DNA of 54,616 nt from Romeriopsis navalis LEGE 11480 (GTDB lineage Bacteria; Cyanobacteriota; Cyanobacteriia; Leptolyngbyales; Leptolyngbyaceae). The stretch spans positions 1-54,616 of the forward strand of contig NZ_JADEXQ010000035.1 of assembly GCF_015207035.1 (NCBI RefSeq), in the 5' to 3' direction. A model generated the notes under the pieces. The model saw only the letters and a program-made list of their open reading frames with translations. It had not been told where the DNA came from and ran no database searches. Made by a program: the position numbers and the translations under genes. This document shows, piece by piece, positions 1-54,616 of the stretch (position 1 is its first letter; each line of letters begins with the position of its first letter).

Positions 1-1917
1 AACGCAATCATCATTACCGAGCTGCCTTACCAGGTAAACAAAGCCTCGCTGATTGAGAAAATCGCGGACTTGGCCAATAACGGCAAGGTCGAAGGCATCG
101 CCGATCTGCGCGATGAGAGCGATCGTGAAGGGATTCGCGTCGTGATTGAACTCAAACGTGACACTGACCCCGACAAGCTACTCACCAAGCTCTACCGCCT
201 AACGCCACTCCAAAATAACTTTGGGGTAATTTTCCTGGCGCTATCCGACGGTCAGCCCCGGCAAATGCCGCTGCGACAGCTATTACAGGAATTTTTAGCA
301 TTTCGCGAAGAAACCCTAACCCGCCGCTATCAGCATGAACTCGAACAGCATGAAAATCGGATTCATCTGGTTGAAGGCTGGCTCCAAGCGCTGGACAATA
401 TCGATGCCGTGATCGAAATTCTGCGGGCGGCCCCCGATGGCAGTACGGCAAAACTGGAATTCCAAAATCAGTTTGACTTTAGCGATCGTCAAGCGGATGC
501 GATTCTCGGGATGCCCCTCCGCCGTTTGACCGGCATGGAACGCCAAAACTTAGAAAATGAGTTTGCCGAGTTGAGCGAAAGCATCCAACAGTTGCAAACG
601 CTGTTGGGCGATCGGAAGGAATTACTCAAAGCGCTGAAAAAAGAACTGCGGGGTTTGAAAAAACGCTTTGGGGATGCCCGCCGCACCCGGATTATTGATG
701 TGCCCTCCAGTGGCAAGAAACGCAAAGCCAAACCCCCAGTCAACTTCGGTACAGTTGATACAGCACCCAGTCCAGCGGCCGCAAAGCCCTCCGCCACATC
801 CACAGACACAACCGCACCAACCAACCGCCAGTCCAAACCGCGTCAAACCGCGCCGGATTTAGAACTGACCACCGAGGTGGTGGAAGATAGCCCCCCCGAT
901 ACCGTCAATACGGATGGCACGATTAACTTTGCGCCAATCGCTGAAGTGACGGCCCACACGATGCCTGCGAAAGCCCTGAAACTCATCCCCGACGAACCCG
1001 ATGGCACGCCGGTCGTCGTGGAGTTTCTGGCCAATGGGCATGTCCGCCGCCTGACGCCGGAAACCTTTAATGCGGACGACCGGGAATTCGGCGACGAAAT
1101 AATTACGCAAACCGAAGACAGTCAAATTGGAGCCAGCATGACGGTCTTGCTCAAAACCGGCAAGGCTTACAATCTGGTGATCAAATCGGTGCCACGGATT
1201 GAAATCGAGCCCGAGGGACTGCCGATCACCCAACTCTTACCGCCATCGGCCCAGAATGATCAGGTGATTTCGACCTTCTCCCTGCCCGAAAATCTCGATG
1301 AGCAGTTTGTGATTTTACTGACGGAGAAAGGTCGAATTAAGCGCCTACCCGCGAGCGAACTGAGTGAGCTGAGTAACCGGGGAATCAGCATGATCAAGTT
1401 CAAGGACGAAGATGCTCTGGCCTTCACGGCATTTGCGGATGCCGGGGATCAGATTGTCTTGGCCACGTCCACCGGCCGCATCCTGCGACTCGAAGCGAAC
1501 GATCAACTGCTCCCGGCCAGTAATCGAGCCGCCGCTGGGGTACAAGCCATGCGTATCCTCAAGCGGGAGCAGTTAGTCGGGTTAGGAGTAACGGGCACGG
1601 TTGATCCAGTGTTGCTGGTTTCCGCCGAGGGTTTTGCCAAACGCTTGACCACCCAAACCATCAAACTCTCGCAGCCCGGCGAACTCGGCACCCACATGTT
1701 CCAGTTCTCCAGCAAAACCGATACGATCGTCGCCCTGACCACGGCTTTCCCGGAGGATATCGTAAACCTCCAGACCACAGCGGAGAATCAGTTTGAGCTC
1801 TGCGTCGATGATGCACCGCTCGCCAGTAAAGAACATAAGGGGGAACGGATCGTTGATCTGGAAGCCGATGAGCGGATTGCCGCAGTTTATCTGCCGATGT
1901 TGATGGCGGAAGGGTAA
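1..1917 (+). CDS. DNA gyrase / topoisomerase IV subunit A, C-terminal part (5' end outside window)
   Basis: This is the A subunit of a type IIA topoisomerase, which cuts and rejoins duplex DNA while the B subunit hydrolyses ATP. The frame is open from base 1 (residues NAIIITELPYQVNKASLIEK, a hallmark of GyrA/ParC), so the N-terminal part with the catalytic tyrosine lies upstream of the window. The visible 638 residues hold the end of the breakage-reunion domain, a coiled-coil stretch (about 195-230), a low-complexity linker rich in P, T, A and S (about 235-300), and a beta-pinwheel-like C-terminal domain with repeated GRIKRL/GRILRL strands. I do not see a canonical GyrA box (QRRGGKG); the matching place reads SNRGISMIKF. 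It may therefore be the ParC-like paralogue rather than true gyrase A. The family is certain; the paralogue is not. Confidence 0.9.
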   Translation, partial: NAIIITELPYQVNKASLIEKIADLANNGKVEGIADLRDESDREGIRVVIELKRDTDPDKLLTKLYRLTPLQNNFGVIFLALSDGQPRQMPLRQLLQEFLAFREETLTRRYQHELEQHENRIHLVEGWLQALDNIDAVIEILRAAPDGSTAKLEFQNQFDFSDRQADAILGMPLRRLTGMERQNLENEFAELSESIQQLQTLLGDRKELLKALKKELRGLKKRFGDARRTRIIDVPSSGKKRKAKPPVNFGTVDTAPSPAAAKPSATSTDTTAPTNRQSKPRQTAPDLELTTEVVEDSPPDTVNTDGTINFAPIAEVTAHTMPAKALKLIPDEPDGTPVVVEFLANGHVRRLTPETFNADDREFGDEIITQTEDSQIGASMTVLLKTGKAYNLVIKSVPRIEIEPEGLPITQLLPPSAQNDQVISTFSLPENLDEQFVILLTEKGRIKRLPASELSELSNRGISMIKFKDEDALAFTAFADAGDQIVLATSTGRILRLEANDQLLPASNRAAAGVQAMRILKREQLVGLGVTGTVDPVLLVSAEGFAKRLTTQTIKLSQPGELGTHMFQFSSKTDTIVALTTAFPEDIVNLQTTAENQFELCVDDAPLASKEHKGERIVDLEADERIAAVYLPMLMAEG

Positions 1918-1959
1918 GATTTATGGATTCAGATTCATCGCGATGGTGGGAGTAGTGCG

Positions 1960-3162
1960 ATGGCGAATGTCGCGATCGAAAATGTATATAAGTCCTATCC
2001 CAAACGCCCTAACAGTGATGATTCGGGCGATACTGTCGTACTGCGATCGCTTGACTTAGAAGTTGGGGCAGGGGAATTTCTGGTCTTAGTCGGGCCTTCC
2101 GGCTGCGGTAAAAGCACATTGCTACGGATGATCGCCGGACTCGAAACAATCACCGGCGGCAAGATTCGGATTGGCGATCAAATCGTGAATGATTTGCCCC
2201 CTAAGGCGCGGGACATTGCCATGGTGTTCCAAAGCTATGCGCTATATCCACATTTATCGGTTTACGACAATCTGGCCTTTGGTTTGCGCCGATCGACGAT
2301 GGAAAAGTCTAGCTCACGCTTACCGGATTGGGCGGAGACATTTTTGGTAGAGAGTAGCCGCAAGCTACCGCCAGTATTGCGCTACAAGTCAGCCAAGGAA
2401 AAAGCGATTGGGGCACAGGTCAGGGCCGTGGCCGCAAGCCTGCAAATCGAACAATTGCTCGATCGCTTACCGAAACAACTCTCCGGTGGTCAAAAGCAAC
2501 GGGTGGCCTTGGGCCGCGCCATGGCCCGCCAGCCCCAGGTGTTCCTGATGGACGAGCCACTGTCGAACTTGGATGCCAAGTTGCGGGCCGAAACCCGCAG
2601 CCAGATTGTTAAACTCCAACGCCAACTGGGCACCACCACGATTTACGTGACCCATGATCAAACCGAAGCCATGACCATGGGCGATCGGATTGTGGTGCTT
2701 AACGAGGGCAAAATTCAGCAAATCGCCACCCCGTTAGATTTGTACAATCACCCCAAGAATCGCTTTGTGGCAGAGTTTATTGGTTCGCCACCGATGAACT
2801 TTATTCCGGTCCAGGTGAAAGCGCCACTGACGATCACGCATCCACAGTTTCGCGTGACGTTGCCACCGGAGTTTGAAGAATTACTCAGTCCTTTGGATGG
2901 ACGGTTGGTGTTGCTGGGCTTGCGGCCCGAACATTTTGTCGTCACGGTGCCCGCACCGAAGAATTTACAGGTTAAAGTGGAATTAGTGGAAGCGTTGGGC
3001 AATGAAACCCTCGTCTTTGCTGAGTTTGGCCAAGAACGGCTCCAGGTGCGCATTCCGCCGGAGGTGGTGGTCCGACCCGGCGATGAGTTGTGGCTGGCAA
3101 TTGTCCCGGAAAAGCTCCATTTATTTGACCCCGAAACTGGGTTGAATCTGCAATATCAATAA
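1960..3162 (+). CDS. ugpC: ABC transporter ATP-binding protein, sugar/glycerol-phosphate type (UgpC/MalK-like)
   Basis: This is the cytoplasmic ATPase of a carbohydrate-importing ABC transporter. The 400-residue protein has Walker A GPSGCGKST (45-53), a Q-loop (VFQSYALYPH), the signature LSGGQKQR (174-181), Walker B VFLMDEP (194-200), the D-loop SNLDAK and the switch His in YVTHDQTEAM. A C-terminal TOBE/MalK-type regulatory region follows (about 250-400). Between the FGLR segment and the signature (about 111-160) it carries a stretch clearly longer than in E. coli MalK. The start ATG follows GGTGGGAG. No permease or binding-protein gene is adjacent, as is common for MalK-type ATPases shared by several importers in cyanobacteria. 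The substrate cannot be read from the sequence. Confidence 0.85.
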   Translation: MANVAIENVYKSYPKRPNSDDSGDTVVLRSLDLEVGAGEFLVLVGPSGCGKSTLLRMIAGLETITGGKIRIGDQIVNDLPPKARDIAMVFQSYALYPHLSVYDNLAFGLRRSTMEKSSSRLPDWAETFLVESSRKLPPVLRYKSAKEKAIGAQVRAVAASLQIEQLLDRLPKQLSGGQKQRVALGRAMARQPQVFLMDEPLSNLDAKLRAETRSQIVKLQRQLGTTTIYVTHDQTEAMTMGDRIVVLNEGKIQQIATPLDLYNHPKNRFVAEFIGSPPMNFIPVQVKAPLTITHPQFRVTLPPEFEELLSPLDGRLVLLGLRPEHFVVTVPAPKNLQVKVELVEALGNETLVFAEFGQERLQVRIPPEVVVRPGDELWLAIVPEKLHLFDPETGLNLQYQ

Positions 3163-3183
3163 GCCGATCCTGCCCCTGAATTT

Positions 3184-3861
3184 ATGAATCAACTTTCCCT
3201 CAATGTGTTGGCCATCACTGTTTTCGGGATGACCCTATCGATTTTGCTGGGCCCGCTACTGCACATTCCACCGGCGGTTTCAGTGCTCGGTATTTTGGGA
3301 GTTTTGAGCCTGAGTACAGTCGATGCTGTGGCTTGGGAAAGCAAAGGTTCAACGATATTTCTCGACAGCATTGCGCGGTTTTCAAAGGAGCATCGCGATC
3401 GCGTGGTGCGCCATGAAGCCGGACATTTTTTGGTGGCACAGCAGCTAGGATTTGAGGTGACGGACTATACCCTCAGTGCTTGGGATGCCTTTCGCAAGGG
3501 CAATCGCGGCCAGGGTGGAGTGCAGTTTGATGCGTCGGAACTCGAAGCCGCGATTGTGCAAGGTAATTTATCAGAACAAATGATCGATCGACTCTGTACG
3601 GTTTGGATGGCCGGGATTGCCGCTGAGCAAATTGAGTATGGGGCCGTGGAAGGCGGCGAAGACGATCGATTTACGATGCAGCAAGCCTTGACTCAACTGA
3701 AAATGGTGCCGAATCGCGTTGAGAATAAGCAGCGTTGGGCGACCCTTCAGGCAAAAAGTTTGCTGGAAGCGAATCGGGAAGCCTACGCCGCATTGATCAC
3801 CGCCTTAGAAGCGGGGGCCTCGATCGCGGATTGTTATCAGGCGATCGAAAACGCCTCGTAA
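3184..3861 (+). CDS. Membrane-anchored M41-like (FtsH peptidase domain-like) protein without AAA domain
   Basis: This 225-residue protein resembles only the peptidase half of FtsH. Two hydrophobic segments (about 5-25 and 28-48) predict an N-terminal membrane hairpin. HEAGH at 77-81 is the zinc-binding HEXXH motif. Further on, MAGIAAEQIEYG followed by an acidic GGEDD stretch resembles the FtsH region GGRAAEEVxFG...D that supplies the third zinc ligand. There is no Walker A or AAA module, so any proteolysis would be ATP-independent or need a partner. Small proteins of this kind occur in many cyanobacteria; I know of no assigned substrate. It begins 22 bases after the ABC ATPase stop, which suggests co-transcription, and ends inside a hairpin terminator. 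Confidence 0.75.
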   Translation: MNQLSLNVLAITVFGMTLSILLGPLLHIPPAVSVLGILGVLSLSTVDAVAWESKGSTIFLDSIARFSKEHRDRVVRHEAGHFLVAQQLGFEVTDYTLSAWDAFRKGNRGQGGVQFDASELEAAIVQGNLSEQMIDRLCTVWMAGIAAEQIEYGAVEGGEDDRFTMQQALTQLKMVPNRVENKQRWATLQAKSLLEANREAYAALITALEAGASIADCYQAIENAS

Positions 3862-3885
3862 GCCATGGCTCAACGAGGCGTTTTC
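3847..3885 (+). terminator. Bidirectional hairpin terminator
   Basis: Perfect 12-bp inverted repeat gaaaacgcctcg (3847-3858) / cgaggcgttttc (3874-3885). The loop contains a second small palindrome, agccatggct. It overlaps the stop codon of the M41-like gene and lies between it and the convergent pentapeptide gene, so it can serve both. Confidence 0.7.
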
Positions 3886-3929
3886 GAGTAACATTTGGCA
3901 GGGGAGCGCGAATACTGCTGAGAGTTTCG

Positions 3930-4544
3930 CTATGCGCTCTGCTGCATGGATGGCGTTGCGATGATTTGGCGAATCTCATCAGCTAAGGATTTATCTAAAT
4001 CAACGCCATCAAGAATCGCTGTCGATAGATCAGTTTTACCGAGGAGGGCCTTATCAAGGCAGGCACCGCGCAAGTCAGCTCGATGTAAAACAGCGCCAGT
4101 TAAATTAGCACGGGTCAGATCAGCACCGGCAAGATTAGCACCGGTCAAGTTGGCAAAGCCTAAATCGGCGTTGGCGAGATCGGCTTGATGCAAATTAGCG
4201 TTGGTTAGATTTGCTAATCGCAGATCAGCGTCTTGCAGAGTTGCTTGGGTTAAGTCGGTTTCAGTTAGTACAGCGCGGATTAAATTTGCTCTACCCAGGT
4301 TGGCCAAATGGAATCTGGCTTGGCTCAGATCGGTCTGCCAAAACATCGCTTGGGATAGGTCAGCTTCGGTAAAATCAGACGATCGTAGATCGCTCCGGGA
4401 AAAGTTGGCGTTTGCCAGATAAGCCTGGGCAAAATTCACATCAATCAAGCAGGCTTCACTGACGAAAATACCGCGCAGGCTCATCTGGCCAAAATCACGC
4501 TTGCCATCCGCGTACTGCTTTAGCAGTTCACTACTGTATGGCAT
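3930..4544 (-). CDS. Pentapeptide repeat protein
   Basis: A 204-residue protein built almost wholly from A(D/N)LxX pentapeptides between about residues 25 and 185, for example ADLSQAMFWQTDLSQARF and ANLTNANLHQADLANADL. Such repeats fold into a right-handed quadrilateral beta-helix. No signal peptide or membrane segment is visible, so it is probably cytoplasmic, with a short non-repeat cap at each end. Pentapeptide proteins are abundant in cyanobacteria and mostly unassigned, although some mimic DNA and protect gyrase. A gyrase/topoisomerase subunit gene lies 2 kb away, but that proximity is not evidence of a link. It is convergent with the M41-like gene and has its own start ATG at 4544. Confidence 0.85.
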   Translation of the reverse strand: MPYSSELLKQYADGKRDFGQMSLRGIFVSEACLIDVNFAQAYLANANFSRSDLRSSDFTEADLSQAMFWQTDLSQARFHLANLGRANLIRAVLTETDLTQATLQDADLRLANLTNANLHQADLANADLGFANLTGANLAGADLTRANLTGAVLHRADLRGACLDKALLGKTDLSTAILDGVDLDKSLADEIRQIIATPSMQQSA

Positions 4545-4601
4545 GGCTGTTGTTTTGTATGGGTATGTTAAAAGGCAATTCAGCGTTGACGGCTTGGCGT
4601 C

Positions 4602-4817
4602 TTACTGACCCAACAGAAGGCTGATGAAGCTGTGGCCGGAGAGTGCTTCAGTCAAAAGCAGGGAGACGAAACCGATCATCGCAAAGCGACCGTTCATCAT
4701 TTCAGCGTACTTCGTGAAGCCAGTGTTGACGTTCTCGTCAACATACATCTGAGGCTCTTTGGCAAAGTTGTTGTATACGCCGTTTTCGTCGATTGTTGTG
4801 TAGGTATTGTTCGCCAT
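4602..4817 (-). CDS. hli: High-light-inducible chlorophyll a/b-binding-like protein (Hlip/SCP)
   Basis: A 71-residue single-helix thylakoid protein that binds chlorophyll and carotenoid and protects chlorophyll-protein assembly under excess light. The Hlip signature is clear: YAEMMNGRFAMIGFVSLL matches ExxNGRxAMIGF, where Glu, Asn and Arg bind pigment and pair helices. One membrane helix spans about residues 43-63 and the C-terminus is short. The start is well supported by AAAGGAG eight bases upstream of the ATG. An array of three KTTACAWW repeats sits about 67-93 bases upstream of the start codon, so high-light control through RpaB is likely. I cannot say which Hli paralogue it is. Confidence 0.92.
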   Translation of the reverse strand: MANNTYTTIDENGVYNNFAKEPQMYVDENVNTGFTKYAEMMNGRFAMIGFVSLLLTEALSGHSFISLLLGQ

Positions 4818-4883
4818 GAGAATTGCTCCTTTAGTTTACAGAACTCACGCCAAGACACTTGAAATGAAACTTGCGACTGGGCG

Positions 4884-4910
4884 TTTGTAACCTTATGTAA
4901 ACAATGTAAC
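4884..4910 (-). promoter_or_regulatory. HLR1-like (RpaB-binding) triple repeat upstream of hli
   Basis: Read on the minus strand, three octamers match (G/T)TTACA(A/T)(A/T): GTTACATT, TTTACATA and GTTACAAA. The last two are separated by exactly two bases, as in the described HLR1 element; the first two by one base. The position upstream of an Hlip gene fits the known RpaB targets. RpaB binding itself is inferred. Confidence 0.7.
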
Positions 4911-5175
4911 GAAAAGTTTACAAAACTGCAAGTGCCTACTTCAGATTTTCTCAGAAAAGTCTGGACTTAGAGCCAGCTTTATTCGCTGCAAGGCTTTATG
5001 CGCAGTGGTTTTAAGGCAATCTTAAGCAAATCTTATATCTGAATCTTATTTGTTAAAAACGTTGCAATCGAGAAGCCTTGGGGCCGATCGCGTATTCCAT
5101 CGATCGGTCTGCGAACCTCGATGCGATCGATTTATGCATAGTCAGCGGCTATATGTAGGCAGCGATATTGAGGGG
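4911..5175. other. Intergenic region upstream of hli
   Basis: No coding frame of good quality was recognised here. Together with 4818-4910 this is the spacer between hli and the MazG-like gene. Beyond the HLR1-like repeats there is one further isolated TTTACA-type word near 4916-4922, and the remainder is AT-rich and unassigned. Confidence 0.4.
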
Positions 5176-5640
5176 CTAACGGTTATCACCGCTGCCGTGG
5201 AGGACGCCTCGGGCTTGACGATCGCGCAATTTATCGATGTTTGCTTGGAGCAAGTCGGTGGTTTGGGCGATCGTCGCTTGCTGGACGGCGGTGGTCCAGA
5301 TGCAGCCGACGGCGGTGAGGATATTGGTGCGTTTGGTGTCGTCGCCGCCGTCGCGGTGCCATTTTTTGACGCCTTCTGCTAGGAGCATAAGGATTTCAGC
5401 TTCGCTGAGGTCGGGGTTGGTGTGGGTGAGTGCAGTGTCGATGTCGGTTTTCAGTTCGGAGCAAATCTGAGCACAGTACCAAGCCACGTCGCCGGCTTCT
5501 TTCGGTTTGTCGTCCCCTGTGGCGAGTTTCCATTCTTGGAATTCGCCGATGAGGCCGAGGGTGGGATACCAGAGGTTGGAGTCGCGGTCTGGGTAGAGGG
5601 CGGTTTGGCGGGAGGCGGTTTGATAGGTTGCGAGGTCCAT
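5176..5640 (-). CDS. MazG-like nucleoside triphosphate pyrophosphohydrolase
   Basis: An all-alpha NTP pyrophosphatase-type protein of 154 residues. Such enzymes hydrolyse (d)NTPs to the monophosphate and pyrophosphate and are often house-cleaning enzymes. The metal-binding pattern ExxE...ExxD is seen in GLIGEFQEWK and KEAGDVAWY. The rest is helical with no membrane segment. The ATG at 5640 (MDLATYQ) is preferred to an in-frame GTG at 5667; neither has a strong ribosome-binding site. A palindromic repeat element begins 28 bases upstream of the start and may carry or disturb its promoter. The nucleotide substrate cannot be predicted. Confidence 0.75.
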   Translation of the reverse strand: MDLATYQTASRQTALYPDRDSNLWYPTLGLIGEFQEWKLATGDDKPKEAGDVAWYCAQICSELKTDIDTALTHTNPDLSEAEILMLLAEGVKKWHRDGGDDTKRTNILTAVGCIWTTAVQQATIAQTTDLLQANIDKLRDRQARGVLHGSGDNR

Positions 5641-5667
5641 GGTGGAAGTCAGAGGGTGGGATAACAC

Positions 5668-5753
5668 GGTTGTGATCCCCCTGAATCCCCCTTAAAAAGG
5701 GGGACTTTAACGACTTCCCCCCTTTTTAAGGGGGGCTAGGGGGGATCACAACC
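5668..5753. repeat. 86-bp palindromic intergenic repeat (MITE-like)
   Basis: The ends are a perfect 13-bp inverted repeat, ggttgtgatcccc (5668-5680) / ggggatcacaacc (5741-5753). Inside are two GC-clamped palindromes around ttaaaaa / tttttaa flanked by runs of C and G. The whole element folds into one long imperfect hairpin or two side-by-side hairpins. Similar CCCCCTTAAAAAGGGGG repeats are scattered between genes in many cyanobacterial genomes (from memory, not searched). No coding capacity. Confidence 0.75.
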
Positions 5754-5919
5754 CAAGCAAAAAACAATCAATAGAGTGCAGCCAGAACATAGACTACCAG
5801 CTTTCCCATTCCCTCCAGCAGCAACCAGAACACCCAAATCCACCAAACAATCCGCAGGATTCTCCCATCCGCTACAATTCAAACAATCGCGACTGATTAC
5901 CCCCATTCCCTGTATCGCC

Positions 5920-8091
5920 ATGCTGCTCACCCCCCCCACACAGACTGCCTCACCCCAGACAGTCAAAGACTACTCCAACCAAAACCTCCGAGGCCGCAGC
6001 TTCAAAGGTCGAGACCTACGCGGAGTCAACTTCAGCGGAGCCGACATCCGGGGCGCAAACTTCACCGATGCGGACTTACAAGGAGCCAAGTTCACTAGAG
6101 CCATCGCAGGAGTTCAGAAACGATGGCTCATCGGACAAACACTTATCGGTTTCGTCCTATCGCTGCTACTGAATTTCTCATCAATTCTTCTCAATTTTTT
6201 TGCCTTTGTCGTGTTGTTTCAGGGCCGTATTTCTATATTTTCTAGCATAGTAGCTCTACTATTCAACGCTAGCTGGCTTCTGATCCTGGCGAAACAAGGT
6301 TTCACAACTAGAGCATTATCAATAATTCTTATCTGCTTTGCATTCACATTCGCAGTCGCAGGCGCAGTCGCAGGCGCAGTCGCAGCCACAGACGGCGCAA
6401 TAGCATTCACATTCGCAGTCACATTCGCATTCGCATTCGCATTCGCATTCGTATTCGTATTCGCAGTCACGGTTGTAGGCTCAGTAGCAGTAGCAGGCGC
6501 AGTCATAGTTACAGTCGTAGGCGTAGCTACATTTGCAGTCGCATTTGCAGTCGCATTTGCAGTCGCAGTCATAGCCATCGGAACAGAAGCAATCGCGGAC
6601 TCAGGTGCAAACGCAGTTGCAGGCACAGTCGCAGTCGCAGTCGCAGCTTTATTATTAGGATTTTATGCGGCTTGGCGAACAAATAAAGGCGATGACAAGT
6701 TTATGTTGGTTCGTTCTTTTAGTTTAGCGTTTAACTCCATGGGTGGAACACGTTTCAGCGGAGCCAACCTTACTAAGGCTGATTTCACTAACGCTAAACT
6801 CAAGGGCGCAAATTTCGCCGATAGCGGCACCCGCAAAACCACGCTCACCCGCACCTGCTGGAAAGATGCTCAGCAGCTTGAAAAAGCCCGTCCCGGCAAT
6901 AGCATTTTCACCAACCTGCAAGTGCTAAAGCTACTCAAAACGGGTGAAGGAATCAATCAAGACTTCTCCGGCCTTAACCTACGCGGTGCGAACTTAGACG
7001 CTGCCCACCTCAATGGCTCAAACCTCAAAAACGCCGACATCAGCCAAGCCTGCCTTCACAAAGCCGACCTCCAAAACGTCAACCTCACCGAAGCCCAAGC
7101 CGTCGGCACCAACTTCACCAACGCCTATCTCACCGGAGCCTGCCTCGAAGCCTGGAACATCGAAGGCGCAGATCTCTCGGATATCAAGTGTGAATATTAC
7201 TTCCTCCGCGAGAACAAACGCGAACGTCGTCCCCACGATACCGATGCATTCTTTGCTCCCGGAGACTTTAGCAACCTGTACAAAAAAATAATCAACACTG
7301 TCGAAATCCTACTAAAAGATGGCTATCGCAGCCTAGAAGCATTTCAAGCGGCATTTCAAGCTGTCATGGCAGAGAACCCGGACATCACGCCTGACTCCCT
7401 GCAAAAAATAGAACGCGTCGGCCAGAAGGATGCCCGCATTACCCTCACCGTTCCGGAAGAAACCGACAAAGCCCAACTTGAAAAGAAATTCCAGCAAGTC
7501 TATGAAGAAAACCGACAACTCCTTAGCCAAGTTGAGAAATACAAAATACTCAGCGAAGCCGAAACTCGCCACGCCGACAAATTTGAAAGTCTTGCCACGC
7601 TCCTCGCCAAGCGCCCAATAACTATCCAAAACACCCAAACCACAGGAGACAACACCGTGACCAATCAAGACAACCAAGCCATCTCCGCCGGACAAGGCAG
7701 CAACATCAACCTCGGCACCCAAACCGGCAACGTCCTCAACTTCGGCACCATCAGCGGCAACCTCACCAACACCCTCAACCAGCTCCAATCCAGCAACCAA
7801 ACCAACGCCGCCGACCTCACCGACTACCTCACCCAACTCCAGAGCGCGATCACCGCCGACCCCAACCTCCCCGACGCCGACAAAGCCGAAACCCTCCAAA
7901 AAGTCGATGACATCGCCAAAGCCGCCACCCACCCCGAAGATAAACGCCGTCATGGCGCATTAAAAGGCGCAATCGACTTCCTTAAGGGCACGATCAACGC
8001 CGTCCCCAAAGCCGAAAAATTTGCCGCCGCCTGCAAAAAATTGCTGCCCCTGATTACCACGGCACTAGGCGCGATCGGTCTAATGGTTTGA
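5920..8091 (+). CDS. Large membrane pentapeptide-repeat protein with repeat-encoded hydrophobic segment
   Basis: A 723-residue multidomain protein of unknown function. Order: short leader; pentapeptides (about 20-60, e.g. ADIRGANFTDADLQGAKF); hydrophobic helices (about 70-125); a long Ala/Phe/Val segment (about 140-245) encoded by a near-hexanucleotide repeat; a second pentapeptide block (about 270-295 and 350-410); a helical charged region with coiled-coil character (about 515-560); an Asn/Gln/Gly/Thr-rich stretch (about 570-625) such as QTGNVLNFGTISGNLTN; and a helical C-terminus ending in a hydrophobic tail. ATG 5920 is chosen because it begins the homologous-looking part; an upstream GTG at 5776 in the same frame would add 48 residues of low quality. 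The mix of beta-helix, membrane and coiled-coil parts suggests a membrane scaffold or sensor, which is inference only. Confidence 0.8.
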   Translation: MLLTPPTQTASPQTVKDYSNQNLRGRSFKGRDLRGVNFSGADIRGANFTDADLQGAKFTRAIAGVQKRWLIGQTLIGFVLSLLLNFSSILLNFFAFVVLFQGRISIFSSIVALLFNASWLLILAKQGFTTRALSIILICFAFTFAVAGAVAGAVAATDGAIAFTFAVTFAFAFAFAFVFVFAVTVVGSVAVAGAVIVTVVGVATFAVAFAVAFAVAVIAIGTEAIADSGANAVAGTVAVAVAALLLGFYAAWRTNKGDDKFMLVRSFSLAFNSMGGTRFSGANLTKADFTNAKLKGANFADSGTRKTTLTRTCWKDAQQLEKARPGNSIFTNLQVLKLLKTGEGINQDFSGLNLRGANLDAAHLNGSNLKNADISQACLHKADLQNVNLTEAQAVGTNFTNAYLTGACLEAWNIEGADLSDIKCEYYFLRENKRERRPHDTDAFFAPGDFSNLYKKIINTVEILLKDGYRSLEAFQAAFQAVMAENPDITPDSLQKIERVGQKDARITLTVPEETDKAQLEKKFQQVYEENRQLLSQVEKYKILSEAETRHADKFESLATLLAKRPITIQNTQTTGDNTVTNQDNQAISAGQGSNINLGTQTGNVLNFGTISGNLTNTLNQLQSSNQTNAADLTDYLTQLQSAITADPNLPDADKAETLQKVDDIAKAATHPEDKRRHGALKGAIDFLKGTINAVPKAEKFAAACKKLLPLITTALGAIGLMV
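6340..6646 (+). repeat. Degenerate hexanucleotide tandem repeat inside the pentapeptide membrane gene
   Basis: About 300 bases are dominated by a 6-bp unit gca(t/g)tc and variants such as gcagtc, gcattc and gtattc. They encode alternating Ala-Phe and Ala-Val dipeptides. Perfect runs occur, including five consecutive attcgc-type units near 6425-6455. A repeat unit divisible by three keeps the frame, so expansion or contraction would change membrane-segment length without killing the gene. Confidence 0.8.
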
Positions 8092-8283
8092 AGCCGATCG
8101 AACAGATAGCAACTTTGTGGCAGTGCGCTCCCCATGCATTCGTTGTGATGACGATCGGGCAATGACTTGAAGGATGATGATTCTGTCTTACGGTCGTTTC
8201 AACATAACTATCCGCACAACTATAGTTATGTTGCTTTCGTGCAGGTTTCGCTACACCACGATCGACCACAGGAGAACGACCTC

Positions 8284-8961
8284 ATGCAGCGTGTTTTTAC
8301 AGCTCTATGGCTGGGCATCACCATCTTGGGACTATCCGCTTGTAGTAGTACCAGTCCCCAGGGAAATCGCACCAGCTTGATTGAGACCAGCCCAATTCCC
8401 CCGAACAGCAAAGCCCAGACAAGCAAACCGCAGCAAGGCAAATCCCCAACAGCCAAACCACAGCGAACATTACAACACCGACATTTCGTCGCCGTATGCC
8501 AAGGCCAAGGCGTTCCCGAGGCCCCACCCTACGATCAAACCCAGGCAGGCACCGGCCAGGTTCGCCTCACATCAATGATCGCACCCACCGCCAAGGCCGC
8601 CTTTCGACCAGACCTGAATTATTGGCCAAGCCGTGAATCCGATAACTTAAGCCCCGTTTCAGTAGTGGCCTGTATCCAAGAAAATATGAAGGCAAAACTG
8701 CTGGAGCAATGCGAATATCGCAAAAGTGGTCAGACAGCTTTTTCAATCAAACGTTATCGCAGCGAACTAACCGTGACCCTACGATCGGCCAACACCGCTC
8801 AGCCGATCGCCAAAAAAGTATTTGTCAAAGAAGCCAAACCTTGTCCCCCGTTAAAGTTTATGACTCAAGGAGAACGCCGTCCCAAACCCGAAGATTATGT
8901 CAAATCACCGAGGTTTGAGTTTGGACAGAAAATCAAGAGTTGGGCGCAGACCTATTTGTAG
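8284..8961 (+). CDS. Putative lipoprotein of unknown function
   Basis: A 225-residue predicted lipoprotein. The start ATG at 8284 follows ACAGGAGAACGACCTC and opens a clean type II signal peptide, MQRVFTALWLGITILG then LSAC, with lipidation predicted at Cys20. The longer open frame to 8167 would bury this signal. After the lipobox comes a Ser/Pro/Gln/Lys-rich linker (about 21-60), then a compact region with Cys residues at about 72, 129, 139 and 185 that could form disulfides outside the cytoplasm. I do not recognise the family. It lies between the membrane pentapeptide gene and another lipoprotein gene, msrA, all on the same strand. Confidence 0.6.
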   Translation: MQRVFTALWLGITILGLSACSSTSPQGNRTSLIETSPIPPNSKAQTSKPQQGKSPTAKPQRTLQHRHFVAVCQGQGVPEAPPYDQTQAGTGQVRLTSMIAPTAKAAFRPDLNYWPSRESDNLSPVSVVACIQENMKAKLLEQCEYRKSGQTAFSIKRYRSELTVTLRSANTAQPIAKKVFVKEAKPCPPLKFMTQGERRPKPEDYVKSPRFEFGQKIKSWAQTYL

Positions 8962-9047
8962 TAGGAGCAAATTTGTGGCCGTGCATGCCCCATTCATTCA
9001 GTCGATCGGTCACAATATCTAGTTGAGAACGCACCCTACGTATATCC

Positions 9048-9698
9048 ATGCTCCGAAAATTACTATCTGCAACACTGATCATCACGATCGGGCTATTCAC
9101 CCTCGGCTGTGGCCAAACCAATACCCTGGCTGACACCGCTGCCACGCCCACAATTCCCCCTGGCAACTACAGCAAAGCCACCTTCGCCGGGGGCTGCTTC
9201 TGGTGCATGGAAAAACCCTTTGACGAGATTCCAGGCGTAGTCGATACCACCTCAGGCTACACCGGCGGCACCAAAGAAAATCCCACCTACCGCCAAGTCT
9301 CAGGGGGCGGCACTGGCCACACCGAATCAGTCCAGGTGACTTACGACCCGGAAAAGGTGAAATACGACACCCTACTCAAAACGTTCTGGCGCAATATTGA
9401 CCCCCTCGATCAGTACGGTCAGTTCTGCGATAAGGGTTCGCAGTATCGATCGGGCATCTTCTACGAAAACGATGAGCAGAAGCAATTAGCCGAAGCAAGC
9501 AAAGCCGAGTTGGCGGAGTCTGGGCGGTTTGAGAAACCGATCGTCACAGAAGTTACCCAAGCCAGCAAGTTCTATCCCGCCGAGGACTATCACCAGAACT
9601 ACTACAAAACCAATTCGGTGAAGTACAAGGTCTATCGCTTTGGCTGTGGCCGCGATCAGCGTCTCCAGGAACTCTGGGGCGACGAAGCCGGGCATTAA
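9048..9698 (+). CDS. msrA: Peptide methionine sulfoxide reductase MsrA, exported lipoprotein form
   Basis: Reduces the S-epimer of methionine sulfoxide in proteins. The 216-residue protein carries the active-site motif GGCFWCMEKPFDE with the catalytic Cys at 50, the conserved GYTGG, the HTESVQVTYDPEKV region and a late Cys in FGCGRDQRLQELWG that can act as the resolving cysteine. An N-terminal signal with a lipobox-like FTLGC (Cys21) indicates anchoring outside the cytoplasm, so it probably repairs periplasmic or thylakoid-lumen proteins. No MsrB gene is adjacent. The start ATG begins the signal peptide directly. Confidence 0.95.
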   Translation: MLRKLLSATLIITIGLFTLGCGQTNTLADTAATPTIPPGNYSKATFAGGCFWCMEKPFDEIPGVVDTTSGYTGGTKENPTYRQVSGGGTGHTESVQVTYDPEKVKYDTLLKTFWRNIDPLDQYGQFCDKGSQYRSGIFYENDEQKQLAEASKAELAESGRFEKPIVTEVTQASKFYPAEDYHQNYYKTNSVKYKVYRFGCGRDQRLQELWGDEAGH

Positions 9699-10141
9699 AT
9701 GTCGGGGCGCGCATCCCGCGCCCATCACCACATCATCGTCGGGGTGCACATTCCACACCCATCACCACATCGATTTCAGGAGTCGATCGTTTTTGCGCAT
9801 ATCCAAGTGGGCGGGGAAGGCCCGCCCCGACGGGATGGTTAATTGGGGGTTGCGCTGATCGCGTTTCTCATCTGCGTCTCTAAATTGGCTTATTTTGCTG
9901 CCAGACTGTCTCGATCGCCGCATCACTCCAACTCCACCAAATCGATCGGATTTTCCGCATGCTTGCGGCGGTAGAGGCTTTGAGCTTGAGCGAAACGATT
10001 AGTCATGGCAAGGAGGGAAGCCCTTTTAGCCTGTTAGTTTAGCCTGCCACTGTCCCTCGCACTGGCACATCAAACCACACTGGTCTGATCGCCAAACCAC
10101 GACCTCGAATCACCCCACAGTAACTATTTTCATGAAGCCGC
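9699..10141. other. Intergenic region between msrA and the convergent anchored-protein gene
   Basis: Holds the 37-bp tandem repeat and a small GC-rich hairpin, gggcggg / cccgccc, at 9809-9827. A 27-residue minus-strand frame (9923-10006) also lies here; its quality is too low to call a gene. Confidence 0.4.
9701..9774. repeat. Two-copy 37-bp tandem repeat
   Basis: Copies at 9701-9737 and 9738-9774 share the frame gtcgggg...cccatcaccacatc. Their first 34 bases differ at five positions, all transitions that convert CG-rich words of copy 1 to TG/CA words in copy 2. It lies just after the msrA stop codon. Confidence 0.65.
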
Positions 10142-10831
10142 CTATTTGCGTGCCGCACCACTGCGAATCACCAGATTTTGATCCTGAATATTCACATCTT
10201 GGAGTGCGACATCCGACATCACCATCGGAATCGCTCGGTTGATATCCGCCTGCAATTTCGATGGCGCAACCCCGACGTACTTCGCCGCCTCATCCAAAGA
10301 CAAACTCAAGTTGCCAATTTGCACCCTTGTCGTGGGGTCGATCTCAAACCTGCCATTACGCACCGTCGGTACGCTCTCAATGCCGACATAGAGTTGCCGA
10401 TCGCCTACCCCCGGCAGCCTTTTCAAGGTTTTCGCAATCTTCTGTTGCTTTTCGTTAGTCAGTTGGCTGGAATCGAGCTGCGCAAAATCAATCACCGCAC
10501 CGGCTTTTACCTTGCCTTCCGCCAACTCCGCATTCACCCCACGAATCACGTCGGGGAGCTGCGCCTGACGATTCACCTCCGTTACAGTGGCCGCGACCAT
10601 ATCACTGATTTCTTGGTTATTCAGTTTGACCGTCGTCGCCGGATTACGCAGGGACTTGAGCTTCTGTTCCACGCGCCGAGCCGATTGCTCAGTCGTATCG
10701 GGATTCGGCGGTGCCACCGCATTATCGGTATACCAGCTTGGCAAACTCGTCACTTGCTGCCAGGCAACTGCCGCCCCGGCCACACCACCACCGATACACA
10801 ACAGTCCCAAAAATCCAATCAGCTTTTTCAT
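10142..10831 (-). CDS. Membrane-anchored or exported protein of unknown function
   Basis: A 229-residue protein with one N-terminal hydrophobic segment (about 4-24), then a mostly polar exterior domain. I do not recognise the family. A region around residues 50-75 (QKLKSLRNPATTVKLNNQEISDMV pattern) followed by alternating hydrophobic strands is reminiscent of lipid-binding or LolA-like folds, but no catalytic motif is visible. It is transcribed alone and is convergent with msrA. The ATG at 10831 opens the signal-anchor directly and is the natural start. Confidence 0.6.
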   Translation of the reverse strand: MKKLIGFLGLLCIGGGVAGAAVAWQQVTSLPSWYTDNAVAPPNPDTTEQSARRVEQKLKSLRNPATTVKLNNQEISDMVAATVTEVNRQAQLPDVIRGVNAELAEGKVKAGAVIDFAQLDSSQLTNEKQQKIAKTLKRLPGVGDRQLYVGIESVPTVRNGRFEIDPTTRVQIGNLSLSLDEAAKYVGVAPSKLQADINRAIPMVMSDVALQDVNIQDQNLVIRSGAARK

Positions 10832-11115
10832 CCCGCAATTCTCCGTGACGCAAATTCGTAATCTTAATGTCGATAGTTTTATGGCCGATCGGCAGCCAGT
10901 TTAGACGTAGTTATCTAAATCTGCCAGTTTTTCTCGGGCGCATCGGGTGAATGGCACAGACAAATACAAGTCGAATCACAACGATTCCGGAAGCGATTTT
11001 CCCGCAATTGGCCCATTGCCCAAATCACCCCCCAAGGTGACAACCCAACCGTTTTCCAGCGAAAGCGGTAAAATCGAAGCACGTTAGTTCCCCTGCCCTG
11101 TTGCACGAGCCCACC

Positions 11116-12771
11116 ATGATACGATCGCGACTGTTTAGTTTGATTTTAGGCGTCAGTCTGCCCCTCGGATTACCGATCGCGGCCCAAGCCCAAGCGAATT
11201 TTGAGCCGACCGAACGCGACTTCCCGGCTCAATATGTGACGAAGCTCTACAGTGAACTCCTCGGACGTGCTCCGGATCAAGCATCCTGGCGCGGGGCGTT
11301 GAACTACTACAACAGCACTGGCTGCACCACCGCCGCCCTCCATGCCCTCGGCAAAGCCTTCCTCACTTCGCCCGAATTTAACGGGCTGAACTATGATCGC
11401 CCCGCCCGGATTCTAGTCACCTACCGCGCAGTCCTCAACCGCGACCCCAGTCGGCTAGAAATTGATGCTTGGGAAAACTGGCTAGCGCAAGGTAATACAT
11501 TTAACAATCTGATCGATGGGATCTACGCCTCCACAGAATTCGGCGCGTTATCCACCCAGATTTGCAATTCCCAACAACCCGGCTATCAATTCGGCAATAC
11601 CCGTGCCACCAAGTTAGACATCGCAAGCCCTGGCTTTGCCGGCGATGCCACCGCACTGCAAGCGCAGCTCGATCAAACCCCGACCGGGGGCACCGTGTAT
11701 TTGGCCTCCAGGGCCTTAATTTATCTCACTCAACCGCTACGTGTGCCGAGTGGCGTCACCCTAGCCACGACCAACACACCAAGGCCCAATGAATATGCCA
11801 ATATGGCGCGTTTAGCCCGATCGGGCGAATGGATCGGCCCCACCGTCGATCTGCTACCGGGTGCCAAGCTCGTTTCCGTATGGGTCGATGGCCAACGCGG
11901 TACTATCCCGAATCGCTATAGCCGCCCCAACGTCAACATTCGGATGCTCAGCGGCGATAATACCAGCGTCATCTTTAGTCGGGTCAGCAATACCCGTGGG
12001 GCCACCAGCATCGAAGCATTTGGCACGGGGGCAGACCGAATTTGTCGCCAAAATATCATTTGGGGCAATCTCGTTACGGCTTACACTAGCAGTCACACGA
12101 ACGGAGAATGGAGTGATGGCATTAGTGTTGCCTGTGAGAATGCAACAATCGCTTACAACACCGTTATTGATTCAACTGATGTTGCATTGATTTTATTCAA
12201 TGTAAATCCGATCGACAGCGAAATCAATCAGACATCCCAAGTGTTTCGCAATACCGTTATCCAAGCTGGCAATTCCGGTTATGCAGGAATTGCGATCGAT
12301 CCGTTTTTTAATGCCAATGGTGGCGACAAACCGGGCATCCCACGATTTAGTTTTGCGGGGGCATCGCTACACGAAAACCTCATGTGGACGGGCCAACAAG
12401 TGCATCTAGACATTGCCATTGCCGCTGGCACTCGCCCCTGGTTTGGCGCACTCAGCTATAACGGAACAGGTGGCATATTCCGCGAGAACACCAGCGGCAA
12501 CTTAAGCATTACCGCCGGCAGTGGCATCGTCGCCAGCGGCCTGCTCAATACTCAAATCATCGACAATGATTTAAAGTTGCGGTTACAGGAGCGAGAAACG
12601 AAATCCCGATCGTTTTTTAATCGTGTGATCGGGCTATTTCAGCGCCAACCTGAGAACAACTGTCCATCCCGCAATATTATTGCCGCGATCGATGCAGGCT
12701 ATGCCTCCGGTGAGATTCAAGGCCCCTACGAAAACCGCACCTATGATGACTGCATTGTCTTTGGTCAGTGA
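11116..12771 (+). CDS. Secreted protein with DUF4214-like domain and parallel beta-helix region
   Basis: A 551-residue exported protein. The start ATG at 11116 gives a classic signal peptide (MIRSRLFSLILGVSLPLGLP, cleavage near AQAQA); a TTG at 11101 in the same frame is less likely. Residues about 35-140 contain two copies of the motif YRxxLxRxPxxxxxxxW, typical of DUF4214 domains found in cyanobacterial surface and S-layer-type proteins. Residues about 160-500 have the short-turn pattern and N-rich ladders of pectate-lyase-like right-handed beta-helices (e.g. ENATIAYNTVIDSTDVALI). The combination suggests binding or cleavage of extracellular polysaccharide. No catalytic residues could be assigned. 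Confidence 0.7.
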   Translation: MIRSRLFSLILGVSLPLGLPIAAQAQANFEPTERDFPAQYVTKLYSELLGRAPDQASWRGALNYYNSTGCTTAALHALGKAFLTSPEFNGLNYDRPARILVTYRAVLNRDPSRLEIDAWENWLAQGNTFNNLIDGIYASTEFGALSTQICNSQQPGYQFGNTRATKLDIASPGFAGDATALQAQLDQTPTGGTVYLASRALIYLTQPLRVPSGVTLATTNTPRPNEYANMARLARSGEWIGPTVDLLPGAKLVSVWVDGQRGTIPNRYSRPNVNIRMLSGDNTSVIFSRVSNTRGATSIEAFGTGADRICRQNIIWGNLVTAYTSSHTNGEWSDGISVACENATIAYNTVIDSTDVALILFNVNPIDSEINQTSQVFRNTVIQAGNSGYAGIAIDPFFNANGGDKPGIPRFSFAGASLHENLMWTGQQVHLDIAIAAGTRPWFGALSYNGTGGIFRENTSGNLSITAGSGIVASGLLNTQIIDNDLKLRLQERETKSRSFFNRVIGLFQRQPENNCPSRNIIAAIDAGYASGEIQGPYENRTYDDCIVFGQ

Positions 12772-12888
12772 TCGACCCAGCAATTGGCCAACGTCACTTT
12801 GGGCGGAGTCAGCGGCGCACAACACCCAAAACAACTGGCTCACCCGACCAACTGGCTCAAACCACTATGCTGCAGGCCATCGCACGCA

Positions 12889-13716
12889 TTAGGCCGCAGA
12901 AGACTTTGGTCGCAACCGCTGCAGCAATTTCAACCTTGCACGCAGTGATTGCGGCATCGTCAATTGGATTAACCAATCCGTAATACCAGGCATCAACCGC
13001 TGTCCCCAAATCAACGCATACCCCTGCCACCCCACAATCACCTCAGCGGAACGCCGATTCAGATTGCGACTCAAGGTTTGCGCCACTTGTTGGGGGGAGT
13101 GAGACACAATCCCACGAAACTTATGCAGATGGCGACTCATGTCGGTTTCGGTGAGCGAAGGCAGCAAGGCGGATACTTCCACGTTATGCATCGATAATTC
13201 CTGACGTAAGGCTTGGGTAAACCCGACGATCGCAAACTTGCTAGCGGAATAGGTGGACAGCGTCGGAGTAGCCAGCTTACCCATCAAACTCGATACATTG
13301 ATAATCTTGCCGTGGCGCTTCGCGACCATGCGGCGAGCCACAGGCTGCGTAATCGTATACATCCCCAACAAATTCACCGCTAATTCAGCTTGCATTTGTT
13401 CACGGCGGGCTTCGAGAAACGGCGCTTGGTAAGCCACACCCGCACAATTTACTAAGAGGTCAATCGGGCCATACTGCCGCCACGCCTGGGCGATCGCAAT
13501 ATCCACCGCCGTACTCTGGGTCAAATCCAGCACAATTGGCACCGCCTGTACGCCCAAGGCTTCAATTTCCTGCGCCACCCAATGCAATTGCTCCACATTC
13601 CGCGCAACTAGCAGCAGACAAGTTGCGCCCTGATGGGCCAGTTCAATTGCAATCGATCGACCAATTCCCCGGGAAGCCCCCGTCACTAAAGCCGTTTTCT
13701 GATTAAATTCCATCAT
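12889..13716 (-). CDS. Short-chain dehydrogenase/reductase
   Basis: A 275-residue classical SDR, an NAD(P)H-dependent oxidoreductase. It has the nucleotide-binding TGASRGIG near the N-terminus, NCAGVA, a catalytic Ser in INVSSLMGK and the YSASK active-site pair of Tyr and Lys. The start ATG at 13716 follows GGAGGTTATGC; the longer upstream frame is not supported. A C-terminal extension (about 230-275) is basic and partly hydrophobic, as in membrane-associated SDRs. Substrate unknown. It ends 117 bases past the convergent DUF4214/beta-helix gene. Confidence 0.85.
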   Translation of the reverse strand: MMEFNQKTALVTGASRGIGRSIAIELAHQGATCLLLVARNVEQLHWVAQEIEALGVQAVPIVLDLTQSTAVDIAIAQAWRQYGPIDLLVNCAGVAYQAPFLEARREQMQAELAVNLLGMYTITQPVARRMVAKRHGKIINVSSLMGKLATPTLSTYSASKFAIVGFTQALRQELSMHNVEVSALLPSLTETDMSRHLHKFRGIVSHSPQQVAQTLSRNLNRRSAEVIVGWQGYALIWGQRLMPGITDWLIQLTMPQSLRARLKLLQRLRPKSSAA

Positions 13717-14254
13717 GCATAACCTCCAGATTAATCGTTTTCCAATCGTCGTTTTTTCGTTGCATAACACAGCCGCAATGGCCCAACACATGCAGCACAC
13801 GATCTACAAGGAATACAGTCAAATTCAACACACCGGCCAAACTTGCATCTAGAAGTCGATCACTCCATTCCTGCACAACAATTTTGGGTTCAACCCGTTC
13901 AACCTTGAAGATGTTTACGCGACAACTTTGGTCAGTCAACGCATTCCTATTGCTAGGGCAGCGAACATGTGAACACCCTAACAAGCTAATTTTGATTCGG
14001 GCGCAGTCATAGTTTTTATTAATCTCGACATATCTGCCTGGGAACCAGCTAAAACCACCATCTCAGAGGCATTTTACATATCTTAATATTGATTTTAGAA
14101 TCCCTTGATTCACTAGGTTATCCAATCGATCGATCCCTGATTTAGTATTGCAAAATACGACTTATTTATATTTCCAAGTCTGTGCGCCAAAAGACACCTA
14201 ATTGACACAGATATGGCACAAACCCGTATTAACGGAAAGTCATGCTGGCATCAC
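13717..14254. other. Intergenic region upstream of the SDR gene
   Basis: About 540 bases, increasingly AT-rich towards 14150, with no convincing gene. It must hold the SDR promoter. No repeat or RNA structure was recognised apart from the terminator that follows. Confidence 0.4.
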
Positions 14255-14285
14255 AACATCCCGCACTGAGACAGTGCGGGATGTT
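14255..14285 (-). terminator. Hairpin terminator after the PEP-CTERM gene
   Basis: Perfect 13-bp stem aacatcccgcact (14255-14267) / agtgcgggatgtt (14273-14285) with a 5-base loop, 20 bases beyond the stop codon of the minus-strand gene. The T-tract is weak. Confidence 0.65.
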
Positions 14286-14305
14286 CAATCAACCGCAGAT
14301 CAAAT

Positions 14306-15790
14306 TCAGCCCAATTTGGGCGATCGCCGAGTTATTGTCAAACCGACACCAGCAGCAGTTAACAACGCTACTCCGAGCAGCGGTTCTGGGGTCTGGGCCG
14401 TCGGGCCAACCCGAATGCGCGTAATCTGGGTCGACCATTCGTTGTTATCGCCTGCAACCTGTTGGAACGTCCAAAAACTTTGGGGATCAGTCGGGTCTAA
14501 TACCGTCGAGCTCGAATCCCCCCAACGGTTACGTCCAAACCCAAAGGTGCGAAAATAATTATCCGTACCAGCCTTGAGCAAAATCGGTTCACCAAACGTT
14601 GTCATCCCACCGCGCGTTTGACCCGCGATCGCATAACTCCCCACAAACTCGTCAGCCCCCGATCGATTAAATCCAATCACGACATTACCCGCCGAATTCA
14701 GGGCGATCGACGGATAGAAATAATCGTTCTGACTATCGCCAATCTCACCCTGTTGCTTCACTTGGCTCGTCACCGCATCAATTTCATACCACCGCAGCAC
14801 GGCACGATTACCACTTGGATCGGCAATGGTATGCACCCCCCAAATGGAGTCCCCCACGCGGACGATCGGGCTCGAAAAGCGGGGATCCCCTGTTTCGAGA
14901 TTCTGACTGCCATTGGGTTGCAATGCGTTCGGAGCCTTGGAAAAATTATCGACTCGAAGTCGTTTTGGCGGCGTCAAACTGCCGTCCAGTTTCAGCGTGG
15001 CACGGCGCAACTGATCACGGCCAAACGTCGTGAAAAAGTCCGCTTGACCATCCGCCGGATTAAAAAAGTCATTCACGGGTTGCAAGCTACTGCCATAGCG
15101 CGCATTCCTTACCCCAAATAACGTCTCGTACTGCAGTTCTCCCGCCGCCGCCGTGAGCAACGCGGGCTTCGCGATCGCAAATAATGTTGACGTGCGATTA
15201 TTCAACGCAGCATCAAACATATTGGCCGCAATGTACACCCCATCGGCATCAATCCCCAAATTCGGCGCATCCGCAAACCGCAACTTATTGGCTTGGCTCG
15301 CCGGCAACGCAAACCCTTGCCACCCCTGGGTGGGATCGGCAGTTTTCGATACGGCTAAAACAACCCGGTTACCTAATGGGAAATTCGCGACCGCCCCATT
15401 CACATCCGTTCGATCAGCGGCAATCGAGAACCAGCGCTGACTCGTCGGATCGTAGGTAATCCGTGGATCAAAATTATTCGTCGCATTGGCTGGCGATAAG
15501 CCCGTACTGGCCCAAAACTGATCTAATGATGTTTGCTGCACCACCTGACCATTTGCCTTGTTATAGACCGCAAAACCTTGGTTCGTGACTTGAACGATAT
15601 GCTCACGGCCAACGGCACCATTACTATCGGGTGGAATGACTGGCCCATCTTGAAAGGTCAACCCCGTAAAATTCTGTTCCACGGATAACGGATTCGCGAT
15701 CGCCGACATTGGCATTGCACCAACCACCACCGTAGTGACGATCGGCAATCCGAACCACAGCTGGGCTTGCACCCGCATATGCTTTTTCAT
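14306..15790 (-). CDS. Secreted PEP-CTERM protein of unknown function
   Basis: A 494-residue exported protein. ATG 15790 (MKKHMRVQAQ) is chosen because it starts the signal peptide, which ends near SAIANP; 22 further residues upstream in frame look non-native. The mature part has many Trp/Phe/Asn-rich repeats (RVGDSIWGVHTIAD, NAGNVVIGFNRSG), suggesting a beta-propeller-like fold. The C-terminus has the PEP-CTERM layout: TPEP, then a hydrophobic helix LLGVALLTAAGVGLTI, then RR. Such tails are processed by an exosortase and associated with extracellular polysaccharide. No exosortase gene is in the window. The substrate or binding partner is unknown. Confidence 0.75.
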   Translation of the reverse strand: MKKHMRVQAQLWFGLPIVTTVVVGAMPMSAIANPLSVEQNFTGLTFQDGPVIPPDSNGAVGREHIVQVTNQGFAVYNKANGQVVQQTSLDQFWASTGLSPANATNNFDPRITYDPTSQRWFSIAADRTDVNGAVANFPLGNRVVLAVSKTADPTQGWQGFALPASQANKLRFADAPNLGIDADGVYIAANMFDAALNNRTSTLFAIAKPALLTAAAGELQYETLFGVRNARYGSSLQPVNDFFNPADGQADFFTTFGRDQLRRATLKLDGSLTPPKRLRVDNFSKAPNALQPNGSQNLETGDPRFSSPIVRVGDSIWGVHTIADPSGNRAVLRWYEIDAVTSQVKQQGEIGDSQNDYFYPSIALNSAGNVVIGFNRSGADEFVGSYAIAGQTRGGMTTFGEPILLKAGTDNYFRTFGFGRNRWGDSSSTVLDPTDPQSFWTFQQVAGDNNEWSTQITRIRVGPTAQTPEPLLGVALLTAAGVGLTITRRSPKLG

Positions 15791-16314
15791 GATCAAAACA
15801 ACGATTTTCAGGAAACAACGGAGCAGTCCAACGAACGATGCACAGACCCTATGCACTCACCTTGATGCGCTCCCCACAGTCAATCCCAGCATCACGACGC
15901 CGGACTCAAGCAAGCCGCAAATTTACGTAATTTAATGACTTAGTAGTAAGCAAACAAACTATTTTTTGCACCGTAAAATTACGGTTTATTTGCTAATACA
16001 AAAATATCTTCGATGTATTTCAAACGACAACAGCATCCGCGTAACTTCACAGGAAAATAACAGCCCTCAGCCCATCCCTAAAAGTTCGATAAACATCAGA
16101 GAAGCTATGTCTTAAGGGGCTTACAGCAACATCTATCTGCCCCAAGCGGTGTACCGCTAGCGGTAAAAATTGGGTCATAAAAAAGACGATCGTGCAGTGA
16201 CGATCGTCTTAAATCAAACATGATTCTTTCAGGCTCGATGATTCTAGCCAATTGCGGCAAGTCAATGCGTTGCGGCGGTTCGTTACAACACGGCTCAACT
16301 CACTGATACCGGCA
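15791..16314. other. Intergenic region with hemL terminator
   Basis: About 520 bases without a recognisable gene. The part near 15930-16020 is AT-rich and is the likely promoter region of the PEP-CTERM gene. The only clear element is the terminator at 16183-16210. Confidence 0.4.
16183..16210 (-). terminator. Rho-independent terminator after hemL
   Basis: Perfect 11-bp stem aagacgatcgt / acgatcgtctt with a 6-base loop. On the minus strand it is followed by CTTTTTTATG, a good T-tract. It lies about 105 bases downstream of the hemL stop. Confidence 0.8.
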
Positions 16315-17613
16315 TTACATATTTTGCAAAACTGTCCGTGCGGCGGCGATCGTTTTATCGATGTCAGCTTCCGTATGCGCTAAGGACGTAAAGCCCGCCT
16401 CAAACTGTGATGGGGCCAAGTAAACGCCCTGCTCTAGCATCGCCCGGTGATACTTACCAAACTTAGCGGTATCGGACTTCTTCGCATCATCGTAGTTATG
16501 TACCGGGCCATCTTGGAAGAAGAACCCGAACATTCCACTGATCGACCCGCCATACATGGCATGGCCGGTTTCCTTACCCACTTCGAGTAAGCCATTGATC
16601 AAACGCTTGGTGATCTTATCCAAGTGCTCATAGCTCCCGGGCTGACGCAAAATTTCTAGCGTCTTAATCCCGGCCATCATCGCCAAAGGATTCCCGGAGA
16701 GTGTTCCAGCCTGGTACATCGGCCCCGCTGGCGCGACCATCTCCATGATTTCCTTCTTACCACCATAGGCACCCACAGGTAGACCACCGCCGATCACCTT
16801 ACCCATGGTCGTTAGATCCGGGGTAATGCCAAAGTGCGACTGCGCCCCACCATAGGCAATACGGAAGCCGGTCATCACTTCGTCAAAAACCAACAGCGCC
16901 CCGTGTTCTGTCGTCAACTCGCGTAAACCCGCCAAGAAGCCAGCATCCGGTACCACAAAGCCGGAGTTACCAACCACAGGCTCCAAAATCACACCGGCAA
17001 TTTCGCCAGGATGAGCTTCAAACAACTGACGCACCGCTTGTAGGTCGTTATAAGGCGCATTCAAGGTGTTCGCTGTCGTGGACGATGGGACCCCCGGAGA
17101 ATCCGGCAACCCCAGCGTGGCCACACCCGAACCGGCTTTTACCAAAAACATATCCGCGTGGCCGTGGTAACAACCCTCAAACTTGATCAGCTTGTCACGC
17201 TTTGTATAAGCCCGCATCAAGCGCAAGACAGCCATGCAAGCCTCGGTGCCCGAGTTGACGAAACGCACCATTTCGACACTCGGTACAGCATCAATCACCA
17301 TTTCCGCCAAAACGTTTTCTAGCGCACAGGGGGCCCCAAAGCTGGTGCCTTTTTCGGCGGTTTCTTGGATGGCTTTAATAACTTCTGGATGCGCATGACC
17401 ACAGATGGCTGGCCCCCAAGTCCCAACGTAGTCAATATACTGGTTGCCATCAACATCCCAAGCATAGGCATCTTTCACCCGATCGAAGACGATCGGCTGC
17501 CCCCCCACTGATTTGAACGCTCGCACCGGGGAACTCACGCCACCCGGCATCAGCGCTTGGGCTGACGCAAAAATCTCTTCTGATTTAGTTGTTTTCAAAG
17601 TCCCAGTGATCAA
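16315..17613 (-). CDS. hemL: Glutamate-1-semialdehyde 2,1-aminomutase
   Basis: Converts glutamate-1-semialdehyde to 5-aminolevulinate, the C5-pathway precursor of heme, chlorophyll and bilins, in the cytoplasm with pyridoxal phosphate. The 432-residue length matches the family. FDEVMTGFR carries the PLP-ring Asp, and [18 protein letters not shown] contains the Schiff-base Lys272. [16 protein letters not shown] is the mobile active-site loop. The start codon appears to be TTG at 17613, with AAGGAGAG four bases upstream, so translation may be moderated. Monocistronic, with its own terminator. Confidence 0.97.
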
Positions 17614-17881
17614 AGCGCTCTCCTTTAATTATTTGAGTCTGGTGAGAGTGAACACAGCAAGGCATTCGATTCTCTCAAAAATTACGGCTTCGAGAAAATC
17701 TTCAGTCAAAGTTCTACTGACAATTATCCCACTAGCCGGAGACCACTTCTAGGGGGTGAGCCAAGGAATCTCTGCAAAGTTAGTACAGAAAAATCGTGCC
17801 GTGACCAGAGATAATAGAATGCTGTTACTGGGAAAATGCAAATCTGCACCCACAAATCTACTCTGCACTCAAAAATCTACT

Positions 17882-18538
17882 ATGTCTGATGCCGCTGCCA
17901 AGGATGTCGTCTCTCGCCTATCCGTCCCGGTCGAATCGATCCAGTACAACGAGCAAGGCCTCGTCCCGGCGATCGTGCAGGACTACCTCGATGGCACGGT
18001 CCTGATGATGGCTTGGATGAACCAAGAATCCCTAGGACGGACGCTCGAAAGTGGTGAAACTTGGTTTTGGAGCCGATCGCGCCAGGCATATTGGCATAAA
18101 GGTGAAACCTCGGGCCATACCCAAAAAGTCAAAACGATCCGATACGACTGCGACAGTGACGCCTTGCTTGTCACCGTCGAACAAATCGGCGATATTGCCT
18201 GCCACAAAGGCGAGCGCAGCTGTTTTCACAACATTGAAACCGCTATTGCACCGCCGCGGGCCGACACGCTTTCCCAAGTATTTGATGTTATTTGCGATCG
18301 GCGCGACAACCCCAATCCCGACTCCTATACCTGCAAACTGCTCGCTGGCGGCGACAATAAAATTCTCAAGAAAGTCGGCGAAGAATCCGCCGAAGTCGTC
18401 ATGGCTTGTAAAGATGACGATCAAGATGACATTGCCGGTGAAGTCGCGGACTTGTTCTATCACACCCTTGTGGCAATGGCCCATCATCAGGTCGATATCA
18501 AAGATGTCTACCGGAAATTACAATCCCGCCGCCGATAG
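17882..18538 (+). CDS. hisIE: Bifunctional phosphoribosyl-AMP cyclohydrolase / phosphoribosyl-ATP pyrophosphatase
   Basis: Catalyses the second and third steps of histidine synthesis. The HisI domain (about 10-115) contains [24 protein letters not shown], the zinc-binding CDSD and the cysteines of [15 protein letters not shown]. The HisE domain (about 125-215) contains [15 protein letters not shown] and [10 protein letters not shown], the metal-binding helices of the MazG-like fold. At 218 residues it has the usual length of the fused enzyme. The ATG at 17882 (MSDAAAKD) is preferred; the frame stays open back to 17756 but that part does not resemble the family. Divergent from hemL. Confidence 0.95.
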
Positions 18539-18666
18539 TCCAACGCTCACCGCTCGCAAATAGCCAGCTGTGACGGCCGCGATACCTCAAAGGCAATGCC
18601 AGCAACGGAATCCCGGCAGACACCGGATTTGCGGATGACAGGGGCTAATCAAATACGACCAATAAA

Positions 18667-18693
18667 AAAGCTAGGTCTGGCAAACCTAGCTTT
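18667..18693 (-). terminator. Rho-independent terminator after psaK
   Basis: Perfect 10-bp stem aaagctaggt / acctagcttt with a 7-base loop. On the minus strand it runs into CTTTTTTATT. It lies about 85 bases past the psaK stop and also separates psaK from the convergent hisIE. Confidence 0.8.
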
Positions 18694-18778
18694 CACAAAC
18701 ATCAAATAGCAGAGGACATAGACTTATAAAGTCTTAGCAGCAAGCAGCAAGGCCATTACAGGCTTTTACTGTAGGAAT

Positions 18779-19036
18779 TTAGAGAACGCCCATGCTGGCG
18801 AGGCCCAGAATGGCGCCGGCGCCAAACACGTGGCCCAGGCTAGTAACGCCTAGCATGGCACCGTGACCCATACCACCAAACATAGCGCTGGAGGGCAAGC
18901 CCAAACCAACATTCTTATGCTTGATCGTCAGGCTACCAAGGGCGATTGCCAAGATATTGCAGCTGATCATCACAGCGGCAACCTTAGGACTCCACGCGAA
19001 GGTGGGAGCTGCAGCGATTAGAGAAGTCGTAATCAA
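18779..19036 (-). CDS. psaK: Photosystem I reaction centre subunit PsaK
   Basis: A small two-helix thylakoid subunit at the edge of photosystem I that binds chlorophyll and carotenoid and contributes to antenna docking and state transitions. The sequence shows WSPKVAAVMISCNILAIALG, the central loop with FGGMG, and TSLGHVFGAGAILGLASMG at the C-terminus. The start is taken as TTG at 19036: AAAGGAG stands eight to nine bases upstream and this gives 85 residues, the family length. The frame continues upstream to 19255 but that part has no similarity I recognise. Upstream, TTTACGGA and GTTAACTA two bases apart resemble a degenerate HLR1 box. Confidence 0.93.
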   Translation of the reverse strand: MITTSLIAAAPTFAWSPKVAAVMISCNILAIALGSLTIKHKNVGLGLPSSAMFGGMGHGAMLGVTSLGHVFGAGAILGLASMGVL

Positions 19037-19288
19037 GACCGTTTCTCCTTTTGTATCGAATACGGGGTCATGTATATGCCGCATTGTCGCTGACGACGCG
19101 AAATCCCCGCTAGAAATTGCAGTAATAGTTAACGCTCCGTAAAAAGTCGTAATAAATCCGGCAATCACTCTCCGAGCAGAGTTATTTCGCACGGGATCTT
19201 TTTCGAAACTGACGGTTTTGTGTACGCTAGCAGCGGTGCCTCTGATCGCAGGCAACCTGCAGTTTGGCCATTAACGACCTCAAAATCC

Positions 19289-19708
19289 ATGTCAGATTCC
19301 GCTTCCGAAACCCCCAACAGTCAATCCGACAAAGCCCTTCAGAACTGCGTTGAAAAGCTGGGACTAGCAACCATCGATCGGCATATTTTCATCTGCGCCG
19401 ACCAAACCAAACCGATTTGCTGCGACAAGGACGCCAGCATTGAAGCCTGGAACTACCTAAAACGGCGACTGATCGAGCTCAAACTCGATAAACCCACCCC
19501 AGAACGCCCCAATTGCATCTTTCGCACTAAGGCGAATTGCCTGCGCGTTTGCAATCAAGGGCCGATCATGGTGGTCTATCCCGATGGCGTTTGGTATAAA
19601 GCCACTTCACCGGAAATTATTGAACGGATCATCCAAGAACATTTAATTGGCAATCAAATCGTTACGGATCATGCCTTCCTGCAACGACCATTACCAACAG
19701 AACATTAA
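19289..19708 (+). CDS. Thioredoxin-like [2Fe-2S] ferredoxin domain protein
   Basis: A 139-residue protein of the thioredoxin-like (2Fe-2S) ferredoxin family, related to NuoE and to clostridial-type 2Fe-2S proteins. The cysteines [14 protein letters not shown] and [15 protein letters not shown] provide the four cluster ligands, and VVYPDGVWY follows as usual. The start ATG at 19289 gives a short polar N-terminus; the in-frame extension to 19220 overlaps the region upstream of psaK. Such proteins are common in cyanobacteria as single-domain electron carriers of unknown partner. Divergent from psaK. Confidence 0.85.
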
Positions 19709-20078
19709 CCTTTGCGTTACGCTGGACTAAGTGTAATCTCGGAGTTTTTATCTGATCAGTAGTTAATCCGCAATTACCGACAACAGGGCATCTCAGTAGT
19801 TTTACTAGTTTTAGGCGAATTCCGAAATTCTCTGGGTATTTTTTCGATTAGCCGTATAGAATGACACGAGAAATTGGGCAGAATTTACATAGAGCACTGA
19901 AGATGTTGAGGATTCACTTTAGGCCTTGGGAACTCTATCTCTAGATAGATACTGAGAATCTAGTAGTGGTGCATCCGTAGCATTTCGTGATTGGTTCAGT
20001 AGAATAAACCGATACTGAAACTTACTGTACTTAAACCTTGTCCACCCTATCTAAAGCCAGGCAGCGAGTAGCACAATA
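19709..20078. other. Promoter region of the response regulator gene
   Basis: About 370 AT-rich bases with no gene. TATAGAAT near 19857 and TAGATAGATAC near 19941 are possible -10 regions, but none stands out. Confidence 0.35.
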
Positions 20079-20729
20079 ATGAAGGACACGAGTGTAGGCA
20101 ATCAAAAGAAGTTGCTTCTAATCGATGACGACCCCAACCTCATTCTCCTGGTGAAGGATTATCTGGAATTCCGGGGTTATGAAGTCATCACGGCTGAAAA
20201 TGGTCGAGAAGCACTCGAAATCTTGGAATCAAGCACCCCAGATATGATTATCTGTGATGTGATGATGCCTGAGATGGATGGCTATTCCCTAGTTAGCACG
20301 ATCCGATCCGAGCCGAAGACGAGTTGGATTCCTGTCTTATTCTTATCCGCTAAGGGTCAGAGCCAAGACCGGGTTAAGGGTCTGAATATCGGTGCTGACG
20401 TCTATATGGTGAAGCCCTTCGAACCCGAAGAGTTAGTGGCTCAAGTCGAGTCTTCCCTGAAGCAAGCATCCCGCTTAATTCAGCACAAAGATTCCAAGGG
20501 CGGCAGCGACGGTCCGAAAATCCAAGTCCCGTTTGATGTGGAACTCACACCCACCGAACTGCGTGTTGTGCAATACGTTGCACGCGGCATGGCCAACCGC
20601 GAAATTGCGGACGAACTCAATGTGAGTCAACGCACAATTGAAAGCCACGTCAGCAACATGCTTGGTAAAACCGGTTTACACAACCGTACAGAGCTCGCGC
20701 GTTGGGCTTTGGAAAATAGCATGGCGTAA
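20079..20729 (+). CDS. NarL/LuxR-family response regulator, Rre1/Ycf29-like
   Basis: A 216-residue transcription factor. The receiver domain (about 11-130) has the acidic pocket DDD at 16-18, the phosphoacceptor Asp60 in CDVMMPEMDG, Ser90 and Lys112 in VKPF. The DNA-binding LuxR-type helix-turn-helix is at about 153-212 (LTPTELRVVQYVARGMANREIADELNVSQRTIESHVSNM). Length, layout and sequence style match Rre1, the cyanobacterial orthologue of plastid Ycf29 that works with Hik34/Hik2-type stress kinases; the assignment to Rre1 is from memory. No histidine kinase is adjacent. Confidence 0.88.
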   Translation: MKDTSVGNQKKLLLIDDDPNLILLVKDYLEFRGYEVITAENGREALEILESSTPDMIICDVMMPEMDGYSLVSTIRSEPKTSWIPVLFLSAKGQSQDRVKGLNIGADVYMVKPFEPEELVAQVESSLKQASRLIQHKDSKGGSDGPKIQVPFDVELTPTELRVVQYVARGMANREIADELNVSQRTIESHVSNMLGKTGLHNRTELARWALENSMA

Positions 20730-20856
20730 AGCCCAAAATGGCTTGTTACCATTAACATCTCGATTGTCTTGGCTTCAATAGGTAGCGACAAGCAAGGTGT
20801 TTTACACAACTATGCACAATCTTCAGGCTCTACTTTCAGTACAACCAGATCAATTC

Positions 20857-20884
20857 AAGGAGGTTCCATCCAACCTCCTTTTTT
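20857..20884 (+). terminator. Rho-independent terminator after the response regulator
   Basis: Perfect 9-bp stem aaggaggtt / aacctcctt with a 6-base loop followed by TTTTG. It is 128 bases past the stop of the response regulator. Confidence 0.75.
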
Positions 20885-20948
20885 GTGCCTGCGGTCATGA
20901 TTGTTTTGGCTAGAACCCGGGAGCCATCCCCAATAACCATGGCCATAA

Positions 20949-21467
20949 TTACGCCGCAGTCGCATGCACAACTTGCTCAGCCGGCTGAGAGACCACACCC
21001 TGAACGGTTAATACCGAACAGGGCGCATGGTGCATCACGTGATTGCTGACGCTACCCAGCAATATTTCACTTAACCCCGATCGACCACGACGGCCGACCA
21101 GAATTAAGTCAACGGCTTCATCCTGTGCAACTTGACACAGTAACGAACCCGGATCCCCAAGCCGCTGGGAATAAATTGCCGATACACCCGCCTGCATCGC
21201 CTGCGAAACTAAGGATTTGAGCCAGTCAAGATTCCGCGCTTCTGACGCGGTCCAGGCTTCCACATAATTTTGCAGGACCGGATTATGTAGCGTTGGATAT
21301 AGCGTATCGACACCAGGGTAGAAGGAACCGGCATAATTTTCGTCAAATGCTGAACCAATATGTACAAACAACAGCGATGCTGAGTGCACTTTCGCCATCG
21401 CGATCGCCTGGGGCACGATTACGGGCGCACTGATCGGTTCAACGGCCACCAAAATTCGTTCGAACAT
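20949..21467 (-). CDS. Universal stress protein (UspA family)
   Basis: A 172-residue single-domain Usp. The N-terminal strand FERILVAVEP starts the fold, and the ATP-binding signature Gx2Gx9G(S/T) is seen in GRRGRSGLSEILLGSVSNHV near residues 127-146, so it is likely of the ATP-binding subgroup. The role is general stress survival; no specific partner can be read. Starts at ATG 21467 and is convergent with the response regulator gene, with a terminator between them. Confidence 0.9.
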   Translation of the reverse strand: MFERILVAVEPISAPVIVPQAIAMAKVHSASLLFVHIGSAFDENYAGSFYPGVDTLYPTLHNPVLQNYVEAWTASEARNLDWLKSLVSQAMQAGVSAIYSQRLGDPGSLLCQVAQDEAVDLILVGRRGRSGLSEILLGSVSNHVMHHAPCSVLTVQGVVSQPAEQVVHATAA

Positions 21468-21648
21468 GGCACCTACCTCAAAAATATTCTGTGATTTTCA
21501 ACTCGATGGATGCAGCGCTGAGTCAATGAAGGGAGCTGCTTTCAGCCTAGCGCAATCACTGATTAATTGAGGACTGTTAGGGCCAATTCGATACCAATTG
21601 TTATGCAGCGTCACACTTAAAACTTAGCGACATGCCGCCCCATCGGAT

Positions 21649-22980
21649 TTAATCCGGCGCTGTCACCGCATCGACTGGTTGCGGCTTCGTTGATTCCGGC
21701 GCAGCCGATTCTGGCGTGGCCGATTCCGGAACAGCAGTGGGTGTATCTGTCTTACCACTGATTTGGGCGAGCCGATCGCGGAAATACTGCTCCCGGTAGT
21801 TCAATGACTGGGCCAAAACTAGACCCTGTTGAAAGGCGGCGATCGCCTGCGGTTTCTCCCGCTGATCGAGCCAAATTTGTCCGAGACGATCGTAAGCATC
21901 CATCGCGTTATAGGGATTTAAGGCTGACTCCTGCTCAAATGTCGTAAGAAAGTCATAGACCTGAATCGCCGCATCGAAACGCTGCTGCTGCCGGTAAAAC
22001 GCAGCTAACTGACGGAGGGCATCGCCAGCAAATCCGGTTTGTTGCTGCGCAATCGCCGTCCGGTAGGCCGCTTGATAGGTCGTTTCCGCCAGGGCAACTT
22101 GCTGATTTAGCTGATATTGTGCGGCCAACCGCGTTTGAAAATCCGCCAACAACAGCGGTTCTGGAGTCTTGGCATAGGTTGAAACAAGGGTTTCCAGGGC
22201 CGCGATCGCGCCTGGTGGCTGTTTGGCTTGCTCATACACATAGGCCAATTGATAGGCATAGGCCATTTGGTTCACCGGATTATTCTGCGCCTGCGCTTGG
22301 CTCAACAGATCTTGATAAACTTGTGCCGCTTTGGTGTAGTCAAACCAATCAAGATGCGTTTGGGCAATCCGATTAAATAATCGAAAACGGACAACGGGAT
22401 CGGCTAGCTGACGCTTAAGCGCCTGATTGTAAACCGACAGCGCCAGTTCCGGCGCTCGAATCACTTGGTAGGCTACAGCCAACTCCGCCAGTAACGACTC
22501 GGATAGGGGCGTTGGGGATAGCGCTGTCGGGGATGGCGCAGGAGCCGCGATATCACCCGCCTGAATCTGCTGCAAACGCTGGCTAATATATCGCACCTGC
22601 TGCGTATTACTCCGCTGCCACGCGATTTCGCCCACGCGTGCTAGGGCTTTGGTTTCGGCGACAGGCCCAAGCTGACGACTCAGCCGTAGGGATTGATTCC
22701 AGAGTTCAAAGGCCTTGCCCGCAGCGCCGGATTGCAAACGTTCGATCGCCTGTTGATTAAGCCCCTCTACCTGCCGCTGCACCTCTCGTAGCGGCAACTG
22801 CGGCAACACTGCATCGGGGAGAACGTCCAGTGGATTCGGGGGAAACTGATCAACTTGCCGCGCCAGCAAAAAGCGGGTCGGCGGCTGCGCTAAACTCCGA
22901 GGCAAAGCCCCCATAACTAAGACACTCAGCCCCACCGCAGTGAGCGCACCGATCGTTAATAGGCGGGAAGAATGACTCAT
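21649..22980 (-). CDS. TPR-repeat protein with N-terminal signal-anchor
   Basis: A 443-residue protein with a hydrophobic N-terminus (about 10-30), then arrays of helical tetratricopeptide-like repeats (about 70-400). Several show the A...Y motif spacing, for example LAVAYQVIRAPELALSVYNQAL and AMDAYDRLGQIWLDQREKPQAIAAFQQG. The last 35 residues are Pro/Glu/Thr-rich and low-complexity. TPR domains scaffold protein complexes. The N-terminal segment suggests export or membrane anchoring. No neighbour points to a partner. Confidence 0.75.
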   Translation of the reverse strand: MSHSSRLLTIGALTAVGLSVLVMGALPRSLAQPPTRFLLARQVDQFPPNPLDVLPDAVLPQLPLREVQRQVEGLNQQAIERLQSGAAGKAFELWNQSLRLSRQLGPVAETKALARVGEIAWQRSNTQQVRYISQRLQQIQAGDIAAPAPSPTALSPTPLSESLLAELAVAYQVIRAPELALSVYNQALKRQLADPVVRFRLFNRIAQTHLDWFDYTKAAQVYQDLLSQAQAQNNPVNQMAYAYQLAYVYEQAKQPPGAIAALETLVSTYAKTPEPLLLADFQTRLAAQYQLNQQVALAETTYQAAYRTAIAQQQTGFAGDALRQLAAFYRQQQRFDAAIQVYDFLTTFEQESALNPYNAMDAYDRLGQIWLDQREKPQAIAAFQQGLVLAQSLNYREQYFRDRLAQISGKTDTPTAVPESATPESAAPESTKPQPVDAVTAPD

Positions 22981-23295
22981 GGGAAATGGCGGTGCTCCAA
23001 ATTGCGACAGAATGCCCTGAAATTTATTCGATCCTGATCAGCCGCGATCAGCGATCCGTCACAGTGTAATGTGATCATGGTGTATTTATCGGCGTGAGAC
23101 TCACATCACAGCAATTTGGCAATTGTTGTGGTTCCATACCGAATAATCGTTGCTTTGGATTTTAGCAATTGACGGTCTGAAGCTGGCGGAGTTCCCTAAG
23201 GAATCCCCTGCAAGTCAGCAAACGCAACGGTTGGCGATTATTCCAGCCAAATCACATGATTCAGCACTAGTGTTCTCGGTTCAAAGGAAGATTTG
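22981..23295. other. Divergent promoter region between the TPR gene and purD
   Basis: About 315 bases without a gene. It lies between divergently transcribed genes and must carry both promoters. No purine-type operator or riboswitch was recognised. Confidence 0.4.
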
Positions 23296-24579
23296 ATGGT
23301 GAAGGTTTTAGTCATTGGTAACGGTGGACGTGAACATGCGTTGGTTTGGGGCTTACTCCGATCCGCAAATGTGCAGCAAATTTATTGCGTCCCAGGCAAT
23401 GGCGGCACAGCGACGCTGGAACGTTGCCACACACTGAAACTATCGAGCGATGATTTTGAAGGCATCGCCCGCTTTTGCACAGTCAACAACATTGGTTTAG
23501 TCGTCGTTGGTCCTGAGGTGCCCCTAGCACTCGGCATCACCGATTATCTCCAACAGCACAGCATCAAGGTCTTTGGCCCTAGCAAAGCCGGAGCCCAGAT
23601 TGAAGCAAGTAAAGCCTGGGCAAAGGAACTGATGAACGCCGCCGGAATTCCGACAGCGGAGTCGGCGGTGTTTACCGATGTGAATGCGGCCAAAGACTAC
23701 GTACGGAAGCAAGGCGCACCGATCGTCGTCAAAGCCGATGGACTTGCGGCCGGAAAAGGCGTAACGGTGGCCAGCACGGTGGCCGCAGCCGAAGCGGCCC
23801 TGGATGCCTGCTTCGCAGGGCAATTCGGCGATGCGGGCCAATCCGTTGTCATTGAGGAATGTCTCGTCGGCCAGGAAGCCTCAATTCTGGCCGTCACCGA
23901 TGGCATTACCATTCGCCCACTGCTCCCCGCTCAGGATCATAAACGCATTGGCGAAGGGGATACGGGCGAGAATACGGGAGGCATGGGCGTCTACGCCCCA
24001 GCACCAGTGGTCACCTCCGAAATCATGGCCCGGGTCCAACAGGAAGTCCTCGAACCGGCGATCGCCATCCTGAAGCAACGGCAAATTCCTTACTGCGGCA
24101 TTCTCTATGCCGGACTTATGATCAGCCCGGAAGGCGTCCCGAAAGTGATTGAGTTTAACTGTCGATTTGGCGATCCAGAGACTCAAGCCGTTTTACCTCT
24201 CTTAGAAACCCCCCTCGATACGCTCATGCTGGCCTGTACTGACGGGACTTTAGCCGCCCACCCTCCGATTGAATGGAAAACGGGGGCAGCCGCCTGCGTG
24301 GTCTTAGCCGCCCCTGGCTATCCCGGGAAATATCCGAAGGGCATGGAAATTAGCGGCATTGAGGCAGCGGAAGCAACGGGGGCGATCGTCTTCCATGCCG
24401 GCACCAGCGCCAAAGATGGCAAAACGCTCAGCAATGGTGGCCGGATTTTGGGGGTTACCGCTTTGGGCGATAACTTCGATCAAGCCTTTGCACGCACCTA
24501 TGAAGCGGTTAATGCCATTCAGTTCGAAGGAAAATATTTCCGTCGGGACATTGGGCATCGTGTACGATCAAGTACATAG
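23296..24579 (+). CDS. purD: Phosphoribosylamine-glycine ligase
   Basis: Second step of purine synthesis: joins phosphoribosylamine and glycine with ATP to give GAR. The 427-residue ATP-grasp enzyme shows VLVIGNGGREHALVW at the N-terminus, VVVGPEVPLALGITD, the ATP-grasp KADGLAAGKGV loop, AQDHKRIGEGDTGENTGGMG and EFNCRFGDPETQAVLP with metal-binding residues. Start ATG 23296 follows AAGGAAG; an immediately preceding TTG could also initiate. Confidence 0.97.
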   Translation: MVKVLVIGNGGREHALVWGLLRSANVQQIYCVPGNGGTATLERCHTLKLSSDDFEGIARFCTVNNIGLVVVGPEVPLALGITDYLQQHSIKVFGPSKAGAQIEASKAWAKELMNAAGIPTAESAVFTDVNAAKDYVRKQGAPIVVKADGLAAGKGVTVASTVAAAEAALDACFAGQFGDAGQSVVIEECLVGQEASILAVTDGITIRPLLPAQDHKRIGEGDTGENTGGMGVYAPAPVVTSEIMARVQQEVLEPAIAILKQRQIPYCGILYAGLMISPEGVPKVIEFNCRFGDPETQAVLPLLETPLDTLMLACTDGTLAAHPPIEWKTGAAACVVLAAPGYPGKYPKGMEISGIEAAEATGAIVFHAGTSAKDGKTLSNGGRILGVTALGDNFDQAFARTYEAVNAIQFEGKYFRRDIGHRVRSST

Positions 24580-24816
24580 AGTCTAGGAATGCGGCCAAGC
24601 TGCGGTCAGTCGCTGTCTCACAGCTGGGAGATTTACTGGGAAATTTAGCATTGCACAGGGTGTATCCGACTCACCTCGGCCTATGTCCGCCCGCAATGTT
24701 AGCTCATCCAGGCAAATCGGGCACTATGTGCTTGCAATGCACTGCTAGATAGATAATTCGTTAAGATTTTGGATAGCTGCCGCTATTCAATCCGGTTCAG
24801 TGGAGTAGATTATCCC

Positions 24817-25533
24817 ATGCATTTTGATCGCCGATTTACCAAAGCGGCAGTACTTGCGCTAGCAAGTGCAGCCACCCTGTATGCCCTACCCAGTATGGCG
24901 CAAGACAAGGGGAACTTGCCAAGTTGCAATCGCCGCAATAGTGGCCGTTGGATCTGCGTTTACGGCGTTAAAGGCGCACCCGATGGGGGGCCTTACAAGT
25001 CCTTCGAAGGCAACATTTCCAATGGTATCCCCAACGGTAGTGGGGTATTGGTTTTCACCAATGACGATCGCTATGAAGGCACCGTCCGCAATGGGGTCCC
25101 CCAGGGGCGTGGCATGTTCGTCTTTGCGAACGGGGATCGCTATGAAGGCACCGTTAAAAAAGGCAAGCCCGATGGCTACGGCACATTTAGCTTTGACGAT
25201 GGCAGCCGTTACCAGGGCGCACTATTAGCGGGCCAACCCCACGGCTATGGCACCTTCCGCTTTCAGGATAAAACGGTCTACCAAGGGCTGTTCTACCTGG
25301 GCCAAGCCAAAGGCCAAGGCACCTACAAAACCACTGAAGTCGTTTGTTCCGGACGATTCTTCAGTAGTGAGCTGTCAGGACGGGGCAATTGTCGCTTCGA
25401 AGATGGAACTCGCTATACCGGGGAATTCCGCGCGGGTATTCCCGGTGGTCGTGGCGTCATGCGATATCCCAATGGCGGCCGCTTTGCAGGCGAATTTCGC
25501 GATGGTCAGCCCTATGTCCCAGGGAAAAAATAA
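24817..25533 (+). CDS. Exported MORN-repeat protein
   Basis: A 238-residue protein with a signal peptide (MHFDRRFTKAAVLALASAAT, cleavage near SMAQ) followed by at least seven MORN motifs of the form RYEGTVxxGxPxGxGxFxFxxGD (about 65-235). MORN arrays form flat beta-hairpin meanders that bind lipids or proteins; bacterial exported versions are largely unassigned. Cys residues near 38, 48, 190 and 201 could pair in the exported protein. Start ATG 24817 is chosen for the signal peptide; the frame extends to 24769 upstream. It is convergent with ilvN across a strong terminator. Confidence 0.8.
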   Translation: MHFDRRFTKAAVLALASAATLYALPSMAQDKGNLPSCNRRNSGRWICVYGVKGAPDGGPYKSFEGNISNGIPNGSGVLVFTNDDRYEGTVRNGVPQGRGMFVFANGDRYEGTVKKGKPDGYGTFSFDDGSRYQGALLAGQPHGYGTFRFQDKTVYQGLFYLGQAKGQGTYKTTEVVCSGRFFSSELSGRGNCRFEDGTRYTGEFRAGIPGGRGVMRYPNGGRFAGEFRDGQPYVPGKK

Positions 25534-25555
25534 ATAAGCCCAGCCCAAAAGCACC

Positions 25556-25594
25556 AAAGCGCACCGAACTTTTGTATTGAGTTCGGTGCGCTTT
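25556..25594. terminator. Bidirectional terminator between the MORN gene and ilvN
   Basis: Perfect 15-bp stem aaagcgcaccgaact (25556-25570) / agttcggtgcgcttt (25580-25594) with a 9-base loop, between convergent stop codons. Confidence 0.8.
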
Positions 25595-25610
25595 GCCATG
25601 CGGCCTGCGC

Positions 25611-26129
25611 TCAAACTTTTGCTTCCAGTGATTTGAGATACTCTGTATTAACGCCGGATCGACGGGTCAAGGCAATCTTACCCGTGCGCGATACTTCCAT
25701 TAAGCCAAATTTGTTCAAGACCTGAGTAATCGCCACCATCTTCCCGGGATCGCCAACCACCTCAAGAATCAGGGCATCCTCCGCCACATCCACGACACGG
25801 GCCCGGAAAATTTGTGCTAACTCAATAATTTCTGATCGTGTGGCCGCCGTTGCACTGACCTTAAGCAGCATCAGCTCACGTTCGACACAGGGCACTTCGG
25901 TAATATCCTGCACCTTCAGCACATTGATCAACTTATACAGTTGCTTCGTTAACTGCTCGATCGACTGCGAATCACCCGGCACAACCATTGTGATCCGTGA
26001 AACACCAACTTGCTCAGCGGGGCCCACTGCCAGACTTTCAATGTTGAACCCTCGCCGGGCAAATAACCCAGCGATGCGGGACAAAACGCCTGCTTCATCT
26101 TCGACTAAAACAGAGAGCGTGTGCTTCAT
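25611..26129 (-). CDS. ilvN: Acetolactate synthase small (regulatory) subunit
   Basis: Regulatory subunit of acetohydroxyacid synthase, which commits pyruvate to branched-chain amino acids. The ACT domain at the N-terminus ([37 protein letters not shown]) binds valine for feedback inhibition. The second half (about 80-160) is the typical ALS-ss C-terminal domain with ELMLLKVSA and [22 protein letters not shown]. The 172-residue length from ATG 26129 matches cyanobacterial homologues. The catalytic subunit ilvB is not in the window. Confidence 0.95.
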
Positions 26130-26333
26130 GATCATGCGGTGAGAACTATTTAACTTGGGCATCTATCTTATCGTGCAGCGGTGAAACAGCTCAATGGGCA
26201 GTCTCAGAGAATAAGTTCTTTCTTAAGAATCTAGACAAATATCGAAAGTCCAGAGTAAATTTCAGGTGGTTTTCCAAGTCGCTTGCGATGCGGAATCAAT
26301 GTTCTCAACAAGCCTTTTTGGAGAAGATCAGTT

Positions 26334-26660
26334 ATGGGTTGGTTAGATCGCATGTTTGGCGGTGACAAAAAAGACGAAGCGCAGGCAGCACCCGCTGATG
26401 CGCCAACCGAAATTCCCCCGGAGCGGATGGGATTGAACGGCGAGTATGACCAAAGTGGACTCGCTAAACGTGTGGCACAGGCATTTGACGAAAATCCAGC
26501 ACTCGACGATATCGCCACTGTTTGGGTCGCGCAAACCGGCAGTTCAGTTGTACTCAAGGGTAAAGTTCCGAGCCAGGATATGCTCAATAGCCTCGTTTCC
26601 GTCGCCAGTGGCGTCAACGGTGCTTCGTCCGTCAATACCGATCAAGTCGAGATTGGCTAG
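26334..26660 (+). CDS. Small BON-like domain protein
   Basis: A 108-residue protein. Residues 1-45 are charged and disordered-looking (MGWLDRMFGGDKKDEAQ). The remainder (about 48-108) has the pattern of a BON domain: an amphipathic helix LAKRVAQAFDENPAL, a strand VWVAQTGSSVVLKGKVPS, and the helix MLNSLVSVASGVNGASSV with VNTDQVEI at the end. BON domains bind phospholipid or act as LysM-associated modules. Start ATG 26334 follows GGAGAAGATCAGTT. Single gene with its own terminator. Role unknown. Confidence 0.7.
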   Translation: MGWLDRMFGGDKKDEAQAAPADAPTEIPPERMGLNGEYDQSGLAKRVAQAFDENPALDDIATVWVAQTGSSVVLKGKVPSQDMLNSLVSVASGVNGASSVNTDQVEIG

Positions 26661-26694
26661 CGCCTAACCGCAACAAAATTAAGTTTGTTTAAAC

Positions 26695-26732
26695 GCAACA
26701 CCCCACACAAACTCAACTGTGTGGGGTGTTGC
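26695..26732. terminator. Bidirectional terminator after the BON-like gene
   Basis: Perfect 15-bp stem gcaacaccccacaca (26695-26709) / tgtgtggggtgttgc (26718-26732) with an 8-base loop, between convergent genes. Confidence 0.8.
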
Positions 26733-26780
26733 TTATTTCGCGCTATTTGAGAGAAATGGGCAATATCTCACAATCGATCG

Positions 26781-27428
26781 CTAATCCAATTCGCGCCAAC
26801 CAACGCGAACAAAATGCGCCATTTTGCCTTGCATTTGTCCCCGAGGCGCCACCGACTCAATTTTTAAGTTAAATGGAATTGCCGTTGTTACGGTTGATTG
26901 CATCCATTCACCGATCGTCGGACTCAAATGGGACGCCAGAGTAATCGCCGCACCAAGACCGAGAAATTGTGAGAACGGATCTTTCGGCAACATAAAGTGC
27001 GATCCCATCGCCATGCCTGCACTCAGGGTCATATTCACCGCAAAGCTTGTCCCACAGCGGGGATGCACCGCCAAATGCCACTCCCCCGTCACCAAACGAT
27101 GCAAGGCTTTGTGCACAGCGTGATGCAACACATCGGTATCCACTTCACCAAATAAATAAAATCCTTCCGCCGTAGATAATCCACCATAGCGATCGTCATC
27201 TTGCGTTATCGTCCGATATGCCGTACTTTTTGGCGTCCCACCTAAGATCCAAACAGTGGCATGTTCTAAGGCATGCGCCTGACGGACCAAGAGAATTTCC
27301 TTCAGCCCTGGCACAAAGGCCAACTGATGCAACAAATCCGCATCTTGCGTCGGCGATGGGAGGGGAAATCGCCCCTCCCACATACCAGCAGTAAATTGGT
27401 CAAACAGATTCTGGGGACTGGCCGTCAT
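26781..27428 (-). CDS. Conserved cyanobacterial protein (DUF6391-like)
   Basis: A 215-residue protein I place, from memory, with the cyanobacterial DUF6391 family. Its marks are RQAHALEHATVWIL, GGLSTAEGFYLFGEVDT and HPRCGTSFAVNMTLSAG, with two hydrophobic segments (about 130-175) that probably cross the membrane. The HALEH motif recalls a metal site, but no activity is known. ATG 27428 is preferred; the frame runs on to 27539 without similarity. It sits head-to-tail, about 130 bases downstream of the small gene at 27562. Confidence 0.7.
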   Translation of the reverse strand: MTASPQNLFDQFTAGMWEGRFPLPSPTQDADLLHQLAFVPGLKEILLVRQAHALEHATVWILGGTPKSTAYRTITQDDDRYGGLSTAEGFYLFGEVDTDVLHHAVHKALHRLVTGEWHLAVHPRCGTSFAVNMTLSAGMAMGSHFMLPKDPFSQFLGLGAAITLASHLSPTIGEWMQSTVTTAIPFNLKIESVAPRGQMQGKMAHFVRVGWRELD

Positions 27429-27561
27429 AGGCAAAAGCGCAAAGACTACAGTGTGATTAATGTAGCGACGGAAATCATTAATTAGCCAAAATTTAAGGTT
27501 ATTCGCAGCTCTGCCACTTGTCGAGCCGCAACCCGTCATATCGGCAAAATCGGAGCGTCAA

Positions 27562-27765
27562 TCAATCAATCTCGATCGACTGCGGACCCGCACCATTATT
27601 CGCGGGCGCCGTCTCCGTCACAACCGCTCCCTGCTTCGACAACCACGTCTTAACCGGGTCATCATTCACATCCAGCCGCAAAGCCCCTGTCAACAAACCA
27701 CCCGTGAAGGCGATCGGCTGTGCCAAACAATCTCGGAGTAAGGGCGATAACTCAGTCAGAAACAT
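27562..27765 (-). CDS. Small conserved cyanobacterial protein
   Basis: A 67-residue protein, mostly helical (MFLTELSPLLRDCLAQPIAF) with a middle motif LRLDVNDDPVKTWLSKQG and a polar tail. I recall near-identical small proteins in many cyanobacteria, none with known function. No Cys pair or membrane helix. It lies upstream of the DUF6391-like gene in the same direction and could share its transcript. Confidence 0.65.
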   Translation of the reverse strand: MFLTELSPLLRDCLAQPIAFTGGLLTGALRLDVNDDPVKTWLSKQGAVVTETAPANNGAGPQSIEID

Positions 27766-28036
27766 AGATTAGGGGATCTCAATGATGACGGATTTAGCAA
27801 AATGCATGGGCGGCAGAAACCACCGCAACAATCACTAGATGGTTATTTTAGCCGATCAATTTGACCCGCGTTACCTCATATAGCGCGGAAATCCCTACCC
27901 TAGTTAGCTGGAGATTACAGATTGTTGAACCACCAAGGCAGCGCGGTATGATAAGCAATGGCGCTACAAATGGAAATCCTGCCGCATACATCTTCGGCGC
28001 GCCAGTTTTGTCATCGCTCCATGAGGAGTCTTTGTC

Positions 28037-28831
28037 GTGCTAAGCACCCTGATCGCTGATTTCAAGATCATTTTTGAACGTGATCCAGCCGCTCGCAACT
28101 GGCTGGAGGTTTTGTTCTGCTACCCCGGCTTACAGGCACTTTGGCTACATCGGTTTGCCCATTGGCTTTACAACGTCGGCATTCCATTTTTCCCACGCCT
28201 AATTTCTCACCTGGCGCGCTTTCTAACTGGCATTGAGATCCACCCAGGGGCGCAGATTGGTTGCGGTGTATTCATTGACCACGGCATGGGTGTGGTGATT
28301 GGTGAAACGACGATTATTGGCGACTATGGGTTGATTTATCAGGGCGTCACACTGGGCGGCACCGGCAAAGAAAGTGGCAAACGTCACCCAACACTGGGCG
28401 AGAATGTCGTGGTCGGCACTGGCGCCAAAGTTCTGGGCAATATTCAACTCGGCAATAATACCCGCATCGGGGCGGGGTCAGTCGTCCTGCGCGATGTGCC
28501 ATCGGACTGTACCGTGGTTGGGGTTCCAGGGCGGGTCGTGCACCGATCGGGCGAACGGGTTGAGCCACTTGAACATGGTCGTCTGCCAGACTCGGAAGCT
28601 CAAGTCATTCGCGCTTTAGTCGATCGGATTGAATCATTAGAACAACAGCTCCAAACCGTACAGACCTCCCAGCAAAATCTTCAGGAGAACTTCGGTAAAG
28701 CCGCAAATCCCGTGGCGGCGATCGAAAAATGTTATGCGATGACCGCCGAACATACACCGCCGGAGGATCAGCCTAGCTGTCGCATAGAGGATCGCGTCAT
28801 TAATGAATTTCTTGATGGGTCAGGAATTTAA
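28037..28831 (+). CDS. cysE: Serine O-acetyltransferase
   Basis: Makes O-acetylserine for cysteine synthesis. The 264-residue protein has the N-terminal helical segment, then left-handed beta-helix hexapeptides with the catalytic [18 protein letters not shown] and the [15 protein letters not shown] loop. The last 60 residues extend beyond the core as a helix and polar tail ([16 protein letters not shown]), typical of cyanobacterial CysE/SrpH types. Start is GTG at 28037 with GAGGAG upstream. The purE start follows four bases after its stop, so the two are almost certainly co-translated. Confidence 0.93.
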
Positions 28832-28834
28832 ACT

Positions 28835-29350
28835 ATGAATGCATTGATTGGCATCATTATGGGGAGCGACTCTGATCTGCCCACCATGCAAGCCGCCGTC
28901 GACATTTGCCAGGACTTTGGAGTGGCTCATGAAGTTGGTATTGTCTCCGCACACCGCACGCCGGAACGCATGGTTCAATATGCCCAAACAGCCCACGATC
29001 GTGGACTCAAGGTGATTATTGCGGGTGCCGGTGGTGCGGCACATCTACCCGGCATGGTGGCGGCTTTGACGCCACTCCCGGTGATTGGGGTACCCGTGAA
29101 AACCAGCACCTTACAGGGGGTCGATTCGCTCTACTCGATCGTGCAGATGCCGGGGGGAATTCCCGTCGCAACCGTGGCGATCGGCAATGCCAAAAATGCC
29201 GGGCTGCTGGCAATCCAGATGCTAGCGAGTCATAACCCTGCACTCCTCAAAGCAGTTCAGGCATATCGCCAGAGCCTCAAAGATATGGTGATGGCAAAGC
29301 AAACCAAACTTGAGGAAATCGGTTCGACGAATTATTTGGCCGAAATGTAG
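28835..29350 (+). CDS. purE: N5-carboxyaminoimidazole ribonucleotide mutase
   Basis: Moves the carboxyl group from N5-CAIR to CAIR in purine synthesis. The 171-residue class I PurE shows [23 protein letters not shown] and [15 protein letters not shown], which bind the nucleotide and CO2-transfer site, then [22 protein letters not shown]. It starts four bases after the cysE stop, an unusual cysteine-purine pairing in one operon. Confidence 0.96.
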
Positions 29351-29395
29351 CCCGCAATGCCGATCGGGCCCAACGGAAAAATATGAAACACCAAC

Positions 29396-29433
29396 CCAAA
29401 CGCCCCCGGCTATTACTAACCGGGGGCGTTTGG
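29396..29433. terminator. Bidirectional terminator between purE and pnp
   Basis: Perfect 14-bp stem ccaaacgcccccgg (29396-29409) / ccgggggcgtttgg (29420-29433) with a 10-base loop. It separates convergent purE and pnp. Confidence 0.8.
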
Positions 29434-29464
29434 TCACAAATACATCGCATTAGCGGGCGGCGGG

Positions 29465-31612
29465 CTAATCCGCGACCGCTTCTTTCGCAGCTTCCGCTTC
29501 GTCAGGATGAATGCCCAAACGCGTCAGATTAATCCGACCACGATTATCAACTTCGCGAATCTTGACGACAACATCATCACCGACGGCAACTTCATCTTCC
29601 ACCTTACCAACTCGATAGTCAGCCAGTTGAGAGATGTGAATCATGCCTTCTTTACCCGGCAAAAATTCCACAAATGCACCGATCGGGATAATCCGCGTCA
29701 CCTTACCAGCATAAACATCACCCTCGGTGATTTTGCGGGTCATACCTTCAATGATGGAACGGGCCTTCTTCGCACCGTCACCTTCATTCGAGGCAATCGT
29801 GACCGTACCATCATCTTGGATGTCGATCTTACAACCCGTTTGCTCGGTGATGCCTTTGATGTTTTTACCCCCTGGCCCAATCACCAAACCAATCATATCG
29901 GGGTCAATCTTCACCGTCAGCAGTCGTGGCGCCGAAGGGGCCAGATCTTCCCGTGGCGTATCGATCGCTTCTAACATCTTGCCCAAGATATGCAAGCGGG
30001 CGGGCAAGGCCTGCGTGATTGCCTGAGCAATAATCTCGACCGGCAGACCGGTGATTTTCATATCCAACTGCAACGCCGTAATACCTTCATCGGTACCCGC
30101 CACTTTGAAGTCCATGTCACCCAGAAAATCCTCGATGCCTTGAATATCACTGAGAATGCGGACTTCTTCACCTTCTTTGATCAGGCCCATCGCCGCACCA
30201 CTTACGGGCTTCGCAATTGGCACACCGGCATCCATCAACGATAGGGTTGAACCGGAAACTGAACCCATCGAAGTCGAACCGTTCGAGGATAAGGCCTCCG
30301 AGACCACCCGAATGACATAGGGGAAGTCTTCACGACTCGGCAACACCGGCAACAGCGCCCGCTCCGCTAGGGCACCATGACCAATTTCACGGCGACCGGG
30401 AGAGCGCATCGGTCGAGTTTCACCCACGGAGTAGGGCGGGAAATTGTAGTGGTGGAGGTAACGCTTTTCTGTATCCGGATGCAGGTCATCGAGATCCTGT
30501 GCATCCCCGGGCGTACCCAAGGTGACAACCGACATGACCTGAGTCAAACCACGATTGAATAAGCCACTACCATGCACCCGCTGCGGCAAAATCCCGACTT
30601 TGCAGGAAATTGGCCGAATTTCATCGAGCTTGCGGCCATCGACGCGCACTGCGTCATCCACGACCTGCTTCCGCATCAAAGACTTCGTAATCGACTTGAA
30701 CGTGTTGCCCAAGGCCTTGGGCTTTTCGGCTGCCGCGACTTTCGCCGGATGCTCATCATCCAAGGCTTCAATTTCCGCCACGATCGCCGCCTTCACCTCA
30801 TCCAAAGCCCCATCACGGGTTGCCTTGAGCTTCTCAAACCGGGCCAAGATTTCCTTCACTGGCGCTGTCGCCCGTTCTGTGATGAAATCAGCCAAGGCTG
30901 AATCAACTTCTGGCTCTTCCGCCACCACCTGCTCAATACCCAGATCTTTAATTAGATCAAGCTGCGCCTGAATCAGGTCACGGACCGCTTCCATGCCAAA
31001 ATCGATCGCTTCGATCATATCGGCTTCGGGCAACTGGTTCGCTCCCGCTTCGACCATGATCACCCCATCCGGTGAACCCGCCACGACGAGATCTAGATCA
31101 CCGTCACTGACTTCCTTATAGGTCGGGTTAATGATGAAATCATCACCCACCAAACCGACACGTACCGCCGCCATGGGACCCGCAAAGGGAATCTGTGCAA
31201 TCAGGGTGGCGATCGATGCGCCAGTGACCGCTAAAACATCCGGCGGCACTTTCTCATCCACCGATAATGCCGTTGCCACAATCTGGATATCATCGCGCAT
31301 CCAGTTCGGAAACAAGGGGCGCATCGGCCGATCGATTAGCCGGGCGGTGAGAATTGCCCGCTCTGGGGGCCGCGATTCGCGCCGATGGAAACTGCCAGGA
31401 ATGCGGCCTGCCGCATACATCCGTTCTTCAAAATCAACCGTCAACGGTAGAAAATCAATACCTGCCCGCGCGCTGGAGCGAGTTGCCGTCACAAGTACTG
31501 CTGTATCTCCTGATTCGACTAACACGGAACCACCCGCCTGGGGTGCGAGTAAGCCAATCTTCAGCCGAATATCTCTACCATCAAAAGATATCGACTTAAC
31601 TACTTCTGCCAT
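29465..31612 (-). CDS. pnp: Polyribonucleotide nucleotidyltransferase (PNPase)
   Basis: Phosphorolytic 3'-5' exoribonuclease that also adds heteropolymeric tails in cyanobacteria, which lack poly(A) polymerase. The 715 residues comprise two RNase PH domains (about 5-230 and 320-545; [34 protein letters not shown]), an all-alpha linker between them, a KH domain (about 555-615, [11 protein letters not shown]) and an S1 domain (about 620-690, [21 protein letters not shown]). The catalytic Asp region [19 protein letters not shown] is intact. Autoregulation through its 5' leader is known in E. coli; no leader hairpin was recognised here. Confidence 0.97.
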
Positions 31613-31709
31613 CTATTATTTGTCCTTCTTCTTTTTCCTTCTGGCAATCGTAACATCGATACATCGGTATTGCCGGACTTTTAAGGTTCGCTACAGCTAG
31701 GGATCTGGC

Positions 31710-32486
31710 TTACTCCGGCAAGGTCAGAATTTCATAGCCACCCTCGACAACGGCGATTGTATGCTCACATTGTGCCGACAGCTTTCGGTCCTTGGTAATC
31801 GCTGTCCACTGATCACGCAACAACTTCACTTCATAGGTGCCAACGTTAATCATCGGCTCGATCGTAAACACCATACCGGCTCGCATCTTTTTACCCGTCC
31901 CCCACTCACCATAGTGGGCAATCTGCGGTTCGGTGTGAAAAATATGGCTAATGCCATGCCCCACAAAATCCCGTACGACCGAAAAACCCTGCGACTCCGC
32001 ATACTCTTGGATCGCCGCCCCAATATCACCAATCCGATTCCCCGGTTTTACCTGTTCAATCCCCAGGGCCCGACATTTTTCGGTCACCTCAACTAACCGC
32101 TTGGCTTCTTCCGTCGGCTCACCCACAAAATACATTTTCGACGTGTCGCCATGGTAGCCATCCACAATGAGCGTCACATCAATATTCATGACATCCCCAT
32201 TTTTCAGCACCTGCTTTGAGCTCGGAATGCCATGACAGACAACTTCATTCAAACTCGTACAAATCGACTTCGGGAATGCCGGCCGTTTACCTTCCTTGCC
32301 ATAGCCCAAGGGCGCGCTCTTCGCCCCATGGGCTTGGGTCCAACGCTCTGCCTCATCATTCAGCTCCAAAGTTGAAACGCCGGGCCGCACAAACTGCTCC
32401 AGATGCACGAGCAACTGCCCGGCTAGCTGTCCGGCCACACGCATCTTGGCAATTTCACGCTTCGATAACAGAGTAATGGTATCCAT
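31710..32486 (-). CDS. map: Methionine aminopeptidase, type I
   Basis: Removes initiator methionine from nascent proteins. The 258-residue pita-bread enzyme has five metal ligands in DVTLIVDGYHGDTSKM, HGISHIFHTEP, FTIEPMIN and QCEHTIAV, plus the substrate His in NEVVCHGIPS. Type I because no insert is present. It lies 97 bases upstream of pnp on the same strand and may share transcripts. Confidence 0.96.
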   Translation of the reverse strand: MDTITLLSKREIAKMRVAGQLAGQLLVHLEQFVRPGVSTLELNDEAERWTQAHGAKSAPLGYGKEGKRPAFPKSICTSLNEVVCHGIPSSKQVLKNGDVMNIDVTLIVDGYHGDTSKMYFVGEPTEEAKRLVEVTEKCRALGIEQVKPGNRIGDIGAAIQEYAESQGFSVVRDFVGHGISHIFHTEPQIAHYGEWGTGKKMRAGMVFTIEPMINVGTYEVKLLRDQWTAITKDRKLSAQCEHTIAVVEGGYEILTLPE

Positions 32487-32968
32487 ACGGCCTCAAGCCA
32501 AGTAACTCGCGATAAATGCTGAAAGTCAATTAACCAGCCTAGCAAGAAGCGGGACGACAAATTTATCAGCCTTTAAAAATTTACCAGATTTTGCTCGACT
32601 ACCGCTGATTTATGAGGCTGCTTGGGTACGCTAAGCTCATATCGCCAACGATGCCAATGGGTATGTTCCTGGAGTCGTAGACCATCCGTAAACAATCGCC
32701 GGAAAGAGTCTACCCCAGGGTAGAACTAATTATTTGCGTCAGGAAAAATTTCGGAGTTCACCCAGTTGCTCTGTGAAAGAGTGGCATATACGTTGCGCGA
32801 TCTACCAATCATTGCTGCTTCTTCCAAGACGATCGAAATGATCAAAATAATTTCCTGGGACAAAGAATTTTCCAGGTGACATTAGTTTTGGCCATTATTT
32901 AACGTCGTCCGGTCGCAGTAGCATCTACCGATTCGCACGTCTTCCCTTTCATCCACAATTGATTTCCT
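32487..32968. other. Divergent promoter region between map and wzc
   Basis: About 480 bases without a gene, between divergent map and the polysaccharide kinase gene. AT-rich near 32730-32890. It holds the palindrome at 32709-32724; nothing else was recognised. Confidence 0.4.
32709..32724. promoter_or_regulatory. Palindromic operator-like site upstream of wzc
   Basis: TCTACCC / GGGTAGA with a 2-base centre, a compact dyad about 245 bases upstream of the wzc-like start. Its role as a binding site for a regulator is inferred from shape alone. Confidence 0.35.
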
Positions 32969-35167
32969 ATGGAACGCGATCGGCAACCTGAAGAAATTCG
33001 GTTTGATAAGTACTGGTTAACTTTAAAGCGCCACCGCTTTCCTGCGAGCCTCATGTTTTTGGTCGTCTTAGCCGGGGCTGGCTTTGTTGCCTCGATGGAG
33101 CGTCCAACATACCAGGCAGAAGGTAAATTATTATTTCGCAAGCGCGACCGCACGGCGACTTTACTCGCCGAAGGCGACAAGGGCACACAGCTAGAAGCGC
33201 TGAATAACCAGAACACACCAATTGATACAGAAGCTGAAGTTCTCCAATCGGCACCCCTTGTTCAGAAGGTTATTGAAGACCTCAAGTTAAAGGACAAGGA
33301 TGGCGACCAGTTAGCCCCCGAAGCATTTCTCAAACAGCTTTCTGTCAAAGGCGTTAAGGGCACTGACATACTCTTAGTGGCCTATAAGAGTGGCGATGCT
33401 AAGGAAGCAGCGGCGATCGTCAATCAGTTGATTCAGGAATATATTGCCAATAATATTGCGATGAATCGATCGGAAGCCGCCGCGGCCCGGCAATTCATTG
33501 CCAAACAGCTACCGGCACTCTCAATTCGACTCGAGCAGGCAGAAATCAATCTCCGCGACTTTGAAGAAGCGAATGAAGTCGTGAGTCTCGTCGATGAAGC
33601 AAAATCATCGGTGGAGACGGTGGCCGAACTCAGCCAACGCGTCGCTGCCACCAAGTCAGAATATGACAATGTCAATGCCCAAACCCTCGCCCTGCGCAGC
33701 CGCGTCCAGCGGAATGCCCAAGCCGCCCTCACACTGAATAATCTCAATCAGTCAACCGGCGTCCAACAAGCATTTAGTCAAGTCCAACAGGTCGAAGCAG
33801 AACTCGCAAGTCAACGGGCGCGCTATCGCGCCGGGCATCCCCAAGTCCAAATCTTAGAACGCCGTCAGCAAGCGCTCGGTGGGGTCTTACGCCAGCGGAT
33901 TCGTGAGGTATTGGGGAGTAACCAAGCCGTTTCCCGCACCGAACTGCAAGTCGGTTTATCGGAACAGAAGCTCATTGAGCAATATATTAATTCCGAAGTC
34001 AATCGCCGGGGCCTTGCCAGTCAATTAAATTCGCTCGTGCAAGCCCGTGCGGCCTATCAAAGTCGGGCGACCCGTTTACCTCGATTACGACAGCAACGCC
34101 AGGCTCTAGAACGTCAAGTGGCAACGCTTCGCACCAATCACAACGCATTGTCACGCCGTCTCCAAGAAGTTGAGATTGCTGAGAATCAGGATCTTGGGGT
34201 CGCCCGTGTCGTGGCTAAAGCAACGGTGCCAGGCTTACCGCTGGCCTCCAAGCAGAAGCTGATTTTGGCTGGTGGGTCGATCGCCGGTGCTTTGTTATAC
34301 ATCTTGACCGCCTTCTCGCTGGATCTGCGGGACCCTTCGATTAAAACGGCCAAGGAAGCACGCGAGGCCTTTCCCTTCGCTTCACTGGGCTTAATTCCGT
34401 TGATGCGACAGAAATCACAGTTTGGCCGCAAAGTCAGTATCAATGCCGTCCCACAGCTCCCCGTAATTGAACATCCCAGCTCACTCACCAGTGCCGCTTA
34501 TCGGATGTTGCAATCGAATTTAAAATTTCTCAATCCCGATCGCCGCGTCAAATCAATTGCGGTGACCAGCTCGATCGCCAAAGAGGGTAAGTCGACTGTC
34601 TCCGCCAATTTAGCCGCCGCGCTGGCCCAGATGGGACATCGAGTCTTATTGATTGATGTCGATTTCTATCGCCCCGTCCAGCATCAGATTTGGGGACTGG
34701 TTAACAATGTCGGCTTGAGTAATGTGGTGATGAGCCAGGTACAGCTCAAAACGGTGATTAACCGGGTACAACCCAACCTTGATGTCATCCCCGCCGGCAC
34801 CCTCCCGCCGCGCCCCCTGGCACTGGTTGATTCCAAACGCATGAGTGCTTTAATTGCCGCATTTGAGCAACAATATGACTACGTGATTTGCGATACGCCA
34901 CCACTGGTCCTCGCCTCCGATGTAATTGCCCTCGGACAGAAAACCGATGGCGTGATGATGGTCGTCCGTCCAGGCATCATTGATACGAATAGTGCAACCG
35001 AAGCCAAGCGGATGCTGGAGCAATCGAACTTAGAACTCCTCGGTATCGTCACAAATGGGGTCGCCGTGGAGAATGAACCCGATAGCTACTTGAAACGGGC
35101 ACGCGAATACTATGAAAGCGTTTCGCTCACACCCAGTGTGCCCAGTGCGGGAGAAGTGCCAGCCTAA
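32969..35167 (+). CDS. wzc: Polysaccharide co-polymerase / BY-kinase (Wzc-like)
   Basis: Controls chain length and export of extracellular polysaccharide. 732 residues: a Wzz domain flanked by two membrane helices (about 22-42 and 430-450), a long coiled-coil periplasmic part between them (many QQVEAELASQRARYRAG-type heptads), and a cytoplasmic P-loop kinase with Walker A AKEGKST (about 535-545), Walker A' VLLIDVDFYRP and Walker B-like YVICDTPPL (about 641). The C-terminal tail has only three tyrosines (YLKRAREYYES), fewer than the Tyr-rich cluster of E. coli Wzc. It starts the polysaccharide cluster. No Wza-type exporter is adjacent. Confidence 0.9.
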   Translation: MERDRQPEEIRFDKYWLTLKRHRFPASLMFLVVLAGAGFVASMERPTYQAEGKLLFRKRDRTATLLAEGDKGTQLEALNNQNTPIDTEAEVLQSAPLVQKVIEDLKLKDKDGDQLAPEAFLKQLSVKGVKGTDILLVAYKSGDAKEAAAIVNQLIQEYIANNIAMNRSEAAAARQFIAKQLPALSIRLEQAEINLRDFEEANEVVSLVDEAKSSVETVAELSQRVAATKSEYDNVNAQTLALRSRVQRNAQAALTLNNLNQSTGVQQAFSQVQQVEAELASQRARYRAGHPQVQILERRQQALGGVLRQRIREVLGSNQAVSRTELQVGLSEQKLIEQYINSEVNRRGLASQLNSLVQARAAYQSRATRLPRLRQQRQALERQVATLRTNHNALSRRLQEVEIAENQDLGVARVVAKATVPGLPLASKQKLILAGGSIAGALLYILTAFSLDLRDPSIKTAKEAREAFPFASLGLIPLMRQKSQFGRKVSINAVPQLPVIEHPSSLTSAAYRMLQSNLKFLNPDRRVKSIAVTSSIAKEGKSTVSANLAAALAQMGHRVLLIDVDFYRPVQHQIWGLVNNVGLSNVVMSQVQLKTVINRVQPNLDVIPAGTLPPRPLALVDSKRMSALIAAFEQQYDYVICDTPPLVLASDVIALGQKTDGVMMVVRPGIIDTNSATEAKRMLEQSNLELLGIVTNGVAVENEPDSYLKRAREYYESVSLTPSVPSAGEVPA

Positions 35168-35199
35168 ATCACGCTAATCCGACGAAATAACGCTGACCC

Positions 35200-35241
35200 G
35201 CAAAAGTCCGCTGCGTTAATTAACGTTCAGCGGACTTTTGC
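35200..35241. terminator. Bidirectional terminator after wzc
   Basis: Perfect 14-bp stem gcaaaagtccgctg (35200-35213) / cagcggacttttgc (35228-35241), with a further palindrome cgttaattaacg in the loop. It separates wzc from the convergent cluster. Confidence 0.8.
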
Positions 35242-35279
35242 GAATTTCACCTTTCTAGATTCCAAAAGCCAGGCGCCGC

Positions 35280-36146
35280 CTAAAAAGTCATCTGGGCCAA
35301 CAAAGGCGCATAATCTTGCACCGACATCCCCGATTTCGCTGAAATCATAATCGCCACCTGCTCTGGCTGAAGCTGACTCACCCAGTCTTGCAAAGCCTCA
35401 CCGGCAATACATTCGGTCAGCCAATAATCATGGCAAAAATTACGATGATCGGGATAATGTTGTGCCTGCTGCGGGATTACCTGATCAACGAACAAGCCAT
35501 ACAACACATACTCCGAAAGATTCCACACGCCCGCGAGGGTCTGAATCCAACCACGACCCGAAACCATTTCGATATGCTGACACAGCTGAATCACATTTTG
35601 TTTGCGCCAAGTAATGAGATTCCCAATGTAGTCCGGAATCTGCGGATCGATCGTCGACAGTCCCAAGACTTCTGCGGCACTCGCATGCCATTTGCGATGC
35701 ATATCACGTTGGACAGGATTGCCCTGATCATCACGGTACAAGCGCACCTGCTGATCATCTTGGGCCAGTTGATTCAAGTCAAAGGGCCGCACGAATATCA
35801 CATCTGAATCGACAAAAACCGCAACATCTTGTTCAATTTGCTGCGCCACAGCCAGCTTCACAATCTGCTGCAAAATCCAATTACGCAACGGCGGCACCTT
35901 CCAACTTAACCACACCTTGCGGAAAATCGGTTCGCGGAAAATCCATCGAGGCAAAACCGATTCAACGGTCAGAATCCTTGTCCGGGTATTGGCTAAGGAT
36001 GAAAATAGTTGAGCATCACACCGATCGACAACAATATAGTGAACAAATGGCGGTTGAATATATTGATTGACACTGTTTGCCAGCAACTGACAACGCTGAA
36101 AATCAGGCGCGTAGCTGGGCGTAATAATGGCAAAGGAAGGAGACAT
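35280..36146 (-). CDS. Putative glycosyltransferase (DUF6492-like)
   Basis: A 288-residue protein with an N-terminal GT-A-like pattern: FAIITPSYAPDFQRCQLLANS, then VAVFVDSDVIFVRPFD, where DSD is a likely metal/nucleotide-sugar-binding DxD. I place it with DUF6492 from memory; such proteins are regarded as glycosyltransferases. No membrane helix is predicted. ATG 36146 is chosen since the 16 upstream residues have no family character. It is the last gene of the minus-strand polysaccharide cluster, so a sugar-transfer role is reasonable, but donor and acceptor are unknown. Confidence 0.7.
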   Translation of the reverse strand: MSPSFAIITPSYAPDFQRCQLLANSVNQYIQPPFVHYIVVDRCDAQLFSSLANTRTRILTVESVLPRWIFREPIFRKVWLSWKVPPLRNWILQQIVKLAVAQQIEQDVAVFVDSDVIFVRPFDLNQLAQDDQQVRLYRDDQGNPVQRDMHRKWHASAAEVLGLSTIDPQIPDYIGNLITWRKQNVIQLCQHIEMVSGRGWIQTLAGVWNLSEYVLYGLFVDQVIPQQAQHYPDHRNFCHDYWLTECIAGEALQDWVSQLQPEQVAIMISAKSGMSVQDYAPLLAQMTF

Positions 36147-36311
36147 AGTCAAAGTTGTGTAACGTCGAAAATTGCAGTTGGCGGTTACACCCAATCGTTA
36201 GCTTGATCATGCCCATGCTTCCGAAGATTCTTGAGCCATTTAACAAAAATCTTGCCATTGTCGACTAACAAGCCGGCGACAAAGACGTAAAACCTCCAGT
36301 CATTCTACCGA

Positions 36312-37355
36312 TTAAACTTTCGACAACTCGCGATTTGCAGCACACAATGCCAATAGATCTACACACATTGCGACAAATGCTAGCGGAAACAGCAAAATCA
36401 TTTTAATCAATGGCTTATTGTGCAAGTTAATAAATCGCCGCACCAAGTATTCCGGCGGACTTAACCATCCGGATTGTTTCGTCCGTTCCGCATGAATTAA
36501 ATTCGCCACCCAACGCGGATTCTGCTGATCCCATTCGCGAAACAACGAGGAAGCCGAACGATCGGAGGGCAACTGCTTTAGGGCTGTATGTAAATGCTCG
36601 AAGATCAACGTATTCGTAATATTCGCCACAACGAGCCAACGTTCATGTTTCAGTAACTGGCGCGGATGGGTATAGGCTTCGAACACGTGTAGGGCATCCG
36701 GTGCACGCGCAATGCGATCGCGTTGAATCGGTGTGGTCAAACAGTTGGTTGTCACCATCTGATAGAGAAATCCATCGTCTGCCGTCAACTCCGATGGCAT
36801 ATAAATCTGACGCAGAATCGACGCCCGTGCACAGTACAACTGACCACATAACCACACGGCTCCACCACTGCCAGACAATTCGGAAACAAAACTCGAAAGA
36901 TGATCAATCAAATTCTTATTTTGCTTTAACACCACATCTTTAACGGGTCGATCGACCGCCACCCAAATATAGGGATCTTGCTCTAAGACGTTCAGCATCG
37001 AACCCAGCGTATAGGGCTCCGGGAACCAAATATCAGCATCCATTAGAAACATATAGTCTGCCTGCGGATCAGCCAGCTCATGGACATAATGATTCCAGGC
37101 ATTCGGTTTGCCGGGTTGCGCCAATTCGCAAATTTTCCAAGTCACCTGAGGATAATCAACCGGATTAATAATTCCAGCAAAAGTTCGCCGCATCACCTCG
37201 GCGGTATTATCACGGCAACCATTCGGCACACCCACAATTTCCAGTTCTAAAGAACGTTCACCGGGCTGAAAAATTGTCTGTTGCAATAACGACTCTAACG
37301 TTTTGCGAATCGTCGTAGCTTCATTATGCGCGAGGATTCCGATACTAACTTTCAT
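36312..37355 (-). CDS. Glycosyltransferase family 2 with C-terminal membrane helix
   Basis: A 347-residue GT2. It begins MKVSIGILAHNEATTIRKTLESLL and has the nucleotide-sugar motif FLMDADIWFPEP, where DAD is the DxD. GSGGAVWLCGQLYCARAS and SELTADDGFLYQMV resemble the ED motif region. A hydrophobic segment near the C-terminus (IKMILLFPLAFVAMCVDLL) would anchor it in the membrane, unlike most soluble GT2 enzymes. ATG 37355 is preferred to the far longer frame at 37463. Confidence 0.85.
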   Translation of the reverse strand: MKVSIGILAHNEATTIRKTLESLLQQTIFQPGERSLELEIVGVPNGCRDNTAEVMRRTFAGIINPVDYPQVTWKICELAQPGKPNAWNHYVHELADPQADYMFLMDADIWFPEPYTLGSMLNVLEQDPYIWVAVDRPVKDVVLKQNKNLIDHLSSFVSELSGSGGAVWLCGQLYCARASILRQIYMPSELTADDGFLYQMVTTNCLTTPIQRDRIARAPDALHVFEAYTHPRQLLKHERWLVVANITNTLIFEHLHTALKQLPSDRSASSLFREWDQQNPRWVANLIHAERTKQSGWLSPPEYLVRRFINLHNKPLIKMILLFPLAFVAMCVDLLALCAANRELSKV

Positions 37356-37537
37356 GACTTCTTCGCGATTAAGTAGGAGGACAAAACAAATAATCCGGGC
37401 AGGATTTTGATTGCGAAGCAATGACATGAATTTGAATTGTCTATCGTAATCCAGGTATTTCAATCATCCGGGTCGGATTCTGCTTACGAGACAATTGCAG
37501 GAATTATTGTTTCTAGGGTATGAGCACCATCCAAAAC

Positions 37538-38305
37538 TCAACTGCGAGGATTATTCGCATTGAATTCGGCAATATAGTCGGGGTCAGATTCTGACATCGG
37601 CGCGGCATCAGGTTCAACTCTTGGCCGCCGGCTAGCATCCGGCGAGTTCATCGCACAACCACGGTACAAGATAAAATCCTGCGAACCGTCATAGCTAATC
37701 ACCTTCGCCGGAATCCCCACGGCCACGGCCTGGTGAGGCAAATCGCGCAGTACCACCGCATTTGCCCCGATCGCCACATCATGACCAATCGTAATCGGCC
37801 CAAAGATCTTCGCACCAGGGCCAAAGAACACACGATCGCCAATTTGGGGTGTCCCACGATCCTCACGACCACCGACGCCGATCGTCACTTGCTGACTCAA
37901 GTTACAATTGCGACCGAGCTTAGCATCAATATGAATGATGATGCCATTAGCGTGGGGCATAAAGAGCCCCCCCCCAATCTCCGCCCGGTTTGGCAACTCC
38001 ACACCGGTAACGATTTCAATCACCTTTTGCCAGATCCCACATAGCAACTTGAGCAGCGGACGTAACACCGGGATGTGAAAATAAAAATGCACCCAGCGGC
38101 TAACCCGATATTGCGTCATCACCCAGATACCTTGGCGGCCCAGGAATGCCACGAGCCAGTGGCAATGGTCCATATAGACATACCGATCGATATCAGCCCG
38201 CAAATCCGCACAGGCTTGCCGAAATGCTCGCAATGAGGATTTCAGCGTAACTCGCTGTGGAGGAACAGAAGAATGAAGCATTTCTTGTGGTGAGACCGGA
38301 TACAT
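37538..38305 (-). CDS. Hexapeptide acyltransferase (serine acetyltransferase-like)
   Basis: A 255-residue left-handed beta-helix enzyme. An N-terminal helical segment with WVMTQYRVSRWVHF is followed by hexapeptide turns GGLFMPHANGIIIHIDAKLGR, IGVGGREDRGTPQIGD and VAIGANAVVLRDLPHQAVAVG. It is related to CysE, but the CysE loop [12 protein letters not shown] is replaced by GVGGREDRG. In this cluster an O-acetylation of a polysaccharide sugar is more plausible than cysteine synthesis, although WcaB-type roles cannot be separated. A genuine cysE lies at 28.0 kb. Confidence 0.8.
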   Translation of the reverse strand: MYPVSPQEMLHSSVPPQRVTLKSSLRAFRQACADLRADIDRYVYMDHCHWLVAFLGRQGIWVMTQYRVSRWVHFYFHIPVLRPLLKLLCGIWQKVIEIVTGVELPNRAEIGGGLFMPHANGIIIHIDAKLGRNCNLSQQVTIGVGGREDRGTPQIGDRVFFGPGAKIFGPITIGHDVAIGANAVVLRDLPHQAVAVGIPAKVISYDGSQDFILYRGCAMNSPDASRRPRVEPDAAPMSESDPDYIAEFNANNPRS

Positions 38306-38348
38306 AAATCCTCCGATTCAAATCATACTGCTGGCACAAACCCGCAAA

Positions 38349-39446
38349 TTAAAACGACAACGATAACAATTGCTGATAGTGACCCAATACTTTCTCTAAA
38401 GAGAAATCATTTGCCCGCTCTTTGAGCACCGCGGGACTCGGCGATTGCTGTAGGGTTTCCAGAATCGCAGTCGCCATCGCAAACTCATCCTTGACTGGCA
38501 CGAGTTTGCCATATTGGCCATTCTCCAGAATCTCGGCCGGACCACTTTGACAGTCAGTCGAGACAACGGGCGTACCCATTGCCATCGCTTCGACCAGCAC
38601 ATTGCCAAAGCCTTCCCAGGCAGAGGACAAAGCAACCACATCCACCGCCGCCATATAGTCATAAGGATTCGAAACAAATCCCGGCAGACTCACATCCGCC
38701 TCTAGCTCAAGTTCGGCGACTAATGACTCAAGTCGTGAACGCTCCGCGCCTTCACCCAAGATCATCAAGCGGGCAACACGATGTTGACGCACCTGAGCAA
38801 AGGCCCGAATTAACGTCACAAAGTCTTTTTGCTCATTGAGCCGACCCACCCCCAAGATCACCGGCGGTTGACCGGCAGCGAACCAGGGATGGTCGATCGC
38901 AACCTGTGGCCGCGCTCGAAATGAGGGGGTAATAATCGGGTTATAAATCGCATGGGTCCTGGCTTTCGGCGTCCCAAATTGCAACAAGTCAAGCACAACA
39001 CCTTGGGATACACCCACGACTGCATCTGCCCAGGGGTAGACCCACCGAATCAAATAAGGCACAAATCGCCGTTTCAGATTCTGTGCATGCTTCACTTCCT
39101 GGGACAATTGATTATGTACGGTCACAATTAATCGCATCGGCATCCGTGACCAATGCTTAGCAATAATTGCCGCAATATTCGTATCTTCAAGGGCCGAAAT
39201 TAAGGCTTTCGGACGACGCTGCTGCAGATAAGCACGCAACGCCGGAATCGCATTCACTAAACGATGGCAGTTTAGGTTGATCACCCGCAATTGCGGCGGA
39301 ATCGCATCCACATACTCGCCAACAGCTTGGACTAACACCAAGTCGACTTTTAATCCGGACCGGCTTAAGCCATCAGCCAAATTCAGCATGACGCGCTCCG
39401 CTCCACCACCCCGCAAATCCATTACAAAAATCGCCACATCTGTCAT
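38349..39446 (-). CDS. Glycosyltransferase family 4
   Basis: A 365-residue GT-B-fold transferase. The N-terminal motif MDLRGGGAERVMLNLADGL is typical of GT4 acceptor domains. The C-terminal domain has LGVGRLNEQKDFVTLIRAFA, VSLPGFVSNPYDYMAAVDVVALSSAWEGFGNVLVEAMAMGTPVVST, where the ExxxxxxxE pattern binds the nucleotide sugar. ATG 39446 (MTDVAIFVMDL) is chosen over the longer frame at 39566. Donor and linkage cannot be told. Head-to-tail with its neighbours. Confidence 0.9.
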   Translation of the reverse strand: MTDVAIFVMDLRGGGAERVMLNLADGLSRSGLKVDLVLVQAVGEYVDAIPPQLRVINLNCHRLVNAIPALRAYLQQRRPKALISALEDTNIAAIIAKHWSRMPMRLIVTVHNQLSQEVKHAQNLKRRFVPYLIRWVYPWADAVVGVSQGVVLDLLQFGTPKARTHAIYNPIITPSFRARPQVAIDHPWFAAGQPPVILGVGRLNEQKDFVTLIRAFAQVRQHRVARLMILGEGAERSRLESLVAELELEADVSLPGFVSNPYDYMAAVDVVALSSAWEGFGNVLVEAMAMGTPVVSTDCQSGPAEILENGQYGKLVPVKDEFAMATAILETLQQSPSPAVLKERANDFSLEKVLGHYQQLLSLSF

Positions 39447-39572
39447 GAAACTTTTCCCAAAAATGCTCTCTGGAACCCGCAAAACATACATACCTGACAA
39501 CGAAGGTGGTCTATATGGTTGAGAGGCACTTAAGATCCTCTCTAATTTGCCACAGGCAAACAGCACGTGACA

Positions 39573-40793
39573 TCAGAATAAAGACAGAGAAATTGCCACA
39601 AATTCCGCCCAAAAGATAGAGTTATGTTCAATGATCGTATTCTCGCTATGGTTATACATAAACATAAAGGTGACGTATAAAATCGGTAATAGACTGATCA
39701 CACCTTTACGTAATCGCAACCACTGAACCGATTTAGCATAACTAATGCACAAACTCAGTAGGAACAAACCCAAGCCAATGACGCCTAAATCAAGCGACAT
39801 ATTGATGTAGCCATTGTGAGCATGGGGTGGCTCATAGCCCACAATCTTCCAAATCTCTGGGGCATCCCCTTCGGGCCGCCAAAAAGCCCGAAATCCATAC
39901 CCGAGCCAGGGGCGTTCCGCAATCTTATCAATTGCCCCAAACCAAAGGTCAGTGCGTCCACTGAGGGTTGGATCACGCCCCAAGCCTAAGAGTAAAGGCT
40001 CCCAATTGCCCACCACCAATGTGACGATCGTACCCACCACCAAAATCGTCGCAATTAAAATCGGAATCAACACCGTATCCCGAAATCGCAACGCCCGGTA
40101 AAGCGGAATGAGCATCAGTAAGACGAACAACACAATTAATCCCGTCTTCGAACCGGTGAGAATCAACACCCCACTACTGACGGCGACAGACAGCCAAGGC
40201 AGGATTTTCCATCGCGGGATGGTCCAAGCCAATAGCAGACTCATGACAATGGTTAATACCATCAGCCGCGCCAGCAAGTTTTTCTGGGTTAACGGGCCAC
40301 GCCAGGAACCCGCATTTGCCCCAATTTCAATTGCCGCACCAGGAGCAACTAAGGTAAAGCCCAAACAAAATACTGCCACAATGCCCAGGGCAATCGTAAT
40401 GTATTTAAGTTGTTCCTTGAGCGTATACCGTGATGCCGTATAAACGCCAAACAGACTCGTTGCCATCGCATTCAATCCCTTACGCCAAGAATCATCGGGC
40501 ACATCTGACCATAGAAACGAAAACAGCATAAAGGCGACCATCAAGACCACCACCTTATTGGTTAGCAAGGTAATAAGGGTGGTCCGCCACCGGGCTAACA
40601 GTAATAAGATTGTGATGCCATAGATGAGCAGTTGCACCTTGGAGAAAATCGGATCAAAGGGATTTGCTTCTGGTGGTGCTAACGCCCGCGGATCAGGACT
40701 AATAAACAGACTTTCACAGAACAACGCACTGGTGAAATACATCCAGACAAAGATCGTAAAGCCTTTTTCAAATAAATTTAATTGCGTATTCAT
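39573..40793 (-). CDS. O-antigen ligase / Wzy-type polymerase family membrane protein
   Basis: A 406-residue protein with about ten to twelve hydrophobic segments and the large periplasmic loop typical of the Wzy_C / WaaL superfamily, seen in GRTDLWFGAIDKIAERPWLGYGFRAFW and the following YEPPHAHNGYINM with its conserved His. It polymerises or ligates lipid-linked repeat units at the membrane outer face. Start ATG 40793 overlaps the stop of the upstream GT2 gene by ATGA, implying translational coupling. Confidence 0.85.
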   Translation of the reverse strand: MNTQLNLFEKGFTIFVWMYFTSALFCESLFISPDPRALAPPEANPFDPIFSKVQLLIYGITILLLLARWRTTLITLLTNKVVVLMVAFMLFSFLWSDVPDDSWRKGLNAMATSLFGVYTASRYTLKEQLKYITIALGIVAVFCLGFTLVAPGAAIEIGANAGSWRGPLTQKNLLARLMVLTIVMSLLLAWTIPRWKILPWLSVAVSSGVLILTGSKTGLIVLFVLLMLIPLYRALRFRDTVLIPILIATILVVGTIVTLVVGNWEPLLLGLGRDPTLSGRTDLWFGAIDKIAERPWLGYGFRAFWRPEGDAPEIWKIVGYEPPHAHNGYINMSLDLGVIGLGLFLLSLCISYAKSVQWLRLRKGVISLLPILYVTFMFMYNHSENTIIEHNSIFWAEFVAISLSLF

Positions 40794-41701
40794 GGCTTGA
40801 CTTGGTAATACATTGTCTTTAACTGGATCATGGCGCGATCGACCCACGGCGTCGCCAACCAATACTGCTTAATCCAGGCTTGGCCATACACATCAATCTC
40901 GTCACAATCGGCATAGAGCGAGCGCCCAGCGGCAAACAGATTGTTCGCAAAGATTCGTAATTGCGGGAAATTATGGCGTATCCAATGCGCTGTCAGAACA
41001 TGAATTTGGGCCTTGAGCCGATGTTTATCGGTTCGCCGAGTAAAAGCATTTTGGGCGTGGAGACGCTGCACGACCAATTCTTCCAGCAACACATACCCTG
41101 GGGTCAAACCATAGGCCACATATTTTAAATAGTCATCACTCAAAGTCACATTTGTCGCCTGCGGCATCGGGAGAATGCGCGACAAGAGCGATCGGGTAAA
41201 GCACAGCCCCGACGTTGCTGTCCCCCCAAAGGGCAGCGTGCCCGATAACTTACCCCGCTCAACATCAGCCGTAATATCGTAGTAACCCGATCTGCCCGTA
41301 TAAGCCTCTGGCAATCGCGGCGATGGCATCGTATCTTCCCATAGCTGGACTGGATGGAAACACCAGCCCGCCTGGGGATGTGCAATTAACTGTTGGACAA
41401 TCCGCGCCACTTTATCCGGTTGAAACCAATCATCGGCATCTAGCAAACAGATAATTTCCCCGCAGCTGGCGGCAAACCCGGCATTAAAACTCGAGGCCTG
41501 CCCCCCGTTTATCTGCAAAATCGGTCGAATCCGATCACCATAGGTTTGTAAGATCTCCCGCGAATCATCGGTTGAACCATCGTCAACAACAATCACTTCT
41601 ATCGGCGCATAAGTTTGTGCCAACGCGCTATCGATCGCCTTCCGGAGAAAGCGCCCATAGTTATAGTTATTGATCAAAATACTGACTAATGGCTGATTCA
41701 T
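40790..41701 (-). CDS. Glycosyltransferase family 2 (copy A)
   Basis: A 303-residue GT2. It begins MNQPLVSILINNYNYGRFL and has IEVIVVDDGSTDDS, FNAGFAASCGEIICLLDADDWFQPDK with the DxD, and SDDYLKYVAYG in the acceptor half. It is a clear paralogue of the adjacent upstream GT2 at 41724. Stop codon overlaps the start of the downstream Wzy-type gene. Confidence 0.9.
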   Translation of the reverse strand: MNQPLVSILINNYNYGRFLRKAIDSALAQTYAPIEVIVVDDGSTDDSREILQTYGDRIRPILQINGGQASSFNAGFAASCGEIICLLDADDWFQPDKVARIVQQLIAHPQAGWCFHPVQLWEDTMPSPRLPEAYTGRSGYYDITADVERGKLSGTLPFGGTATSGLCFTRSLLSRILPMPQATNVTLSDDYLKYVAYGLTPGYVLLEELVVQRLHAQNAFTRRTDKHRLKAQIHVLTAHWIRHNFPQLRIFANNLFAAGRSLYADCDEIDVYGQAWIKQYWLATPWVDRAMIQLKTMYYQVKP

Positions 41702-41723
41702 GGGGGTAATTTTCCTCGTCGAT

Positions 41724-42632
41724 CTAAACCGACTTATAGCGGTAGTACAGTGCCCGTAAACGAATCGCCCAACGTTCCCGACGGGAAGTCCGTTGGAGAT
41801 ATTGCTGCATCAAGGGTTGATCCAGCAGCTTCGCGCGTTGAAATCCCTGGTAAAGATGAATCCCCGCCGCAAAGAGCTTGTTGGCAAAGGGGGATAGCAC
41901 CGGAAAATTTTGTCGCAGCCAATAAGCCGTAAGCAGGTGGATATTGGCATGTAAATCTTGCTTGTCGGGCCGATGCGTATAAGCGTTATCGCCGTGAATG
42001 CGCTGGGCAGTCAGTTCATCTAGCAACACATAACCCGGAACCGTCCCCCAAGCGACATATTTGAGATAATCATCACTGGTAATCCGAATCACTTCCGGCA
42101 TCGGCAACATTGCCGTTAACAGCGATCGCCGAAAACAAAGCGCCGACGTCGCTGTGCCCGAAAACGGCAAATGGCCACTGAGTTTACCCTGTTGCACCTT
42201 CGTACTAATGTCATAGCGTCCAGACGGACCCTGATAGATTTCCGCCACATGGGTTTTACCCGTGACATCGACCATTTCCAAGGGATGAAAACACCATTCC
42301 ACCGTGGCATCAGCCGTAAACACCTCGACAATTCGCGCCACCTTATCCGGCTTAAACCAATCATCAGCATCCAGAAAACAAATCAGTTCGCCCTGACTTG
42401 CCGCAAACCCACAATTGAATGCCGAGGCCTGTCCCCCATTCTCCTTTTGCACCACTTGTACACGATCGGCATAGGTGGCCAGCACCGCTGCTGAATCGTC
42501 AGTGGAACCGTCATCAACAACAATTACCTCTACGGGTGAATACGTTTGATTCAACGCGCTGTCAATCGCTTCCGCCAGATAGCGACCATAGTTATAGTTG
42601 TTAATTAAAATGCTAACAAGCGGTTGAGCCAC
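41724..42632 (-). CDS. Glycosyltransferase family 2 (copy B)
   Basis: A 302-residue GT2, paralogue of copy A: PLVSILINNYNYGRYL, VEVIVVDDGSTDDS, CFLDADDWFKPDK and SDDYLKYVAWG. The start is taken as GTG 42632, eight bases after GGAGG, because MAQPLVSIL then lines up with MNQPLVSIL of copy A; a GTG at 42647 precedes it. It overlaps the end of the flippase gene by 20 bases, indicating one transcript. Tail (about 265-302) is basic and diverges from copy A. Confidence 0.9.
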   Translation of the reverse strand: MAQPLVSILINNYNYGRYLAEAIDSALNQTYSPVEVIVVDDGSTDDSAAVLATYADRVQVVQKENGGQASAFNCGFAASQGELICFLDADDWFKPDKVARIVEVFTADATVEWCFHPLEMVDVTGKTHVAEIYQGPSGRYDISTKVQQGKLSGHLPFSGTATSALCFRRSLLTAMLPMPEVIRITSDDYLKYVAWGTVPGYVLLDELTAQRIHGDNAYTHRPDKQDLHANIHLLTAYWLRQNFPVLSPFANKLFAAGIHLYQGFQRAKLLDQPLMQQYLQRTSRRERWAIRLRALYYRYKSV

Positions 42633-44013
42633 TGATCTTCCCTCCACGGATACTCACGATATATTCCTTCAACTTTTTGTGGGTTGCCGGTAGAAACGCC
42701 ACAATCGCCAGGCCGAAGCAAGTCCACCAGCCCAATTGGTAGACAAATAAGGCCGCCGCAAATCCGCCCCACCAAATAAACGGCAACCCATAATTGGGCG
42801 ACCCAACGGACTTGACCAAGAAGTGATGAATAATCACATAGCTGCCGATCGCCACCAACTCTGCCCAGCCATAACCAATAAAGCCATAGCGAGGCAGTAG
42901 AAATAGCGCCGCCCCCCCAAATAACAGCACATGCCCCAGATGAAACAGCGTCACCGCCCAGTTATGCTTCAATACGTAGAGCGCCGACGAATGCATATTA
43001 AATAGCGCGTTAGTCAGATTGCCGCAGGCAATAAACGGAAATACGGCGACGACCGGAATCCACTTCGGACCGAACAATTGCGGCATCAACCAGGGGGCAA
43101 CCCACGCAAAGGCAACAACCAATGGCCCCAACGCCAGCACTTGCAATCCCATCCCCTCATTCACAGCCCGAATCAAGCGACCCCGATCACCTTGGAATTT
43201 CGCTAAGGCCGACAGCGCAATTCGCCAAGTCGCCGTTTTCACAAAGCCCAGAACTTCCGCTAAGCGAATCGCTAACGCCACATAACCGACTGCCTCCGCA
43301 CCAGCGAAGCGCCCAACTAACAGCGGATTCACCAAGGCCCGCGCACACCAAACCCAAGTTGAAGCAGAATAACTCACACCATAGGTCAGCATTTCCTTAA
43401 TTAAGGCTGGCTCCCAACAAAGCTGTGGGCGATAGCGCGAGGCCCAATAAAACAATACGAGCCCTTGGATTTGTTGCACCCACCAAGCAATCACGGCCGA
43501 CCAAACACCATAACCCTGGAACGCTAACGTTAACGCCACAACGTAATAAATCAATTGGTCCGCTAATTCGATAAACGCGACACGCTGGTAATCGAGTCGC
43601 CGCTCTAACAAGGCTGTTGGTACTTGGGCCAAAAAGACAATCGGCAAAGCCAGAAACATCATCCGGGCGACTTGGGCAAAACCCTCAATCTTCATCCATT
43701 GCTGTAGCAATGGCATCCCAATCCAGGCACAAACGACTCCCAACACACTCAGCAACAGTAATAAGGTGAAAGCCTGATGATGCGTCCGAGCCGATTCCTC
43801 ACCTTCGTGACGCACAATATAAACTTCAATCCCCATTTGGAAAACCGTTTGAACGTACCAAAAAACGCCAAACGTACCTGCATAGAGACCATAATTTTCT
43901 GGCCCAATTAACCGGGTTAGCAAAAGCACGCCACCTAAACTGATAGCCATGCCAATCCCTTGGCGAAGGGCAAGATAAAACCCGCCACTCATTACCTGTT
44001 GCTTTAAGTTCAT
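42613..44013 (-). CDS. Wzx-type polysaccharide flippase
   Basis: A 466-residue inner-membrane protein with about twelve to fourteen hydrophobic helices, beginning MNLKQQVMSGGFYLALRQGIGM and LTRLIGPENYGLYAGTFGVF, the hallmark of the MOP/polysaccharide transporter family. It moves undecaprenyl-linked repeat units across the membrane for polymerisation. Scattered Arg/Lys between helices fits the inside-positive rule. It sits mid-cluster, overlapping the downstream GT2 gene. Confidence 0.9.
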   Translation of the reverse strand: MNLKQQVMSGGFYLALRQGIGMAISLGGVLLLTRLIGPENYGLYAGTFGVFWYVQTVFQMGIEVYIVRHEGEESARTHHQAFTLLLLLSVLGVVCAWIGMPLLQQWMKIEGFAQVARMMFLALPIVFLAQVPTALLERRLDYQRVAFIELADQLIYYVVALTLAFQGYGVWSAVIAWWVQQIQGLVLFYWASRYRPQLCWEPALIKEMLTYGVSYSASTWVWCARALVNPLLVGRFAGAEAVGYVALAIRLAEVLGFVKTATWRIALSALAKFQGDRGRLIRAVNEGMGLQVLALGPLVVAFAWVAPWLMPQLFGPKWIPVVAVFPFIACGNLTNALFNMHSSALYVLKHNWAVTLFHLGHVLLFGGAALFLLPRYGFIGYGWAELVAIGSYVIIHHFLVKSVGSPNYGLPFIWWGGFAAALFVYQLGWWTCFGLAIVAFLPATHKKLKEYIVSIRGGKISGSTAC

Positions 44014-44065
44014 ACCCGGTCCGTAGATTGAAAAACAGCTCTGTCGAATCGTGATTGATGCACCG

Positions 44066-45202
44066 TCATGAGGCTTTCTCGTGGGAAAAATCCAGCATTT
44101 CCATAATCGGCTGGCGCTGAATCTGCCCCGGCGTCAGGGAACGAGCCATCCCATACAATTCCTGCAATACGCGATGATATTGCTTCACATCCAAGGGTTC
44201 GACTTTCGCCCGCGCAGCCTGCCCCATTTGCAACCGCTGTGCTTCATCCGTAAGTAAGGTATGCAGTGCCGCGGCAATTGCATCAACATCACCGGGTTCC
44301 ACTAAGAAACCCTGCTGCTGCTGGGTGACCATTTCGGGAATTCCCCCCACCGGGGTCACAATCACCGGCAAGCCCCAAGCCATTGCCTCAAGCATGGCAA
44401 CGGGTAAGCCTTCATTATGGGATGGCAGTAGAAAAATATCCGACTGACTCAGAAGTTGATCGCGCATATCAGCATCGATCCAACCGAGTAATTCAATACA
44501 GTGTTGCAACTGATATTGCTCAATCAAATCAGCCGCTTGGGCCACCTCACCGTCACCGGCCAATCGCAGCTGCAGCCGCTGCTGCAGTGCGATCGGCAAC
44601 TGAGCGACGGCCTTAATCACATCAAATGCACCTTTACGATGGCCCACACGCCCCAAGAAAATCAATTGCAGCTTTGCCGCTTGGGGGCGTCGCGGTAACA
44701 CCGATGGCACCTTCACCGGATTGAGCAAGACCACCACACGATTGGGGTCAAGCCGGCAGCGCTCAATATAGTACTGTCGCCAACTATCGGACAGCGCAAT
44801 CAGGACCGCACAACGTCGCAAGGTAAGCGCCACAAACCAACGGATCAAGCGCGGCAAGGCCTCAAAAAAAACGTGAAACTCACAGCCGTGAGTATGCATA
44901 ATCACCGGCTTACGAAATAGCTGCGCTAACCAAACCAGGACGATCGCCCGCAGGACACTGCCTCGTTCCGAGACATGGACATGGACAACATTCACGGGCT
45001 GCCCAATCAGCGCCAACAAAAACTGCCACAAACCACGCCAAAAAACGACCAGACGACGATAAATTGTCCCTTCTTCATGCAGCGCAATATGCCGAATCTG
45101 CAACTGCGCGGCAGGATGATTAACAATTAAATTCTCGACGGTCGCCATTCCACCTTGCTGACGCAGGCTAGGGCCAAGCATTACAACACAGAGATTATCC
45201 AT
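44066..45202 (-). CDS. Glycosyltransferase family 4
   Basis: A 378-residue GT-B transferase and first gene of the minus-strand cluster. N-terminus LCVVMLGPSLRQQGGMATVENLIV; C-terminal half with FLGRVGHRKGAFDVIKAVAQLP, LLGWIDADMRDQLLSQSDIFLLPSHNEGLPVAMLEAMAWGLPVIVTPVGGIPE containing the nucleotide-sugar-binding glutamates. A central hydrophobic stretch may touch the membrane. Donor sugar unknown. Confidence 0.9.
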   Translation of the reverse strand: MDNLCVVMLGPSLRQQGGMATVENLIVNHPAAQLQIRHIALHEEGTIYRRLVVFWRGLWQFLLALIGQPVNVVHVHVSERGSVLRAIVLVWLAQLFRKPVIMHTHGCEFHVFFEALPRLIRWFVALTLRRCAVLIALSDSWRQYYIERCRLDPNRVVVLLNPVKVPSVLPRRPQAAKLQLIFLGRVGHRKGAFDVIKAVAQLPIALQQRLQLRLAGDGEVAQAADLIEQYQLQHCIELLGWIDADMRDQLLSQSDIFLLPSHNEGLPVAMLEAMAWGLPVIVTPVGGIPEMVTQQQQGFLVEPGDVDAIAAALHTLLTDEAQRLQMGQAARAKVEPLDVKQYHRVLQELYGMARSLTPGQIQRQPIMEMLDFSHEKAS

Positions 45203-45969
45203 AATGGGTCAAACAGGTGTGCAAATTTACATCGCTTCAACGATTCAGAAATAACGTGAGTGGTAGCACATCGCCTAGTACATCACGCATTGACAAATCA
45301 ATAATTCGACAATCAGATGAGACCGCATCATGCGTCGCATTTATTAAGTCAATGGACGAACTACATCTAGAATCAGTTGTATTACCAAAATATCGTCGTG
45401 CGATATAAAATCAGTAATCACTACAACTCTGACTAGCAGGAACTAACAACCACAATCTTGCAGAGATCAGCACATTTCCATGTCCGACACTTAAAACTGA
45501 TCATTTCCGGGATGCATTACTGCACGTCAGCCAGGCAATTGCACGATTGACGCAGATCAGCTAATAACGTCTACAGCCGACACATCAGGCATCCGGAGAG
45601 CCGCTTGAACTTTACGGCTTCTACAAACCAACGGCTGAAATGCGGCAAAACCTTGAATTTTTAATTTGTGTTGCACACCGTAAAAACACGTTTTTGCATT
45701 ATTCCCTCGCTTCTCTACTTAAGGGAATATACCGATAGACTGAAAAGCGTAGATGGGTAATTGAGCGCAACATCAAGTAGCACGCAATCGACTGATAATG
45801 TGGATCAATTTAATTGGGGCAACAACGTATGGCGCAGGACTATCGCCAAACCCAACCGATAAATTACTGGGAATTCCGGCAAGTCGTGTCGATCGGGAAT
45901 CCAGCCTCTATAATGGGATATACACAGTAGTAATGCTGTGCACTAGCAACTTACTTTGTTAGCGACTGC
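45203..45969. other. Divergent intergenic region between the polysaccharide cluster and ssrA
   Basis: About 770 bases with no convincing gene; a 63-residue frame (45217-45408) has no family character. TATAAT at 45909-45914 is a plausible -10 box for the tmRNA, 56 bases upstream of the mature 5' end, without a good -35. Confidence 0.45.
45909..45914 (+). promoter_or_regulatory. Putative -10 box of ssrA
   Basis: Exact TATAAT 56 bases upstream of the tmRNA 5' end; a -35 TTGxxx at proper spacing is not present, so this is tentative. Confidence 0.4.
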
Positions 45970-46358
45970 GGGGCTGTCACGGTTTCGACAGGTTGGCGAA
46001 CGTTGCACTGTGATACAGGTCGAGAGTGAGTCCACTCTCGTAAATCAAGGCTCAAAACAAATAGATGCAAACAACATCGTTTCCTTTGCTCGTAAGTCGG
46101 CACCTGTTGCTGCTTAAAAAACCTAAACTCTAGGTCCGAGCGCCACCAAGCTGACTCCGTTAAAGTTTGCTGGCATTAACCCCAACGGATGCGCTGAGGG
46201 AATTTTCTCTGATTACAACTCAGCTAAGACTTAATTAGAGCATCCTACCAGTTGGGATAATAACTGGATCCTGTTCTGAGGGTTAGAAGAACTAAGCCTG
46301 TGAATGAATAGTGCATTAATACCCAATTTGGACACGGGTTCGACTCCCGTCAGCTCCA
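45970..46358 (+). ncRNA. ssrA: Transfer-messenger RNA (one-piece)
   Basis: Rescues stalled ribosomes and tags the nascent protein. The 5' end ggggctgtcacggtttcgac and the 3' end with the T-arm gggttcgactcccgt and acceptor cagctcc-a pair as GGGGCUG/CAGCUCC (one G-U). The tag reading frame at 46067-46114 encodes ANNIVSFARKSAPVAA and ends in TAA at 46115; this is a typical cyanobacterial degradation tag. The piece is not permuted. CCA is not encoded. Two hairpins follow, the second with a T-tract. Length 389 bases, usual for a one-piece tmRNA. Confidence 0.97.
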
Positions 46359-46375
46359 TTAAAATACCAATTGTG

Positions 46376-46412
46376 CTTCTGGAGAGATTGACTCCTTCAA
46401 TCTCTCCAGAAG
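46376..46412 (+). terminator. First hairpin downstream of ssrA
   Basis: Perfect 16-bp stem cttctggagagattga / tcaatctctccagaag with a 5-base loop. No T-tract follows, so it may mark RNA 3' end processing or protection rather than termination. Confidence 0.55.
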
Positions 46413-46417
46413 CCGAT

Positions 46418-46454
46418 AGCCGGACTTGTGCTCACAAGTCCGGCTTATTTTTTC
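46418..46454 (+). terminator. Rho-independent terminator of ssrA
   Basis: Perfect 12-bp stem agccggacttgt / acaagtccggct with a 4-base loop followed by TATTTTTTC. Confidence 0.85.
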
Positions 46455-46931
46455 GCATCCGTATTAATCGGAGCATCCGATGTGACACATCCGCTAATCA
46501 AAAAATCGGATTGCGTCTGACCCGCCACGTTGAAAATACGGGAAATTGCAAAATCTCAAAAAAAAGTTCGAGAAAACTGAGTTTTTTTTCGTGTTTTCAG
46601 TAGTTTCCCTGAAAGCGCTTCACCGAAGGACTTTCGACCAGACTCTCCAACTTTCAACAATCTTTCCACAAGGCAAGATCGGCAAATCACACCAAAATGC
46701 ACAACTTTCCAACAGATTCATTTGAATTCTCCACAGGTTATTCACACCTTTTTTATACGTAGGAAAATTGATACATTTTCGCCCCGTGGATCTACCATCT
46801 CTATTCTGAGAAACCTGTGGCAGAATCAGGCCACATCCGCAGCAAGCAGTCGTTATAACGCCTGATGTATCGAGGATGCAGCATGATCTACCGGGAAACC
46901 GGTCTCACCTGATTGAATGAGCTTAGTGACT
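46455..46931. other. Intergenic region with DnaA-box-like cluster
   Basis: About 480 AT-rich bases with no gene. It contains A- and T-tracts (about 46558-46590) and, at 46672-46746, CTTTCCACA, TTCTCCACA and TTATTCACA, all in the same orientation. The last is a perfect DnaA box (TTWTNCACA); the others differ at one position. Confidence 0.5.
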
Positions 46932-47129
46932 ATGAATTCTTCTGTTTGTTTGTTGGCCGAATTACCTGAATCGTTGCATGGGGCTTTGAAGACTTACCTT
47001 GATCGTCACCCCGAGTGGGATCAGGACCGAGCGATCGCTGCGGCACTGTCTCTATTCCTGATGCAAAATAACAGCGATGGCAACGCCGCTCGGGTTTACC
47101 TCGATACGTTATTTACTGAAGCCGTTTAA
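46932..47129 (+). CDS. Small DUF2811-like protein
   Basis: A 65-residue protein recalled, from memory, as DUF2811, a small family confined to cyanobacteria. The marks are LLAELPESLHGALKTYLD, then HPEWDQDRAIAAALSLFL and the tail ARVYLDTLF. It has no membrane segment and no known function. ATG 46932 is preferred to 46917 since MNSSVCLLAELPES is the usual beginning. About 150 bases upstream of hemJ in the same direction. Confidence 0.7.
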   Translation: MNSSVCLLAELPESLHGALKTYLDRHPEWDQDRAIAAALSLFLMQNNSDGNAARVYLDTLFTEAV

Positions 47130-47281
47130 TGTCGAACCGGAATTGACTGCAGCGCGCCATGGTATTTGGGCAGCGAATATGTCGCCGTTGCACAACATTA
47201 CGAATTGCAACGGGTCTATAGCCGCAGGCTTCGTCATGATTCTTTAATGAGTGATAGATCTTGCAATTCACCCTTTAGAAT

Positions 47282-47869
47282 ATGGCCTATCTCTGGTTTA
47301 AGTCTTTTCATATTGTGGCCTTCGTATCCTGGTTTGCGGGCCTATTTTATATGCCGCGCCTGTTTGTCTATCATGCTGAAGCAAATGAGCAGCCAGAAGC
47401 CGTCGGCAAAGTACTGAAGCAACAGTACGAAATCATGGAAAAACGGCTATACAGCATTATCATGACACCGGCCATGGTGGTGACCGTGCTGATGGCAATT
47501 GGCATGCTGAGCATCGCCCCTGATTTGCTCAAGGAAACTTGGCTCCAGGTAAAAATCGGGTTAGTTGCAATTTTGATGATTTATCACTTTTACTGCAAGC
47601 GCATTATGAAGCGGTTTGCAGCGGGTGAGACACCATTTACAGGACAACAATTTCGCTGGCTGAATGAGTTCCCGACCTTCCTTCTAGTTGTGGTCGTGAT
47701 GCTGGCGATTTTCAAGAACAATATTCCGCGCGACGCCACAGGCTATGTTGTAGTAGCAATGGCGGTCGCTTTTGCTGCGAGCATTCAGCTCTATGCACGC
47801 AAACGGCGTCTCGCCAGGGAGCAAGCGGAAAAAGATGCGCTCGCAACAGCGGCAACTTCCGAAGCCTAA
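47282..47869 (+). CDS. hemJ: Protoporphyrinogen IX oxidase, HemJ type
   Basis: Oxidises protoporphyrinogen IX to protoporphyrin IX, the branch to heme and chlorophyll, in the membrane. The 195-residue protein has four hydrophobic helices and the HemJ hallmarks: FHIVAFVSWFAGLFYMPRLFVYHAEA near the N-terminus with its conserved His, then YHFYCKRIMKRFAAGE and RWLNEFPTFLLV. The charged C-terminal tail is disordered-looking. This is the enzyme found in most cyanobacteria instead of HemG or HemY. It precedes tsaC by about 30 bases. Confidence 0.95.
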   Translation: MAYLWFKSFHIVAFVSWFAGLFYMPRLFVYHAEANEQPEAVGKVLKQQYEIMEKRLYSIIMTPAMVVTVLMAIGMLSIAPDLLKETWLQVKIGLVAILMIYHFYCKRIMKRFAAGETPFTGQQFRWLNEFPTFLLVVVVMLAIFKNNIPRDATGYVVVAMAVAFAASIQLYARKRRLAREQAEKDALATAATSEA

Positions 47870-47900
47870 TCAAAATTGCATCCACTGCTGACCGAAGTTT

Positions 47901-48545
47901 ATGAGCGATGTCACCTTTCTACAGCTGATTGAACGCGTTACTCAGGACAATGCGCTCGCCAGTTTCCCGACTGACACAGTACCGGCATTAGCGGCCATCC
48001 CCCATGCCGCAGACAAAATTTATGCGACGAAACAACGCAGCCAGGAGAAACCACTCATACTCATGGCCGGCGAATCGGAAGCGCTCTGGGACTATCTCAA
48101 TGGCACGTCCGAAGAACAAGCCATTTGGCGATCACTGATGGAACAATATTGGCCAGGCGCATTAACCTTAGTTTTGCCAGCGAGCTCGTTTGTCCCCATC
48201 GCAATGAATCCACAGCATCCCGGCACAATTGGGATACGCATTCCAAATCATCCGATCGCCCGCCAAATACTGCAGCAGACTGGCCCATTAGCCACAACCA
48301 GTGCGAACCGCTCCGGTCAACCAGCGTTGCTGGAGATGAGGGAGATCGCCCAAGCCTTTCCCCAAGTTTTGCAGCTTACAGATACCGCAATCGCGCGTCT
48401 CAATGTCACTGCCGAAGCTCTGAATAGTACTGGAACACCATCTACTGTGGCGAAATGGCAAGGCGATCGATGGGCAATTTTGCGCCAAGGTGCGGTAATC
48501 CTACCGCAGTCAATTCTGCAAGCCGAACCAAGATCGATACAATAG
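47901..48545 (+). CDS. tsaC: Threonylcarbamoyladenylate synthase
   Basis: Makes threonylcarbamoyl-AMP for the t6A base at position 37 of ANN-decoding tRNAs, together with TsaBDE. The 214-residue YrdC/Sua5-like protein shows FPTDTVPALAAIPHAADKIYATKQR, QYWPGALTLVLPA, IGIRIPNHPIARQIL and TSANRSGQPAL, typical of the family. It lacks the C-terminal Sua5 domain. Spacing of 31 bases after hemJ and 43 bases before clpP suggests one operon. Confidence 0.93.
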   Translation: MSDVTFLQLIERVTQDNALASFPTDTVPALAAIPHAADKIYATKQRSQEKPLILMAGESEALWDYLNGTSEEQAIWRSLMEQYWPGALTLVLPASSFVPIAMNPQHPGTIGIRIPNHPIARQILQQTGPLATTSANRSGQPALLEMREIAQAFPQVLQLTDTAIARLNVTAEALNSTGTPSTVAKWQGDRWAILRQGAVILPQSILQAEPRSIQ

Positions 48546-48588
48546 AGAACAACAATCGAGATAACTCCAGCGAGAGACGACAGGCTTC

Positions 48589-49185
48589 ATGATTCCTACA
48601 GTTATTGAACAATCTGGTCGCGGCGAACGCGCGTTTGATATTTACTCGCGGCTCTTGCGAGAGCGCATCGTGTTTCTCGGCACCCAAGTGACCGCTGAAT
48701 CGGCCAACTTGATTGTGGCGCAGCTCTTATTTCTAGAGGCCGAAGACCCGGACAAAGACATTTATCTCTACATTAATTCGCCCGGCGGCTCAGTCTATGA
48801 CGGGATGGGCATCTATGACACCATCAAACAGGTGAAGCCAGACGTATCGACCGTATGTATGGGGTTTGCAGCCAGCATGGGCGCATTTCTGCTCAGCGCG
48901 GGCACCAAAGGCAAACGCATGAGCCTGCCCCACGCACGGATTATGATTCACCAACCCCTTGGCGGTGCTCAAGGTCAGGCGAAAGACATTGAGATTCAAG
49001 CCAATGAAATTCTTTACATCAAAGATCGGCTGAACACGGCTTTAGCGGAACATACCGATCAGCCCCTGAGCAAGATTCAGGAGGATACCGATCGCGATTT
49101 CTACATGTCCGCCCAGGAAGCCATGGAATATGGATTAATCGATCAAGTCATCGATCGTAAATCCATGCCGGTGCGAGCGGTGTAG
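48589..49185 (+). CDS. clpP: ATP-dependent Clp protease proteolytic subunit
   Basis: Serine peptidase core of Clp; forms heptameric rings that work with ClpX or ClpC. The 198-residue sequence has the catalytic triad Ser96 ([10 protein letters not shown]), His121 ([10 protein letters not shown] pattern) and Asp170 ([13 protein letters not shown]), so it is active rather than a Clp[24 protein letters not shown] at the N-terminus is standard. Cyanobacteria have several ClpP paralogues; which one this is cannot be told. A terminator follows. Confidence 0.96.
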
Positions 49186-49209
49186 ATCTAATAAGCATTC
49201 AACACAAGC

Positions 49210-49250
49210 AAAGCCAGTGTTCATTTTTTATGAACGCTGGCTTTTTTCTT
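49210..49250 (+). terminator. Rho-independent terminator after clpP
   Basis: 14-bp stem with one G-U pair, aaagccagtgttca (49210-49223) / tgaacgctggcttt (49231-49244), followed by TTTCTT. Confidence 0.8.
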
Positions 49251-49318
49251 GCCGACTTGATGCCAATGTCATCGCTGCCCGATCGGGCGGTAGCAAAATT
49301 CAAACGATAAAATTCAAC

Positions 49319-50242
49319 TTAGAACGGCAAATCGCTCAACGCCGGCTGTACTTTTGAGGGCCGGGCCTTGAGATTATGCAAAAAGCCGAGTAACTCATCT
49401 TCTGTGAGCTCTGCCCGGGTGCGCTTTCCATAGGTTTCCTGGAGATAAGCACTGCCTTGCTTCTTCGTCCAACCAATCCGCTCAATCTCAGTCCCAATCT
49501 GGGCGATGGCATCCGACAAATCAATCGTCGGCTCCTCTGGTGGCACATCATCCGCCGCAGAAGATTCAATCACTTCACCATTATCCAGGGTGAATTCATA
49601 CTCAATTTCCATCTCACCCGCATCATCCGCGCCAACCGTCGTTTCCACCACGGGTTCCGGGGGCGGGGGCACTTCCACCTTCGGCGTCACCTTGGCCTTC
49701 GGCGATTTGGCTTTTGACTTCGTCGACTTCGCTGCCTTTGAGGTCGTCGATTGCGGCGCAGTCACTTCAGGTGGTGCTGGCACATCAGCGGCAGCAACAT
49801 CAACCACTGCCGGTGGTTCTGATACCGGCATCGCCGCTGGCACCATATCCGGGATGCGGGCCGCTGCAACTTCAGGCTTGGGTTCTACCGTGCTACGTGA
49901 TTCCGCAAGATTCAACGGGGTCAGTCCCAACACTGCCACAACACGCGCTCGGGCCTGGTCTTCCGCCACTTCAATCGTCGAAGCTGACGCCATCGCCGTG
50001 GCGATCGCTTGACCATCGACTTCCACTGTCGTCCGCACCACGTAATGGCCATCTACCACCTGCACCAACTCCGACAATAGACATCCAGTGGGATGATGGG
50101 AGCGCAGCTGAATCAACAAACCTTGACTGACAAATCCAGAATTCACAGTAGCAACCCGCTCTAACATTGATGACTCGATCAAACCAACTCCCCTAGCATC
50201 ACCCACGACACTAGCTGGTTTGGCGCTTGCAGCTAAATTCAT
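49319..50242 (-). CDS. Protein of unknown function with SSB-like C-terminal tail
   Basis: A 307-residue protein. The N-terminal part (about 30-112; LLIQLRSHHPTGCLLSELVQ, VVRTTVEVDGQAIATAMASA) is a small alpha/beta domain that also begins some Rad52/ERF-related proteins. The middle (about 115-215) is low-complexity, rich in Pro/Ala/Val/Lys and Glu. A C-terminal helical module (about 245-292; IGTEIERIGWTKKQGSAYLQ, ETYGKRTRAELTEDELLGFL) precedes ALSDLPF, which looks like the conserved acidic-hydrophobic tip of SSB (DDDIPF) used to recruit DNA-repair enzymes. A role in DNA metabolism is inferred; I do not recognise a named family. Confidence 0.6.
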   Translation of the reverse strand: MNLAASAKPASVVGDARGVGLIESSMLERVATVNSGFVSQGLLIQLRSHHPTGCLLSELVQVVDGHYVVRTTVEVDGQAIATAMASASTIEVAEDQARARVVAVLGLTPLNLAESRSTVEPKPEVAAARIPDMVPAAMPVSEPPAVVDVAAADVPAPPEVTAPQSTTSKAAKSTKSKAKSPKAKVTPKVEVPPPPEPVVETTVGADDAGEMEIEYEFTLDNGEVIESSAADDVPPEEPTIDLSDAIAQIGTEIERIGWTKKQGSAYLQETYGKRTRAELTEDELLGFLHNLKARPSKVQPALSDLPF

Positions 50243-50646
50243 TGTAGTATCTAAGAACTAGATTGACAAAAGTTGAACGAACAGTTGACGTGGCGAACCT
50301 GGTAGGGTGATTAGCCACAATTAATTTTGAGACCGATAAGCACACGATGGAACCAGCGTTGCTGGCCTCCCGGTTATTAGGCATCTCAGCTAAATACCCT
50401 ACACGATTTTTCCGACTTTAGTTATATTTGAATTACGCAGTCACAGTAAGATACTAATCCCTGGCAATTTCAATTCGCCAAGGGGCCAATAGTTTCAACC
50501 ACCGCCGCTAACCGATTAATTCACCATTTAAAAGCGTCTTATAGAACACTTACCGAGACGGGGCACAATTGCTATATTTAGGAGCCGAGTTCCTTCAGAA
50601 TGCGGTTTTAACAACTTAAATTCAGCATCACATTAACTAATCAAAA
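50243..50646. other. Divergent promoter region upstream of phoU
   Basis: About 400 bases with no gene. I looked for the cyanobacterial Pho box (repeated CTTAACCT-like octamers) and saw only weak matches, so none is called. Confidence 0.4.
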
Positions 50647-51363
50647 ATGATTTTTGAGCCAGCGGCGACTCTTTTTCGTCAAGCAAATAATAAGAGTAAT
50701 ATTGTGGACTCCCAGAATGACGCCCCATTGCGCGTAAACTTTGATCGGCAGTTAAAGCGCCTTCAACAGGACGTATTGCGCATGGGCGCATTGGTTGAAA
50801 AATCCTGCTACCTGGCCCGGCAAGGCTTATTGGAATATGACTTAGAAGCAGCTGGCAAGATTCGCACTCAAGATAAGGCGATCGACGCACTGTACAAGCA
50901 AATTGAGCTGAACTGCGTCAATATCATTGCCCTCCAATCACCAGTCGCCCAAGATTTGCGGCTTCTCAGTGCGATTATGCAATTGGTGCGCGATCTAGAA
51001 CGTGTCGGCGATTATGCCAAGAATCTCGGCGATGTTGCCCTCCGACTCGCGAACTACGACAACGTGCCACATATGCCACGGATTCGGATTATGTTCGATC
51101 GCTGCCGTGCACTACTGGCAACGGGGCTGGAAGCCTTAGCCAATCTGGATGGAGAAATGGCTCGCAATATGTCCGATCAAGATGACCTAATTGATGCGGA
51201 CTACCACGAACTCTACACATTGCTCACCCAAGAAACCCAGGTCCCCGGGATTGTTGAGCCGATTGTGCTTTTAGTACTGACAATTCGCCACTTGGAGCGA
51301 ATTGCCGACCATGCAACAAACGTCGGCAAACGCGTCGACTATATCGTGACAGGTGAGCGTTAA
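50647..51363 (+). CDS. phoU: Phosphate signalling complex protein PhoU
   Basis: Negative regulator linking the Pst phosphate transporter to the SphS/SphR kinase pair and regulating phosphate uptake. The 238-residue protein has two PhoU-type helical bundles (about 30-120 and 130-230) with RLLSAIMQLVRDLERVGDYAKNLG and its partner VLLVLTIRHLERIADHATNVGKRV carrying the metal-binding E/D..D patterns. The N-terminal 28 residues are longer than usual; a GTG at 50704 is an alternative start. No pst genes are adjacent. Confidence 0.92.
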   Translation: MIFEPAATLFRQANNKSNIVDSQNDAPLRVNFDRQLKRLQQDVLRMGALVEKSCYLARQGLLEYDLEAAGKIRTQDKAIDALYKQIELNCVNIIALQSPVAQDLRLLSAIMQLVRDLERVGDYAKNLGDVALRLANYDNVPHMPRIRIMFDRCRALLATGLEALANLDGEMARNMSDQDDLIDADYHELYTLLTQETQVPGIVEPIVLLVLTIRHLERIADHATNVGKRVDYIVTGER

Positions 51364-51420
51364 CGAGACACCCACCCAGCATCGCATCAAGTAACGTGCC
51401 GGACTAAGCATCGATACTAG

Positions 51421-51849
51421 CTAACTTGATACACCCAAGGTTTCTAGCCGCTGACATAAGTCCTGCAAAACCACCTTGCTATCGATCGGCTGACGCGGTG
51501 GAAGTTCGGTTAAGTCTGGAATATTTTGCAATTCATCACAGGGACAAGACAGCGTTGGTAAACCTGTGGCTTTCATCGGCACCGGCAAACTGCAGCGGGC
51601 ACAGTCCTGAATTTCCCATGTTGGTTCAAGCAACTGGGCAATTGTTTGCACCGTCCCATCAAGATAACTTTGGGCGGCAACTTTCGGATCAGACAGTTGC
51701 TGCCAAATCACTTCGAAATCACGACTATAATCACCATCCGCCAACACAGTCTGAGGCTTGATTAACTGGTTACCGGGTGGCATCCGCAAACCACGGCCAA
51801 GCTGAAACCAGTAGGCAAGATAAGTTTTCACATGGGTTGGCAGTGCCAT
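51421..51849 (-). CDS. Conserved protein with CxxC-like cysteines, unknown function
   Basis: A 142-residue soluble protein. It starts MALPTHVKTYLAYWFQLGRGL and has IQDCARCSLPVPM and LSCPCDEL, two Cys pairs about 20 residues apart that could bind one zinc ion. The rest is helical. It recalls conserved cyanobacterial proteins of unknown function; no enzyme motif is seen. Convergent with phoU, 57 bases between the stops and no strong terminator. Confidence 0.55.
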   Translation of the reverse strand: MALPTHVKTYLAYWFQLGRGLRMPPGNQLIKPQTVLADGDYSRDFEVIWQQLSDPKVAAQSYLDGTVQTIAQLLEPTWEIQDCARCSLPVPMKATGLPTLSCPCDELQNIPDLTELPPRQPIDSKVVLQDLCQRLETLGVSS

Positions 51850-52145
51850 ACGTCAATAAAGTTACTCAGCGAGTCGTTGCTACTTCTCTATGCTAACGCG
51901 CTAAATTCGCTGAAAAGTTAAGACAATCAGTACCCCAAGCGGCAATGCAACGCAAGGTCAAAGCCATTCCCTTGGGCATTTCAGCCAACTGATACCGGAT
52001 ACTGGAAAAGTTTTTTGGAATTTCTACATCACCGTATAGAATAGGGCATTCAAAAAATTGGTGCCATTTGTTCACGCTACTGATAGTGTTAGAAACAACT
52101 ACGTTGGACAAGAGTCTGCAGATGTAGGGCATTTTTCCACCATTT

Positions 52146-53009
52146 ATGACTGACTGTGAGGAGCGATCGACGTTCATGAACCGACAACTCAAGCGCATCG
52201 AACAAACTCTCCATAGCCTGGAAAAAGCTGCCGCGACCAGTGCGACATTCCCCCAAACGACCACGCCAAGTGACACTCCGGAGCATCTCGGCCAGGCAAT
52301 TCCAGCAGCGTCCGAAGCAGCGCCGTCCGCAACCGTTTCATTTCACGTACATCGGTCATCGGATAATTTGCCGCATACCGTTGCCGATGCGAGTCAACCG
52401 CCATCGCTTCAGCTACCGACTGGTCCCGCTACACCCCTTCCAACAACACAGCCCGTCCAACCGCTGGTCATCGAAGGTGAGGAAATTCCCAGTGGAGAAA
52501 AGTTTAAACTGCCAACCTTCACCGGCAACTTAGGCTTCAGTCGTCACCAAAACGGCAGCAACCCGGACTTGGCCTTAAACCTCTTACAAGAGACCCTGAC
52601 CTTGCTTCAAGGATGGCGAGTCGAGCTCCAGCAAGTGATTCGCGCCATTCAAGAAATTTATCGTGAAGGTCCGATCGTCGATGGCTGGCTGGAGTGTTCG
52701 ACCCAAAAAGTTGAAGCCACCACCGAAATTCTGCGCCATGCTGAAGTTAGCCACTTAATGGGTTACGTCGAATCGATTTGCAACGATCCTAGCGCGGCCC
52801 AGCCCGAATATCGGCTTTGCGGTCTCAGTGATGATGGTCGGGTTTGGTCCAGTCCTTGCCCTCAAAGCCAGTTGGCGAGTTTGAGCCTAGCGATCGCCCG
52901 GCATCAAAAGCTGCAACCCCTCTTGCAACGCAAACTCACCCTTGAGAAACAGCTCAACCAAGCAGCCGAAATCACCGCGAAAGTCCATGGTCAAGTTCAA
53001 GCGCTCTAG
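52146..53009 (+). CDS. Conserved protein of unknown function with linker and helical C-terminus
   Basis: A 287-residue protein. The start could be ATG 52146 or ATG 52176 (MNRQLKRIEQTLHSLE, with GAGGAG 12 bases upstream); I give the longer form. The N-terminus is a short coiled-coil, then a Pro/Thr/Ala/Gln-rich linker (about 30-120). The C-terminal half (about 140-287) is helical with NLLQETLTLLQGWRVELQQV, VEATTEILRHAEVSHLMGYVES and a final KLQPLLQRKLTLEKQLNQA coiled-coil. A motif CGLSDDGRVWSSPCP lies in the middle. No family recognised. Confidence 0.6.
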   Translation: MTDCEERSTFMNRQLKRIEQTLHSLEKAAATSATFPQTTTPSDTPEHLGQAIPAASEAAPSATVSFHVHRSSDNLPHTVADASQPPSLQLPTGPATPLPTTQPVQPLVIEGEEIPSGEKFKLPTFTGNLGFSRHQNGSNPDLALNLLQETLTLLQGWRVELQQVIRAIQEIYREGPIVDGWLECSTQKVEATTEILRHAEVSHLMGYVESICNDPSAAQPEYRLCGLSDDGRVWSSPCPQSQLASLSLAIARHQKLQPLLQRKLTLEKQLNQAAEITAKVHGQVQAL

Positions 53010-53418
53010 TGCAATACCAACGGTGATGTGAAAGGTAGAACTTCTTTGAAACTGATACAAAACAGTATTTTGAGATTTTTCTACCTCGCAAAATAAGCTT
53101 GACTCACGACATAGTCAAATCCAAATTCACGGCGAGCGTTATCACCACGCTTATCCATTACAGTGCCACAGCGAAGTTCTACCGACTGACATATCGACGC
53201 AATGAAATTCATCTTGAGTAGATAAATTAAATTGGCATTATTCCAAGGCTCACACGAGCCACAGCAGTGGCTCGCAAATATATCCCAAATCACAAATGTA
53301 TCGATTGCTTACGCTGCATCTGTAACAGGCATTAAGTCTCGACCTAACTGATTGCGGCATTTCGTTAGCAAACTCAGCAATGCGGGCTTACTAATAGAGA
53401 ACTCCCGACCTTTTCTTT
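53010..53418. other. Intergenic region upstream of the GT2 gene
   Basis: About 410 bases with no convincing gene; a 70-residue minus-strand frame (53081-53293) has no family character. Moderately AT-rich and presumably a promoter region. Confidence 0.4.
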
Positions 53419-54363
53419 ATGTCTATGTCCGAGCCAAAGGTTTCTGCAATTATCTGTACCCATAATCGTGATCGCTATTTGGGCCTAGCCATCGACAGTT
53501 TGCTGGCGCAGGATTTAGACAATTTTGAAATTTTGGTCATTGATAACGCCTCTACTGATACCACCAAGGCAGTGGTTGAGGCACGATTAAATGACCCACG
53601 GTTGAAATATATTTATGAGCCAACCCTCGGTCTATCGGCCGCCCGTAATCGTGGCGCCGAAGCTGCCAGCGCCCCAATTCTGGCTTACCTTGATGATGAC
53701 GCAATCGCCACGCCGACTTGGCTCAGCGTGATCCATCGAGCCTATGAACAGAATACCAAGTTGGCGATCGCCGGGGGCAAGGTCACTTTAATTTGGGATC
53801 CGGGAACTCAAGCACCCCCATGGCTGTCGGAAGGACTAGCGGGTAACTTGGGTGCCTACGACTTAGGTGAAGAAATCACTTATATTCAGCAGCCGGGACT
53901 GACGCCAAGGGGACTCAATTATTCATTACGCCGGAGTTTTCTCGACCAAGTTGGTGGGTTTGATCTAAAGCTGGGGCGGGTAGGAAAAAACCTTCTCTCC
54001 AATGAAGAGTTACAAATGACTGAGCTCGCACTACAAGCGCACTGGCAGGTCGCCTATCTGCCCGATGCTTTAGTCGCACACCATGTCGCACCAGAACGAG
54101 TTCGCCGCTCGTGGTTCCTCGAACGTGGTTGGTGGCAAGGGATCAGTGAATGCTATCGCGAACAAATGGCCAACGAAGCGGGTTGGGGACAATTCGCGCG
54201 CGGGGGCGAGCGGCTAGTCCGCGGACTCTATAAATCGATTAAATTCATTGGCAGCCCCGCAATTTGCTTTGAAAATCTCGTTTATAGCTATGGTCAGATT
54301 GGGTATTTAATCAAAGTCGTTCAGGGACTAAACTCGGCGAATTCTCCTGAAATTACCCCTTAA
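53419..54363 (+). CDS. Glycosyltransferase family 2
   Basis: A 314-residue GT2. The N-terminal half carries VSAIICTHNRDRYLGLAIDSL, FEILVIDNASTDTTK, LGLSAARNRGAEAASAPILAYLDDDAI with the DxD. The C-terminal half shows RGLNYSLRRSFLDQVGGFDLKLGR and NEELQMTELALQAHW, the acceptor-side ED motif. No membrane helix apart from a weak C-terminal one. It resembles hormogonium-polysaccharide and EPS glycosyltransferases, but that identity is not certain. The gene is 8 kb away from the main cluster. Confidence 0.85.
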   Translation: MSMSEPKVSAIICTHNRDRYLGLAIDSLLAQDLDNFEILVIDNASTDTTKAVVEARLNDPRLKYIYEPTLGLSAARNRGAEAASAPILAYLDDDAIATPTWLSVIHRAYEQNTKLAIAGGKVTLIWDPGTQAPPWLSEGLAGNLGAYDLGEEITYIQQPGLTPRGLNYSLRRSFLDQVGGFDLKLGRVGKNLLSNEELQMTELALQAHWQVAYLPDALVAHHVAPERVRRSWFLERGWWQGISECYREQMANEAGWGQFARGGERLVRGLYKSIKFIGSPAICFENLVYSYGQIGYLIKVVQGLNSANSPEITP

Positions 54364-54431
54364 CTGCGTAAGTTGATCTCACATATCACATCATTATTCG
54401 AATTTCACCTTCACCAAAGCATTTGAGAAAT

Positions 54432-54554
54432 ATGAATAGAACTTTTAAAATTTTCGATACAAACTGTAGGATAGCCGGTATGACAATAGCAATCGCCTTC
54501 CCCGTAGCTTTTGCTAGCGCTTCGTTCTCAATCATGCCAAGTTACGCCAATTAA
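54432..54554 (+). CDS. Tiny signal-peptide-like ORF
   Basis: A 40-residue frame: a basic N-terminus (MNRTFKIF), one hydrophobic stretch (IAGMTIAIAFPVAFASASF), and SYAN before the stop. It looks like a signal peptide with almost no mature part. It may be the truncated 5' end of a secreted-protein gene or a chance frame. Ribosome-binding site weak (TGAGAAAT). Close to the window edge. Confidence 0.3.
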   Translation: MNRTFKIFDTNCRIAGMTIAIAFPVAFASASFSIMPSYAN

Positions 54555-54616
54555 TCCCCCCCTTTTCCCCTGGTGTTTGTGCCCCACGCATCAAAAAACT
54601 GCTAATGCCCCCGCTA

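Follow-up and report, generated by a model that had tools for sequence, protein, structure and literature searches.

How much sequence does a membrane region require if a large part of it can be encoded by one short, repeated DNA unit? This question is raised by a gene of Romeriopsis navalis LEGE 11480, in which a near-hexanucleotide repeat lies within a predicted membrane segment of a pentapeptide-repeat protein. The window, that is, the whole stretch of DNA analysed here, comprises 54,616 nucleotides and sits in an assembly of 6.47 Mb.

Layout of the gene

The open reading frame at 5920-8091 encodes, in order, a first pentapeptide block, a membrane cassette, a second pentapeptide block, an alpha/beta domain and a C-terminal helical region. 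The homologs begin close to the motif DFSxxNLRGRSFKG.

5668-5752, no strand assigned: 85-bp palindromic interspersed repeat, upstream of the open reading frame
5920-8091, plus strand: open reading frame, 723 aa from the ATG at 5920 (771 aa if translation began at an in-frame GTG at 5776)
5974-6099, plus strand: pentapeptide block 1, aa ~19-60, Pfam PF00805 and PF13576
6109-6702, plus strand: membrane cassette, 198 aa, GVQKRW...KGDDKF
6163-6219, 6235-6291, 6313-6369, 6412-6468, 6523-6579 and 6616-6672, plus strand: six hydrophobic segments in the cassette, from hydropathy
6340-6655, plus strand: degenerate hexanucleotide array GCA-(GT/TT/GG)C, encoding Ala-Val/Phe/Gly
6745-7179, plus strand: pentapeptide block 2, aa ~276-420, Pfam PF13599 and PF00805
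7225-7518, plus strand: conserved domain of ~98 aa from the family alignment, candidate TRADD-N, named by published architecture (PMC7159879, PMC8195603)
7519-8088, plus strand: C-terminus with a coiled stretch, a Gly/Asn-rich stretch and a helical region

The protein contains eight or more A(D/N)LXX pentapeptides in tandem (PF00805, E=6.6e-32, four stretches; PF13599, E=1.1e-19), and matches to PF00805 and PF13599 on both sides of the repeat confirmed its position between two pentapeptide blocks, as the initial annotation had stated. The six 19-residue segments of the cassette have mean Kyte-Doolittle values of 2.15-2.74, which predicts several membrane spans as judged by hydropathy alone. 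A single-sequence AlphaFold2 model of the protein had a pLDDT of 40.7 and a pTM of 0.22, too low for a confident topology or structure. The domain of ~98 residues follows the family consensus RRPxS..F.PGEF...FRNGIDW..F......IQSIE.KGDG..V.V..P..ADK...F...Y.

The palindrome at 5668-5752 resembles a small interspersed palindromic element and has 44 matches in the genome at E<=0.001, both orientations counted. A nearby minus-strand gene (3930-4544) encodes a second, soluble pentapeptide-repeat protein of 204 aa, whose closest NCBIfam models are HetL and Alr5209, with scores under their cut-offs.

A hexanucleotide array encodes Ala-X dipeptides

TRF reported a period of 6 at 6350-6570 (37.3 copies, 68% match, score 106), and lag-6 identity was 0.40-0.95 across about 6341 to 6640 and 0.15-0.40 outside. 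The best 150-nt stretch of the array reached a lag-6 identity of 0.73, which exceeds that of shuffles of its own codons by 11.2 SD; therefore, the periodicity at 6340-6655 is not a product of composition or chance, and the near-hexanucleotide repeat of about 300 bases described in the initial annotation is real.

In frame, the array reads as Ala-X, where X is Val, Phe or Gly and also Ile or Thr, and it is degenerate, with Thr, Val or Ser in some of the Ala slots. The earlier description as alternating Ala-Phe and Ala-Val was thus right about the alternation with Ala but slightly too simple, as Ala-Gly is common too. Its view of a segment of unusually simple composition is supported, and the segment is hydrophobic. 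Two polar interruptions, ATDGA and GTEAIADSGAN, split the array and lie near or beside hydropathy minima of relatives with ordinary cassettes. Moreover, GCA accounts for 26 of the 27 Ala codons in the array but for 11 of 60 elsewhere in the gene (Fisher p=1.9e-12).

The array within a family of homologs

Homologs were found in 37 of 58 related genomes (E<=1e-20) and in 111 of 388 genomes across the class (E<=1e-50), and 136 of them were aligned with the window protein. The common layout consists of a pentapeptide block, a hydrophobic cassette of ~190 aa, a further pentapeptide block, the conserved alpha/beta domain and a variable C-terminal end. Conserved anchors, G-L-Q-x-R-W and G-D-E-K-F, border the cassette across the family. 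With a lag-6 identity of at least 0.66 as the threshold, a value set by us, 42 of the 137 cassettes carry a clear period-6 array, and the remainder are ordinary hydrophobic sequence. The array occupies the 3' two-thirds of the cassette, leaving two ordinary spans before it and one after it, and the longest uninterrupted one in the family has 58 Ala-X units. Several arrays sit on megabase-size contigs (e.g. G333:C1, G083:C1, G164:C1) and are therefore not artefacts of fragmented assemblies.

The window genome also encodes a paralog (L002) whose cassette is ordinary and whose C-terminal end is a CHAT domain; Pfam detected CHAT in 5 of the 34 family members scanned. Interrupted reading frames occur in the homologs L040, L045/L078 and L049; L040 has a stop in its N-terminal part, and its array is down to about 14 residues. 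A search of the contig collection for close relatives returned two Niastella (Bacteroidota) loci only. In two Niastella genomes (L061, L062), a short protein is related to the N-terminal half, and its cassette is ordinary and 172 aa long.

The cassette changes in sequence at nearly constant length

Between family members whose pentapeptide flanks are 83-90% identical, the cassettes are often just 24-65% identical. For example, the flanks of L125 (with an array) and L142 (a near twin lacking one) have an identity of 0.88, and their cassettes an identity of 0.34. On a quick tree built from the flanks only, parsimony requires a minimum of 24-26 changes of array state, and it does not distinguish arrays gained many times from old arrays that decayed many times. 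Within a clade, the arrays tend to have the same hexamer type, which is compatible with old arrays that decay and regrow.

Cassette length, in contrast to sequence, stays nearly constant. It is 187.4+-14.4 aa with an array (n=40) and 188.8+-17.2 aa without (n=67), with boundaries that depend on the alignment in its most divergent rows; both medians are 190 aa (Mann-Whitney p=0.47; Levene p=0.96 for the variances). Array and non-array cassettes alike most often have six hydrophobic segments. Exceptions exist, since short outliers of 123, 125, 148 and 155 aa were found, all of which carry a full or partial array. The cassette of L171, for instance, has 123 aa, compared with 189-193 aa in L126 and L125, whose flanks are 82-83% identical to its own. 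In-frame length variation, which according to the initial annotation a unit length divisible by three allows, is thus possible and has happened, but it is not supported as the main feature of the array.

Close relatives gave a similar picture. Four near-clonal Leptolyngbya boryana plasmid records hold an identical gene with a degenerate array, and no difference in repeat number, hence no within-species slippage event, was seen among them. In the closest species pair, L122 and L123, the arrays have the same length and differ by one base, which changes Val to Phe, compared with 15 differences in the 1872 other bases, 11 of them at third positions.

Pure arrays are 94% A, V, G and F, and Leu and Ile fall in them from 12% each in ordinary cassettes to about 1%. 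Lys, Arg, Asp and Glu are absent after residue 75 in 23 of 40 array members and in 0 of 67 non-array members.

Silent sites are frozen and coding sites vary

Each gene uses its own Ala codon in the array, on average at 90% of the Ala positions inside it and 23% outside (Fisher p<0.001 in every one of the 42 genes). Codon preference is ruled out as the cause, because the array codon differs from the commonest Ala codon of the gene in 34 of these 42. Each X residue likewise tends to one codon per gene; in L155, Phe is TTC, Gly is GGA and Val is GTA. Units that encode the same amino acid match in codon at a frequency of 0.90, compared with 0.36 expected from codon use elsewhere in the gene, and the match exceeds expectation in 39 of 39 genes (p=4e-12). 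Amino-acid-changing positions are more variable than wobble positions in 32 of 42 arrays, at about 1 bit and 0.5-0.7 bits, respectively. We infer that a few founder hexamers were copied clonally, with ongoing homogenisation and with selection that keeps several unit types.

Relation to known systems

Position and architecture make the ~98-aa domain after the second block a candidate TRADD-N domain, a lead for which sequence-profile searches of Pfam and PDB returned no match. According to the parts of PMC7159879 and PMC8195603 available to us, TRADD-N has an RRM-like fold with a conserved Ser between beta2 and beta3, and the cyanobacterial systems, described as putative counter-invader systems, couple this constant domain to pentapeptide repeats, caspases or STAND NTPases. 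The present family resembles them in being mainly cyanobacterial and in joining an alpha/beta domain to pentapeptide repeats, which all members have, and in some paralogs to CHAT. It differs in the hexanucleotide membrane array, which does not appear in those parts of the published account. PADLOC families gave no match for the window protein or for paralog L002.

Among the membrane pentapeptide proteins that have been studied, HglK of Nostoc PCC 7120 is the nearest; it likewise combines membrane spans and pentapeptide repeats in one chain (PMC8145042). Its layout, however, is different: four N-terminal spans are followed by one repeat block, whereas the spans in the window family lie between two blocks and are followed by the conserved alpha/beta domain; a repeat array in HglK is not described in that review. 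Coding microsatellites resemble the array in having in-frame 6-bp units that probably arise by slippage (PMC3899988; for Leptolyngbya-like genomes, PMC8619395), but here total length is constant, synonymous bases are frozen and amino-acid-changing bases vary. One published study, in the part available, reports positive and relaxed selection among the repeats of one protein, apparently not in membrane dipeptide arrays. Searches of an open-access library returned no description of such arrays; one may exist elsewhere.

Proposed explanation and alternatives

We consider it probable that the protein is a membrane-anchored pentapeptide adaptor whose cassette needs hydrophobicity and ~190 residues and little else, and that this cassette was overwritten by hexamer duplication while its length was selected. 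The protein would probably serve as a signalling or conflict adaptor of a cyanobacterial family, with a cassette of roughly six spans. In-frame copies of a founder hexamer (GCN-GTN, GGN or TTN), made by short duplications, may have replaced the DNA of the last four spans; this would be tolerated because almost any Ala-X dipeptide meets the need for hydrophobicity and length. Slippage or unequal recombination would then lead to continuous turnover and homogenisation of the units. Homogenisation would drop synonymous variants, selection on hydrophobicity and packing would keep Val, Gly and Phe, and total length would be kept through selection for the number of spans. These data suggest that hardly any specific sequence is required for a multi-span membrane anchor to work.

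The order of units was also considered as a code for the spans. The hydropathy of arrays correlates with that of ordinary cassettes at 0.82 (0 of 300 shuffles), but this correlation is due to the polar interruptions and is gone in pure segments, so the idea was rejected. In pure arrays no span/loop signal was detected in unit order (64 of 300 shuffles reach it); six spans in a pure array are therefore an extrapolation from ordinary members.

The far faster evolution of the cassette than of its flanks might instead indicate a diversified surface or pore module of an anti-invader effector under positive selection, with the repeat as a contingency locus that generates variants. Such a role would suit the CHAT domain in paralogs, the like arrays in NACHT proteins, a relative on a Nostoc plasmid that adjoins a NACHT gene, and the modules coupled in TRADD-N systems as far as described (PMC7159879, PMC8195603). 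We regard it as unlikely, since constant length and the collapse to four residue types point to homogenisation, not diversification, the array is common to close species and strains, and PADLOC does not match the window protein.

It is less likely still that the array marks a relaxed or decaying region, in which slippage runs unchecked and the membrane part is dispensable or the gene is becoming a pseudogene. The reading frame of most array genes is uninterrupted for about 700 codons, their flanks are under purifying selection, as the third-position excess between L122 and L123 indicates, and cassette length and hydrophobicity are constant; the interrupted frames mentioned above and arrays in short-cassette outliers such as L171 and L188 are in line with decay. 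Finally, the strict alternation of small and large residues with period 2, which continues for as many as 58 units, has no helix-type pattern and would put all Ala on one face, and the adjoining pentapeptide beta-solenoids could suggest a beta-structured or silk-like assembly instead of a bundle of membrane helices, possibly extending the pentapeptide beta-helix, but this is very improbable given that homologs have ordinary helical-type hydrophobic sequence there, with six peaks and equal total length, and that ordinary spans are retained, two before the array and one after.

If the membrane-anchor explanation is true, the family is a natural experiment on the minimum sequence information for a multi-span membrane domain, with dozens of equal-length variants, some reduced to about four residue types, and with the non-repetitive homologs serving as controls. 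Repeats whose silent positions are more uniform than their amino-acid-changing ones would also mislead ordinary dN/dS tests. If these proteins form part of cyanobacterial conflict systems, the cassette is perhaps the part of them that changes fastest.

Arrays in other proteins

Runs of six Ala-(Val/Phe) units occur in 36 of 388 genomes. Among the loci inspected, carrier open reading frames of at least 250 aa belong either to the pentapeptide family or to one second group, which consists of two full-length NACHT proteins with a C-terminal array, L259 (2198-5884; Pfam E=5e-15) and L260 (119-4087; 5.5e-14), and a C-terminal fragment, L261 (3669-4532). Their arrays read GCT-GTC/TTC/GGC, lie in the C-terminal membrane part and have equally frozen Ala codons. 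A looser pattern search added a Ser/Thr kinase, L110 (1056-2966 in G042). None of the 8 loci with a Leu-X control pattern lay inside an open reading frame of at least 250 aa, so dipeptide arrays are not general to hydrophobic genes.

It is possible, and we put it forward tentatively, that 'sequence-free' polytopic anchors exist in unrelated cyanobacterial proteins (pentapeptide/CHAT, NACHT, Ser/Thr kinase) and have repeatedly been rewritten to constant-length Ala-X arrays, in which DNA homogenisation would freeze synonymous sites and selection would keep several hydrophobic unit types.

Arrays of the AWALAV type, with Ala-Val/Trp units, were seen in the same kinase and in a small membrane protein, L089 (1218-1916 in G052). 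Another one lies in the window's own genome, in an open reading frame cut by a contig end (L083, 1287-1601 of contig C33).
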